Part shown: piece after piece, positions 1 to 64,000 of the stretch | Numbering within the stretch: position 1 is the first letter of the stretch | Layout of the letters: every line of letters begins with the position of its first letter | Source: Eremomyces bilateralis CBS 781.70 | Lineage: Eukaryota; Ascomycota; Dothideomycetes; Eremomycetales; Eremomycetaceae | DNA length: 64,000 bases | Reading direction: 5' to 3' | Assembly: GCF_010015585.1 (NCBI RefSeq) | Contig: NW_022985070.1 | Location: 1,314,970-1,378,969, forward strand | Notes under the pieces: generated by a model | Databases searched by the model: none | Seen by the model: only the letters and a program-made list of their open reading frames with translations | What the model was told of the DNA's origin: nothing | Position numbers and translations under genes: made by a program

Positions 1-52
1 CTTCCATACTATTCGACGTTGTCTATCACAAAATACGCAAATCCAGCTTCCT

Positions 53-406
53 ATGATCGACTCCTATTGGTTTTACAAGTTACCTACACTCCCACTACCC
101 GGATCCTTCGCGACAGTACGCGATCCAGCTATGGCACGACTTCCTCCTGGACTAAGAGACCGGCCAAACGACCCTTCTTCGCGTCGACTCCCGTCTGCCT
201 TCGAACAGGTACGTGCAACACCATTACAACACCAAATATCGGGAGGAGGAGCACAGCCCCAGCCAGCCCCTCCGCCGCAGATGGACGGGCAGGAAATTAC
301 GGAAGAAGCACGAAGGTTACTTGCGAACTATCGACCAGGGGAGACGTCATTCAGCGATCTCATCCAAGAGCGCATCAGCGGCCTTACGCCAGCTTCTTTT
401 GAGTGA
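53..406 (+). CDS. C-terminal part of an unrecognised gene (left edge)
   Basis: An open frame of 117 codons ends in TGA at 404-406. The product is rich in Pro, Gln and Arg and ends in an acidic, helical-looking tail (residues about 75-117, with motifs EEARRLLANYRPG and FSDLIQERISG). I do not recognise the family. The first Met at 53 is poorly supported. A second Met lies at 131, directly after a possible acceptor (GATCCAG), so the frame may be the last exon of a gene that begins outside the window. The low-complexity start and tidy amphipathic end fit a real C-terminus more than a random frame, but this is weak evidence. Confidence 0.35.
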   Translation: MIDSYWFYKLPTLPLPGSFATVRDPAMARLPPGLRDRPNDPSSRRLPSAFEQVRATPLQHQISGGGAQPQPAPPPQMDGQEITEEARRLLANYRPGETSFSDLIQERISGLTPASFE

Positions 407-826
407 AACGAGGACCTAAGTTAGCGTTTTTGATCATCCGTGATCCTCTGTACGATTAGATACATTGAATTACATAGTTTGAACGCAGAATGGTCGGCTT
501 GACTCGTATAAAGCATCATATACTAGACCATCCCAATCTGCGTCAGAGATTCGAAGGGATTGGTATGTCATGTGACCAGGTAGGGTGTGAATGGAGCCGG
601 GTGGCGGGTGTGAATGGAGCACAGCGGGGTGTGAAAGGAGCTTCACCCGACTTTGAATCCCAGATTTAAGTCACATGACTCCAAAACTCAAAAGCAGGGA
701 GAATTGTGATTGGCCACAAGTCCTGAGCCCTCATTCCCGGTCGACATGCAAAAATTCCACCTCCATCGCCTTGTCTGAAGCAGTTGAATGTCGAAGAATG
801 GTGTTGTGCTGGACCGTTTCTGAAAG
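407..826. other. intergenic, PXR1 promoter with a triple short repeat
   Basis: No gene is seen here. Three imperfect copies of a 15 bp unit (GGGTGTGAATGGAGC, the third with one change) lie at 583-597, 606-620 and 627-641. The rest is unremarkable promoter DNA for PXR1. Confidence 0.6.
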
Positions 827-1897
827 ATGGGTCTGAGTGCGCCTCGCAAGTAAGTACCTCCGGACCCTAAGTAAAGGATACCTTTTCTGATTCCTATATC
901 CTCAGCCGAGTGAAACTCTCGAGTGATCCTAACAACACAAATTGGAGCCGGTCAACCGAGCGCTTCGGACACAAGATCTTGACCACATATGGCTGGGAAC
1001 CGGGCGCGGCTCTTGGTGCGGAGAATGCAGCACAAGCAGCACACTACACCTCCGCCAACTTCTCGCACGTCCGTGCCGTGCTGAAAGATGATACTCGCGG
1101 GTTGGGCTGCAATAAGAAGTCTGCGGCGGAAAATGATACCTTTGGACTGAATCTTTTCCAGAACGTCTTGGGAAGGCTCAACGGAAAGGACGATGGTCAA
1201 CTAGAAAAAGATGCGAAGCAGTTGAGGGATGTTAATCTACGTCTCTACCAAGAGAAGGCCTTCGGTACCATGATCTTTGTACATGGGGGCTTTCTGGTCG
1301 GGGATCGGGTTGAGCGTAGCCTTCCAACAACCACCGACCGAAAACGCTCATCGACCGAGGAGAAGGAGGCTCCGGACGGTAAATCGGGTGCAATCGAATC
1401 TACTTCCCGTAGAAAGAGAAAAAGGGGAGCCGAATCCGCGGATGCTTCTTCATCTGAGCGCAACAATGAAGAACCACGTGGTTCAAAATCGAATGGCGAT
1501 GGCGTGAGTGAGATGACAGGCCGTCAAGCACGGGATGAGAGGAAAAGGCAGAGGAAGGCTAGAAGAGAATTGAGGGAGAAAAAGCGAGAAGAGAAAAGGA
1601 ACAAGAAACGACGGAAGGACGGAACTGAGTCGACAGAGAAAGGTGTTGAACCGGTGGTATCCGGAACTTCTACACCACTTGTCCTATCGTCCCATAGTTC
1701 TGGGACTTCAACTCCGATTTCAAATCCAAATATTTTGGCTGGTGGTCGCCAAGAACTACGACGCAGATCGATTCTCCAGAAGCGAATGGCCATGTCGAGT
1801 CAGACAGCACTCAATGAGGTAGGGTTGAAATGGTTTCGATATGCCTTGACGATGCTTACATTATTTGCAGATATTCATGCTCAAGGCCGGAATCTGA
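827..1897 (+). CDS. PXR1: PXR1/PINX1 G-patch protein, rRNA and snoRNA maturation
   Basis: Three exons are inferred: 827-849, 906-1818 and 1871-1897. The first encodes MGLSAPRN, the second starts RVKLSSDPNNTNW and continues through the G-patch (YGWEPGAALGA...), and the last gives IFMLKAGI and stop, which matches the usual C-terminus of this family. The middle is Lys/Arg/Glu-rich and nucleolar in character, with KRKKR-type clusters. In yeast Pxr1/Gno1 is a nucleolar cofactor of the helicase Prp43 in 18S/25S rRNA processing and snoRNA 3' trimming, and it can inhibit telomerase. Both introns have GTAAGT or GTAGGG donors and TTTGCAG-like acceptors. Identification is firm; the tiny 23 nt first exon rests on the conserved N-terminus. 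Confidence 0.9.
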
Positions 1898-1984
1898 GCG
1901 TGTAAACGGATCTACAGAAGCCTCTAACGTTGAATTATCGGTCACGCCACCCGATGCATGGACAAAGTACGCTATGCAGCTCAA

Positions 1985-4810
1985 TCAAATACCCAAAGCC
2001 CGAACCAAAAGCCACAGTACGACCGGAACCACAACGTTATCATTCCCGCCTGTGAGGACAGCTTCCGTGAAGCTGGCACCCGAAGCCGCCGTAGCAGCCT
2101 TCGGAATCCAAGACGCCCAGTCAACGCCCCCTGTCTTCCACTGGCCAACATCCAGCCAGAATTGACTAAGAGCAAGGCCAATAAGAACCGCTACGGCGAA
2201 CGCAACGCTCCCCTCAATGCTTTTCCCGCCAGTCCACGGCCATTTAGTTCTTCCGAAACGCCGACCGACCAGGCTTGCCGCCGCATCCCCAAGCCCGACG
2301 CATATCACCCCTGTAACCATACTTAAATCACTCCCTTTGACCTCCCAGCCTTTCCACGGATCCACGCCGCCCGTTTGCATCCCCGACAAGCTCAGCCACA
2401 ACGGAGTCGCGCAGCCGATCAGGAGAAATAAGTGGCTGACCACGACCGGCCCTCGCAAGTCTCGACCGTCCACAAAAGGAGTGAGGAACGAGGCGATGGG
2501 TTTCGACAGCGGTGGGAGTTGGCTGGCGCGGAGCACGTCCAGGAGGAGGAAGATGCAGAGGACAAGGCCTAGCGCAAGCGCGCAGAAGGACGGGTCGATG
2601 TAGATCGCGGGGAGGAACATGGCGACCATGGTGCCGTGGAACACTTTCCGTCGCGTGTCTACTTCCACGGAACTGGAAAGCCGCAAAACGACCAAGAGCC
2701 CTGCACCTAGTATCGATAGCAAGTAGACACTGAGAACAAGCCGCACGTTTGCCAATCCATATCCAGCTCGAATTTTTTCTGCAAATCCAAACGACTCTTC
2801 GGTGGGGGTCGAAGATTCAAGTGGTGAAAGTGGAATCCAGCGCTCCAAATTCCAGTCAATGACTGAGAACCGAACGGCACGGATATTGCCGAAGAGGTAA
2901 CCAATCGCCCAGCCGAACGGCTCGTGGCCATCAAGTGCCTCGTGCTGGACCCATAATCGAATCGGCCCAAGAATCGTAAGGACAATAACTGCGTAGACAT
3001 AGCACGCGTACATCCACTTGCGATGAACCGCTTGCTGGGGTGTAAGTGACAGAAAGGACTTATAAAGACTGCGTGACCTCTGATGTTTTTTGGTTCGAAC
3101 AGGAATGGCAGGCGATTGGTTGCCTTTCATATTCGGCGCGGTATTCCGCCGTTGCCTCTTAATATCCGCAAGGTCAGCTTTGGGGAAAAAATCGTTCCCC
3201 CGGGTTGATTCCACTGCGGATTTGGTTTCGGCGTCGCCCTCGAAGGCTCCGAGTTTGGTTTGAACTCGATTGGCTATCTCAAGCTCGAGGGCTGCAATTG
3301 TGTTGCCCATATATTTCTGGGGAGTGTGTGCTTCTTCGCTGTCGCTGTCATCCAGTGAGGGCTTCATCGCCAGAGGAGTCCGGTCCTTGGAGGCTGCTCG
3401 TAAGGATCCCAGCAGCCTATTTAGGAAGTATTGACGCGCCTGTATAACTCTTCCTGCACGACGGAATCGCCAACGGGGTATGCGAGCCAGTGCAATGGCC
3501 CATACGATAACCGGTTTGCAAAGAACGAATAAAATTAAACCTCCGCCCCATAGCAATATTCGCAAAATTGTGGCATGCGGGGATTTTGAGAACAGGAGGA
3601 GGTTGATCAATGCTGTTGAAAGTAGTTGCAGCTCGGAAGAGAGAAGGCTTGTAGCCGTCAGATACGCCAGCGGTTTGAGAAGTGTATAGTGGAGGGGAAA
3701 CAGCATCGAGAGCAATTCGTCCCGTTGAGTGTCCACAATATGCAATGGTCCTCCATCCGCTCCGGAGGCGACCGAGTAGTATAAACCACGGTTCCTTGCT
3801 ACAAGTGGTAACACAGCCAGGATCCAATGAAAATAAGGGATAGTCTCCGAAGCACTGATCGCTGGGACTATTTGAGGAGGGAGAGAAGAGAGTCCAAGGA
3901 CGATATTGGGAATAAGGACACCCGGATGCTGAACATGTAGCGACATAGCTACTAGTACCGGAAGTATGACAGGATACAGTAATGGAGCCGGATCGAATGC
4001 TGAAGGCACCCGGATGCTATCTTTGAGTTTTGGCAAGACTGGCCACCAAGGCTTGCTGGAATGATGAATGAGACGACTGGGGTAGAGTGTGTACACGGCA
4101 TAGATAAGCAGAACGTATGTAAATAGTTCTGACGGATGTTTAGCTGATGACGGCAAACCGATGGCAATTGACTGACCAGTGCGGCTTAGCTGTAAAGAAA
4201 TCGTGTCCTTCTCCCTCCAATATACTGCTAAGGCCATGAGAAAAACCCAGGAAACTTCGGTGGCTCTTCGAAGCAACTCAATACGACGCCGCCTCAGGAA
4301 CTTCTCCCTCGCCGCCGCAGCGGCACTCTCTTCAGCGATCCGTTTCTGGTTGGCGGTTCGGGTGAAATAGTCAAGGACTTTGACATCGTGGTTCTCAACT
4401 TCCATGGGTGTCCTCGGCGGAGTAAGACTCTCGTCCCCCGAGTTCCCAGGGTCTCCAGGGCCATGACGGAGACCTTTTCTAGGTCGCGCCGGAGGAGGTG
4501 GCAGAGCTTTTATGTAGCTGGAGCTTTCATCGTCCGCTTCCGTGCCGCTGTCGCTTGATGATCGGGCGGCCCGGCGCGAGTCCCAGTCATGTTGGGATTG
4601 TCCAACTTCCGGATTTCCTCCTCTCTTCTCGTTCGGGTCGGTTTGTCCCTCGTGATCGTGGGTGGACGGAGGGTCGTGCGGAATCTCTAACCGATGGAGA
4701 TGGTAGGGTTGAGGTGTCCGAGAGAAGCTTCTTATCGAGGCAGGACTGCTATGCTCGTCCTCTGGAAACGAGCGCTGAGCGCTGAGCTCTGACATCATGA
4801 AATGCGGCAC
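1985..4810 (-). CDS. SEC59: dolichol kinase (Sec59 type)
   Basis: A single uninterrupted frame of 941 aa encodes a polytopic membrane protein. The N-terminal 150 residues are polar and Pro/Ser-rich. Many hydrophobic segments follow. The C-terminal third carries the CTP-dependent kinase signature: a GDAAASLVGRRFGRTKWP block, then GGKSIEGS, at roughly residues 840-870. Sec59 phosphorylates dolichol with CTP in the ER membrane, supplying dolichyl phosphate for N-glycosylation, O-mannosylation and GPI anchors. Filamentous-fungal members are longer than the yeast protein (519 aa) because of the N-terminal extension, as here. A second Met (MSELS...) lies five codons downstream and may be the true start. 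The gene is convergent with PXR1, with under 90 bp between stop codons. Confidence 0.9.
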   Translation of the reverse strand: MPHFMMSELSAQRSFPEDEHSSPASIRSFSRTPQPYHLHRLEIPHDPPSTHDHEGQTDPNEKRGGNPEVGQSQHDWDSRRAARSSSDSGTEADDESSSYIKALPPPPARPRKGLRHGPGDPGNSGDESLTPPRTPMEVENHDVKVLDYFTRTANQKRIAEESAAAAAREKFLRRRRIELLRRATEVSWVFLMALAVYWREKDTISLQLSRTGQSIAIGLPSSAKHPSELFTYVLLIYAVYTLYPSRLIHHSSKPWWPVLPKLKDSIRVPSAFDPAPLLYPVILPVLVAMSLHVQHPGVLIPNIVLGLSSLPPQIVPAISASETIPYFHWILAVLPLVARNRGLYYSVASGADGGPLHIVDTQRDELLSMLFPLHYTLLKPLAYLTATSLLSSELQLLSTALINLLLFSKSPHATILRILLWGGGLILFVLCKPVIVWAIALARIPRWRFRRAGRVIQARQYFLNRLLGSLRAASKDRTPLAMKPSLDDSDSEEAHTPQKYMGNTIAALELEIANRVQTKLGAFEGDAETKSAVESTRGNDFFPKADLADIKRQRRNTAPNMKGNQSPAIPVRTKKHQRSRSLYKSFLSLTPQQAVHRKWMYACYVYAVIVLTILGPIRLWVQHEALDGHEPFGWAIGYLFGNIRAVRFSVIDWNLERWIPLSPLESSTPTEESFGFAEKIRAGYGLANVRLVLSVYLLSILGAGLLVVLRLSSSVEVDTRRKVFHGTMVAMFLPAIYIDPSFCALALGLVLCIFLLLDVLRASQLPPLSKPIASFLTPFVDGRDLRGPVVVSHLFLLIGCATPLWLSLSGMQTGGVDPWKGWEVKGSDLSMVTGVICVGLGDAAASLVGRRFGRTKWPWTGGKSIEGSVAFAVAVLIGLALSQFWLDVGQWKTGGVDWASWIPKAATAASGASFTEAVLTGGNDNVVVPVVLWLLVRALGI

Positions 4811-5283
4811 ATCGCAGGTACATCACGTCGGAGATATGAGTGGTACGTTACGGTAAACAGCGTTGGAATGGGAGACACCGAAAGGACTGGCAGGAGCGGT
4901 ATGGGACTTGTTGCCCACAGATTGCAACGGCGGTGAGGGGATTGTCCTTGGATTAGTTCACCACCTAAGACACTTGAACAGCCGATTTGGACCTCAAGCT
5001 TCACATGTTTCATTGAAGACGAAGCTCCGGAGGGATGAGTGCATGGACATGAATCGCATTGTTCACGGCAATTGTACGGATTTATCTGAGAAATGAGTCA
5101 TGTTTTAATGCCCTGTGGGCTGTGGCCTAAGGCTTAAACATATCCAAAGTCTTGCGTCTCAATCGCATTTCAATTCCGTCATGGAACGAATTGATTGACG
5201 GTCAGGAAAGCGTCAACAGAAGTGGACATTCAGGCCTCTCGTTTTCATTTTTAATTTTCGCTTCGTTCCTATATTGCATTTAA
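4811..5283. other. divergent promoter, SEC59 / aminopeptidase
   Basis: 473 bp separate two divergent starts. I see no further gene or strong motif. Confidence 0.5.
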
Positions 5284-8200
5284 ATGTGTCTTAGCCCGGC
5301 ACTAATCCGATTTGCAGGAGCCCGAAGCTCAACTGCCTTCCGGAAACCACAGCTGCGACACCCTCCACGATCATCACCAATTCTCACGTCACAATCTCGA
5401 CGACCGCTAGTGACACAAAATACCTGTAGCGCTACACGAGTCCTTAGAAACCCATTATCGGCGATTACTACATCTCTCAAAGCTGTACGATACTGCTCCT
5501 TTCAGCGCAGCATGTGTCGATCCATGGGCAGAGAAGCTCCAAGCATGAGTCTGGACATTAGCAACGGGAGAGAGCTTCTCCCCAAGAATGTCAAGCCTCT
5601 CCATTACCATTTGACCTTGGAACCTGACCTGGAGACCTTCCGTTACAATGGCAAAGTGTCAATAGAGTGAGTGGTTTTGTGCCGTGGCTGTCAACAATAG
5701 ACTAATAAAGTTGCAAAGCCTGGATGTCCTCGAAGACTCCAACTCCATTTCGCTGAATACGCTTGAACTCGACATCCAATCTACCGAAATCAAAAGTGGC
5801 TCGACCGTCATCGCGGCCTCTCCGGACTTATCGTACAATGAAGACACGCAAACGACAACGATTTCGCTCAGTAAAAGCCTACAAGCTGGCCAGAAGGCTA
5901 CCCTAACCCACACCTTTTCGGGCACATTGAACGACAACATGGCAGGTTTCTATCGCTCTTCATACAAAGATGCGGATGGGAACGTCAAGTACATGGCCAC
6001 TACGCAAATGGAGCCCACCGATGCACGCCGGGCATTTCCGTGCTTCGACGAGCCGGCGATTAAGGCTGAGTATACCGTGACTCTCATCGCGGACAAGCAT
6101 CTCACCTGCCTGAGCAACATGGACGTTGCTTCGGAAACGGAAATCGATTCTACCATGACTGGGTCCAAGAAAAAGGCTGTAACCTTCAACAAAACCCCAT
6201 CGATGTCCACGTATCTGGTCGCGTTCATCGTTGGCGAACTCAAATGTATCGAGACCAATGCCTTCCGTGTCCCCGTCCGGGTATTCGCTACCCCTGATCA
6301 AGACATTGAGCATGGCCGCTTTTCTCTGGACCTTGCGGCACGAGGCCTGGCCTTCTATGAGAGCCAACAGGTCTTCGACTTGAAGTATCCTTTCCCTAAA
6401 ATGGACCTCGTCGCGATTCCCGATTTTTCGGCGGGTGCCATGGAGAACTGGGCTCTGGTAGGACATCCATGACCAATGAAATGGTCCTTGCTAACGCGTG
6501 GGTGTAGGTAACGTTCAGGACCGTCGATCTGCTCTTCGATGAAACAACGCACGGTGTCAATCGAAAGCAAAGGATAGCTGAGACAGTTCTTCACGAACTG
6601 GCCCACCAGTGGTTTGGTAACCTCGTCACGATGGAGTTTTGGGACGGTCTCTGGCTCAATGAAGGCTTCGCAACGTGGATGAGTTGGTTTGCCCTGAATG
6701 ACCAGAAATTCTTCCCGGACTGGAAAGTTTGGGAGACTTATGTCGTCGACACTCTCCAGCAGGCCCTTTCCTTGGACTCGCTCAGGAGCAGCCACCCTAT
6801 CCAGGTTCCGGTCAAGCGCGCCGATGAGATCAACCAAATCTTCGATGCCATTTCCTATTCGAAGGGGTCTTGCGTCTTGCGAATGGTCTCCAAATACCTG
6901 GGCGAGGAAACGTTCATCGAGGGCGTTCGACAGTATTTGAGAAAGCACGCCTATGGCAACACCGAGACTTCGGATCTTTGGGCTGCCCTCAGCAGCGCTT
7001 CTGGCAAACCAGTCGAAGAGATCATGAACATCTGGACCACCAAGATCGGCTTCCCGGTAGTCAGCGTCAGCGAGGACCCTGCAACCAGTTCCATTCACGT
7101 CAAGCAAAATCGGTTCCTCAGAACTGCCGACGTCAAACCAGAAGAAGACCAGACACTGTTCCCAGTGTTCTTGGGGCTGAAATCGAAGGCTGGTGTCAGC
7201 GAGGAATTGACGCTCAGCGAACGGGAAAGTTCGTTCAAGGTCGATGATCTCCAGTTTTTCAAGCTGAATACGGATCACTCTGGATTCTACCGTACGTCGT
7301 ACACTCCGGAGAGGTTGGAGAAACTTGGAGAGGCAGCAAAGAACGGTCTCTTGTCCGTCGAAGATCGAGCAGGCATGATTTCCGATGCGGGAGCATTAGC
7401 TGCTTCGGGTTATCAGAAGACTTCCGGGGTTCTTTCTCTATTGGAGGGCTTCAAATCCGAGTCTGCCTTTGTCGTATGGAACGAGATCGCAAGTCGCATT
7501 GCGTCGTTGCGGGCTGCATGGCTATTTGAAGATGATGACCTCAAATCTGCGCTGAAGAAGGTGCAACTAGATCTCGTCAAAGACAAAGCCCACGAACTTG
7601 GCTGGGCGTTCAAGGGCAGTGATAGTCCTGTGGAGCAGCAGTTCAAGTCACTGCTTTTCGGATCGGCGGGATTGGCTGGCGATGACAAAATCCAGAAAGC
7701 GGCGTTCGAAATGTTTTCCGCTTTCAAAAAGGGCGATAGAACTGCCATCCATCCAAACATCCGCAGCTCAGTGTATGCCATTGTTTTGAGCGAGGGCGGG
7801 GAAGAAGAGGTAAGTGTTTGAATTCCTTTTGAATATCCCATGCTAACACCTTGTTTAGTACCAGGCTATTCTTCAAGAAGCTCGTACTGCGAAGACCAGC
7901 GACGAGCGGAACACGGCTTTGATGAGCCTTGGACGGGCGAAGGACCCGGAGCTGATCAAGCGAACCCTGTCTCTGCCATTGGGCGGTGATGTCAAAGAAC
8001 AGGACATCTACCTGCCGCTTTCCGGACTCCGAACCCACCGCGCCGGTGTCGAAGCCATGTGGGCGTGGATGCAGGAGAACTGGGACGAGCTTAAGAAGCG
8101 CCTTCCACCCGGACTGACGATGTTGAGCTCGGTCGTCACCATCTGTACGTCGGGGTTCACGCACTCGGAGCACATGGATAGTCTCCGTGCGTTCTTCGAG

Positions 8201-8326
8201 GCGAGGAGTACCAAAGGATTTGACCAGAGCCTCGCCCAGAGCCTGGATGCCATTCGAGCGAAGCAAAACTGGATTGAGAGGGATAGTGAGGACGTGAAAG
8301 CGTGGCTCACCAAACGGGGATATTAA
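5284..8326 (+). CDS. APE2: M1-family zinc aminopeptidase (Ape2/Aap1, puromycin-sensitive type)
   Basis: Four exons are inferred: 5284-5666, 5719-6457, 6508-7809 and 7859-8326, giving 963 aa. The substrate-anchoring GAMEN motif is at residues 367-371. The zinc motif HELAH is at 403-407 with the third ligand Glu426 (WLNEGFATW). An ERAP1-like C-terminal helical domain follows. Family members remove N-terminal residues from peptides and act in cytosol, periplasm or mitochondria. The first ~75 residues are rich in Arg and Ser with almost no acidic residues, like a mitochondrial presequence; further Met codons follow at 77, 81 and 88, just before the conserved start ([19 protein letters not shown]). 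Intron 2 falls immediately after GAMENWAL. All three introns are about 50 nt with clear branch sites. Confidence 0.93.
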
Positions 8327-9109
8327 GTATGGTGTCTGTGATGGAAGAAGTTACTTGGCGACACATCTTTGCAGGATTATCTTCGCAAGGAGTAACTTCG
8401 CATGGAAGTATTCTCTATCCATACAATTTGAATATACTGCAGTGAATAGAGGTCATGCAACTTCCATCAGATAGTTATTGTGCTGGTGATATAAGACCGA
8501 CCAAGGTCACATGACCCTTGGAGCAAGCCTGCACGTGACCGTATATATTCATGGAAAGGGCGAGCGAGTGAAGACGCTCCAGACAATTTGTTATTGTAAT
8601 AGAAAGTAAACCTAGTAGGGCGATGCATACCTGGGCATACCACGACCGCCATCAATGCAGCATGCCAACCAATATCCTTTCATGTCTGTGATGGTGGATA
8701 TTGTGGGTGATGAAAACAACCACACAATATCGTATTGAACCCGTGATAACTGCTTTCGTCGCATGGAATTGAACAACCCACTGCATCTAGACGCCCATGC
8801 CATCTCTTGATCATGGGCGTAACCAACGACTCTCGCTTCGTACTAGGCACCTGCATTCCTCTCTTGGCTCGTCATGTAATTGCTTCAATTTCCCCATCTT
8901 CTCTTCAAAGGTATTCACCCTTGCTGTTGGCCATCCCTATTGCTGCTCAAACTGACGTCCACGATTCTCCATAGTTGAACGATCATACGACATCCGAACT
9001 TGTGACGATCGAGGGTCCGGAATGCCGTAATAATACCCAACGAATCCTGACGGGATCGTTTACACTCATTTAAGCAATTGAATACCACTCGGAATACCGG
9101 ATAGGGACT
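8327..9109. other. intergenic
   Basis: 783 bp without a supported gene. It contains a GCACGTGACC box near 8530 and a GTCACATGACC sequence near 8507, both E-box-like. It serves as 3' region of the aminopeptidase and promoter of the PH-domain gene. Confidence 0.5.
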
Positions 9110-10646
9110 ATGGCGACATCCATATCTTCGCAGCAGGTGGTAGATGCGGAGCAAAGTCACGCAGGCGCTTCGCCATCGCCAAAACGAAAACCTAAGCTCA
9201 GTCGTGTGCAAACTTTCAATAACTCGGTGTCTCAAGGCATCGATGTGTTTTCCCCTGTCAATGAGAATGGTAGCTTTGAGTTTGACAGGATCATCAAGGC
9301 TGGCGACGTACAAAAGAGGACCCGGACGACCAAGGTACGCTACCACCACTCGGGGAGCATCACCGGTCAACTCCAAAATGGCTAACTTGAAGAGGCAGAC
9401 CTGGAAGCCGATGTACCTTATCCTTCGACCTCACACCATGTCGCTGTATAAGGACGCGGAAGGAACGAAGCTTCGATTTCAACTCAAACTATCCGATATA
9501 ACCGCGATTGCTCGACAGAAGGATCCCAAGGGAAAGGCCGAACATGTGTTCGGGGTGTTTTCATCCGCCAGAACCGTCCACCTTGCCGCCAAAACAGACA
9601 AAGAGGTAACAGACTGGGTCAACCTCATCCGCCAGGGAGCACGAATCGACGAGGCAGATGATGAACTTGACATATTACAGTCCCCCAGCGAGGATACGGG
9701 ACCCAATCCTACCTTTGGCAATTGGACCATGGATAGCGCCATGGACCGCGGGCGTACACCTTTGGGCGTGCAACAACCCGCTGCGATGGCGAGCAGCTCT
9801 TCCGAGCCGGAAGGAATGCCCGTTCCGAGTAGAAAGCCCGGCGAGCTCCACAGTGCGGCTGCTGCATCGCGGAAGAGTTCGCTTGCTCAGAGCAGACAAA
9901 ATACGCAGCTTGGAGCCGGCTATTCGGGAAATGACATGAGCGTTTCGGACCTATCGGATATTGGTGGATCGATTCGGCCTGACGGCGTGCCCTTGTCCTT
10001 GTCGAAATCACGGGAGGGCTCACATCCTGAAGCACAGCGGGCCCTCAGCTCAACGAGCATCACAGGGCAAGGTGCCTCCGTTCCTGAAGGATCGGAGGAT
10101 CGGATAATCTACCAAGGTTGGCTGCACCTTTTGAAAACGAAAGGCGGAGTCCGACAATGGAAGAGGCTGTGGTCCGTCTTACGACCGAGGAACTGTGCCT
10201 TCTATAAAAGCGAAGAAGAGTATTCCGCCGTCCTAATCCTACCCCTCTCCTCGCTGGTCTCGGCCGTGGAAATCGACCCCGTTTCCAAGAGCCGGCCGTA
10301 TTGCATGCAGCTCATCGCCGACGATCGAAACTACCGGTTCGCCGCGCCCAGCGAAGAAAAATTGGCCGCGTGGCTAGGCGCGTTCCTGAGCCTGTTCGCA
10401 AAGCGGAAGCAGGGATGGAAGCGAGAAAGCCAGCTGGAGTCTGGCCAACTCGAGGATGTTGTGGACGGCAATCGATCACGGAGGACAACGGCGGAGGTAA
10501 AAGAAAACACTCCGGGGGGGGGTGAAGGGAGGGGCGACGGGCAGGCAATGAACAGGCAGACGAAGGCCCATAACAGCATGAGCACGATTGCAAGCAGCCG
10601 AGTGGGACTGGACGATTCAGCGCCTGTTGCCGTTTCAGGGAAGTAG
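9110..10646 (+). CDS. tandem PH-domain protein (Opy1-like)
   Basis: Two exons, 9110-9334 and 9399-10646, encode 490 aa. The splice joins ...KRTRTTK to TWKPMYLILRP, rebuilding the first strands of a PH domain (about residues 54-155). A Ser/Pro-rich linker follows. A second PH domain begins near residue 308 (YQGWLHLLKTKGG, then WKRLWSVLR) and ends near 415 (LAAWLGAFLSLF). The C-terminal ~75 residues are polar. Two PH domains with a disordered linker match yeast Opy1 and relatives, which bind PI(4,5)P2 at the plasma membrane and modulate phosphoinositide kinase signalling. The PH domains are clear; equivalence to Opy1 is inference. The start at 9110 is preferred over the longer in-frame read-through because it gives a complete first PH domain. 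Confidence 0.8.
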
Positions 10647-11303
10647 GTCGAACATTTGAAACTTCCTGTCAGACCATCGTATTGCGCTTGTATATGAATA
10701 ATGATTTGATGACAAGATATTTGATGCTGCTGTCGCTATGACTACGGTACATGAAGGGTTCTCTCCGCATTGGAGCTCTAGCTTCCTGGGTTCTGTTTGA
10801 TGTCGTCCGTGTTGAAGCCCTGCTCCAGCGACCAGCACCCTGGCAAATGCCCTTTGGCAGAAGCGTACCAGAACAAGACGAAGGTAAATTTAGCAAATAT
10901 CATTTGAGAATAGGTTGAATAGCTTCTCTTACAAATGCGAAATTTCGAATAGCTATTCCGCTTGCTGCCCTTTGCTTCGTATTGGACGAGTGACGAGGCA
11001 TTTAAGTTGAGACCAAAATTTCGTGCGCCGCCTAATTGAGGCCGAAATCTTGGCATTTGCTCTCCACTTTACGCGATTCCAGAAACAGAACATCTCCAAA
11101 CTCTTAACCCCCCCATTCAGTTGATGTTGCGTTCAAAGATTGTGGGACGGACAACATCTAGATATCCCCTTCACTGCCTGTCTTGCCCAAAAGACTGCAA
11201 CCGTCCTCGAAAATCTAGATAACGGCTTTCCGCAAAATCTCCCAACCGCTGTAGCTTCACACCAAACTGGTCTATCCCGCCAACCCATCGCTACAAGATC
11301 ATA
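10647..11303. other. intergenic, ALB1 promoter
   Basis: 657 bp without a supported gene. The 8-mer AAATTTCG occurs twice, at 10940-10947 and 11016-11023, 357 and 281 bp before the ALB1 start codon. Confidence 0.5.
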
Positions 11304-11931
11304 ATGGGGAAGACGCCTAAGCCTAAGAATCGAGGTACGGAGCCTCTCGAGCGCAAAATTCAACTTCGGTTTTGCTAACATCGAAGCAGAATTTTCGGTT
11401 CATTCCCGAACGGCACGACGACATGTCTCGCCACCCCTCAATCCCGACCAGACCGTGAAGAGCGTTGAAACTGGTACCTCCGCAGTAGGACGTCCCGACG
11501 TCCTCTCCCCGCACAGTGCGGGCGTCCACAAGCGAACCAAGCAGAAGAGCCTAACGCGTCAACAACGCTTGCGACACGAGAAGGGGATGGAGCGCGCCGA
11601 CGCCAACGTTGCGAAGCTGGAGGCGAAGGTGCAGAAGAGCACCGGCCGACATAGCACGGTCAAGAGTCGGAAAACCGACTGGCTGGACGTCAATGGCAAG
11701 CTTAAGACGGGCAGCATGTTCGCAGCGCTCGAGATTGACGATATGGAGATGAAGGGGAGCTTTTATAAAGATCAGGCGCGGCGGGAGGCTAAGGGGAGTC
11801 CCGAGCGGACTGCCAAACCCCGAGCACGAGACGTTAAGCAGACGGATGCAGACGAATCGGGCAGAAAACTGGACTTGCCAATCATGGTCAAAGGGCCGGA
11901 AGGTGTTCCCTCAATTGGTGCTGCCGGGTGA
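11304..11931 (+). CDS. ALB1: Alb1, pre-60S ribosome shuttling factor
   Basis: Two exons, 11304-11334 and 11390-11931, encode 190 aa. The N-terminus MGKTPKPKNRE-FSVHSRTARR matches the Alb1 family start. A basic coiled region follows (QQRLRHEKGMERADANVAKLE...), then the conserved ARSSDW-like element, seen here as KSRKTDWLDVN near residue 100. In yeast Alb1 travels with Arx1 on pre-60S particles from nucleus to cytoplasm and is recycled by Rei1. The short first exon is justified by the conserved MGKTPK... sequence and a GTACGG donor with a GCTAAC branch and GCAG acceptor. It is one of several ribosome-assembly genes in this window. Confidence 0.85.
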
Positions 11932-12290
11932 TGTTCGTGGCACTGAGTCCACTATCTTATCTCCTGAACGCTCCATGAACAAGATGTGTATGGATACCAC
12001 ATCTACGTGTCCAGCCTCGGACGACGCTCCTATTGAAACTGAATACGGTTGGTTCTATCTGCTTGTGGGCAAGCAGATCATCGCCAACTAACGATTCTGG
12101 AGCAGAGTTTCGCAAATGTCGTCGACGATGGAACGAGAGCATCACAAGGCACGCATCATGACTATACAATAGACGAACGCAGTTTTGAATAGGATCTAGC
12201 TGCTCTCTGATTCATCATTCATCCCAGATCCCATTCTAAATGTCGTGATTAACTCCATGGCTTCTCCCCCCGCCCTACGATGCATCCCCC
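11932..12290. other. convergent 3' intergenic region, ALB1 / ELG1
   Basis: 359 bp between two converging stop codons. No gene or notable motif is seen. Confidence 0.5.
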
Positions 12291-15200
12291 TTATTCCTGG
12301 GACTGAGCAACCTGGGGACTTTCGTTCGAGCCATCATCATCTCTGCTGGAAGTGCTTGCGTCAACCGGTACCTCTGGCACCTTACCTCCCAAACCAGCCC
12401 AGTCGGAACCGGCCGAGTCCATGGCCAGCTCCAAGTTCACGTCGCTGGCGAACCAGCGCTCCCTTCTCGTCGTTTCTCGCCGGCCCCCTTCAAGCGCGCT
12501 CCTGCTCGCTCGCGTCATTCGCAATCGCGGGGGACGCTGGCCGCCGCCGGAAAGCAAGTTGCTAAGCCTTAATCTCTGCCCTTCCAAGGCTTGATCGAAC
12601 CTAGCAATGCTTCGTACGTAAGGTGCAATATCCGTTGTGCTGATTGATATCCCCCGATGGGCCAACGTGGCTGCAACCATGGGTCCGGCGGGTGGAAACT
12701 CTGTTCCAGACAGGGTTGCTTCCGATAAAGCTTCGATCATGCGTTCGTCCAGGTCTTTGGCTCGGATTGTATGACGGTCGTAGGACATGCTTCTCGCCGA
12801 GTAGGCCTTGATGGCCTCTATGGTTGGTTGCTCGAGACTGTCGGGAGCAGAAGTGGCGTCCTTACCAGGCATAGAATAGGCATCGTAAATCTGCCTATGG
12901 CTCTGACAGGATTTTAGAGAGATATATGTTGCAATCTCTGCGGGTGTATCGACGTAGCGCGTTTGCGGATCTGCGTATAAGATCTGACGACCGTCCAGAG
13001 AGTCGGCCTTCAATCCAGGTGGAGGGTTTGGCAGGGTAGCGTCGATTGGTTCTTTGATCGGAGGTGGCGTCGCCCAGTTTCGAAAGAGGTCGGCAATGCT
13101 CTCCAGGTCTGCATCAGCATCCAAGGTGTGGATCGATGGCGGGGCTCCGTCTCCATTCGACACCCGGGGAGCAGAGACGACGCAGGGACTGATACTCTCG
13201 GAAATCTCGTCAATATCGACACCCCAGGATCGCCACGCTTCCATGACTACCAGTTCTGTCTCGTTGCCGGTCACACATTGGTTTGGCTGGAATAGATCCC
13301 GACTGACAATGCCCATTCCGGTGGTATATGTGTGTCGGCTTGCGACTCGTAGCAGTTGGCCTTGGTCATCGACATCAGAACCAGGAGGCCACCGCTGCAG
13401 GAACCATTCGAGACCCCCTTTCCGATCGCCCACGGCCATCTGGCACCAGAAATTCAAATCCATCATGGCGGCCCGGAGATCATGGCCGCGAATCTCGTAT
13501 AGTTCTTTGACTGCTTCCCTCTCCAGAATATGGCCCTCTCGGGCGGCCGTGAGTAGTAGATAGTCGACGGTTGGATCCACGGGAGGCGGTTCAAATCGAA
13601 GAATGGCGAAGAAAGGGAGGGCTTCCGTGGATATCGATCGCTCGTCGTTGCAAGTGAGGACGATTGGCCTTTTAGAATGAGAAGCCAAAGTCGTGATGGT
13701 TGACCAAAACTGCTTGTCTGACTCGTAGAGAATATCAGCTTCTTCAAGCAAGATGAGTGATTGCTTTGGCTGCCTCCGTGGGGTTTTAAGTTCAACCTTG
13801 TCAAAGCTTCCGCTTGCTGGTTCGGATTTGACCGCTGATGTGGGGATTGACGCAGTTTTCGATGGCTGGACTTTTATTTTCGGTTGAAAGAAAGACTTCA
13901 TGTGTCCTTGTCTCGGGGCAAGGGCTTCCTCAGTTGGGTTCACTGTTCCTTTTCCTTCATCAGTGACGCTTGATCCATTGGGCCCATTGGAACTGCGATG
14001 GACGAGGTGATTGCCAGTCATATACTCGACTCTATCCAGAACATCTCGACCACTTCTCCGGGACCCAGGATTGATTTCGAAAACCTCGAAACCGAGCTCC
14101 CTAGCGACTGCGTACACTGCAGCCGTTTTCCCGGAGCCACGCGGACCGCTGATTAGGACGCAATTGTGAAGCTGCCGCCCGGATTCGTCTTTGTCTCGAC
14201 TCGCGCCGCCCTCCAGAATCAGGGACTTGATCGAACGGGTGGTGCTGGATGACGGTAGATGGCTCTCATCGTCGGAAATCTCGGTGAAGGACTTCGTTTC
14301 TCCTTCATCGCTGGACACAATGAAGTTGTCTAGGTCGTCACCTTGTCTTTTCCGCTTTTTCTGTTTTCTGGGCTTAGGAAAACTTTTAGAGGGGGTGCCC
14401 GCGCTTTTTGTGGAAGCCTCGTTGCCAGTTAATGCTGAACAGGACAACCAGTCTTTCAGAATAGCCACATTCTTAGCATTCCCAAGAACTTCACTAGATC
14501 GACTGGGAGAGTACTTCGTGGTCCAGAGGTCCCTTTCATATCCCCCTGTATCGAAAGCAGTGAGATGGCTACGGTCGTTCGCAAAGGCCTCGCTCAGGGT
14601 TTGATGTATTCGTGTAGTATCGGCAGTCGAGGCGGACAGTTCTTGCTCAAGCTCATTTCTGATCCCAGCTCCTGTAGTGAGGACTCGTTGCGGGAGGTGA
14701 ATAGACGGATGACGGCCACCATCTTTGTCATGCGGCAATAGGTTATTTGCCATCAGCAAAGAGCATTGTTGGTTTATAATGTTTTCTGAATCTCCAACTC
14801 CCAGTACCGCCCTCTTCTCCCTGCTGCTTCCTTTCCGGCCATGACCGATGGGACTGGAGAGATCGAGATATTGCTTCTCCAGAGTTCCACGGACATGCGC
14901 CATGTATTTCCGAGGCCATGGTGCATCCGTGTTTTCGATCGTTTTGGGCTTGTTGAGATGGAATGACTGATAGATCACTTCGGGCTCCCTAGAACTTGTT
15001 TGGCCCTTTCTTGCCGATGTCTCCGCACGGAGCTTTCCTGGACTGCTAAAAGCCATTTTGCGTGCCGGCCCATCTTGTTGAACTCTGGCGATGACAGTAG
15101 AGCCTTTGTCCGCCACCACCTGTTGTTCTCTTGCAGCTCTGGACTTGAAGTAAGGGTGAATGGGACGACCCTTTACTGAAGCATTAGCTAACGGTGCAGA

Positions 15201-15905
15201 TGCCTTTTTCAACCCAGTTGAAAGGACTAGGTCTCCAGACAGAATAGCATTGATGCGGGCACCGAGCTCTTCAGTATCACTCTTTGCTGCCTTTCCGTAT
15301 GAAATAATGACACCGAGTTCTTGCTTCCTAGCTTTCTTTGCAGTTGGAGATTTCCGGGTAGGCGGTTTTCTTCTCTTCGGTCGCCCATTTGTTTGTTCTT
15401 CAATGACAACGCCATCCCCTGGATTTCGGGGACGTAATTCGCGCAACGAACCTCCATTTTTAACTGTTTTCGCTGCAGGCTCCGCAGAATCGGGTTTGGC
15501 TTCGTCTAACAACTGTTCACGCCACGATGTAGGATCATCAGGTAAAGACCCATTGTCCTCTACCTTGGAGGGATCGGAAGCCACTAGGATCTCGTTGGTT
15601 TCGTTCGAAAGCTTTCTCCGTTTCCTCGGCTGACTGATATCCGTATGCGCCTCCGGAGACTTTGTCGCTGCTTGTGCAATTTCGCTTTGTTCGTCCTTCC
15701 GATTGGAATTCTTAATGAACTCGCTAAGGAGCACTTGTCTCGGTTTCGTTCGGCTGGTTCCGGCGTCCGAGGGGGCTTCGCTGCTTGCGGTAGTGCCATG
15801 AGTTTGGCTCGTAATTGTTCCGTGATTTTTTGGGGTTGGGTCAATCCTGAGTGCATCTGTGGTCTCTGGCTGTTGGTGAAAATCTTTAGATCCTACCGAG
15901 GGCAT
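12291..15905 (-). CDS. ELG1: Elg1/ATAD5, large subunit of the PCNA-unloading RFC-like complex
   Basis: A single frame of 1204 aa. The first ~500 residues are polar and Lys/Ser-rich, including an HPYFKSR-like motif. The AAA+ core follows: Walker A GPRGSGKT at 587-594 and a Walker B variant LLEEAD ending at 724, then ...FWSTITTLASHSKRPIVLTCND, typical of RFC1/Elg1-type clamp loaders. A PIP box, QGHMKSFF, lies at 666-673 between Walker A and Walker B. Elg1 with Rfc2-5 removes PCNA, especially SUMOylated PCNA, from DNA after replication. The EEAD variant is common in large-subunit homologues. RFC1 is unlikely because no BRCT domain is visible and the AAA+ insertion is long. Confidence 0.85.
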   Translation of the reverse strand: MPSVGSKDFHQQPETTDALRIDPTPKNHGTITSQTHGTTASSEAPSDAGTSRTKPRQVLLSEFIKNSNRKDEQSEIAQAATKSPEAHTDISQPRKRRKLSNETNEILVASDPSKVEDNGSLPDDPTSWREQLLDEAKPDSAEPAAKTVKNGGSLRELRPRNPGDGVVIEEQTNGRPKRRKPPTRKSPTAKKARKQELGVIISYGKAAKSDTEELGARINAILSGDLVLSTGLKKASAPLANASVKGRPIHPYFKSRAAREQQVVADKGSTVIARVQQDGPARKMAFSSPGKLRAETSARKGQTSSREPEVIYQSFHLNKPKTIENTDAPWPRKYMAHVRGTLEKQYLDLSSPIGHGRKGSSREKRAVLGVGDSENIINQQCSLLMANNLLPHDKDGGRHPSIHLPQRVLTTGAGIRNELEQELSASTADTTRIHQTLSEAFANDRSHLTAFDTGGYERDLWTTKYSPSRSSEVLGNAKNVAILKDWLSCSALTGNEASTKSAGTPSKSFPKPRKQKKRKRQGDDLDNFIVSSDEGETKSFTEISDDESHLPSSSTTRSIKSLILEGGASRDKDESGRQLHNCVLISGPRGSGKTAAVYAVARELGFEVFEINPGSRRSGRDVLDRVEYMTGNHLVHRSSNGPNGSSVTDEGKGTVNPTEEALAPRQGHMKSFFQPKIKVQPSKTASIPTSAVKSEPASGSFDKVELKTPRRQPKQSLILLEEADILYESDKQFWSTITTLASHSKRPIVLTCNDERSISTEALPFFAILRFEPPPVDPTVDYLLLTAAREGHILEREAVKELYEIRGHDLRAAMMDLNFWCQMAVGDRKGGLEWFLQRWPPGSDVDDQGQLLRVASRHTYTTGMGIVSRDLFQPNQCVTGNETELVVMEAWRSWGVDIDEISESISPCVVSAPRVSNGDGAPPSIHTLDADADLESIADLFRNWATPPPIKEPIDATLPNPPPGLKADSLDGRQILYADPQTRYVDTPAEIATYISLKSCQSHRQIYDAYSMPGKDATSAPDSLEQPTIEAIKAYSARSMSYDRHTIRAKDLDERMIEALSEATLSGTEFPPAGPMVAATLAHRGISISTTDIAPYVRSIARFDQALEGQRLRLSNLLSGGGQRPPRLRMTRASRSALEGGRRETTRRERWFASDVNLELAMDSAGSDWAGLGGKVPEVPVDASTSSRDDDGSNESPQVAQSQE

Positions 15906-16697
15906 GATTCGTGAGTAATGGCTATATGGATCAGGGAGGAGTGGACGTACCCGCTGGTGCGAAGAAGGGATGCAGCTGTGGTTTTGCGTCCACAGGCATC
16001 ATGTGTGGAAGTATTGTGTAGCCCATTCGATCCAGTATCCTTCAACTACACTTATGTTGACCATTATTCCATGACTTTTGGGAGTGTCGACGGTGATGGT
16101 CAGGAGACACGATGAATTTTCTAAGGACCTGGGGAGCACAATAGATCGGAGAGTGTTCTTGAAAGGCGGATTGATATCTGAGGGAATATATAATCATGAA
16201 GAGGAGTGAAATATCAAAAGTGAATTGGAATCAAGGGGATTGTCAATTTGATATTCAGGTTGATATTCAGGTTGATATTCAGGTAATGGATGGACTTGGG
16301 AAGTCCAAATGAATTGAACACTCAACACTGAACGCCTGATAGACACGGACACGCGTTGAGAGACTTGAGACGCGACGCAGCGTGCCAGGTGTGGCTGAAT
16401 TGCAGACTGCACGTGACTGTTGCCTGCGTAGTGCACGTGAGTGTGGGGTCAATTCCTCAAGCCTCAATGTGAGTTATTGTGAGCCAATACTCCGTACTCA
16501 ATGCCCAATGGTGGCTGGTAGTGCACGGGCCTCTCCTGTCAACTCAAAGCCAACCAACCCGAAGATCCTGGTTTCGGTTATACTCCGGGACTGCTTCCAT
16601 CAACATTTTTCTCTTCACGAAGAATACTGTACTTGATGTACTCCCATATTATTCACGATATGCCCGCTCAGTGTCTTGCAATCTCAGTTACACCGAG
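15906..16697. promoter_or_regulatory. divergent promoter ELG1 / UTP8-like
   Basis: 792 bp between divergent starts. It holds a 12 bp tandem repeat (three copies of TTGATATTCAGG, 16248-16283), one ACGCGT box at 16351-16356 and two CACGTGA boxes (around 16411 and 16435). ACGCGT is the MBF (MCB) element of G1/S genes in yeasts, which would suit a replication gene such as ELG1; that link is inference. Confidence 0.45.
16248..16283 (+). repeat. 12 bp tandem repeat, three perfect units
   Basis: TTGATATTCAGG is repeated three times without change in the ELG1/UTP8 intergenic region. It may be a simple slippage product. Confidence 0.9.
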
Positions 16698-19674
16698 ATG
16701 ACAGACCTAGAGATAGGGAACCCTTCTGTTCTGGCCAGGTTTGCGAGTCCTGTAGCCCAGGATCAACAGCCCGACCATGCTTCACCTGTATACCATCTCA
16801 AAGGTACTCGAAAGCGACAAAGGGACGAGATTCTCGTGCCCGTGGACGGCTCCGGATTGCATATATACGATGTATGGGCACCTGACCCTATGTGTTGAAC
16901 TTTCGACTGACAGCGGACTCTAGATCAAGCAGCCACGCCTCGTAACCACTTATCCTGTCGCACCTCAGACAAGGTTTCTCACCAAGCCATCCTCAATATG
17001 CAAGAAAACGTCGGACGCGACCCAGCCTCTGAGGTTTACATATGCCTTCATCGAAACCAAAATTGGAGTACCTAGCTATGAGGTCGTATGCTACACCGAA
17101 GCCACATCGCCGGCCGGCGAAACCAAGCGCTACTCCTATCCTCATCATGCTACTCGACCAGAAGAGATGGTGGTTGCTATTGAGGTCGCAATGGGCTCCG
17201 AATACTACTCTCCGGGGATGTTGGATCATTTTGTCCTGTTGATCCAAAGTGACGGTACCGTTGTTTGTCTGTCCGCGGATCTGTCCTCTCTGCAATGGAA
17301 GTTCAAGCCCAAGGGGGAGACGAGTGCTACGCGAGCGCAAGATGTCGACGGGTTCAAGGCCGAGTTCGCTTGTCTTTGCAACTTCCAAAACGTGGAGGCC
17401 GGCCTTCTGAATGGTCGTCAGGATCTGGTCGCTCAAATTCGCGACCATTCGACGAAAAGAAGAGGGGAGCCGCAAATCCTGTGCACGCTACTCAGCGACG
17501 CCGATCAGTCGAATTCCTCACAAGTCCGTCATCGTCTTTCCATCTGCGCTATCTGGCTCGAGGAACATGGATCCGCCATCGTCGAGATTGACTGCTGGGA
17601 TTTACCGTTCTCAAGCAATCCTGAGGATTGTCGACAGTGGTTCCTTGACGATGCGCGAGGCAAAATTGTTTGCGGCGATGGGCGGAGGGTGAGTGTTATT
17701 GATATTTCGGGTACGGTACCTCGCATATCGGCCACGTTTGAGAACTACTCTCTTCCAATCCGATCTTTCATCTGCCTCGGCCACTCGCACCTCATTTTCC
17801 TTTCTTCACATTCCGTCGGGGTTCTCGATATGACCTACCAGTCGGTGTTATCCTCGACTCCTATTGCGGCCGGTTCAGAGTCTTCATTCAGCGGCTTGAA
17901 AAAACGAAAGAGGGGGGCTATGAACAATACCTGGGGTTCGTTTCGGCTTATATTGTACAGCGCGAAATCCAACTTGGCCGTGGGTGTTGCAGATGGCGAG
18001 CTGATATCGTTCTCCATCTCAAAAGGCGAGAGCTCTGCTGCCAGAAGTCTCCGGGATTCCACTCTTCTCGATTCGTTAGCAAAAGGGCCACAGCGCACTG
18101 GAGTCTCTGTGCAGGCTCCCCTATCTCAGAGGATATCATCCTTGGACGCTGAATTACCCCGTAGCAGTTCGAAAGTTACCGCCAGTTGGGAAAAAGAACG
18201 GCAAGCTTTGGAGCGAGCATCAGACGCTGGAAATGTGGAGGAGTTCGAGAACATCCTTGCGCGTGGCCTGAATATTCCGGTACGGGAGTTGGATGTCGAA
18301 TCCCATCCATCGAAACCTTCGAAACGCTCAAAAACCACCTCGACCTCCGATAGTGCGTCGCGCAGCGGATCTCAATGGGACTTTGAGGCCATTGGGAGAG
18401 ATCAGATGCTTCGTGCACACCCTGAGAAAGCAGAATACGCGCTTGCAAAGATATTTGCATGGAATGGAGCTATGGATCAAGCAACATCAAGCAAGTCCGC
18501 GGACTCAGAGGAAAAAGGCCAATTGACCATTCTATTTCTTCCGAAGAATGTTCTGCAGTGGCTTGTCCTCAGCGCTCACTTTTCCCTGAGCATGCTGAAC
18601 CGAGCCCTGGCTGCCAGTTCCTCGGAGAATGCGAGGCCTGCAACCTCACGGGATCTGGTTTCTTCTTTCATTCGATACGACCCGGAAATGCGTCTGTTGC
18701 GTGAATTGCTATTTCTTCATCGGTACCTCGATGCTCCCACGGTTGTTGAAGCTGTGAGGGCTGTTATCAGAAGCCTCCGAACCGAAGATCACGGCTTCCA
18801 CACCACCACTGAGTCTAACGATGACACGGCAGACGGCAAAAAGGATCACGACGAAGCGCTACTGGATCTAGAAGTGGAAGAAGCGTCGAGAGACCTCGAT
18901 CTTGCGCTCGCAACTCTCGAGCACGGAGAGGCCATTCGCGGCCAGACTCTGTGGCAAGCATTGACGATACTCCACTCATTCCCTTCAACTACCATCGTCG
19001 CCACGCTGCGGGATTCCTTGACCACGCAAGAAATTATCTTCCTTATCCAATTGCTCCGTATCGAATTGGCCCACGGCGGATGGACATCGCGATTTATGTA
19101 TGACTCGGCTTCCACATCATTGCAAAGTGATCTCTCGGACCGGGCCATTCTGCTCATTGTCAATTTGATATCGTGCGCAGTGGATGCAGTCAACATTGCC
19201 GGATGGCAGAGCGAGGCCGCCGTGCGAGCTGCTGCTGAGGATGAAGAAGGTGGTCTGCCGCTGTCCCTGCGCACCGATGTCTCAGCCGCTCTCGAAGGCA
19301 TCCACGAAGCCGTCTTCCTGAAAAGTCTCCTCGGCGACTTCAGGCGGTACAGCCTTGGCGTGAAGAAGAGCTACGACGACGGTTACGCGCAATATCTCCC
19401 TGGAGACACGTCCCTGCTTGCGCTGGAAGGCCTGGATCGCTATGGCTTCGGGCGAAATGAGAGCAAAGCGCCCGGGACGAACGCCGCGAAACCGATCGGG
19501 ACCCTGGATCAGTCCATGGAGGCGAAGATGCTCCCCCTGGGCTGCAAGTTTGACCATATTGCGCGACTACGGAAGGTCGCGGACGGTGTTACGAAGGGTA
19601 AGAGTCGGCGGCAATTGGGCCAGGAGATCAGTCGGAGAGTTGGCCCGTACAGCTTTGAAAAAGTTAGATTTTAG
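16698..19674 (+). CDS. UTP8: probable Utp8-type subunit of the t-UTP/UTP-A complex
   Basis: Two exons, 16698-16871 and 16924-19674, encode 974 aa. The splice joins ...VDGSGLHIYD to IKQPRLVTTYPVAPQTRF, forming an N-terminal beta-propeller start of the kind seen in fungal Utp8 proteins. Strand-rich sequence continues to about residue 330. A helical C-terminal region contains an acidic patch (near LLDLEVEEASRDL) and ends with GPYSFEKVRF, a conserved-looking tail. Utp8 belongs to the complex that links Pol I transcription to early 18S processing, and in yeast also assists nuclear tRNA export. The sequence is divergent in this family, so the name rests on overall layout and the IYD...TSY/TTY N-terminal motif. 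A generic nucleolar propeller protein is the alternative. Confidence 0.55.
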
Positions 19675-19835
19675 GCATTTTTAGGGTTCCTATTGACGGG
19701 GATGCCTTTTGCTCATGAACAATGCTACACATTCGACGTTGCCAATACAAGTTTGGGTCCCATTTAATACTGAAATATGCTGTCGTATCCATCATCGCCC
19801 AACGGCTCCCTGCCCCAAATCCAAACATTAACCCC

Positions 19836-22143
19836 TTACTCCAAGATCTCATCCTCGTCATCCACAGTTTCAGGCACGTCGGCCCACCCGCTCGCCCACC
19901 GCTCCGGCCCATGCTCCGCAGCCCCCCGTAAGTACGCCGCCTTTGCCCCCCGGCGCCAACAACGAACGGAGAAATCATCGCTGGCGGTAACCAAGTTGCC
20001 TTGGGCGGTCCAGGCCACGTCGGAAACCTCCTTCTCGTGTCCACCCGTTAAGGCGACCCCGGTCTCGAAAATCGGGATCGTTTCGCCACCGATTGCGATG
20101 TCCGTGCCGGTCGAGGCGCGCTGAAGGGTGGGTCGGAGCGATCGGTTATTTCTCCGGGACGTATTAGAAAGGCAAGGGGACGAGGTGGTCGTATATGTGC
20201 TTCCATCCCGTGTAGGAATTAAAGATGGGTCAGTCGGGAATAAGATGGGTTTGCCACTAGAGTTGCCAACAGCCACTAGCTCCGCATGCGACGCTGTAGC
20301 ACGCCTCAGCGCAGCTTTGACATAGAAGGAGCCGACAAGGAGATCCGGATGTCGAAATCCGTAGAGAGGGCCAAGTCCCAGTCTGTCGCATTTTCGTGGG
20401 AGGCCGCCACGGTCTAGCTCCGGCGCGGTTCCGAGGATAAGATGTTCCGTGGAGTATGCGTAGAGGGTGCTGTCTTTGCCCAGGGCATAGACGCGGCCGG
20501 TATCCTCGCTCACAACGATACTCGTCATTGCGTATTGGCGGCGATTTCGGTGCCAGGAAGGCTCGGCGGTCATAGCCACAGGTCTTGAGGACCAGCTGGA
20601 CATCCGGATGTCCCATAATGCCATGCTCATCGATGATTCGGAGCCGGAGAGGATCAAGTCTGGGCGTCTCTCGCCAAGAAACGACAATGCTGTGACCGAT
20701 ACCGACTTTAGACGTTGCGACATTCGTCTATATTTTCATCAGTGCCTGGGTTCTTGCAGTTTTCCGCAAGACGACAACTCTCTTACCTAGTTTCGGGAGC
20801 CGAGTCCATCAAACTTCGTCTTGCAGCAGCGCCGTGGCCTATCCCTGCTTCGAACAGTCGCCAATAACTCTGAGCGGCGCCACCCAGCACGCCTCTTTGC
20901 CCGCTGGTGCAAGCTGTTACACCCAGGCTAGCTGTGTCGAAGTTATCGGACATGCCTTTCTGACTCTCCAGCACCGGCTGTTGCGATTGAACTCGTACAT
21001 CGTAAAGACATATACTTCCATCCCTTCTTGACGCGGCAATGACTTCACCGCTGGATGGTTGGAAGCAAATCTTCTTGATGGCAGAACCGGGACCACGCAA
21101 ATGGTATATCGGTGTCATCTTGTATGCATCATAGATTTTCGCGGTCTGATCGCCCGAAGCCGTGGCAATCAGTCGGTCATCGGGGGAAAACTCCACATCG
21201 ACGATGGCATTGCGGTGAGCTTCAGCGGATCTCTGAACCTGAGGAAATGTGCCGCCGTCCGCGGCGTTTAGAACCAGCACCCGCCCCTCTTCGTCTCCTG
21301 TGGCAACCAGCGACAGCGCTACTTTGGGTCAGCGAATAGATCCTGATTCCGAGTCGCATGAAACATACATGTACTGTGGCTACCTGCAATGCAGAAAGGC
21401 ATTTCTGCTCCCGAGAAATGGAGGCGATCATCCGGCGACGAAAAATAGTCTCCCATCTCAGAGACGGCTGCTGTAGGGTAATATTGTTAGCGGATACTCC
21501 AGATTGCAAGATTATATTTGCTTTAAGCCCACATACCCAGACGGTGATCAACCGACCTGTTCCTGCTACTTGGGCCGCCAAACGACCGTTCAAGAATTCG
21601 GCCACTGTTGTTGGAGACAACGAGGCGTCGGACGTTTGGCTTTAAGTTCGGTCGATCCTTCGATTCAACATCACTGAAAGATATTCGCCTGCTGACCTCG
21701 TCGTCCTCATGGACGTCGGTCGGAGAGGGACTCGAGTAGCAGACTCTCTTTGAGGGAGACGAGAGAGGGGAACTGTCCGGAGGAGTGATCGGAAGCTTTC
21801 GTTTCCGTGGTGATGCACCGAGAGAAGCAAAATCTCCATCTTGAGCAGCCGCTTTATCGAACTGCCGGTGGGATTCGGAAGGATGTGGAGGCTGGAGGTT
21901 GAGGGCTCTCGTTGTTATGTCGGACAGCTTCTGCCTCGACCTTGAAGGGCGTGACGAAGGCCCATTCTGGCTCCGGAGGGACTTGGGCGTAAAGAATCTC
22001 GTAAAGCGTCGTGGAGTGATTGAAGGCGGCTTCCTCGGCTTTGGGACACTGTGAATCTCGGGAGGAGAGGATGGAATGTTGGTGGACACGCCATTCGAAT
22101 CATGGTAGATATCGAACTGTGATGATGACTGGGGTAAATCCAT
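19836..22143 (-). CDS. CDT2: Cdt2-like WD40 substrate receptor of CRL4 ubiquitin ligase
   Basis: Four exons are inferred on the minus strand: 22143-21537, 21470-21384, 21318-20787 and 20727-19836, giving 705 aa. The first ~200 residues are disordered, Ser/Pro-rich and basic, with several SP sites. WD40 repeats follow: ALSLVATGDEEGRVLVLN, then VDVEFSPDDRLIATASGDQTAKIYD, LILSGSESSMSMALWDIR, and a last repeat GHEKEVSDVAWT...LVTASDDFSVRCWR. This order and the final motif match fungal Cdt2/DTL, which delivers Cdt1 and Spd1-type inhibitors bound to PCNA on chromatin for Cul4-Ddb1 ubiquitination in S phase. The 87 nt second exon contributes the strand-poor linker before repeat 1. Converges with the UTP8-like gene. 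Confidence 0.75.
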
Positions 22144-22950
22144 TATGACTTTTGTTCCATTGAAGGATGGTAAACCCGATAAATAAAAGAAATCGGACGA
22201 CTGGACGGTTGTTAAGAGGATGGGGAGGCAAAGGGGGATGGTTGAAGATGAAGTGGAGAGTGGTTAATGGTGTAATAAAGTGGTTGATAGCTTGGATGGA
22301 CCTTTATTGGTTGGAAACGCGAACACGAAGGAGAGAGAGGTTGGAGCGTTGAGGGGACGTGACGCGCCGCGTTGGAGTGGAGATGTCGGCCTCAGGCTGT
22401 AAGGCTGTGAAGGTTAATATGCACAGCCACAATATCAAGTGTTGAGCCACTGAGCATGGGTGCCCCTGCTCTGCCCTCCCTCTACTAGGGTGGGTGAAAG
22501 ATTTCAATGAAATCTATTGCTCTTGTAATTTTCATGAAAGATTTCCGGAGGTCTGGAAATATTTCATGCCAAGCTTTCGTTTACTAATTTGGATGGCGGA
22601 GATAGAGTTAAGATGGTGAGATTTTGAGGAATTTCACGGAGTTCGGTTTTGATGCCTAAGGCTGCAAGGCACCAATATTTAATCTAACCAAGCCAAAATA
22701 GGACTAGCGTAAATTTCGGAAAGAAGCAATTTATATGCGTAATTTAAATTCTATCAGTCATCCGAAGAAATATATATAAATTACTGAAATTCAACCACCC
22801 TACCCTCTACCATGAAACTCTTGCACCGCCACTGCAGCTTCTGCCACTCTGCTCCGCTACAGAAAAATTTCGAGTTCACGTTTGTTTCCAGCCCTTAAAC
22901 CAATATTACGACAGAGATATCTCGGGTCTACCAATTGGTTCTAGTACGCC
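22144..22950. promoter_or_regulatory. divergent promoter CDT2 / RRP5, invaded by a MITE
   Basis: 807 bp between divergent starts, of which 317 bp is a hAT-type MITE. AAATTTCG occurs at 22865-22872, 79 bp before the RRP5 start codon, and a second time inside the MITE at 22711-22718. Confidence 0.6.
22486..22802 (+). mobile_element. hAT-type MITE, copy 1 (317 bp)
   Basis: The element begins TAGGGTGGG and ends CCACCCTA, forming short terminal inverted repeats. It is flanked by a perfect 8 bp target duplication CCCTCTAC (22478-22485 and 22803-22810). An 8 bp duplication and TAGGG-type ends are typical of the hAT superfamily. It has no coding capacity. An internal hairpin lies at 22533-22568. The perfect duplication and near identity to copy 2 suggest a recent insertion. 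It ends 148 bp before the RRP5 start codon. Confidence 0.9.
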
Positions 22951-25900
22951 ATGAAGACGAAAAAGCGCCCAGCTGAGGCGACGTCTGAGTCGCTTCAATC
23001 AAAGGCCACGGATTCAACAACCACCAGAGAACGGAAGAGGCACCGAAAAAGTTCGGCCGCCGAGTCAATCCCACCCGCTTCGACAGAGAAAACCTCGACA
23101 GAGAAACCCGAGCCTGCAAAAGCAGTATCGCTCCTCCGGACCGAAGAGAAAGCTTTCCCTCGTGGTGGTGCAAGTGCTCTCACGCCACTTGAACATAAGC
23201 AGATCCAAATCCAGGCCACCCAAGATGTTCTGTTTGAGCAGGGTGGAGCCAAACGCACCGCTCCGGAGTCGAGTGATGACGAAGGCAGCACTTCGGGCCG
23301 TGTGAAGGAACCGCAGACCAAGAGGGCTAGGAGGCCGAAAGGGAAAGCCAATGCTGCGGATGAAGCACCGAAGGATGATATGGGCATTAAACCTGAAGGA
23401 CTGAGTTACAAAGTAAGGGGAAATTCCATGTACGCAGTTCATTTAACTTACAGTCAATTTAGCGCCTCGTCATAGGTTCACTTGTCCTGGGCCAGGTCAC
23501 CCGAATCACCTCTCGAGACGTTTGCCTCGCTCTCCCGAACAATCTGGTTGGATATGTACCGCTGACTAGCATCTCACCGACTATCAACCAAAAGGTCGAG
23601 AGCCTATTGGAGGATTCGGAGCCAGACGAAGCCAATTCAGAAGATGAAGATGACATTGATCTGGAGAGCATGTTCTACGTCGGCCAATATCTCCGCGCCT
23701 ATGTGACCTCCACTGAAGGACATGCGGTGGAAACCAAATCGAAGGCCAAGAGGCGGATTGAACTTTCACTTGAATCGAACCTTGTCAACAGTGGAATATC
23801 AAAGGACGATATTGTGGCAGGATCGATGCTTCAAGCCACCGTTTCAAGCGTGGAAGATCATGGACTTGTCCTCGACTTGGGACTCTCGGAGTCTTCAACG
23901 AAAGGGTTCATGCCTGCGGCTGAGCTTAGCCCGGAATTTCCCCTTTCCAAGATCCAGACTGGAACGGTTCTCTTTTGTCTTGTCACGGGTTTCGAGTCGA
24001 ACAAACGCGTTGTGAAGCTATCCTGCGACAGCAAAAAACTGCGCGCTCTCGAAAAGTACTGCGTCCTCGACGCGCCATCCATTCGGATCCTTCTCCCTGG
24101 AACCGCAGTGGAGGTCCTGGTCACCGAATCCTCTGAGACTGGCGTGGTCGGAAAAGTAATGGGCATGCTGGATGTCACTGCGGATTTTGTGCACTGTGGA
24201 CTGAATTTACCAAATCAGCGTTCAGCCGAAGCGATGAAAGAAGGTTCCAAGGTCCGCGGCCGCATTATTTGTACATTCCCGAATGCCGAACCTCCCAAGA
24301 TGGGCGTGTCGTTCCTCGATCACGTCCGAACCTTGCAGAATTCTGCCACAATCTCTGAGGGCCATCCAGTCATGGAAACGCGACCATTATCGTCTTTTGT
24401 CGACGCTGCTAAGGTCTACAAGGTCGATCGGCTCAGAGGATTATTCGTCGATGTCGGCATGGAACATACCCCTGGATTTGTCCACATTTCAAGGGTCAGC
24501 GATAAGAATATTGCGTCGTTGTCGGCTTCGGAAGGGTCTTTCAAGATTGGTTCCTCCCACCGAGCTCGAATTATCGGATTCAACCAGATGGATGGCGTCT
24601 TCTCGCTCGCCATGGACGAGAAAACCCTTAACGAGCCTTTCTTGCGCATTGAAGACCTTCCCATCGGCGATGTGCTGTCCGGAACGGTCGAGAAGATTGT
24701 GATCAATGACCGTGGGATTGGAGGAGTTTTGGTCAAGTTGTCGGACGGCATCATTGGTCTGGTTCCCGAAATGCACATGTCTGATGTACGGCTCGAGCAC
24801 CCCGAAAAGCGCTTCCGGGAGGGCATGTCAGTGCGAGTCAGAGTGCTCTCGACGAATCCCGAGAGACGCCTCATTCGTCTTACGATGAAAAAGAGCCTGG
24901 TCAATTCGGATGCCACTCTTTTCAAAGATATCCGGAACATTGCGCCGGGTGACTCCTCTCCGGGTACCATCGTCAGCTTGTTGCCAACTGGGGCTGTGGT
25001 TCAATTCTACGGATCCGTACGTGCCTTCCTTCCAGTATCTGAGATGAGTGAGGCGTACATCAAAGATCCTGCTCAACACTTCCGGACGGGTCAAGTGGTC
25101 AACGTCCATGTTCTGAGCGTTGACCCCGACTCGAACAAAATGGTGGTTTCCTGCCGAGATCCCGCTGCATTTGGTGAAGCCCAGAAGGAAGCTTTCGCTT
25201 CCATCCATGTGGGCGACCTGGTCAAGGGCGCCGTCACCGACAAGTCATCCGACGTCGTGACGTTCCGGATAGGGGATGCTGGTATCAAGGCAACCCTCCA
25301 CCTCATTCAACTCACCGATGGTTCCGAAAAGAAATGCGCAGCGGATTTGAAACGACTCCGACCTGGACAGACCCTCGATAACCTGGTTGTGCTCGAGAAG
25401 GTCGAGAAACGAAATTTGCTCTATGTATCAGCGAAACCTTCATTGGTCGCGGAAACACGCGCAGGTAGTCTCATCAAAGCATTCGAAGATGTAAAGGAGG
25501 GGAAGACCGTGCGTGGCTTCGTACGAGGCGTCAGTGCTGACGGGGTCTTCGTTCAGTTTGCTGGAGCGATAGTTGGGTTCCTGCATAAATCCCAGCTTGA
25601 CGAGAAGGCATTGAAACTTCCAGACTTTGGGATGACCAAGGGCCAGTCGGTGTCTGCAAAAGTCCTCACAGTCGATCCTGCCACCAACAGGTTCTTTTTG
25701 TCGAAGAAGAGTGGCCCTCAGCCGGAGCGCTCCACAGAAAGCAATGGTACTGACCAGAAATCAATTGGACAACCCGTCACCAATGCTGTCGACGGGGTAT
25801 CCAAGCTGTCCACTGATTATGCCGTTGGAGTCACGACGAAGGCTCGAATCACGGCTGCGAAGGATACGCAGCTGAACGTTCTTCTAGCAGACAACGTTCA

Positions 25901-28436
25901 AGGTCGAATTGATGTCTCCGAAGTGTTTGACAACTGGGAAGACATCAAAGACCGGAAGTATCCTTTGAAAAGCTTCCATAAAGGCCAGATACTATCTGTC
26001 CAAATCATCGGCATTCACGATGCGAGAAGCCACAAGTTCTTGCCCATCTCTCATCGGGGGGGTAAAGTTCCAGTGTTCGAACTCACTGCAAAGCCGAAGA
26101 CCCTCCAAGGCGGTCAGATTCTATCCATGGACCAACTTTCGACTGGCAAAACGTACACAGCATTCGTCAACAACATCGATGCTAGATGCGTTTGGGTCAA
26201 CCTCTCGCCTTCAGTCCGAGGACGCGTCGATCTCATGGATCTCTCGGATGACCTATCACTACTCTCGGATGTGCAACACAATTTCCCGATCGGCTCCGCG
26301 GTGCGTGTTCGCGTCAAATCCATCGATGTCGAATCGAACAGACTTGATCTTTCGGCGACATCGACCGACTCCAGTGAACCCCTCACCCTCCGCGATCTCT
26401 CCCACAACATGGTCATCCCAGGTCGTGTTACGAAGGTTACCGAGCGCTACCTCATGATCCAACTTTCTAGCACCATCTCCGGCCAGGTGCCCTTGACGGA
26501 GCTTTCGGACGATTTCTCCCTCGCGAAGACCTCGGCGTATAACAACAATGATATCGTCCGAGCATGCGTGCTGAATGTCGACCTTCCCAATAAACAAGTC
26601 ATGCTCTCCCTACGACCATCTCACGTCCTTAGCTCGGGCCTTCCTGTGCGAGACCCGCCGATCGCGGACATTTCGCAAATCAAAATGAACGACGTTCGTC
26701 GGGGTTTTGTCAAGAACGTGTCGGCCCAAGGCGTCTTTGTCTCGCTCAGCCCCAAGGTCACGGCGTTCGTGAGAGTCTCGGAGCTCTCAGATGCTTATCT
26801 AAAGGACTGGAAGTCAAAGTTCGAAGTCGATCAATTGGTGGAAGGAAAGGTTATCCACGTCGACACCGACACGAACCAGTTGCAACTGAGCCTCAAAGAA
26901 TCTGTTCTGAACCCCGACTATGTCCGTCCTCTGGGTCTCGATGACATTAAACGGGGCCAAGTCGTGACCGGAAAGGTCAGGAAAGTGGAAGATTACGGTG
27001 TTTTCATCTTGGTGGACAATTCGAAGAACGTTAGTGGTCTCTGTCACCGCAGCGAGATCGCGGACGATCCCGTCAAAGACGTGAAGAGTCTCTACCAAGA
27101 AGGTGATATTGTGAAGGCAAAGGTTGTCAAGGTCGACTTGGAAAAGCGTAGGGTCAACTTCAGCCTCAAGGCTTCACATTTCGCCTCTGAGGATGAGGAT
27201 GTTCTATCCGAGGCAGAAGATGACATGGACGACGAAGAAACAGGTGGGGTCGAAATTGTCCAGGAAGGACATCCAGTGGCCGGCCAAGACCGGGAAGATG
27301 CTACCAGAACCGATTCGGTTGACGTTCACATGGGCAATACCGAGTCGAATGGTGCTAGTGAGCAAACCTCCACGGTTTTGGATCGCCTGAAGGTGGCTTC
27401 GTTCGATTGGACGGGGCTCTCTCTTGCGGAAAAGATCAATGGCACCAATGATGACAGCGATGGGGAGCTTTCGACCAAGAAGAAGAAGCGAAGGAAGCCG
27501 GAGATCAAAGTCGACATGACCGGAGACTTGGACAAGTACGGGCCACGTTCAGTCGCAGACTACGAACGACAGCTTTTGGGTCAGCCCAACTCCTCGAGCC
27601 TGTGGATTCAGTACATGGCGTTCCAACTCCAGTTGGGCGAGGTGGACAAGGCGAGGAACATTGCGGAACGAGCCCTGCGCACGATCAACATCCGAGAAGA
27701 CGACGAGAAGTTGAATGTCTGGGTCGCCATGCTGAACCTCGAAAATGCCTTTGGAAGCGACGAATCCATGCAGGAAACGTTCCAGCGAGCCTGCCAGTAT
27801 AACGACACGAAAGAGATGCACGAAAGACTAGCAAGTATCTACATTGAGTCCGGCAAGCACGATGTAAGTCGACCGATCTGTGAGTTTTCCGAGTGCGTTT
27901 GCTAACACTGGTTACAGAGAGCCGAAGATCTCTTTGCTTCCATGGTGAAGAACAAGTCCATCTCCCCCGACCCAACCTTCTGGATCAACTACGCCACGTT
28001 CGTCATGTCCACGCTGAACCAGCCCGATCGAGCCCGAGCGCTCCTTCAACGGGCCACCCAGTCGGTTCCGAGCGACTTGCACCGGCAACTTACCATGAAG
28101 TTCGCTGCTCTCGAGTTCCAGTCGCGCAATGGCAACGCGGAGCGAGGACGTACTGTGTTCGAGGGGCTGGTCGACACGTGGCCTAAGAAATGGGATATTT
28201 GGGATGTCTGGATGTCGTTGGAGAAGAGCAAGAAAGAGTCCGAGCATGTGCGAGCATTGTATGGGCGCATGAGCGAGAGGAAGATGAAGAAGAAGAGGGC
28301 AAAGTCTTTCTTTAAGCAATGGTTTGATTGGGAAGAATCGTTTGGAAGCGAACAAGGGCTTGAGGATGTCAAGAAGCGGGCTGCTGCATATGTTGAAAAA
28401 ATGCAGGAAGACAAGGACAAGATGGAGGAGGATTAG
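22951..28436 (+). CDS. RRP5: Rrp5, S1-repeat rRNA processing factor
   Basis: Three exons, 22951-23412, 23463-27863 and 27918-28436, encode 1793 aa, the usual size. The N-terminus is charged and nucleolar in type. From about residue 155 to 1430 a long series of S1 RNA-binding repeats is visible, with recurring signatures such as [19 protein letters not shown] and [18 protein letters not shown]. After an acidic linker, HAT/TPR-like helices run to the C-terminus ([25 protein letters not shown] and similar). Rrp5 is needed for cleavages at A0-A3 and so for both 40S and 60S subunits. Both introns have consensus GTAAGN donors. The gene lies directly downstream of a MITE insertion and converges with MRT4. 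Confidence 0.95.
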
Positions 28437-28676
28437 GCTGCGACAACCATGCATTCCGGTTGCTTTGGATGTGTCTTCCAATGAATCAGCCAGCACTGTC
28501 GTAATCTTCAAGTTTGATATATTCATTGGCGTATACCGCGTAAATTACATCACAATTGCTCCCACCTGCTTGACCTAAAACGCCGCCTGGGAATTTACCC
28601 CGTATAATTTTCCGTATTGACGCCGTGATTCAAGAAACCGACAAAGCAGGCTCAGCAATCCTCCTCAGTCCTCGCT

Positions 28677-29537
28677 CTACGCGTCCATGTCGGTGTCCTC
28701 ATCTCCCTTCTCCGCACTGTCATCCAATACCGTCGTTGTCTGTGCCTCTGCACTCCAATACCTGGTTCGTGTTAGAGCTGGCAATAAAGTTGAGCGATCA
28801 GAAACTTACGCCTTCACTCTCACCTGGAACTCCGCCACTTCGACACCGAAGAATTTCAATATCGCGCTTTGGTGCCCTGTGAGAACCTCACCCTTTTTGC
28901 ACACTGTGTAGTCCTCATCGAGGAGGACATCTCCCTTCTCTAACCGTGTGGGTAGTCCCTGCGCCCGCAAATGCACCTCTTGCATAGCCGTGACCTTTAC
29001 ATCATCCTTCGCCGGGATCTCTCCCCCTCGTGTATACACGATGCCCGCAGGGACGACGTATTTCCGGGACGCGACGGTGCCCGCACGACCGTATGCCCCG
29101 CTGGTCATGGACTTCAGGTCTTCGAGGAGGTCGTCGGGCTTCCGGGACGAGAAGATCAGACCGGTCGGTCCATCTAGATGCTCGGACAGGGTGTGCAATC
29201 CGGGCTGCGGCTCGGTCGCTGGCGTCGTGCCCATCGCTCTCGCCATGATTCGGTTCCGTCCAAAGAATATCCTAGGAGCGAGCAATTAGCTTGATTCTTC
29301 GGGTCGGAGGTCCCTGGGCAATGCCGAGGAGACAGCGGCGTACCTGCTATCCGCTGCTAAGCTCGTCCGCACGCCTTTGAGATGGTTGTTCCGCATGTTG
29401 TCCACAAACACCACATATCCGTACGGGTACTTCTCGGCGGCCTCTTCCACATTGGTCTGGAGGAGTTGGAGATCCTCCTTCGTCTTCTTTTCCACCTTGG
29501 ACAGGTGGACAACCCTTGCTCTCTTTGACTTCGGCAT
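28677..29537 (-). CDS. MRT4: Mrt4, ribosome assembly factor related to P0
   Basis: Three exons on the minus strand, 29537-29344, 29271-28810 and 28761-28677, encode 246 aa. The start MPKSKRARVVHLSKVEKKTKED is the family hallmark, so the upstream in-frame Met at 29564 is rejected. The first splice restores DSR-IFFGRNRIMARAMG, the conserved P0-like core. The last exon encodes YWSAEAQTTTV and an acidic tail ending DTDMDA. Mrt4 occupies the P0 site on pre-60S particles in the nucleolus and is exchanged for P0 late in maturation with the help of Yvh1. CGAAATTT (AAATTTCG on the coding strand) lies at 29651-29658, 114 bp before the start. Confidence 0.95.
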
Positions 29538-30041
29538 TTTGCGATCAATGCGACAGCGGAACAAGAGAAATTATGTGGAGGGAACGGGGTGAAATTGGCA
29601 GGTATCGGTGGTGGGCGTGGAAACTTGAAATGCGTACAGCGGGCATGATTCGAAATTTCATATCGCGGAACGGAAATTTTACGCGCGACCAGGGTCTGCG
29701 GTATAGGTGTCTGTCGTCCACCGTATCAACCCAACCCTCCAATCACAAATTGATCTCCGTTTGACTGGCAAGAAATCGCGAGGCATAGTCACGTGGTCTA
29801 TGTGACTTCAATTGGAGCCTCAAAGCCTCAGGCACTCATAATTATCACCAACGTCTCGCGCAAGCTTCACGACATTGACGACTGTTTGAGATATCCTGTT
29901 CGCAATTCAGAATACACCACATCAATCCTGCATATTACAGAGTATTTAGTCAAAAATTGATATGGCATCTCAGGGTCAAGGTTTATTCTAGGCCGCACCA
30001 CACCATCATGTGCAGAATAGCCTCGCGACCAGCATCTAAGA
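29538..30041. promoter_or_regulatory. divergent promoter MRT4 / MDM10
   Basis: 504 bp between divergent starts. AAATTTCG (minus strand) at 29651-29658 and a TCACGTGG box near 29790 are present. No other gene is seen. Confidence 0.5.
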
Positions 30042-31317
30042 ATGCTGGGCTTCATGGACTACATTCAACATGCCTTCCATCTGGCCTCACAATGGAACAG
30101 TGACAACTCATACAGTTCGCTGACGGCCTCAGCACGAGGTTTGGTTTCTCGGGACGTCTATTCAAAAGTACACGTGCTGACGGATCCTGGGAAGACATCT
30201 TAGATTTTGACATCCCGCGAGGGTTGCGGTTCAGCGTCTCGTCTCTTTCGTCCCCCAACTTCGCGAACTCCTACACCTTCGGCACGAGCGGCGTCGTCGA
30301 TGGCTCACTTTCGTACCTCTACTCGTCCTTGCCCTTGCAGGTCGCGTCGAGAAGCAAACACATCGATCTCACGGAGCTGATCCGTGGCTATCGTCATGTG
30401 TTAGAGCTGCGCCGTCCCGATAACCCTTGGTGGTGGGAGACCTGGCATCGAGGAAAACGGGTCGACCGACTAGGTGCGTATTTCGCTATGGACAACACTT
30501 ATACGCGCTTCTGATGGTGAAGGAAGCGACCCTATTGTATGGCCGACTCTACGTTCCCGCGTCGAGACTCGAAGCGCTATATCTCCGCCGGATTTCACCG
30601 ACGCGTCAAGTGCATCTTTCCTGCGTCAGCGACGAGCGACTGCAGAACGGAGGAACCATATTGGCCCTCCTGCAAGACGATCGGGCCAAGTCCTCGACCG
30701 AATACCTCTTCAGCACCGATAGCGCCCTGCTCGGGGTCCGGGGCCTGTACAATTTCGGCCCCGATCCACGATCCTCGACATTCCCTCCCAATCTTCTCAG
30801 TCGATTCTCGGTAGGCGGAGAGCTCTATTATGGACTTCTGAACGCTTCCGGAGGCTGCTCCACTGGGCTCCGCTTCACCACTCTGCCCGCACATGCGGGG
30901 TTTCCTTACACCATGACGCTGACTTTGAACCCTCTCATGGGGAACCTCAGCTCTACCTATTCAGTTAAAGCCGGGAGAAATCTGTCCATGTGCAGTCGGT
31001 TTGATTTCAATTTCTACAGCTACGAGAGCGATTTTGTGGTTGGCTGGGAGGTCTGGAGAAGGCGTGCGCGCCCGATGGAGTCAGCATCTGACCGGTTGGC
31101 AGAAGACGTCCTCAGCAAACCAGTCCCAACCCTGCGGGATAAGGAGGACGATGTGGAGGGGGTCCTCAAAGCTCGCATTGACCAGAACTGGAGGATTGGT
31201 CTCCTCTGGGAGGGGCGGATCAAGGAACTCCTAGTGACACTAGGTGCGAGCATCGACCTACGGAATCGCGACCAAATTGCGAGGTCCGTTGGCCTGGAAA
31301 TCCAATATTCTTCTTAA
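30042..31317 (+). CDS. MDM10: Mdm10, mitochondrial outer-membrane beta-barrel of ERMES
   Basis: Three exons, 30042-30138, 30195-30473 and 30527-31317, encode 388 aa. The start [12 protein letters not shown], the block [15 protein letters not shown] followed by [11 protein letters not shown], and [20 protein letters not shown] and [10 protein letters not shown] are all Mdm10 signatures. Mdm10 is a 19-strand barrel that anchors the ER-mitochondria tether (with Mmm1, Mdm12, Mdm34) and also binds the SAM complex to help assemble Tom40. Intron 1 begins GTTTGG, a weaker donor, but is required to avoid a stop and to give [12 protein letters not shown]. Intron 2 uses acceptor GGAAG. It is somewhat shorter than Aspergillus orthologues, probably from shorter loops. 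The TIR-bounded NLR segment starts 115 bp downstream. Confidence 0.88.
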
Positions 31318-31432
31318 TGAAGATGAAGAGAACCCGAACCGAGAAGGGGCGGCTTTTCTACAGCCCTGGGAGAACAGCTAACAGATCCTTCCGCTGAATC
31401 ATCATAGTGTGCGCTCCTTTTCAAAGGGGCTA

Positions 31433-31920
31433 ACCTCCCCCCCTGCGTGATGGAACGCCCGCTGTGCTGGAACGAATTCGAGGTACTTTGCCTTCAACCC
31501 CACTCAGAGGCTCTATGGATATTGTACTTCTTATAAATCCTTATAAAATCTGTTTCCCGGCCCATCTTAAACATATGAGACGGCGTAAACCATAAAAATT
31601 ACGATTGCGTGGTCACCGGTCGGCCAATTTCGGGGCAGCACTCGGAATGCATCTTCGACGCTGAGATACTATGCCTATGCTACAACGCCACCATCATCGT
31701 AGTTTCTTTTCAAAAAGCCATAAACGAATGATCCTAAATCATATAATCCCGTTGTAATGCTAGAAGTCCTTTATCCAGAGCATGCGTTGTGTTGGAAGCG
31801 ATCTTAGATATTTCGACCATGCAGGTCGGTACTAGCAGGCGATCGCACTTCCTCTTTCGGCGACCCATACAGTCATGGGGCTATTATATAATAACTAGTA
31901 CATTGTAAATTACAATGACC
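31433..31920 (+). repeat. left terminal inverted repeat (~488 bp)
   Basis: Pairs with the reverse complement of 35619-36103 along its full length. The best-conserved stretches are the outer ~80 bp, GCAGCACTCGGAAT, the block around AGAAGTCCTTTATCCAGAGC, and CACTTCCTCTTTCGGCGACC. No open frame is visible. Confidence 0.88.
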
Positions 31921-32407
31921 TAACATGTCTCCCTAATGATGGCCTTGGCAGACTAACGCTCTTGGGTGTCACTAAGTGTCCCTGTGTGAAGGAAACCAGC
32001 GTGAACTGTGAAGGCAAGCACCAGACCCAAAACTTGAGAGTCAGCGTAATGTATGAATTTGAACGACCAGCCACATGTCCGAGTTTCTCGATGACTCTCC
32101 GTCTGAGACGATCTTAAACAGATGTTAGCCGTGTGCATCCTCGACTTATCGACATAATGTGCCAACTATGGTTGACGAAGACATGCACCAGAGAGGATGG
32201 AAGAGAGGCGTTGCAGACCGTCAGGCTCGATAAGCCACAACTCGGTGTCGCTCAGCCTTGTATAATCGAAACCTCCGCAGCCTTGTGCCTGATCACATTG
32301 TTCATCGTCGTCTGTCTTGATGTGCCAGCTACTATGTGGTTCGAATTTCCCAGACCAGGCGTCACGATTTCTCGATAACGGCGATCTGTCGATTCCTGCG
32401 ACCAACG
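31921..32407. other. NLR 5' region inside the TIR-bounded segment
   Basis: 487 bp between the left inverted repeat and the NLR start codon. No other gene is supported. The region upstream of 32408 is open in the NLR frame back to 32336, but family conservation favours the start at 32408. Confidence 0.5.
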
Positions 32408-35360
32408 ATGCGCCTCTTAAAGCTCGACGGCAACGGCGAGTTCAGCCTGGAAACATTCCAAACCACGATCCCTCCTTATGCCATACTTTCTCATACGTGG
32501 GGAAGCGACAGCGATGAAGTCACATTCAAGGACGTCACGGATAGTGCCGGAAAGCAGAAGGTTGGATACCAGAAGCTGGTATTCTGCGGAGGTCAAGCGA
32601 AAGCTGACGGTCTATCCTATTTCTGGGTGGACACCTGCTGTATTGACAAATCGAATAGTACCGAGCTGGCAGAGACGATCAACTCTATGTTTCTCTGGTA
32701 CCAGAATGCCGCACGATGTTACGTCTATCTATCCGATGTTTCGGTACGCACGCCGGACGGTCTAGTGTCTCATATCGAATGGGAATCATCCTTTCGTAAT
32801 AGTCGATGGTTCACACGAGGATGGACGCTCCAAGAGCTTGTCGCGCCGAAAACCGTCGAATTCTATTCCCGAGACCACGTCCGACTAGGTGATAAGAAGT
32901 CACTCGAACGAAGCATCTACGATAGAACTGAAGTCGCTATCGAGGCACTCCAAGGCCGTTCGCTTTGTGATTTTAGCATCGAGGAGAGGTTTCAATGGGT
33001 TAAGAAGCGACAAACGACTAAAGAGGAGGATATGGCATACTGCCTTCTTGGGATTTTTCAAGTCTTCTTACCGCCTATTTATGGCGAAGGGCGAGAGCAT
33101 GCAATAAGAAGGCTGCGACGAGAGATCGAGGACTCCGAGCACAACAGCTCGCGTCCATGTAGGACCTTTGATTTCGAATGTGCGTATCTCTTTGCTAATG
33201 TGCTCCATTTTATAGCGCGAAAGTTGGCACGTACTATCTCTTTCGACCGCAATCCTCGCTTCACCGGTCGCGAATCCGAGCTTTCTCGAATTGAGAAGCT
33301 ACTCTTCCGACATGGCCAAACCACGAAGGTCGCAATCACTGGACTTGGGGGGGTGGGGAAGACGCAGTTAGCGATTGAGATAGCCTATCGGATCACGGAG
33401 AAACAGAGGGACCGCTCAGTATTTTGGATTCCTGCGACCGATCCTGAAACCCTTCTTCAGGCGTACTCGGCAGTAGCCGAAGAGTTAGATATACCCGGAA
33501 GAGATGAGCAAGGAGTAGATGTGAGGCGACTGGTTCAGAAATACCTCAGTAGCGAAGGCGCGGGCCAATGGCTCATGGTGTTTGACAACGCCGACGACAT
33601 GGATATGTGGATGGGAAAATCAACCGCTAGGCAATCTATCCGTCTCCTCGACTGCCTTCCAAGGAGCAATAAGGGAAGTATCCTCTTTACGACGCGAGAT
33701 AGGAAGCTCGCTACTAAGCTAGCGCCTCAGAACTTGGTAGAAGTGCAGGAGATGAACCTAGAGGCGGCTTCGGAGCTCCTGCAGAAATGCCTGAACGGAC
33801 TCGATATAGCGCCCTACCAAACCGCAACCGAAAACTTGCTTACGCAGCTGACTTACCTTCCGCTCGCCATCGTTCAGGCGGCAGCGTATATTAATGCGAA
33901 CGGCATCTCGATCGCGGACTATCTTTCCTTACTCGATGAGCAGGACGAGTCTATAATTGAACTTCTAAGCGAAGACTTTGAGGATAACGGCAGATACGAT
34001 AATATCAAGAACCCAGTGGCCATAACATGGCTAATATCGTTCGAGCGAATTCGGCAGCACGACTCCCTGGCGGCAGACTACTTATCGCTAACAGCATGTG
34101 TTGAACCAAAAGAGATCCCACAGTGTCTTTTTCCACCTGGTCCATCTCGCAAGAAGGAGACAGACGCTATCGGGACGCTTCATGCGTATTCATTTCTTAG
34201 CAAACATCCGGCCAGACTTACGGTCGATCTTCATCGTTTAGTACATGTAGCTGCTCGTAATTGGCTCCAAGAGAACGATCAACTGGCCCAGTGGACCGAA
34301 AAGGCAATTGTGCGACTAGAGGAGATTTTTCCGGATAATACCTACACGAACCGTAGCATATGGAGGGCGTACCTGCCGCACGTGCGCGTTGTGCTGCAGT
34401 CTGACTTCGTCCGGAAGGATTCGAAGAGGAGGATAGATCTCCAATGGAGATATGGAACGTGTCTTGACGCCGACGGACGATGGAGTGAGGCAGAGATTGC
34501 GTATTCCCAGGTGCTCGAAATAGAAACGGGGTTGCTCGGCACAGAGCATCCAGACACGCTGACCAGCATGGCCAACCTGGCGTCGACGTACCGGAATCAA
34601 GGCCGATGGAAGGAGGCCGAAGAGCTGGANNNNNNNNNNNNNNNNNNNNNNNNNNNNNNNNNNNNNNNNNNNNNNNNNNNNNNNNNNNNNNNNNNNNNNN
34701 NNNNNNNNNNNNNNNNNNNNNNNNNNNNNNNNNNNNNNNNNNNNNNNNNNNNNNNNNNNNNNNNNNNNNNNNNNNNNNNNNNNNNNNNNNNNNNNNNNNN
34801 NNNNNNNNNNNNNNNNNNNNNNNNNNNNNNNNNNNNNNNNNNNNNNNNNNNNNNNNNNNNNNNNNNNNNNNNNNNNNNNNNNNNNNNNNNNNNNNNNNNN
34901 NNNNNNNNNNNNNNNNNNNNNNNNNNNNNNNNNNNNNNNNNNNNNNNNNNNNNNNNNNNNNNNNNNNNNNNNNNNNNNNNNNNNNNNNNNNNNNNNNNNN
35001 NNNNNNNNNNNNNNNNNNNNNNNNNNNNNNNNNNNNNNNACGCTGACCAGCATGGCCAACCTGGCGTCGACGTGGAAAGCGCAGGGTCGAGATACAGAGG
35101 CTGTAGGTCTAATGACGGAGTGTGCATGGCTTCGAGAACGGGTGCTAGGGGTTAGCCATACGCTGACCAGCATGGCCAACCTGGCGTCGACGTGGAAAGC
35201 GCAGGGTCGAGATACAGAGGCTGTAGGTCTAATGACGGAGTGTGCATGGCTTCGAGAACGGGTGCTAGGGGTTAGCCATCCGTATTTCATTTCTTCCTCG
35301 AATATGTTGGCGGACTGGGAGGCAGAACAACGAGGTGCTCGCACTGACACAAGCCACTAG
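32408..35360 (+). CDS. NLR-type protein with HET, NB-ARC and TPR domains (assembly gap inside)
   Basis: The start MRLLKLDGNGEFSL is the usual beginning of HET-domain proteins. HET motifs follow: AILSHTWG near residue 25, FWVDTCCIDK near 75, and RGWTLQELVAP near 145. An NB-ARC domain has its P-loop GLGGVGKT at 312-319, a Walker B-like LMVFDNADD and LPLAIVQAAAYI. TPR repeats begin near residue 700 (EHPDTLTSMANLAST...). Positions 34630-35039 are undetermined bases, so the reading frames on either side are not comparable; after the gap the correct frame ends in TAG at 35358-35360. In fungi, HET-NLRs (HET-D/E, VIC genes) sense nonself and trigger incompatibility cell death; repeat units vary rapidly. 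The role here is inferred from architecture. Apart from the gap, no disruption is visible. Confidence 0.85.
34630..35039. other. assembly gap, 410 undetermined bases
   Basis: A run of N falls inside the TPR array of the NLR gene. Identical repeat sequence on both sides suggests the assembler could not resolve the array. True length and repeat number are unknown. Confidence 0.99.
35040..35279 (+). repeat. two 120 bp TPR-coding tandem repeats, essentially identical
   Basis: Units 35040-35159 and 35160-35279 match at every base I compared except possibly the junction base. Each codes for 40 residues starting TLTSMANLASTWKAQG. The first ~35 bases also occur unchanged before the gap (from about 34556). 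Canonical units in this family are 42 residues; the junction lacks the two residues that normally follow SH. Such identity points to recent duplication or gene conversion, or to an assembly error at the gap edge. Confidence 0.9.
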
Positions 35361-35618
35361 GATTGTTGTGGCTGGAGGGCACAATTTTAAAAGACAGAAT
35401 ACCTCTCAAATGTATGGTGAGATGATCGCCAAGCCCTTCTGAGACTGTTAGAAAGTCGAAAGTCTTAAAAATTTGGCCAGCGAATCTCAGTAGCTGTGTT
35501 TCTCCACACAGGGACATTGTTGATGTTCCTGGGTTGGCACCCTCAGCCCATTCTCAGGGACACCTTGCGACACCCAAAAGGGTTAGTCTGGCAAGGCCAG
35601 GATTAGAGAGTCCGGCGA

Positions 35619-36103
35619 GATCATTGTTATTTACGATGTATTCTTAATTATGTAATAGCCCTGTGACCGTATAGGTCGCCGAAAGAGGAAGTGTGATCGG
35701 CTGCAAGTACCGACCTATAGTGGAAATGTTTGAAATCGCTTCGAACACAACGCATGCTCTGGATAAAGGACTTCTAACATTAGAACGGGATTTTATGGCT
35801 TAAAGTGATTTATCTTATGACCTTTTGAATAGGAAATATGATGGTGGCGCTGTAGCATGGAAATACTGTCGCGGCGTCGACGATGTATTCCGAGTGCTGC
35901 GCTGAAATATGCTGATCGGCGACCATGCAATTGTAATTTTTACGTTTGACAAAGTCCTAGATGTTTAAGAATGGCTAGAAAATCTATTCTATATGAAATC
36001 ATAAGAATTACAACATGAACAGAGCCTCTGAGCGGGTTTGAAGTCAAAGTACCTCGATTTTGTTCCAGCACGGCGGTTGTTCCATCACGCAGGGGGGGAA
36101 GGT
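35619..36103 (-). repeat. right terminal inverted repeat (~485 bp)
   Basis: Reverse-complement partner of 31433-31920. It starts 258 bp after the NLR stop codon and ends with ...CATCACGCAGGGGGGG and AAGGT, next to TA. Confidence 0.88.
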
Positions 36104-36105
36104 TA

Positions 36106-37453
36106 CAGCTTCCTTCACCATTCGAAAAACCAGGAACTGAATTCAGCGTCGCTCATCTCCACGATTGTTCCTGCAGGAGCTCATATGAATTTCTGATCGT
36201 TTAAGACGCACATGTCACATTTGCACAGACAGACAGACAATGTTCCATTCCCCATGCCGCGATCTTAAATTAGAATAATAGAAGACATGAAGGCATGGGA
36301 TGGCCAATCAAGTCGTTTCAATATATTGCGTTTCCCGATCCCGTTCGCTCAACCTGGCACAGATCCAAGTGCAAGTCAATATAGACAAGGCCTACGTCGA
36401 CATTGACAGAAATTACAGCCCTAATAGTTGACATTTAATGATCGACGTCACCGAACCGATGCTTGACTTTCCCGAGGATAGGGCAACGCATGCAGGAAGT
36501 GCCTCATCAATACAGCCGTGCGTCCGCGAATCAATTTTCCCCCTCCAGGAATTTTTGGTCTCACTTTCTGGTCGTTGCTTTGCATTGAATAGGCTGTAGA
36601 TCCATTGGACCAGGCTTTTCCGTTCAACCGTCGTACAGCAGTGAGATTATTGCTGCTGGCAAATGTGAAATGGTGCCACAACAGGACTGGGATATATACG
36701 GTTGAACCCTTAACTCCAACCGGTTTTCTGTCAAGTGTCAACAACACTCGCTCGTGGTTCCCTGCGAATCACCGCGGCTTTCATTCATCCTCAGAGCCTC
36801 AAGACCGGAGGCGTGTCCCCATTTGCATTCCAGGGTTCAGCCATGGCTTCTCATGACACCAGGCATTCTCCGTCTTTCGGTGTCCATACGTGCCCAGGTT
36901 TCATACAGCAAGGGCCAACGCACTGAAAACCGGTGCATGAAGGAATTTGATACCGGAGGGCAAAGGTGCCAAGTACTCGAAGAGACCGGCAAGGACAATA
37001 TATGGGCTTGGGATTCAATGACACGTATCTAAGCTTGGCCATCTGACTTAGCAGGTCCTCACATTCGATGTTCAGCTCAGTGAGCTCACAATCTCAGAGA
37101 CCCTCCATGGCAGGTCAGACTCAAGAATTTATCCCGTCGGAAAGGTAGTGTAGGTATGCCAGCTACAGTTTAGATTCAGTAATACGGTAATCAGGAGGCG
37201 TATTCAATTGTCAGGCTGCTGAACCAGAGCTACTGTCCTCGTCTATCACGAAAGCAAGGCGGCGATTAGTCACATCCCTAGCTAACCAGCTATCCCCGCG
37301 TAGGGGTCATTGCAGCGGCTTGGAAGTTGGAGCCCATTTATGATGGAGCGTTGGGCGATTCGCCTTATCCTGGAATGTGTTGTCGTTGGGCCAGGCCGAA
37401 AGCAAGGCAGCAAGAATCCAATAGCATTCAACCAAAACTAGGTCCCCTACATG
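36106..37453. other. gene-poor region
   Basis: About 1.35 kb with only short frames (under 100 codons) that show no family features. No RNA gene was recognised. Confidence 0.5.
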
Positions 37454-37770
37454 TAGGGTGGTTGAATTTCAGTAATTTATATATATTTCTTCGGATGACT
37501 GATAGAATTTAAATTACGCATATAAATTGCTTCTTTCCGAAATTTACGCTAGTCCTATTTTGGCTTGGTTAGATTAAATATGGGTGCCTTGCAGCCTTAG
37601 GCATCAAAACCGAACTCCGTGAAATTCCTCAAAATCTCACCATCTTAACTCTATCTCCGCCATCCAAATTAGTAAACGAAAGCTTGGCATGAAAGATTTC
37701 CGGAGGTCTGGAAATCTTTCATGAAAATTACAAGAGCAATAGATTTCATTGAAATCTTTCACCCACCCTA
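37454..37770 (-). mobile_element. hAT-type MITE, copy 2 (317 bp, opposite orientation)
   Basis: Same length and nearly the same sequence as 22486-22802, but inverted. The ends are TAGGGTGG and CCACCCTA. Flanks CCTACATG (37446-37453) and CGTACATG (37771-37778) form an 8 bp target duplication with one mismatch. Besides single-base changes (for example CACCAATATT versus CACCCATATT), the loop of the internal hairpin is inverted relative to copy 1. It is non-coding. Confidence 0.9.
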
Positions 37771-40700
37771 CGTACATGGGAGAGAGCAGTCCCTTTTGAC
37801 CGGTACGGCCCGGAAGATGTCGATTGACTTAACGCGTGTCGTGCATGCGCCATGGCGTCCCTTCTCCCTAGGGGAGGATTGTGAATGTTTTGATACTTGA
37901 GCTCTAGAATCTGGATGTTCAGGAACAGTCGATCAACCCTCGACGGACTGGTTCACTGGTTCACTGGTTCGGTGGCGGACGAGCCTTAACGCAAGCTCCG
38001 ACCAGGAGTCGATTCATATCCGCCCCAGCCACCGGATGGCGCGTTGGCGACACGACTTGATTTCTTGATCATGGCATATACCACGGGAGCGCTAGTGATC
38101 GAGCATGCCTCGTTCCACAAAGCGTATCGATGTCTCAACTCTCAAGGATGAAGGTCAGAGAATGGAGTGATCGATTCGTCATATGGCGGACCCGGGACCA
38201 CTGACCAGCCACCGTGTCTTTTCTTCCACCATCCTGAGTAGCCACGGAGTCATGACGATCTCAATGGGAAAGGCATCCGGTTAATAGCGGCGTGCCAGCT
38301 TCAAAGTGGATTATCGCTTGTCAACGGCGGAATGGCGGCGATACAAGCCGCTGATGACTTTGTGTATATGTGCCACCCTCTCAGGTCGGCGTCCCTCAAA
38401 AGTCAAACCCAATGAAAACAACATCCCGGAATATATTTCGCGCAAATTTGAGACGTCTTGTTCCCGATAGAGTGGGGGTTTTCAGCTTTAAGCGCTATCT
38501 TCGAAAATCCATCCCTCACCTAACACCTTTCATGAGATTCCCGCAGGAGGGATGATGCTGCGGTATACCGGGTCAAGGTCTAGTAGAGTTGATACCATCT
38601 CAGAATGGAAGTCCGATGCCACAATTTATGACATGCCCGGACTTCTCTGCTTCAAGGCTTCCAGCACCCCGCAATATCGTCATCCGTAGTCCGTCGCACC
38701 CACGTTTCTTCCGTGCTCAAGACCTGCCAGGCTACCATGCAGCGTAAAACTGTAAATGGTAAGGATATGGATCACCTAGACTATCAGACGTGGACCTGAT
38801 GGCTGACTGCCAATATCCTTGCTTTCCTCGTGGACTGGAGGCATTATTTAAAGGGATTGCCCCTTATCAATCTGTGCACTGGTTGAGGCGACAGTCGGGC
38901 TTCTGCAGGCCGTAAACTTGGACAATACCCAGTCGCACAGGAAAACAATGGGATGGTGTCTTCGGACATGATGTTTTTCTTCTGCCAGGAGAACCCACTG
39001 CTCGTATGAACAGCTAGGGCTCGTCGGATCGGTAGGAGTCTCCAGGCGTGCTCGCACTCTCGCCGTGCACGGCATATAATAATAACCACGAGGCGGTAGG
39101 TCGTCTGAATGTGGACTCTCGACTATGGTCGTACAAGCGGCAGGAGATGATCGGTCGGCAAGATGGTGGTGGCTGGACTCCTGGTCGGTTGTCATGCTCA
39201 GAACAAAGGGGCTGTCATCCACCATCAGAAGTCCGTACGGAGCCGTGTCGTAGAGTCAGCAAGGTCAGCAACCGACCAGCGAACACCTCAACATCCCACC
39301 AGATGTTCTTTGTTGGCCTTTTGGTTAGCGGGGGCATTTTTCCCTGGTCCGCATGTTCAAGCAACTGACACAGGGGCTTACCCTACAGCCCTTATCCCCG
39401 TGCTACCATCGACGCGTCTTAGACTCCAGGTTGAGCGGGGCATGATTAGTTTCTTACGGCATCAAGCAACACAAGTCGTGATCAAGTAATAACAGGCTGA
39501 CCTGACAACGGGCTGATAGTCCGTCAATCCGTCCGACATTTTGGCCGGGATTTTCGAGCCTTGGGAACGTTCAGCCTGCACAGTGCACACATTCCTTCAC
39601 TGGCGCAGGAAAGGTCCCAGAGGGCGGAGATGCAGGGCATGGCTGGCGGCTCCCGATGTACGCAACCGGCAGTTCCGGGACCATGCCTAGGCCAAAAAGC
39701 TGGTCCTGCAACGGTCCGGATCTGGGTTCGGAGGAGTTCTAAATTCAGACAAGTCAGCTCCTCAGGAGGACGGGAGAGAGCGTTACGCTGCATGGTGCAG
39801 GGACCAGGACGGCCGATGGATTGATATGGGAGGATTGGATTTTAGAGATGCTCGATCCGATGTCGGTACTGAGGCTTAATTATTTCGTTGTTGGTACTGT
39901 GAACGGGTGTAGAATGATTGCCTGTAGATTTTGGTACCTGATTATTACCATAATCGCTGGCTGAATTATGAATTGATGATGGTAAGAAAGATCAGCGGCC
40001 TGGATGGTTCCCTGCAATAGCTAGGTGGTTTGGTTGTTGGATGACTGCATCAATCCGGATTCGTCCCTGGTCCTCCCCAGCTTCGTGTCGATTATTATTG
40101 GTTACGGTCATCGACTCTCAGACTCATCGTGCTGTCCGCTCGTCAGCTGCCTGTCACGGTTGGAGAATTTTATTCGGAGTTTGCTGATCGATCAGATGTT
40201 GTTGGGGCAGTGGCAGCTGGCGGTCCACCCTGTTGTCCATCTCCCGCGCAGTCTCGTTTGGTTCTGACTTCTGAGGGCGTGTGCTTGAGCTCGTTCGCGC
40301 TTCGCGTCCGCGGCGTCGCACAGGAGGAGCGGCAACTAACAGCTCTCATGTTTTAGTTTTCCCTTACCAACAAGTGCAATGCGTGTGCCAGGGGCTTCCC
40401 TGCACGATCCGTTCGTTACACCAAAATCGTTCCACTAACACTGGGCCGAACTTGAACTGGCGAGACCAGCAGAGACTCGGTGAAGTGTGGACCCGAAGTT
40501 AGACTGGTTGGAGTTTAGTGAGGGCTCAGTTTGAGAGTTTAGGCTGTTTAACAGAGGGAGCCCACTCCGGCGCTCCAACGGCCCTCGCACCACCAAAGTC
40601 CACGGAGCGTCCTGGATGTCTGCACTGGAGCAGACCGCCTAGACCGACCGCCCAAACGTACCGCCTTAACATACCGTCTACCGCCTAGACAGTGAGTAGA

Positions 40701-41751
40701 CACACATCCCTGCACGGCTGCACCCACACATACCCACCGACCAGACAATACTACTCACCGTCTAAACCCCCTGTAGTACAGCCAGTAGCCCCCAGTCGCA
40801 TACCGTAGCTTGCACCAGATCTGCCTCGTTCCCTACCGATCCCCCTACTGGCCCCAGGCCACACTGCTCAAAGTTGGAGAGCAGTTCCCTCTTCCCGAGA
40901 CACTAAGACTCCAGCTCCACCCCCTTGTCCCTTTAAAGGCCCTTAGTTACTGAGTACCCCTGATAGGCTGCTGTCTGATACCCTCAGTCCAGTCCCTGGC
41001 AGTCGGCTCCCTCCTCTGCCGCTCTTCTGCGTGATCCTCTCCCCGTCTCCCGTTCCCCGTGCCTCCTCTGATCCTCTCCCACACTCCCACCACCTCCACT
41101 AACCTCTCTCCCTTCGTCTCCTCCTAATCCTCCTCACTTCACCTTTTTCCCGTTATTCCTGTACCTCCACCCCCTCAACTTGCGTCTCGACGCCTTGTCG
41201 TTCCTTATTCCCTTTTTTTCTTAACCCAGTGCTACATCACTGTCACTCCTTTTCCCATCTTTTTTCCAATCCCCTTCGAGAGACTTGCGGGCGTCATCGA
41301 CCTCCCCGTTCCCTTTGAAGGCCCATTTTCGCGGTCGTCGTCACTCCTTTCGACGCCGCCTTTTCCTCTCCTTGTTTGGCGTACGCCAGTCCGTTCCTTT
41401 GTTCTCATCTATCCAAAGAATCCCCTCTTCGACTCATCGGCTATGGCCTGATCCCATCATCTTTCTTCCCGCGGCTACTAGTGAGCCTCGACGATCCTTT
41501 CCGACTTTTTGTTCTGCAATCGCCTGGGCGGTGCTGCTTCGCTTCCCTCTCCCGTACCTCACCCTCCTTTAAGCCTTCGGTCATCGAGGCGCAACAAAAA
41601 CAGTTCAACTCTTCCATTCTTTTTCATCATACTACCGTTTACACTCCGTCGAACGAACGTACCACAAACGAAGGTCGGCGATCCCTCGACCGCGACTCCT
41701 CCACGACTCACCCCTCCGTACACCGCACCAGGTCTTGGCACCTCCTTCGCA
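37771..41751. promoter_or_regulatory. long gene-poor region and 5' leader of the homeodomain gene
   Basis: Nearly 4 kb without a supported gene. An 8 bp unit ACTGGTTC is repeated three times at 37947-37970, and a 13 bp degenerate repeat lies at 40634-40692. From about 40,900 to 41,750 the strand is strongly pyrimidine-rich (CTCC, TTCC runs), typical of a fungal promoter and long 5' leader. Long upstream regions are common for developmental regulators. Confidence 0.5.
40634..40692 (+). repeat. 13 bp degenerate tandem repeat
   Basis: Units read ACCGCCTAGACCG, ACCGCCCAAACGT, ACCGCCTTAACAT, a shortened ACCGTCT and ACCGCCTAGACAG. The constant part is ACCGYC. It lies about 1.1 kb before the homeodomain start codon. 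Confidence 0.8.
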
Positions 41752-43894
41752 ATGCAAGAAAGCTCCATCGCCATGGTGCAACCAAGCGATGGGGCAAAGG
41801 CTCTCTCTGCTTCCCCAGCGTCCACGGCGGTTTCAACCCATACCCCAGGCTCGGCACCGCGTCGACCTCCGCGTAAAAGCACCTTAACGCAGCAGCAGAA
41901 GAATCAGAAACGACAACGCGCAACTCAGGATCAACTCATCACCCTCGAAGTCGAGTTCAACAAAAACCCGACTCCCACCGCCATGGTGCGGGAACGCATT
42001 GCACAGGAAATCAATATGACCGAACGCTCCGTCCAGATTTGGTTTCAAAATCGGTAAGTTGGGCTGACTCGTGGACCTGCAGAGCCCTGGCTGACATCGG
42101 AATAGACGAGCGAAGATCAAGAATATTGCGAAGAAGAGCATCGAAAACGGGGAGGATTGCAACGATATCCCGGAATCCATGAGGCGATATCTCGCTCTCC
42201 AGGCAATGGAATCCGGTAAGTCTCTTGTGGGTCGGGACCTCCTTGGCCGCGGTCTTTCGTACGGGAATGGGCTCCTGCTCAACACCGAAACAAGCTCGAG
42301 CAAAGTCGGTATGTACTTGATCAGGGTTCTCTTCATTTATCAAATATTAACTGAGCTAGTCATCCACCATCTACATTGTCGCTCCCTTACCATCGGTTCA
42401 TGGCGTCGAGTTGGCCAGACCGCGATGGACCTCGTCATATTCTACTCGCCGGAAAAACGATGCGTTACATATTATATCAACAACGATTCGGCCGGCTACA
42501 AGATCGAATATCCTTTCAACGCGATCAAGAACATCTCGCTGGAAAGCGGAGATGCACTGAGCGCGGAGGGTGCGTCACAGCGCCCTGGAGGTCTCATCGT
42601 GGAGTTGAATCGTCCTCCCAACTTCTTCATGGACTCCTCAGGCTCCGGAGGCTTCTATCAATGTGGTGATTTCACAGAAGAGCAGCAAGCCTCCCAATGT
42701 CTCGCCCATCATCTTGGTGGCCATCCCAAGGTTCTCAGCGGGCAGTTGGCCAAACTGGTGTCGCTCGAGTCTTTCCAAAGCCGCTTCCAGACTTTCGACC
42801 CGAACGGCTTGACCGTATCCGCTCCCGTATCCCCCATCGAACATCGTCCCGCTAGCCAACCGAACCATTTCGCGCATCCGCATATGAACGGGTTCCAGGA
42901 ATCGCAGTTCGCACCGAACCTCCTCCACCCAGGACGTGGCCACAAACGACAGCGAAGCCGGTCCGTACCAGCCGCCATCGACTTTTCCATGATTCGGCAT
43001 CCCATGCCCAGCTTCCTGGTCCACCAACAGCAGCATGTTCCGTCGCCTCTGCATCAAGTCCATCCAATCGCGCCGAACCAGGGGAGTCCATTCGTCCCTC
43101 CCCAGAACCTGTTCGCGCCGGTTCCTCAGCACGCCTCACCTTCCCCGTTCCCGAACGCCGGATTCGGTCCTCCTTTGCAGAATCATCACCCTCAAGGGCC
43201 ACCGAATGGTCTATCCATCGACACGACGGCAGCATCCCCGATGGGCCAGTACTCGATGGACATGCGCGCATACCCCATGACAGCCACCACTGCTCCTTCG
43301 CCGTCCGAATTCGGCACGCCCGGGTTTTTCCCGGTGTCGGGACCGCCGGGACCGGATGCAATGCAGACCGCTCCCTTCAATCAACCATTCTCCGGCCCGC
43401 CTCAGAACCCGCAACCTATCCCCGCCCAAGTCATGACACCCATGAACGAACCCACGATGCACCACACTCCGCTCCCCGACTCCACGCCTCAAACTACGTC
43501 CATCAGCCCCATGGCCGGCGTCAGCCAACCAGTCCAGCCCCCACAGGAACAACAAAGCCAACCGTACGGCGTTTCGAACCCCGTCATCGCGACCCACTCG
43601 CCCCCGCTCGGCGCACTCGGTCGCTCCGCATCAGCGGATTTCCTCGTGGGGGCTCTACCGGAGGACGGCTCGGGGTTGCAAGAGGAAAATTTTCTTTCCA
43701 ACGATTTCTTCGGGTCCAAAGGCCAGGGCGTCACGTTGCCCATTCGCTCGCCCTTCATCGGGCATAACAGCCCGTTCAGTGCGAACGATGGAAACTATAG
43801 CTCTGGGATGGGAGACGATGATGGCTTGATGATGGGACTTGGGGAGCCGCTGGACGACGGCGTGCCTGGATTCTGGGGGGACGGGGATAACTAG
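41752..43894 (+). CDS. homeodomain transcription factor (Pho2/Phx1/Htf1-like class)
   Basis: Three exons, 41752-42053, 42106-42308 and 42360-43894, encode 679 aa. The homeodomain covers about residues 51-110, with recognition helix [16 protein letters not shown] (WFQNRR at 97-102); intron 1 splits the Arg101 codon. A conserved fungal domain follows: [19 protein letters not shown]...[10 protein letters not shown]...[25 protein letters not shown]. The rest is Pro/Gln/His-rich, like an activation region, ending in an acidic tail. Proteins of this layout regulate phosphate response, stationary phase or conidiation in various fungi; which applies here cannot be told from sequence. A longer in-frame start at 41509 adds residues that look like translated leader and is rejected. 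Confidence 0.85.
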
Positions 43895-44880
43895 TTTCGC
43901 GATTTCGAAAACTATCTCTGCACATCCCACTCATATCATGTTGCCCTTTTCTCTTTCCCCTTTGGAAACTTTTCCTTTTTTTTGTACTTCCTTTTTTCTC
44001 AGCTCAACGACCAGGGACGGGTTCGGACGAATTTGGATTCACCAATGCGGCGTTTCACGGTCCTTGTTCATCTTTTCCGTTAACGCCCTTTCTCTTCCAT
44101 ATAACCCTCTTCGATTCTTTCCCCATCTTTTGTCTTCGGCCGTCCGCAGTGGGGCCCCCCTCTCTCCTCGGAACTTTCTTTTCTTCGTTGCTGGTGCAGC
44201 GGAACTTAATTTCGCATTTATTGGCGGACGGATCGGGCGAAGCCGGTGGGAGGATTACTTTTTGTTTGTCTTTCCATCGTGTGCCCTTTTTTTTCATGGA
44301 TAAAATGAGACCCCCGGGCGTCGCTGGCTTCTTTTCGAAATTGAAACCATCCACGCGACTTCAGGGAGCGGCGGCGGTCAAGGATGGATGGACATAAGCG
44401 AACGCCTCTGGAAGGCTTCCTTGATATGGGGGATGGGTAGCAGATGTGGAGGAATCTACAGATGGATGTAGGTCTAGCTATGTGGAATATAGATCGACAT
44501 CTAAACCTCTCCGTTGTGCCGATTTTCTTGAACTGTACCGCTATGCTTTGCTTCGTCAAATGCCACTCATTCAGTAAGATGGGTGTTTCGGTGTCCATAT
44601 CGCATTCCTCAGAGTCCCTCCATCACTAGGAGGATGGGTCAACATTCGAGATGTTACGTCTTTCATCTCCACTATGCGCTGCGCCTCTAGCATTGACGTA
44701 GTCGCTTCGTCCACTCTCTTAGCAAAAGAGCGTGCACCAATAGAACGGAAATTATCCTTCAGGGACTCAATTGAGGAACGGACAGTCGAAATGAGCGTGA
44801 TCACTTACTCGCCCCCTTTACAGGGTCTCGAATTACGGTTTGAGATATATCTAAGCTTGGGACATTGAGTTTATTAAACT
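43895..44880. other. 3' region of the homeodomain gene and intergenic DNA
   Basis: T-rich 3' flank to about 44,300, then unremarkable sequence. A minus-strand frame at 44571-44804 (77 codons) has a protein-like helical composition and might be a further remnant of the decayed region next to it. Confidence 0.4.
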
Positions 44881-45600
44881 AACTATGATTCTATTCTATT
44901 CTACCCACCTACATGACAGGATTTCAAGCGGTACCACACCGCACTGGACCAGCAGAGTACCAATCGTCGAGCCTTGCTCGACCTCCAAGCCATATTTCCG
45001 TTGTTGGCCGGTTCTCTGGCACATCTTCAGCATAGTATGGAGCTTCTTGCGTAGTCCCCCTTCCTCTCTGTATACCACCGCATAATCTGTCTTTTCAAGG
45101 AGAGCTCTCTGCTCTCGCATCCCCAATTGGTATAGGGGCAAATCTTGCTACACTGTTGTCGTAATCCAATCTTCGAACTTTCCAAGCTTTTTAGACGTGC
45201 TCGATGGCGCATGGAGAGGGAACCTTTCAAACCTCAACTCAGGTGTGACACGCGCGTCGATAATGCCACCCGAGCCTTTGAAGTTACCCGCCGGGTGGTG
45301 TAGGTCGACGGTATTGGCCGATGCCGGGACGAAAAGCGCATAGCTTGGACGCCAATCGAGATCGTCGGACTGACCTTCTTCGTTTCAGAGTCTGTCACAG
45401 ATCTTGATCCACTCCTCGCGATTCTCGAGAGGTCGGATATCCTTGTATTCCTCTTTGTCCATGGACGGGATGAAGCACGCGATCTCGAAATTCGAGAAGG
45501 TCCCTTTCTTCACCATCTCGAGTCGAGTCGTGGTCGCGAGTCCCTTTTCCATCTGTCTACAGTGTGTAGTAAGGCGGCTAGGTCCTGGAAAACGCTAGCA
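44881..45600 (-). pseudogene. possible decayed protein-coding region, family unknown
   Basis: On the minus strand, protein-like stretches follow each other in changing frames: LEMVKKGTFSNFEIACFIPS near 45,500, ALFVPASANTVDLHHPAGNF near 45,310, and ALLEKTDYAVVYREEGGLRK near 45,090. Stops and frame changes interrupt them, and no single spliced model that I tried joined them cleanly. I do not recognise the family. It could instead be an intron-rich small gene I failed to resolve. Confidence 0.3.
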
Positions 45601-46000
45601 ATAGGAACGTTGACTTAGTTCAGTGTCCTTAGCACACAAGAGAGAAGGACTTGTGTAACTAGGAGATATGGTTTTGTAGGGAACAATAACAAGAACAATA
45701 GGATTATAGGAAGTGGTATATACAAGTTGAAGAATCCTCAGTTTGGCTATGCGCCAATACTGTGCCTTTATATTGCCCCAACTAGGTTTAGGGTGTTCAA
45801 GCCGGGGTGCCGTTCAGAAAGTTTTGCCAGGAAGTTACGTGATGTGCGGTCTACCTTTCCCCTGCGACATCACCAAAGTTTGCTCTTTTCCCACGTTTTT
45901 CATTTTTCATTCCTCCAAACCATGCTAAAAATTAATAAATAAAAATCTATTTCGAATCGTCTCATCATTCTGATGCTAATAAAAATATCAAAAAGATGAG
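45601..46000. other. intergenic, AT-rich near the tRNA
   Basis: No gene seen. A-rich runs at 45980-45997 (T runs on the minus strand) lie just downstream of the tRNA and would act as its Pol III terminator. Confidence 0.5.
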
Positions 46001-46104
46001 GGGCCTGGCCGGGAATTGAACCCGGGACCTGTCACATTCATAGTTAAGTGAACTTAACCGGGAAAGAACCCGAAGCGACAATCATACGACTAGACCACCA
46101 GGCC
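46001..46104 (-). tRNA. tRNA-Pro (anticodon CGG) with a 32 nt intron
   Basis: On the minus strand the acceptor arms GGCCTGG and CCAGGCC pair perfectly. The D-arm region TGGTCTAGTCGTATGATT matches eukaryotic tRNA-Pro. The anticodon stem GTCGC pairs with GTGAC (one G-T pair), and the loop TTCGGGT gives anticodon CGG. The T-arm is CCGGG-TTCAATT-CCCGG. A 32 nt insertion directly after position 37 is in the canonical place for a spliced tRNA intron. Short T runs follow within 10-25 bp. Confidence 0.93.
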
Positions 46105-46681
46105 ACCGTTTGATAATAAATTTTCCGCTTTTTGGAATTTATAAAAATGCTCAAAGTGGAGATTTGACCCATTTTCTATTGTGTGGTGGAGTCATTCAAA
46201 ATTTGAGAGGGGCTGCATGTCTGGTATTACTAGCCCGCCCTAACACCCATCATTAAACATTAGGTATTTATCATGGGATCTTCCAATGTAAGTTGTCACT
46301 AAATTTATTCCTCATGCCCCTGATTTCATTTCCCCTTTCAACCATTTTATTCAATTGTTAATACAGAGCACAAGTAATAGACATAACTTTGTGTCATTGA
46401 TTTCAAAAGAATCTGGATTTTCCTGTCCCCTTATCAAATTTCGGTTCTAGTTCACTCCGGTGCCTTGGGTTGGAGTTCCGCTTCAGCAGAGGCAGCCCAA
46501 CTGGAGGCAACAATTTCTTCCATTCCTTAGTCATATTTGACAATCTGCGCTGCAGTAAATGAAGGCCTTAGTTGCATCTCTTAGCTGGCAGACATTTCTC
46601 AATCCGAATCGGACAGAAACCTTCTGGATGATCCTAGTTAAAGTCAGATCATAGTTCACTGATCAGCAGTCGAGTTCAGCG
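46105..46681. other. intergenic, BMT6 promoter
   Basis: 577 bp, AT-rich at the left. AAATTTCG is found at 46436-46443, 246 bp before the BMT6 start codon. No gene is supported. Confidence 0.5.
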
Positions 46682-47794
46682 ATGCCGCAGAAAAACGGCA
46701 ACTTGGGAAGATCCCGAGGTGCTCCTCAAAACAAGAGCAAGGACAACCGCAGGACATCTGCTGAAACAATCGGACAGTATTCAGTGCCTCAAGCAACTCA
46801 GCAGTGGATACTCAATACCTTTTCGAAGTGTTTTCATATCGGAGACCCCATCCAGTTCAAAGAGACACTTCAAGAAGTCAAGCACCATTTATACAACAGA
46901 GACTTTGCGTCTGCATTTGGTAAACCGGAGTATCTGGCGGCATATGCAGCACGTTGGTCTCCAAGTCGGGCATTGGGCTATCTATGCGTCCTAAATGAGC
47001 TCCACAGAGATGGGCAGCTCCCACTATCAACAGTTCAACGCAGAAATACGACCGATAAAGATACGGAGATGCCGGAGTTATTCCAAACGCTTAACATTGG
47101 AGGAGGGGCTGGTGCAGAACTGATGACCTTTGCTGCGCTCGACCGGGACCGTATCAAAATGAAAGACGAAACATTTCCCACAGATGGTATCGAGATGCAA
47201 CCTCCGGTGTGGTGCCCGCGAATCTTGGATCTTGCACCCTGGGATCATATATTGGAAGCCTTGGCTGCCCAAATTAGTTCAGTGCAAAGTGGTGCCTCTG
47301 ATGATCCTGGCGGCTCATTCAACTACACGTTCCATCAGCGCAATGTGCTTGAATTCGGAAAGAAAGAGCTATCGCCCTTCCTCGAAGGCGTCAGCCTGAT
47401 TACCATTTTATTTACTTTGAACGAGTTGTTTACTGCATCATTAAGCCAAACGACCAAGTTCCTTCTCGACTTGACCATGCTCACGGCACCCGGTACGAGG
47501 CTTCTCGTGATTGATAGCCCTGGCAGTTACTCGACCGTCTCTCTACAGGGCAAAGGATCAGCTGTCGAAGACAAGGGCGGGAAAGAATACAAGATGGCAT
47601 GGTTGATGGACCACATACTACTGAAGGTTGCCCCAAGTTCTTTATCTGACAGTGGGCGTGGTGATCAAAAGCAATGTTGGGTTAAATCCGTCGACGAGGA
47701 ATCAAGGTGGTTTAGGCTTCCACCAGACCTAAAATACCCAATTCAGCTTGAAAATATGAGGATGCAGATCCATTTGTATAAACGATGTAGCTAA
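46682..47794 (+). CDS. BMT6: 25S rRNA (uridine-N3) methyltransferase, Bmt6-like
   Basis: An intronless frame of 370 aa. After a basic N-terminus come a helical region with the family motif FASAFGKPEYLAAYAARWSP and YLCVLNEL, then the SAM-binding loop LNIGGGAGAELMTFAAL (about residues 137-153). ISLITILFTLNELF-like and LLVIDSPGSYS segments complete the Rossmann fold. The tail ...ENMRMQIHLYKR matches the family end (RM..HLY.R). Yeast Bmt6 makes m3U2843 in 25S rRNA in the nucleolus. The family (formerly DUF3115) also contains Bmt5-like enzymes, but overall layout favours Bmt6. Downstream neighbour is convergent, with 123 bp between stops. Confidence 0.8.
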   Translation: MPQKNGNLGRSRGAPQNKSKDNRRTSAETIGQYSVPQATQQWILNTFSKCFHIGDPIQFKETLQEVKHHLYNRDFASAFGKPEYLAAYAARWSPSRALGYLCVLNELHRDGQLPLSTVQRRNTTDKDTEMPELFQTLNIGGGAGAELMTFAALDRDRIKMKDETFPTDGIEMQPPVWCPRILDLAPWDHILEALAAQISSVQSGASDDPGGSFNYTFHQRNVLEFGKKELSPFLEGVSLITILFTLNELFTASLSQTTKFLLDLTMLTAPGTRLLVIDSPGSYSTVSLQGKGSAVEDKGGKEYKMAWLMDHILLKVAPSSLSDSGRGDQKQCWVKSVDEESRWFRLPPDLKYPIQLENMRMQIHLYKRCS

Positions 47795-47917
47795 GTTGCT
47801 ATGGAGCTTGAAAAGGTAAGAAAGAAATTCATGCATCAAACTCGACACCTCTAATGCAAATCAGACAACTAAGCCTTCGAACGAAACCGACACATTCCAT
47901 ATTAGCCATCGTCTCGT

Positions 47918-49874
47918 TCAGAATGCCACCTCCCAGATACAAATCCTCCCGAATCCGGTCTCGCTGTCCTCCGATGCCCACCCGAATAGCATGGTAAGTC
48001 TTTGAAATAACAGGCGCTGTTCTATGATTTCCAGGTCGCTGACTGAAAGAATTGAAAGCTCCGGGGCAGAAACCCCCAGTACCTGCTCCCAGGCTTGGGG
48101 GGAGAGAGTAACCTTTCCCGATGTCGTGCTCCCGGTCTCGTCGCTCAGCTGGGTGATCTAACGCCGGCATCAGTCGCCACGAAAAATGAGAGTGAACTGC
48201 AGCCACTTAGAACGTACAATCCGAGGGTTTATGTTCATGCAAACTTCCTTTGCACACTGTTTGCAGTGTTCGTTCGGATTGTTCGAGTAAAGGGGAAGGC
48301 CGCAGCTGGGCGGGCCCATCAGCTTAAAATGATCGAATCGAACAGCATGTACTGAAGCTTACCAACTCCCACCAAAAAGCATGGCCCTTTTCATCAAGGA
48401 GGTCAAGTTGACCCGCATGATGACCATACTAAGGAATCCCATGTACTTTTCTATGCTGGTGGTCAGATCGAATCAAACGCGGAACAATCGGACTTGGATC
48501 AACTCGCCTTGGGGGGCTGCCCGAGCACTGATATCTGGTTAGCACCGACAGACACACAGTGTTTGGCAATTGCAATCGCACTCACAACTCGTCTAAGTCG
48601 GCCAAGGTGTACAGTGCCCTCAACTGGGCATCTCGCGCAGTCTCAAAATCGAACACTTCCTTTGTTAGCACGAATACCTTTAATAGCTCCAAGGACTATG
48701 CTATCGAGAAGCATGTTTATACGCGCACGATACTTACCCCCATCAGGAAAGGCCGGGCAAGCACATTCTCTCCTTGTCAATTTTGCAGCATAATTGCGAA
48801 GCCAGGCAGCATCCGTCAGTTCGGGATCTACATCAATCCAGGTCTCTGACGAAAGGCAAACCTCCAAGGAGTTCCCATTCGGTTTGTGCCCGGCATTGGT
48901 AATGAGAAGGATTGTTTGAGACGCTTTCCAATGAGACACGCTGTTGGACGTGAAGCCCCATAGACTGATGGTAGTCTCGGCAGTATCGTCGAACACTCGA
49001 ACATGCGCAACGGTAGCTAGGGTGCCACGCTTGGTGGTAACTACTCATATCAATGTCAACAGGAAAATAGCAAGTTTTTCAATTCCAGAACGCGTACCGG
49101 TTCTCTTTGGTCCCATGCTCTTCACACAAACTAGCATCTTGCCATCAGAGACGTCGGCGCCACCCTCGACGAAGTTTTTGAGAGTCATTAGACCAGATAA
49201 TGCCTGACTTCCCTGTCTGAGGCCGAGAGGGCGCTTGCATAGTACACCTTGATCACTATCCTCGTGGAGCAAGATGTTACAGCTTCGGTCCCTTTCCGGG
49301 AAGATGCTCGTGAACAATGGTGCACCAGTCACAGAGACAGAACCGCGCTCACCATACGATATGTGAGGCGTCCATATCGTAACCAAAAGGCCAAGGTAGA
49401 TGTCGTATGGTTTGTGAGCGTACCAAAGCTTTACCTGTATCTGCCAGTCAATATCTGTGAGTCCTAGGCCATCGTAGCACGTAATAGGCATGAACAAATC
49501 AATGTTGACTCGTCAACAATGATTACTACACATAGAAATATATGCCGTACCGATATAGCACCAGTGTCGTCCCGAACGATCATCTTGACACATCCTTTGG
49601 CAGCATTTTGGCCTTTGCTGGACTTGTTCTGATCAAAGTAATTCACTATTCGGCCCATGAATGCTACGCATTGTGGGCCACTATTCAGATTCCCAATGCC
49701 ATATTCCTCATATTCTCGCTGCGGGTTCCATGCTGTGTTGGCCGGAGGATCATTTGCGCAGTTAATCTCGTCATCAGTAAATCCACCGCTCATGGATGAA
49801 GCTTGTTCAGATCTGGAGGAACTGCCCTTTGAGGACGGGAAGAATGATTGAATGGAAGGAATTTGATGCGCCAT
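47918..49874 (-). CDS. MEIOB-like OB-fold protein, probable meiotic ssDNA-binding factor
   Basis: Eight exons are inferred on the minus strand: 49874-49551, 49434-49098, 49040-48738, 48655-48586, 48527-48504, 48455-48363, 48305-48218 and 48157-47918, giving 492 aa. The chain joins without frame conflict and yields family-like blocks: GPKRTVTTKRGTLATVAHVRVFDDT, DFETARDAQLRALYTLADLDEFARAAP, MGFLSMVIMRVNLTSL, a Cys cluster CCGLPLYSN...CKQC (Cys385, 398, 401) and NPRI-ITQLSDETGS. This is the RPA1-like OB-fold plus zinc-ribbon layout of MEIOB. In animals MEIOB-SPATA22 protects resected DNA during meiotic recombination; a fungal role is inference. The intron between exons 5 and 6 needs a weak GTTGAT donor. 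The N-terminus carries a PIP-like SIQSFF. RPA1 itself is excluded by size and by the missing N-terminal domain. Confidence 0.7.
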
Positions 49875-50504
49875 GGTTATGCTTCTATCGATACTTGATC
49901 GATTGGTGTGGTCGATGATAGTGCCACATGCCGATGAAGAATTTCAGGCGAAGCCAACCGCGGCCATTGTAGTAGTAGAATGAGTAGCTACAGTAATCTC
50001 TACTATCACACGGGATAAGATAAGAAGCTTGAGATGAAAGACGAGATCTAATGGACTGCAGCACATCATGTGATTTCTTGAGTTGCTACCTCCAATTGCA
50101 CTAAGGGGGAAGTCGCAACTATGGCACGGCGATAAAACTGGAAAGAGCGTCAGTTATAGACCTGGAACACCTCACCTTCGCTAGGTGGCATCAGACCTAG
50201 TACATGTACAGAGGGTGCAAATAACTGTCCAAGCAATGAATACTAGCATGCACGAGCAGGACAGGCTTGATAATTCACGTTTGAGAGTCGGTTGTCAACA
50301 AGAGGACCATTCGAATGGCAAGTGACAGTCTGGATTGTTTGCCTTATTTAGAAGCTATGAGACCTAGGAATCTGAGCGAGCGACAATAGTTGGAAGAGAA
50401 AAGCAGTGACAAAGCACATATGAAATCATGATAACGAATGTCAGTCGATCTCCAGGGAAGTCAGGATTGCAGGAACTGATGCGCCGGTCTCGGCGACTAG
50501 AACC
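49875..50504. other. intergenic, promoter of the MEIOB-like gene
   Basis: 630 bp with no supported gene; it is also the 3' flank of INO1. I found no clear motif. Confidence 0.5.
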
Positions 50505-52222
50505 CTAGAACAGTTTGTGCTCGAGGGTCATGTCGGACTCGGGGGCTAGCCCTACGCATGCCCGGAAAATGTTGATCAAAGCTGACCTCTGCTTTCCTAG
50601 AGCATTGACAACGGGAGTTCCAGGAGGAGTCATGGGGGCCTGTAAAACTAGGTTAGCAACGACTGCGAGTTCCGGGATGGGATGCTATGAATTGGCACTG
50701 ACCTTCAGCATGTAGCTGAGCACACTCAAAACACTGTGGAATCCAGTGTACTTGTCCGCTCCATCAACCTTCCATTCGATTCGAGTCATCATCTCCGCAA
50801 TCAGGACAAGGTCGATGATGAGCGGCGATGCCAACAGAGAATCTTCGCAGACGTTGAACATGCTGATGGTCTGGTGACCTCCCATGAAGATCTCCGCGTA
50901 ATATTCGTCCAAAGCGCGCTTGTTGTCACCAACAGCAGGCATGTATTTGATGACCACTGTGTGATCAGGGTGCTCACCCTCCTTGTAGAGAACGGAGTTG
51001 GCCTCGACCATGTCATCGACGACGTTCGACTTGGAAATCTCCTTGGAGCGGAACTGCTTCTGGGAGCTGAGGTTCTTGCCGTCATTGTTGCCCAGATGAT
51101 TATAACTGGCAATGGAGGTGAGCTTGATGCCTGCGTTGATCAAGAAATCCACCAAGGCGGACTTCATCTTGGTCTGGCCAGATTTGAAGTCATCCCCTCC
51201 GATGAACGCTCCGTGCTTTTCAGCGAACTCAATCGCGCCAGGAACGAAGGTGTTCTGTGGAGAGCCATTGATGAAAGGGGCTTTCTCGAGCACGCATGCA
51301 ACGGAGAAAATGGTGGACGGCGAGATTTCTTCATGACCGGCTTCGATCGCCTTCAAAAGATTCTCCGCCGTATCGTTGACACCCTCGACCAAATCGGCGT
51401 AGCGCTCAGTGTTGGCAGTCCACATGACGATCACGCTGTCCAAAGAGTTTTGCTCCTTGAATTGACTGGTTCTCGTCAGCAGGTTAGTCCGAAAGAATGG
51501 GTCGTTGTGCCTTACCGAATGTCGGTCCTAATCTGCTCTACATGGGCCATGGATGCCTTGGAACCCGGCAAGACATTGTCCGCTCGATCTTCCTGGTTGG
51601 CAGCGATGAAGTCTGGATAATAGATACTCGGAAGTGGCTTCATCTGCGCCATTTCCTTGGCAACTTGGGCTTTGAGGGTCGGTTCAAGGACAGCAGCACG
51701 ATCCATAGCCTCTGAAAGGTTCATGCCGCTGATGTCCCAGCCACCGAGGACCAGATCATTGGGATGAACCATGGGAAGCATGTTATGGAAAGGAATATTG
51801 ACTTCCTTGCCCGTTTTGGCATCGGTTCCAAGTTTGACAGTCGAGGCCATCACCAACGAACCATAGTAGTTGGATGCACGTTGACCTTCACGGGTATCCC
51901 AGACAAGTCCACGCTTGTTGGCCAGGATTCCAGCCGTGACGGTGGTGCCATTGTTGCCACCCCAGCCAACAAGCATGACACCAGTCTTGGGGACGCGTCT
52001 CTCGACCTTGAAGTCATAGAGGGTCTCCTTTGGTTTGACAGAGAACTTGCCATCTGCCCCAGCCGTGACATCCGTGGTACGATACACGTACTTGGACTTG
52101 ATCTCATTGTCCGTATAGACCACGCTTGGGGATGCCACGGTAAAGGTCTCTTTACTGGCATGATTGTCGAGCGTCCCAACCCCGTTCGCCGAGCCGGCGA
52201 TACCCTCAGCGTGAGGAGCCAT
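50505..52222 (-). CDS. INO1: inositol-3-phosphate synthase
   Basis: Three exons on the minus strand, 52222-51516, 51465-50703 and 50639-50505, encode 534 aa. Signatures include the NAD-binding GWGGNNGTT near residue 82, [26 protein letters not shown] and [14 protein letters not shown]; catalytic lysines lie in [10 protein letters not shown] and further downstream ([16 protein letters not shown]). The enzyme converts glucose-6-phosphate to myo-inositol-3-phosphate, the first and rate-limiting step of inositol and phosphatidylinositol synthesis, in the cytosol. All splice sites match consensus except the GTCAGT donor of intron 2. No obvious yeast-type UAS-INO (CATGTGAAAT) was spotted just upstream. 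Confidence 0.97.
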
Positions 52223-55200
52223 GACTGGAATGTGATTTTATTGCGAGTTCCAAGTTTGGCTTACTTGGCTTTGGGGGAATCCGATGCACCTCCAGAAGGA
52301 GAAGTGCGTCGGCCGGCGAACGGGTGGTGACACCTAGAGGCATCAATTGTTAGCCACTGCGGGGAAATTGCAACAACATTTGCGTTCATCATAAGAAGAG
52401 GGCACTCTTCTTGATGGGAATATATGGGAGCTTACGAGTTTAGGAGGTTGGAAAACGTCTTGGCGACAGGGCGTGGTATAGCCCTAGTTATGATCTAAAT
52501 GTGATTGAAATTGTAGTTGTTGATGTTTGGAGGATACGCTGAACAGCTCCTTTATATAGACTACCTGCCTACCAAGTGGGGATGTGCGACAGCGGAACGG
52601 ATGATGGTCGAATACCAGTCGGGAGGTGAAGGGATACATGGGAGACTTGATGTTTAGTGTGTCTGGACCAGCCGAACTCATCCGACCTGCCACACTATCG
52701 ATAAGCACTGCAGACATCCCACCACGATGCCAGGGGTGTCCCTGTGACTGTGTGATACTGACATTTGACTGGCTTCAGAGTTCAGAGTTCAGTGCAGCCG
52801 GATAAAATGTCCATGTAAATTTAAAGACACCGTGATACCTACCTACACATACTTGCTAGGTATACCGTTACCAGTACTCCGTCGCTGTAGGCACCCGTTT
52901 ATAATATCGCTTCTTGATCTGGATGGCGACCCTCTCAAGGCAATTTACGGGATGAAGACATGTACCGTTCATTGTTCAACCCTTCCACTGTGCTTCTCCG
53001 GAGACCCGGGGTGCCTGAATGTCCTCTCAAGCTCACTACTACTCGTCTCGATCAACAACGGCGCGTTAAGCGAGTCACCCGACCAATTTGCAGGTGTTAG
53101 ATGCATTTTGATATGTCACTAATTGACGTGGCACTCCCAACCGTTTCATATTCTTAAGCATGCCTTCATAACTCCAACCCCTCCCTGGTACTATTATGGA
53201 CATCGATGGATAATTCCTCTACATGAACTTCTGTGGAGCACCATGTATCTAGGACTCTGGCTGGTCTGGACTTTCCAATTGCGGAAATTGTTCAAACGGA
53301 GATGAGGAATGAGGGAGGTTTGATTCGAGCGAAGAATTTGGTATCCGCAGACCCCGTGGGACAACCATCTGCCCCACCATTGGGCATCTGCGGATCGCTT
53401 TCTTTATTAAGCCTGAACTGATCACGCTATGAATTCAACTGATTGCTTCCCTAGCGCTCCGGGGCTTTACCTGGTACATGTAGCCAACACGAGTACTGCA
53501 CCGGTATCGCTGCTATGATGATGGCGATGTGGTACTCGTTGCTACCGTATAGTGCATGGTCATCCCAGAGCATATATGCTGCTGAGGTAGGTAAGTATCT
53601 GATATTTCGCTGCAGTGTGTTTCCACGCTCCCACCTCGCAGCATTCCCATTAGGCATCACGATGCGCCATATCACATATGAGGAAAGAGATCTGTTCCCA
53701 TGTGAATTAGCAACCGGGACATGAAGTTCACTTCTCGCTCGGAGACTTTTGTTCCAGTTACCGTGTCCATCCCTTTGATATTTGTCACAAGCTGGTAGAC
53801 CATATCCAGCCTGAACCATCCTTGTCCACGAAAGGCATGTTTATCTGAAACGATTTATCCAATCAAGACAAATGTACAGGTTCTATGGCAGAGCTTGACT
53901 GCTGCCGACACACCAAGTAAAGTATAGGATGATGCTGTTGTTGAGCTGCATCCCAATTTGCGAACGGAGAAGGAGTTGGGACTGGATTGAAATCTGGTAA
54001 AGACGAACAATTGCGAGCGCTGTCGAGCCATGTCTGGATAGTGCGAACGACTTCGACGGATGGGTATTACTCTATAACTATGAGGAATTGCACGGGGAGA
54101 TGTATAAAATGAACATAGTATAGCACTATAAATGATGGACGACATTAAAAGACGAAGGCATCTACAACCATGAATGATTTAATCCGGGAGGAGAATATGC
54201 AGCTCGCAGTGCAAAGAGAAGAGAATCAATGCGACAGTGAGAGAAATGGACTTCGATTGATGAGAATGGTCACCGGCCACCGCAGAATCTACCAATCTAC
54301 AAACGACATCTATGGACTCCTATCCCCAGCTCTTCGACTCGCAAATCACCCGACTGGGATTTTACCGGTCGTACCAAACCAGAATTGGTCGGGGGTTGCA
54401 TGGCGTACCACAGTATTCCACCAGTTCCAACTTCCACACGAGGTGGGCGTTGAAATCAGGCGGTGGAATAGGGAGTACCACAGCGGACGAACCGACGTCC
54501 TCATACGCATCTACTTACCTAATAATGATTTCGGGCCTTTTCAGACATGTAAATATACGTACATCCGTGGGATGCCGGCGAGTTGCGTTTCTGATTCCAT
54601 TTCAGAAATCCTGAGGCCGATCAAAGTCGACATTGCCAGGAATCTATGCTCATTGGATATCCGTCGAGCGACAACGGGCCGTCGCAGATGTAGATGCAGA
54701 TAGTTAGATAGAGGATAACGCTAAAGACTTTGAAAAGAAATAAAGTTGAAATGTCGTCTGATAATTCTAGTGGTCTGAGTGATTGAACGCTCAAGACGAT
54801 CAAGACATAAGGTAGCGAGATATCGGGATATAAAGCCGTTCATAGGAAAGTAGGTATGAGATAGGGAGAAAATCGAAACCTCTTCTGAGAACCAAACGCG
54901 CCAATTGGGAGTGGGGCAGAAAAATTGAGACCGCTGCATAAGACCGCTTAATCACGGTCCCTGTCGTCTTGGATACTTGATTGCTGAGCATCTGTGGTAC
55001 GATACTCAGGATTTAGGAGTCCGGCGTCCTTGGGAGTTGAGGGGGAGTCTGAGGCCGCTACACAATATTAGTATTACCGTTCCTTGGAATTGTGATCATC
55101 CTTCCCAGTCATCCGGACGACCTGTGTTATGCGCTAATTTAAAGGGCAACAAAAGGCAACAGATGCGAGGCCGAGTAGCATTCACGAGCCCAAAGTGCGA

Positions 55201-57020
55201 CCCTGAGGTAGGAGGGATCTGCACACGACTGGGATTTCTTTGGACATGCGATGGGCATTCAGAACTTCGGAGATAGGATTCCATAGTGGGGGAAGTAGAA
55301 AGTCGGCATATAAAACTGACGATAGTTGTGTAGAATAGGGCTGTAATACTAATGGGCCGATAGATACTGACCTTCTCTTTCTGTTGTTCCCCTTACGCTG
55401 TCGCCAACTCGTCCGCTCTGTCGACAGTTTCACCCTGCGACATAAGATGCTGCACCGAGACTCCGCGCTCCCATCGCATGAACATTGGTGCTTCAAAATC
55501 GTTTGAACTTACTAAGCTCCTTCTGTGTGACCCTAGAAGGACTGTACGACCGGAGGGCGGATTGTGTGGTTACTGTTTACATAGTATCAGCTCAGCATAC
55601 CTAAACTAATGATTAGTCCCATTGTCGAAATGAGAATACCTTGTGTGTTGACTGGGCCCTAGAGGCTAGCAATAATAACAATATCAACATCTGACAACTT
55701 GACATGAGTCTAATTTGTCCCGAATGGAACAATAACAAATGACGATCAGGGACAATACTACCGGGGGGTGCTCGGCATTTGCTGGAGGGTCCAATGAACG
55801 ATCCGATTGCGATGATGATTGGCGTCTTCGTTGCCAGATGCCCAGGAAGCGGAAAGGGGATTTAGGGAGAGGTTCAAGGGTGAGACGGTGAGCCGTGAGA
55901 CTTTGGGAGGAGCTCGATTGGCTAACTTGAATTGACCGTGATCAACATCCTAATCCACTCCACTCCGACACCTACATCCACCGACACCTACATCCACCAC
56001 AGTCTACATACTGTCCAGTCTCGAATAGGCGAACTCTCCGACGCATCGAAATTCGAAAGCGCTGCAAAATGCATGTTGTGTTGAGCTGCTCCAACTTGAG
56101 TTGAGAGGAACCGTTCCTGCAACCGTCAGCAATAGGACTTAGTACTCCTAGACGCGCCAGAGTGAGCGTCCCATGACCACCCTCCCATACTTCTTGGGTT
56201 TCGACGTCGGACGTTGGAGATAGGGACATCGACCGCGATTCTGAGTCTCAGACATCTGAATAGAAGGGAGGCGAGCATTGGGCAATGAGAATCCCCCTTG
56301 ATCCTCCCTCGAGCCTCGAAATGATCTTAGCCCTTACCTTAATGCATGAAACTTGCCGCTTGACAAATCGATGCGTGGAGAGCCGTAGTGCTAGTGCCTT
56401 GGTGGCGTCCATGGCTTCAGTGTAGTTCGGACGGTCTGAGGTCAGTGTGTCTCTCGCTCACTTAAACTGTTAAACATATCGAACCTTTATCCTGCCACCT
56501 CGTCGCGCTTGATGCGGTTTGCGGTTTCGCATCGTCTTTCAGACTCTTAATTGATTAATTCATGTTGAATGTCGTTGTCATTCGATCCAGTCTCTGCGTT
56601 ATTTCCTCTTAGTATCTTTATGCCCTCGGAGTATTCTTCCGAAACCTGCAGGTTCATATATTTTAATTGAAACCCGTCCACCAATCTATCTACTGGCCCC
56701 TCCTTGGCGACTTCATTTCAGGTGTCAACCAATCCTCCTCAGACATTTTAAAGTCAACCATTGGCGGCGGCTAGTGATGGTCTTTCTTCCACTTGATATG
56801 CTGAGCAGCTGCTGGTTCACTGGAGCTACTTCATCTCCTTGATGATTTCGTGCGTACTCATTTACCTATCAGATCGTTCTTGGGTGCGTGTTGGGTATTA
56901 GGAAATACATAGAACGTCAACCATTGCCGAACTGTGCCCATTCGGTACCGCTGTGGGCATATCGGATCGATGCGCCATTATCATCCAAATACTGAAGACC
57001 GCCGCTGAATACCTCTCAAT
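52223..57020. other. long gene-poor stretch between INO1 and the LIM gene
   Basis: About 4.8 kb with no gene I can support. It includes both divergent promoters. A 177-codon frame at 54170-54703 has no family features and no splice context. A 16 bp unit CCGACACCTACATCCA is doubled at 55965-55996. No inverted-repeat or transposon ends were recognised. Confidence 0.45.
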
Positions 57021-59357
57021 ATGCCCGGTACCATGCGCTCCGAGACTCTTCTTCCGTCGATAAAATGCTCCAACTGCGGAGACCAGATCGATATTGCCAA
57101 TATGGCAAACCACATCTGCACATCAACTACATCCGGTGAGCATTTTCCGCAAATCTTCGCCACGCTGGAATAAACACTGACCCGCGCGGGCAATCAAGCA
57201 GAGCCAGCAGATCACAAAGCGTTTGCTAGCACTGGACGACAAATAGCTGGTAGTTCGTCTCCCTTCAAACGGGAAGGGCCCCTGAAACCGGGACGACTGC
57301 TACCAAGGATAGATCCCGCAGCCGCAAGTATGTGCCTTTACGCAAGGCCTGGAGCTCGGCGCTGACTTTTCATAGATCGGTCGTTTATACAAATGGACCA
57401 ATCTACGCCTCAAAGTAGTTATAGCGAATCCCCAGGAGGTCTTAGGAGCTTCTCCCCCATCACCCCCGGCAGCCAACGAAAGTTTCCACGTCCTATGTAT
57501 GGAGACTCGGCTCGATACAAACCATCTAGACCGCCTTCTCCGGAATTGACGTCGAATCTCGATTGTGCATTTCCGCCTTTCCCCAACAACCGCAATCCCC
57601 AGCAACGTTCACCAGAACGGAATGCGAAGCCGACTCCATTGACTCTGCGGCAGCCTTCAGTTAATCCGGACCATCTTGCTCCGTTAAGTCCACGGCTGAA
57701 CGGTGGAATGTCTGTCATGAAGCGGATGGATACCATTGCACCCGGCCCATTCGGTAGCAAGACTGGGAAGGAGGAGGAGAAACCACAGGCGCCTAGTGAA
57801 CCCAACTCTGGTCACCGGCGAAATGCGACTCTTGGAAGCACGAAGCATGCCCATCGCACTTCAACCAGCAGCGTGCAATCTTTCCTGACCAGGTCTTCTA
57901 CAACAAAGTCGGAAAAGTCTGGCACTTCCGTATTATCCAACCACCTCGACGATGCTCCACAGCCGCTCGTATGGAGGAGTTCATCTTTCCCTACGAAGCC
58001 GTTCGACGGCAACTCAGATTCCAACAATGTGTCGAATCCGAACAACCTCCACCGACCCCAGCCGCCCCCTAGATCACAAACATTTCCTTTACAACAATCC
58101 GGCGAATCTGAAAAAGCCTCTTCAATTCCTCCCCGCCCTCGTCGGCCATCTGAACTGTCTAACAACCCCTATCGCCCATTTCAAGCAATTATGCCTGAGG
58201 GTAACGATGACCCAGCCTTGCAAGGGATGCAACCCCAGACAGCCCCCAATGGCTCATATAGACAACCTAGTGGTTCAAATGGGCCACAGGCACCCAGGGC
58301 TGCCAGCCGTAACGGTATACGGATGGATCCTCGATTAGAGAATGCCCCACCTGTCCCCCCGGCACCAGCATCACATGATCGTTTGAAATACGGTCACTCC
58401 ACCTCCGATTCTTCATCATCGGACGGACTGAGCTCTACCTCCGACAGCAGAAGCCAAAGTTCAAGGTCAAGCCCGCCTGGGTCCGAGCCGGATGGCTGGT
58501 CTCGACGCCCCTCGAAAGATGACAGTTACAATCCATACTCCGGCAGCAATGTGGGTAGCCAAGACCCGCCTCTTCGATTCGGAAAGCAGACCGGTATGGA
58601 TCGACCGAATGTTCCACGACCGCTGAATACTACGCCACCTGCAGAGGACCTCCCTTCTCCGTGCCTTGAGTCACCAATGGATCCTGCCATCCAGCCAGGG
58701 CTAGGGACCAGAAATTTTGGGTATCAGTCGCGAAATGCATCCCCTTCCGCAACTGGGCGAAACCCCAGTGTGTCCCGCAATTCGTCAACAATATCAAATG
58801 GCAGAACCCTAAAGAGACGCCCTACGAACAAAGGCGATTGCCGCGGCTGTGGGGCTCCAATCTTCGGCAAATGCGTCAAGGCTGCGGACGGGCGGCTGAC
58901 GGGACGCTATCACCGCGAGTGTGAGTTATTACGGACTTATCTGCCGTATATTCCGCGTCATACTGATTTGTTGAAAATAGGCTTCACATGCAGGACTTGC
59001 ACCCAACCGTTTACGGATGGTTCGTTTTACGTCCTCGAGGATCATCCCTATTGCGGATTCCACTACCACAAACTCAACAACTCCCTCTGCGTGGCTTGCA
59101 ATTCCGGAATCGAAGGGCTATACCTCTCGACGGATGAACGCACAAAGTTCCACCCCGGCTGTTTTACCTGCACGAGATGCCACGTCGCTCTCAAGGACGA
59201 CTATTTCGAAGTCGCCGGAAGCGCGTACTGCGAGCCTCATGCTTTTGCGGCCGTGAACCGTGGAGGCCGACCCGGTGGTGGCTTCACAGCCGGCCCGTCG
59301 GTTCTAGGTCCGGGAGTGAAGGCCCAACGGAGGACGACGAAGCTGATGATGATATGA
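57021..59357 (+). CDS. paxillin-like protein with two C-terminal LIM domains
   Basis: Four exons, 57021-57135, 57202-57327, 57376-58920 and 58981-59357, encode 720 aa. The N-terminus holds a short Cys motif (CSNCGDQIDIANMANHIC, residues 16-33). A long Ser/Pro/Arg-rich disordered stretch follows. Two LIM domains close the protein: CRGCGAPIFG...YHRECFTCRTC...HPYCGFHYH and CVACNSGIEG...FHPGCFTCTRC...YCEPH. Fungal relatives such as Pxl1 localise to the division site or polarised cortex and link to Rho GTPases and actin. The last intron is exactly 60 nt and in frame; removing it is needed for normal zinc-ligand spacing in LIM1. The start is supported by the conserved LPSIKCSNCG block. Confidence 0.8.
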
Positions 59358-60080
59358 TTCATTCACGGTCGTCCGTTGATGTTCAACATCATCTCGCCAC
59401 CTTGATATGATGGTCATTGGGTGATCATGGCTTACGCATAACCTTTTCGATTCATTTGAATCATTCAGACGGCGCGGGTCACTCCTACGCTGCCCTTTCC
59501 ACATCCCAGCCTTCGATTGAGGCTTCGGCTGACGGACACATGATTGCTTAATCCATGGCCATGGATATTTCTTAATATGTGATACCCCGGGGGCGGCGTA
59601 CTTTGCATTCGGAATTTAGCCCCATTCAGCTTCCGGCTGGATTCGGGACATTGCCAGATATAGTTGGGACACTGGCCATTTAACAATGTGTAGTAATCTG
59701 GCTGGAAAGGGGTTTGACATGAGTGAATTAGGGTCAGCAGGCTAAGGCGGCAAGATCCAGCCCTATCAACACCCGAGATTAATGTATATAATGTGTAGTA
59801 CAGCAGCTACGAAATATCCAAAGGCTGTTTGCGAAGACCTGATGTCATTTGTAGAGTCGCAAGTGTTAATCCCAACGGTCGGTGAAGGACACAAATCGCA
59901 ATTGTCGGAAAGTCTCGAAAGGTCGACCGAAAGGTCCTGCGACCGACCACCAAGCTCCGGATGGGCTGGTTCTTCATTTTGCGCTATCACTATCGTACAA
60001 GGGGAGATGCCGAACGTCCGTCCAAATATCCAGAGTCCTTGATTAAAACGCCGCAGCTCACCCGATTCCCCTGAGCGTGC
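59358..60080. other. intergenic, convergent
   Basis: 723 bp between the stop codons of the LIM gene and TIM9. No gene or notable repeat is seen. Confidence 0.5.
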
Positions 60081-60482
60081 CTATTGTCCCGGAGCTCCGC
60101 CCTTGTCCGCCATCTGCTGGTTAAGCTCCTGGAATCGCGCGGTCAGGCGTTCCGAGGCCTTTTGGCGTTTGTCGAGACATCGCATGAGGCAGCCTTCCTC
60201 GCGGGATTGGATCGATTTAGTGGAGAAGTCGTTGATACATTCGTCGAAGCAGCCTTGGAGGAGGTTTTGGTATGTCTAGGAGCAAGTCGGTTAGCATCGA
60301 GGTCTTCTGGATACAACTGCAATTTGGGAATTATGATGTCCACATACGGTCAGCATCTCGCGCATCTGCTTCCTCTCCAGCCTCGAGTTCAACTCCCTCT
60401 GCTCCGTATCATTGAAGCTACAGAAGGAGGTAAGTCGAAGAATGAGTGACGCGTTGCAATTGAGATCTTACTTCATGTTCAT
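60081..60482 (-). CDS. TIM9: Tim9, small TIM chaperone of the mitochondrial intermembrane space
   Basis: Three exons on the minus strand, 60482-60472, 60417-60348 and 60275-60081, encode 91 aa, the normal size. The twin CX3C motif is complete (Cys36/Cys40 and Cys56/Cys60: CFDEC and CLMRC). The 11 nt first exon (MNMN) is needed to supply an in-frame start before FNDTEQRELNSRLERKQM. Tim9 forms the Tim9-Tim10 hexamer that escorts carrier and beta-barrel precursors across the intermembrane space; its cysteines are oxidised by Mia40. The gene is intron-rich for its length, as in related fungi. Confidence 0.93.
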
Positions 60483-61001
60483 CTTGGGTTAGAGGGGCTC
60501 TATGCTGAACCGCTAGCGTAGAAGATATTTAATGTGGGAGTTTAGGTGGTATCGTGGTTGGATTGTATGTGCAATGATGGATGATTCAATGGAGTTGCAG
60601 ACAGATGTTTTTCTGAACGGAGACACATCCTGAACCCCCGACGACGTCAAGTTCCGCCAAACCGGATTGGCTACCAGAAGCCAGAATGGCACGTGCTTCA
60701 GAGCTTCGTGTCACGACAGTCACGTGATCTGTACTGATCAGGATGCTCTATTAACATAGGAGTGATAGGACTGATATTAGCCAAGTCAAATTCTGAATGG
60801 TCATCAGCCCTGGTATGGTGATAAAAATGTTCTCGATATACTTCATCGAAGGATGAATATCTGAAATGAGATGAAATCAAACACCCCTGTTTTCGGTGCG
60901 CATTTGTCAAGCTTGCACTGGACGACCAACAATGTTTTTGCTTGAAAATATATATCTAGATCCCGTCTATATGTATGGTTTCGGTTTTAGAAACCTCATA
61001 T
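60483..61001. other. intergenic, TIM9 promoter
   Basis: 519 bp. It contains CACGTG at about 60691 and TCACGTGA at about 60720. No gene is supported. Confidence 0.5.
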
Positions 61002-62215
61002 TCAAAGACGTGGCCGATCATCTTCGTTCACGAGCGCGTAGCGATATCGCGCCTTGCCATCTTCCATATCAACCACCACCTGATTGGCATCTGCCATCTT
61101 TCTCTCCTCCACCCAAGCCTTCACATTCTTGTCCGCCGCAAGCTGAAGCATTTCCCGAATCTCTCCTGGCGATCCGATGGAGGAGCCGCCGAGGTAAATT
61201 CCCGCGCCGAGCAAATCGAAAGCACCGATCGCTGGCATGTTCCCTTCGGGGGCTCCCACCTGGACGAACTTGCCCCCCGTTCGGAGCAGTCGCAGATACT
61301 TTTTCAAAGGCATATTATTGCTCGAGACCGTGCAGATGATGAGATCCAGCGTTCGGAAATTGGCGCGGACCCAGCTCGGATCGTCATCCGTGGCGATGTA
61401 GGCGTCAGCACCGAGGGCCAGAGAGTCCTGCTCTTTCGCTTTCTTGCGGGATATTCCGACGATTTTGCTGGCGCCCAGTGCTTTGGCCCAAAGGATCGCG
61501 AAATGTCCCAGACCGCCTACGCCAACGACCCCCACCGCCTTTCCCGGCCCGCAGCCATTCCGCTTCAGCGGAGCATATGTGGTGATGCCTCCACACAGCA
61601 TCGGAGCCACATCCGCGCTCCGGAGACCATCGGGGATCTTGAACACGAAGTGTCCTGGCACTCGCGAATAGGTTGCGTAACCTCCGTACGATTTGTCGCC
61701 ATTCTGATGCTTGCTGTTGTAGGTGTCCGTCGTCCCATTACGACAATGGTTCTCCAGGCCGGCTGAACATTCCTCGCAAGGGCCTTTACGGTTCCGGCAG
61801 CTGTCAGATTGGGCGCCGACCCCGACGCGGTCGCCGACAGCGACATGCTTGACCTGGGAGCCGACTCGGACGGCACGGCCGACGATTTCGTGGCCGACGA
61901 CGCAAGGGTAGTCGGTGGGGCCCTGGGTTCGGTCTGGTTAGCAAACGCTCATTTGCTGTGGGTGTTGAGGGGTATGGAAACACACCCAGCCTGATGAGAG
62001 ATAGTTAGTAAGACTGTATCGGATACGCTAGGGGAACAGGATGACATACCGCTGCGCAGAGTATGTATATCTGACCCACAGACTCCGCAGTGAGTGACCT
62101 TAATGTCCACGTCCGTCTCCTCCCAGGCTTTTGGCTGGAACTCCTTCCAGACCATCTTGCCATCAGCGGCGGACTTGTCGACACCAACCCATCCTTCGAA
62201 TTTGTAGTCCGACAT
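61002..62215 (-). CDS. NADP-dependent alcohol dehydrogenase (Adh6/cinnamyl-ADH type)
   Basis: Three exons on the minus strand, 62215-62050, a 5 nt microexon 61990-61986, and 61922-61002, give 363 aa. The catalytic zinc ligands are in HCGVCGSDIH and GHEIVG. Four structural-zinc cysteines lie in CRNRKGPCEECSAGLENHC. The nucleotide fold has GVGGLGH followed by ISRKKAKE, where Ser/Arg/Lys instead of an acidic residue indicate NADP(H). The family reduces a broad range of aldehydes, including cinnamaldehydes and medium-chain aldehydes. The microexon is required: it supplies GW and restores the frame to give RSGWGPTDYPCVVGHE, a conserved stretch. The upstream in-frame Met at 62248 is less likely than MSDYKFEGW. 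Confidence 0.9.
61986..61990 (-). other. 5 nt microexon (GCTGG) of the alcohol dehydrogenase
   Basis: It is bounded by an upstream ...CTCATCAG acceptor and a downstream GTGTGTTTCC donor. Skipping it shifts the frame and removes the conserved Gly-Trp. Confidence 0.75.
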
Positions 62216-63051
62216 GTTTGATGGTTCCAATGGCTGGGCGTGTGACAATTGGGGTGTATGATTGAGCAGCGAAGGTTTTTAAATCCCAATGAATGAAAAG
62301 AAAAGATGCTACCAAAGTACTAATATCAAATATTCGTCATATCATCCGATACAAGTTCTCTTCCGAATGCTAGGGTCCGTAAGGATTCAGAATAGGGCGT
62401 CCTCGGCGGATGTGGGGACCCCAGGTAGGTATCCAAATTCCAATATCCTCGGATGAGCAATATGAGCGACGTGACCGATTGAGCGTGTCCCTCATCCTAA
62501 CCGTCTCGTCCTGCTGTCGGGCCGAAGTTTGTTCAGGGATGCGGGAACAGGCACAGCTTCTTGCCTTGCCATGCTGTACACACTTGATACAGGACCACCG
62601 GGCTGTACCTGTTATCAGTTATGTACCGGTAAGTATGCCATTTGTGCAGTCAACTTCGGATTGATGCAACAGGATGTTTGTGACTTTGTGGTCTGTGCCG
62701 GTGCGACGTTGTGTTGGTCTGTTGGACGTTGCAGATCCAATGCAGCTCTGGTGGGGAATATCACCAAACAGCCTCACAGTCAACGCAGAACCTAAACTTC
62801 CACTATCCACATGAACCTCACGCTGAACATGAACATGAAGTGAAATGCCCACAGTATAGGAACATCCAGAGACCAGAAAGGAACCCCGACCTCAACTCAC
62901 ACTAATAGCTACGGCCCAACTACAACCTTTGGCTAGAGGTATGACTTGAGACTTTTATACCCACGCCGCACCACTCTAGAACCGTTGATCAGCTCCCCTG
63001 AGAGCTTCATCGGAGCTGCTTCATGACAATATCCCTTCGTAACCTTTCAGG
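62216..63051. other. divergent promoter, alcohol dehydrogenase / SWD2
   Basis: 836 bp between divergent starts; no gene or repeat is supported. Confidence 0.5.
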
Positions 63052-64000
63052 ATGGCTACTCTCGATAGCTCTATGGCCTCACAAGGTCATCCAATTCACA
63101 AAATAAACGACATAATATCTACCTTCCGACCAACCAAAGTCCGTTAGCCGCTCACTTTCCTCTCCTCCATCTCATTGTGCGCCTCGAAGACTGACATCAT
63201 ATAGCGATTCCGACCCGACGACCAGAAAACCTCAGTAACTTCCCTCGATTTCGACGACACGGGCGAACTCGCCATCATTGCCCGGAACGATGACACCCTC
63301 CAAATATACAACTGCAAGGAAGGGAAACATGCCAAAGAACTCAAGTCCCAGAAGTATGGAGTCCACCTTGCACGCTTTACACACCACGCCCAGAGTATCT
63401 TGTACGCCTCAACGAAGGTTGACGATACCATCCGATACCTATCGACCCACGACAACAGCTATATCCGTTACTACAGAGGGCATACTGCGCCGGTTACATG
63501 TATAACGCTGTGTCCGTCGAGCGACACGTTCATGTCATGTTCGCTCGATGACACGGTGCGCCTGTGGTCTTTAAACAGCCAAAACGCCCAAGGGATTCTG
63601 AAGCTCCGCGCCCCCAGTCTCGCTGCCTATGATCCTTCGGCCTCTGTCATTGCCGTCGCGTCGCCCTCATCGCAAACCGTGCTCCTGTACGACCTGAGAA
63701 ACTACGACAAACCACCGTTCGCCAGTTTCGATCTGGGGGGCCTAGAGAGACGGTTATTATCACCGCAGAGCTCTCACCAGAAGTCATTGAGCGACTGGAC
63801 CAAAATCGAGTTCACGAACGACGGTAAGAGTATCCTCGTCGGAACCGCCGGCGCCGGGCATTTCTTAATCGACGCCTTCGACGGCTCCCTCCGCCATTTC
63901 CTCGCCAAAGCCGGCTCGGGCTCCCTCCGCACCCCTCCATCCGCGACCCCTTCCTCATCGGCCAATTCTACCAGCGACGCCCAAGCCCGCCCTGCGCTAG
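63052..64000 (+). CDS. SWD2: Swd2-like WD40 protein of COMPASS and CPF (3' end outside the window)
   Basis: Exon 1 is 63052-63138 and exon 2 runs from 63205 past the window end. The join gives FRPTKRFRPDDQKTSVTSLDF, matching the Swd2 start. WD repeats follow: LDFDDTGELAIIARNDDTLQIYN, TIRYLSTHDNSYIRYYRGHTAPVT, and FMSCSLDDTVRLWSL. In yeast Swd2 belongs to both the Set1 H3K4 methyltransferase complex (COMPASS), where it reads H2B ubiquitination, and the cleavage and polyadenylation factor. The region RTPPSATPSSSANSTS is a Ser/Thr-rich insertion in a loop. The donor GTCCGT is weak, but the frame and conservation across the join support it. Confidence 0.88.

Follow-up and report, generated by a model that had tools for sequence, protein, structure and literature searches.

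A 4.67-kb unit of Eremomyces bilateralis DNA, in which two long inverted arms enclose a single NLR gene, was characterized within a 64-kb stretch of sequence (the window). We propose that it is probably a non-autonomous cut-and-paste element with Tc1/mariner-type ends, probably pogo/Fot1-like, in which one apparently intact NLR replaces the transposase and which was inserted at a TA near mdm10. The insertion site would be located between mdm10 and a homeobox gene, ~115 bp 3' of the mdm10 stop codon. A transposase encoded elsewhere in the genome would have bound the end repeats, excised the unit and pasted it at a TA. The cargo would work as a usual nonself sensor, with the TPR array sensing, NB-ARC switching and oligomerising, and HET triggering cell death; thus, with each jump a further locus would gain a complete sensor gene. 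The original prediction of a transposon-like unit with an immune-type receptor as cargo is partly supported, by the arms, the TA borders, the NLR as sole recognised gene, the lack of a recognised transposase and the 17-bp repeats at the ends; with one copy known, its mobility is putative. The features of the unit are as follows.

31431..31432, no strand: left TA border, putative target duplication (border scan)
31433..31984, + strand: left terminal inverted repeat arm, extended match to 32000 (arm alignment)
31441..31474, + strand: left-end pair of 17-bp direct repeats in tandem, 13/17 identical
32001..32410, + strand: sequence between left arm and NLR gene (5' flank), without recognised coding sequence
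32411..35360, + strand: NLR gene with HET, NB-ARC and TPR (open frame and domain matches)
34630..35039, no strand: gap of 410 N within the TPR array
35040..35279, + strand: TPR unit as an exact 2 x 120-bp tandem copy at the gap edge
35509..35554, - strand: 46-bp difference of the right arm with TGTCCCTG bounds, absent from the left arm
35555..36103, - strand: right terminal inverted repeat arm, extended match to 35493 (arm alignment)
36060..36093, - strand: right-end pair of 17-bp direct repeats in tandem, 14/17 identical
36104..36105, no strand: right TA border (border scan)

Inverted arms and outer borders

The arm cores lie in opposite orientation and align with 441 of 547 aligned bases identical and four gap events. 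The score of this alignment (651) is far beyond chance, as 300 random comparisons within the window gave scores of 37 or less. The pairing of opposite repeats around the gene was correctly predicted; the predicted lengths of 488 and 485 bp were not, the cores being 552 bp (left) and 549 bp (right). The match extends into the unit up to 32000 and 35493, respectively, if the 46-bp difference in the right arm, which is bounded by an 8-bp direct repeat, is allowed. With up to three mismatches allowed, the window contains two matches to the outer 19-mer (0.03 expected); both are exact, one in each arm, and they are in opposite orientation.

The inner ends of the arms bear on a quite improbable alternative, namely that one ~550-bp element was inserted twice independently in opposite orientation, flanking a resident NLR by chance, and that the two copies possibly became able to move together later. 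Another short unit, MITE-like and 317 bp long, does occur twice in opposite orientation in the window (at 22486 and 37454), and a TA at 35491-35492 directly adjoins the inner limit of the extended right arm. However, the terminal 19-mer has no copy at the inner arm ends, even with three mismatches, and therefore each arm does not seem to be an element of its own. Moreover, a TA is lacking where the left arm ends internally and where the right core does, and both cores end at the same internal point in the gapped local alignment.

On the outside, the inverted repeat ends at a TA on either side, in agreement with the original prediction. When 24 borders were scanned for target duplications of 2-12 bp, this TA was the sole candidate at the arm ends; two further 2-bp matches are located 14-15 bp inside the arms. 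No target duplication of 7-12 bp passed at these 24 borders, with one mismatch allowed from 7 bp and two from 9 bp. The TA may be present by chance, or the ends may be TAACC without duplication.

The outer 44 bp of each arm contain the two tandem 17-bp repeats, and an offset of 17 was the best among offsets 8-29 within the outer 48 bp. Among random stretches of the window, 34 of 19853 reach 12/17 identity at this offset and 116 of 4965 reach it at any offset of 12-25. A separate gapped test of the end repeats against 991 random 60-mers gave P values of 0.027 (left) and 0.005 (right). Since the arms are homologous, the 17-bp repeats count as one observation rather than two.

An inverted segmental duplication, in which repair placed a reversed copy of a non-mobile ~550-bp stretch on the far side of the NLR gene and the TA edges are coincidental, is an unlikely origin of the arms. 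It would agree with the single copy seen, with the weakness of TA as a two-base criterion, and with the conservation of the outer bases, which is not significantly better than elsewhere in the arms (P = 0.13, 0.07 and 0.06 for 26, 42 and 75 columns). It would also agree with one gapped local alignment that continued ~40 bp beyond the TA to a common CGCTGAAT. Nevertheless, the tandem 17-bp repeats at both outer ends match a reported architecture of transposon ends, and similarity between the flanks is inside the random range. Outward from the TA, the flanks match at 8 of 30 ungapped positions, and their local scores were not significant (P = 0.13, 0.34 and 0.53 for 50, 100 and 300 bp, with 1000 random pairs each). 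Apart from the single gapped alignment, the flanks do not significantly extend the inverted repeat past the TA.

The NLR gene and other coding content

The HET/NB-ARC/TPR protein named in the original prediction is the only gene recognised between the arms, and its domains were matched in this order: HET (E = 2.2e-12), NB-ARC (E = 7.2e-12) and TPR_12 (E = 2.7e-12). By analogy, it would act in nonself recognition and cell death. The arms are separated from the gene by 410 bp of non-arm sequence on the 5' side and by 132 bp on the other side. The frame, predicted to be open, is so for 739 codons from the ATG at 32411 to 34627 and again after the gap, from 35040 to 35357 with the stop at 35358-35360, and 410 N of the TPR array are unreadable. 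The segment 35040-35159 is repeated exactly at 35160-35279, adjoining the gap, so that the end of the TPR array is possibly misassembled. A possible in-frame intron of 57 bp, judged by eye, is located at 33159-33215. A foreign origin of the gene on the grounds of codon use was rejected, as its RSCU distance (0.342) and GC3 (0.556) are both inside the ranges of eight other reading frames (0.196-0.501 and 0.504-0.693, respectively).

The original prediction saw no transposase, and none was matched by Pfam in any of the 28 stop-to-stop frames of at least 40 aa listed for 31433-32410 and 35361-36107, that is, outside the NLR. The sub-threshold matches in arm and border frames, FtsK_gamma (E = 0.0008, 19.5 bits against a cut-off of 30.6), Phage_phiJL001_Gp84_N (E = 0.052) and Zf_2nd_IFT121 (E = 0.066), are taken as chance. 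NCBIfam gave nothing above its cut-off and only weaker matches to bacterial proteins. A coding origin of the arms was likewise rejected, as their mismatches are spread over the codon positions (36, 38 and 39) and no Pfam match reached the cut-off. A Starship was rejected as well: its tyrosine-recombinase captain (DUF3435, a family that we take to be included in Pfam-A) was matched neither by the frames of the element nor by 39 of the 44 window frames of at least 170 aa, the other five crossing the gap; this test covers the 64-kb window, and a wider Starship would reach beyond it.

Divergence of the arms and the open NLR frame

The arms are ~20% diverged; the NLR frame is nonetheless open. Assuming that the arms started out identical and already enclosed the gene, ~10 stops would be expected under neutrality in the readable 2217 bp, and none was observed. 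The suggestion that the gene was kept after mobility was lost is conditional: an unbroken frame of this length is unlikely under neutrality only on that assumption, and the gene could just as well have been under selection during a mobile phase of the unit.

The same divergence, together with the open frame, would suit an ancient element of the fold-back type, whose two long arms are now decaying relics and in which the NLR gene arrived later and was never mobilised; the non-arm sequence on both sides of the gene is also consistent with this very improbable scenario. On the other hand, nothing in the sequence dates the gene relative to the arms, and fungal transposons with gene cargo are documented.

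RIP was rejected as the source of the arm divergence. Of the 547 sites, 59 differ by a transition and 47 by a transversion. The gapped alignment that includes ~40 bp of flanking sequence has 62 transitions, of which 15 are in CpA/TpG context, although this context does apply to 6 of the 12 C-to-T differences in which the left arm has the T. Judged by the RIP index thresholds, the arms gave no signal in the composite index, which is negative for them as well as for the gene and its neighbours; TpA/ApT is 0.88 and 0.81 in the arms and 0.60 in the window. As for sub-structure in arm conservation, window variance gave P = 0.34, and the longest identical run of 33 bases gave P = 0.042 (2000 shuffles).

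Comparison with known mobile elements

Mutator-like elements produce target duplications of 8-11 bp, and a Mutator-like (Pack-MULE) unit was rejected, as no such duplication was present at the 24 borders. The literature comparisons below refer to excerpts of the cited papers. A hAT element with gene cargo was rejected on the same scan, which lacks the 8-bp target duplication of this superfamily (PMC6710886).

The Tc1/mariner assignment agrees with the terminal inverted repeats required of a member, with the TA expected on both sides (a candidate duplication in a single copy), and with the two 17-bp direct repeats, which are reported for some fungal members and are not defining for the whole superfamily. 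The DDE/D transposase of such elements was not recognised in the frames of our unit and would be supplied by a partner with the same ends. In the fungal families described in PMC2836289, TA duplications occur in 6 of 8, and ends of 42-49 bp with two 17-bp direct repeats are found. Trem, Aft1 and Tan1 share the TA borders and the two 17-bp end repeats with our unit, a likeness of described end architecture rather than of a letter-by-letter comparison (PMC2836289). However, the Trem consensus is 1.85-2.3 kb long with 42-49-bp ends and transposase frames, whereas our unit has 4.67 kb, ~550-bp arms and no recognised transposase (PMC2836289). Such arms are long for fungal Tc1/mariner elements, for which excerpts report ends of 36-70 bp and 42-49 bp; Minos and the ciliate Tec elements are described with ends of several hundred bp. 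For Sclerotinia Tc1/mariner ends, the excerpted text states that direct repeats were not found.

NLR-type cargo on fungal mobile DNA is already known from ToxhAT and Starships. ToxhAT is a fungal TIR transposon with a patatin-TPR gene placed by its authors in the NLR family, but it has 14 kb, 74-bp ends and several genes, compared with one recognised gene in our unit (PMC6737239). Starships of filamentous ascomycetes also carry NLR or HET/NACHT cargo, but are very large and possess a captain (PMC12134995, PMC9594970). In Pyrenophora tritici-repentis, hAT and Tc1/mariner elements, including a non-autonomous form, hold a non-transposon gene between their ends ('transduplication'), as here; their cargo, however, is a histone H3-like or other frame and they have many copies (PMC3538342, PMC6710886). 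The HET/NB-ARC/TPR architecture is also given for Botryotinia fuckeliana in PMC4986451, which describes no transposon flanks as judged from its main text, where 'transpos' occurs 0 times.

A small element with a single NLR was not found among the matches listed from titles, abstract beginnings and excerpts of the open-licence PubMed Central literature. If our interpretation is true, a unit of exactly one NLR between mirrored transposon-type ends would be a simple way for nonself-recognition genes to move, simpler than Starship or ToxhAT cargo, and transposition of single sensor genes would be directly testable in fungal genomes via these ends. This touches on the multiplication and dispersal of NLR and het genes in filamentous fungi; in Sordariales, an excerpted study reports that the number of NLRs is not strongly linked to repeat-control mechanisms (PMC12258605). 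It can be speculated further, as a rather unlikely extension, that there is a family of small non-autonomous transposons with a complete NLR as standard cargo, in which new loci for nonself recognition arise through movement and TPR-array recombination; a copy already in place could then defend its own element, as fusions with strains that are devoid of this copy or possess a different allele would be killed.

Searches outside the window gave no match in viral contigs for the terminal 19-mer or the NLR protein, and none in the viral or prokaryotic collection for a 26-mer from the arms. The single match of the terminal 19-mer in prokaryote genomes, in a WOR-3 MAG, is taken as chance, with about two exact matches estimated for 257 billion bases on two strands. 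Among the literature matches listed for the end sequence is a mosquito paper.

Inverted arms and their borders

The element, a 4.67-kb unit (31433-36103) in which an NLR gene lies between inverted arms, is located in the interval from mdm10 to a homeodomain gene and starts about 115 bp past the mdm10 stop. The window also encodes myo-inositol-1-phosphate synthase and an L10P-like ribosomal protein; with the genes listed below, among them the HET-domain NLR of the element, these make it look like the DNA of a filamentous fungus.

Features of the window
22486-22802, + strand: MITE-like unit, 317 bp
From 23463: RRP5, with S1 domains and with HAT repeats to 28433
30104-31317: MDM10
31433-31984, + strand: left arm of the element
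32411-35360, + strand: NLR gene
35555-36103, - strand: right arm of the element
37454-37770, - strand: MITE-like unit, 317 bp
41485-42054: frame of the homeodomain gene

The two arms are identical at 441 of 547 aligned bases, with four gap events and a K2P distance of 0.227. Their alignment score of 651, against at most 37 among 300 random comparisons, confirms the inverted repeats noted around the NLR gene. The right arm contains 46 extra bp (35509-35554) that are absent from the left arm and are edged by an 8-bp direct repeat, TGTCCCTG; this difference may reflect either a small insertion with target duplication or a microhomology deletion in the left arm. When it is allowed, the match extends to 32000 and 35493. 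Where this longer match ends inside the right arm there is a TA (35491-35492), a point for a less likely alternative to a single mobile unit, two chance insertions.

Outward of the arms, both sides share a TA, followed by 8 of 30 ungapped matches. Local similarity scores of the flanks at 50, 100 and 300 bp are within what random sequence gives (P 0.13, 0.34 and 0.53); the inverted repeat does not significantly run on past the TA noted at each outer border. One gapped alignment reached about 40 bp beyond the TA, to CGCTGAAT common to both sides; the flank test gives this match no support beyond chance. A less likely alternative is that the arms are an inverted duplication. A scan of 24 border positions for duplications of 2-12 bp (one mismatch tolerated from 7 bp, two from 9) found three exact 2-bp matches, TA alone at the arm ends, and no candidate longer than 2 bp.

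End repeats and probable transposon class

At its outer end, each arm has two tandem 17-bp repeats within 44 bp (13/17 identical in the left arm, 14/17 in the right), and when offsets from 8 to 29 are compared over the outer 48 bp, 17 gives the best match; these repeats were counted with the precedent of Trem already known. Among random window stretches, 34 of 19853 attain 12/17 at offset 17, and 116 of 4965 do so at any offset of 12-25. A gapped test against 991 random 60-mers gave P values of 0.027 and 0.005. Since the arms are homologous, the end repeats count as one piece of evidence, not two. The cited passages on Trem, a fungal Tc1/mariner element, describe TA duplications and ends of 42-49 bp made of two 17-bp direct repeats, as in Aft1 and Tan1 (PMC2836289). 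The 17-bp repeats are the chief new support for assigning the ends to the Tc1/mariner type.

The chief misfit with fungal Tc1/mariner elements is arm length, the ends reported in the cited part of a Sclerotinia study being 36-70 bp, with direct repeats not found there (PMC4188875). Ends of several hundred bp are described for the non-fungal Tc1/mariner elements Minos and Tec in the cited part of PMC7325037. The long arms could also, less probably, belong to an old fold-back relic.

The original prediction that no transposase is visible in the element held in 28 of 28 stop-to-stop frames of at least 40 aa overlapping 31433-32410 and 35361-36107, all compared with Pfam. Sub-threshold matches were to FtsK_gamma (E 0.0008), Phage_phiJL001_Gp84_N (E 0.052) and Zf_2nd_IFT121 (E 0.066). 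Neither a transposase nor DUF3435 was found in 39 of the 44 window frames of at least 170 aa (the NLR frame being covered up to the N gap; the other five cross it), nor was a transposase found in further shorter frames outside the element.

A transposon remains the likely reading of the element, whose mobility is putative. A transposase from a partner element would bind the 17-bp repeats and move the unit into a TA next to mdm10, which we infer to be the most likely course.

The NLR gene and its history

From the ATG at 32411, 739 codons read without a stop and encode HET (E 2.2e-12) and NB-ARC (E 7.2e-12) domains and the first part of a TPR array (TPR_12, E 2.7e-12). On inspection by eye, the Walker A motif (GLGGVGKT) and the HET motifs are apparently intact. 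Among proteins of solved structure, the NB-ARC part is related in sequence to the plant NLRs RPP13-like 4 (6j5t) and NRC1 (6s2p), and the TPR part to kinesin light chains and further TPR proteins that are light-chain-like, among them 4y6c, with the shortened name 'ANSERINA PUTATIVE KINESIN LIGHT chain'. In HET-NLRs, the TPR array senses the ligand, NB-ARC oligomerises and HET triggers cell death; by analogy, the NLR of the element would be expected to behave likewise.

The TPR array is split by a 410-base N gap (34630-35039), after which two exact copies of a 120-bp unit (to 35279) precede the stop at 35360. The assembled gap length breaks the reading frame, which is meaningless if that length is an estimate. 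The TPR_10 model of 42 aa corresponds to 126 bp, 6 bp more than the exact copy; because of this and its position beside the gap, the duplication may be an assembly error, or else a very recent change of the array. For WD40-type NLRs, the cited part of PMC12222747 reports that short-read assemblies recover near-identical repeats unreliably.

Codon use of the NLR gene is inside the range of eight other frames. If the arms were once identical with the gene already between them, neutral evolution at half the arm distance would predict, over the 2217 bp that can be read, about 9.8 stops and 8 indels. No simulation out of 2000 at this distance was free of stops, and stop-free outcomes made up 0.5% at a quarter and 12% at a tenth of the arm distance. 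Therefore, either selection acted on the gene during the divergence of the arms, or these already differed when the gene arrived or when this copy was inserted; the data prefer neither. Between the arms there are 59 transitions and 47 transversions; in the gapped alignment, which includes about 40 bp of flank, 15 of 62 transitions are in a CpA/TpG context, with no general CpA bias; RIP is thus an unlikely source of their divergence.

Other elements in fungi and in the window

The patatin-TPR gene of ToxhAT, assigned to the NLR family by its authors in the cited part of PMC6737239, provides a precedent for an NLR-type gene on a fungal TIR transposon. Cited passages also describe Starships that sometimes contain NLR or HET/NACHT genes (PMC12134995, PMC9594970), and hAT and Tc1/mariner elements with genes in Pyrenophora (PMC3538342, PMC6710886). 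What would be new, if confirmed, is the combination of a single NLR with long arms and Tc1/mariner-type ends in a unit of 4.67 kb; no comparable small single-NLR unit was found among the open-licence papers listed, which leave aside fungal genomes and most of the subscription literature.

On its right side the element is followed by about 5 kb (36106-41300) that contain a MITE-like copy and are otherwise possibly gene-poor; 6 of the 11 frames of at least 90 aa listed there have no Pfam match above the cut-off. This copy and its counterpart are 98% alike, in opposite orientation, with ends TAGGGTGG..., and no autonomous partner was found in the window frames scanned. In contrast to the TA at the element, the pair shows a clear duplication: judged by eye, each copy is flanked by an 8-bp repeat, exact at one (CCCTCTAC) and 7/8 at the other (CCTACATG/CGTACATG). 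The pair points to a short non-autonomous element that moved recently.
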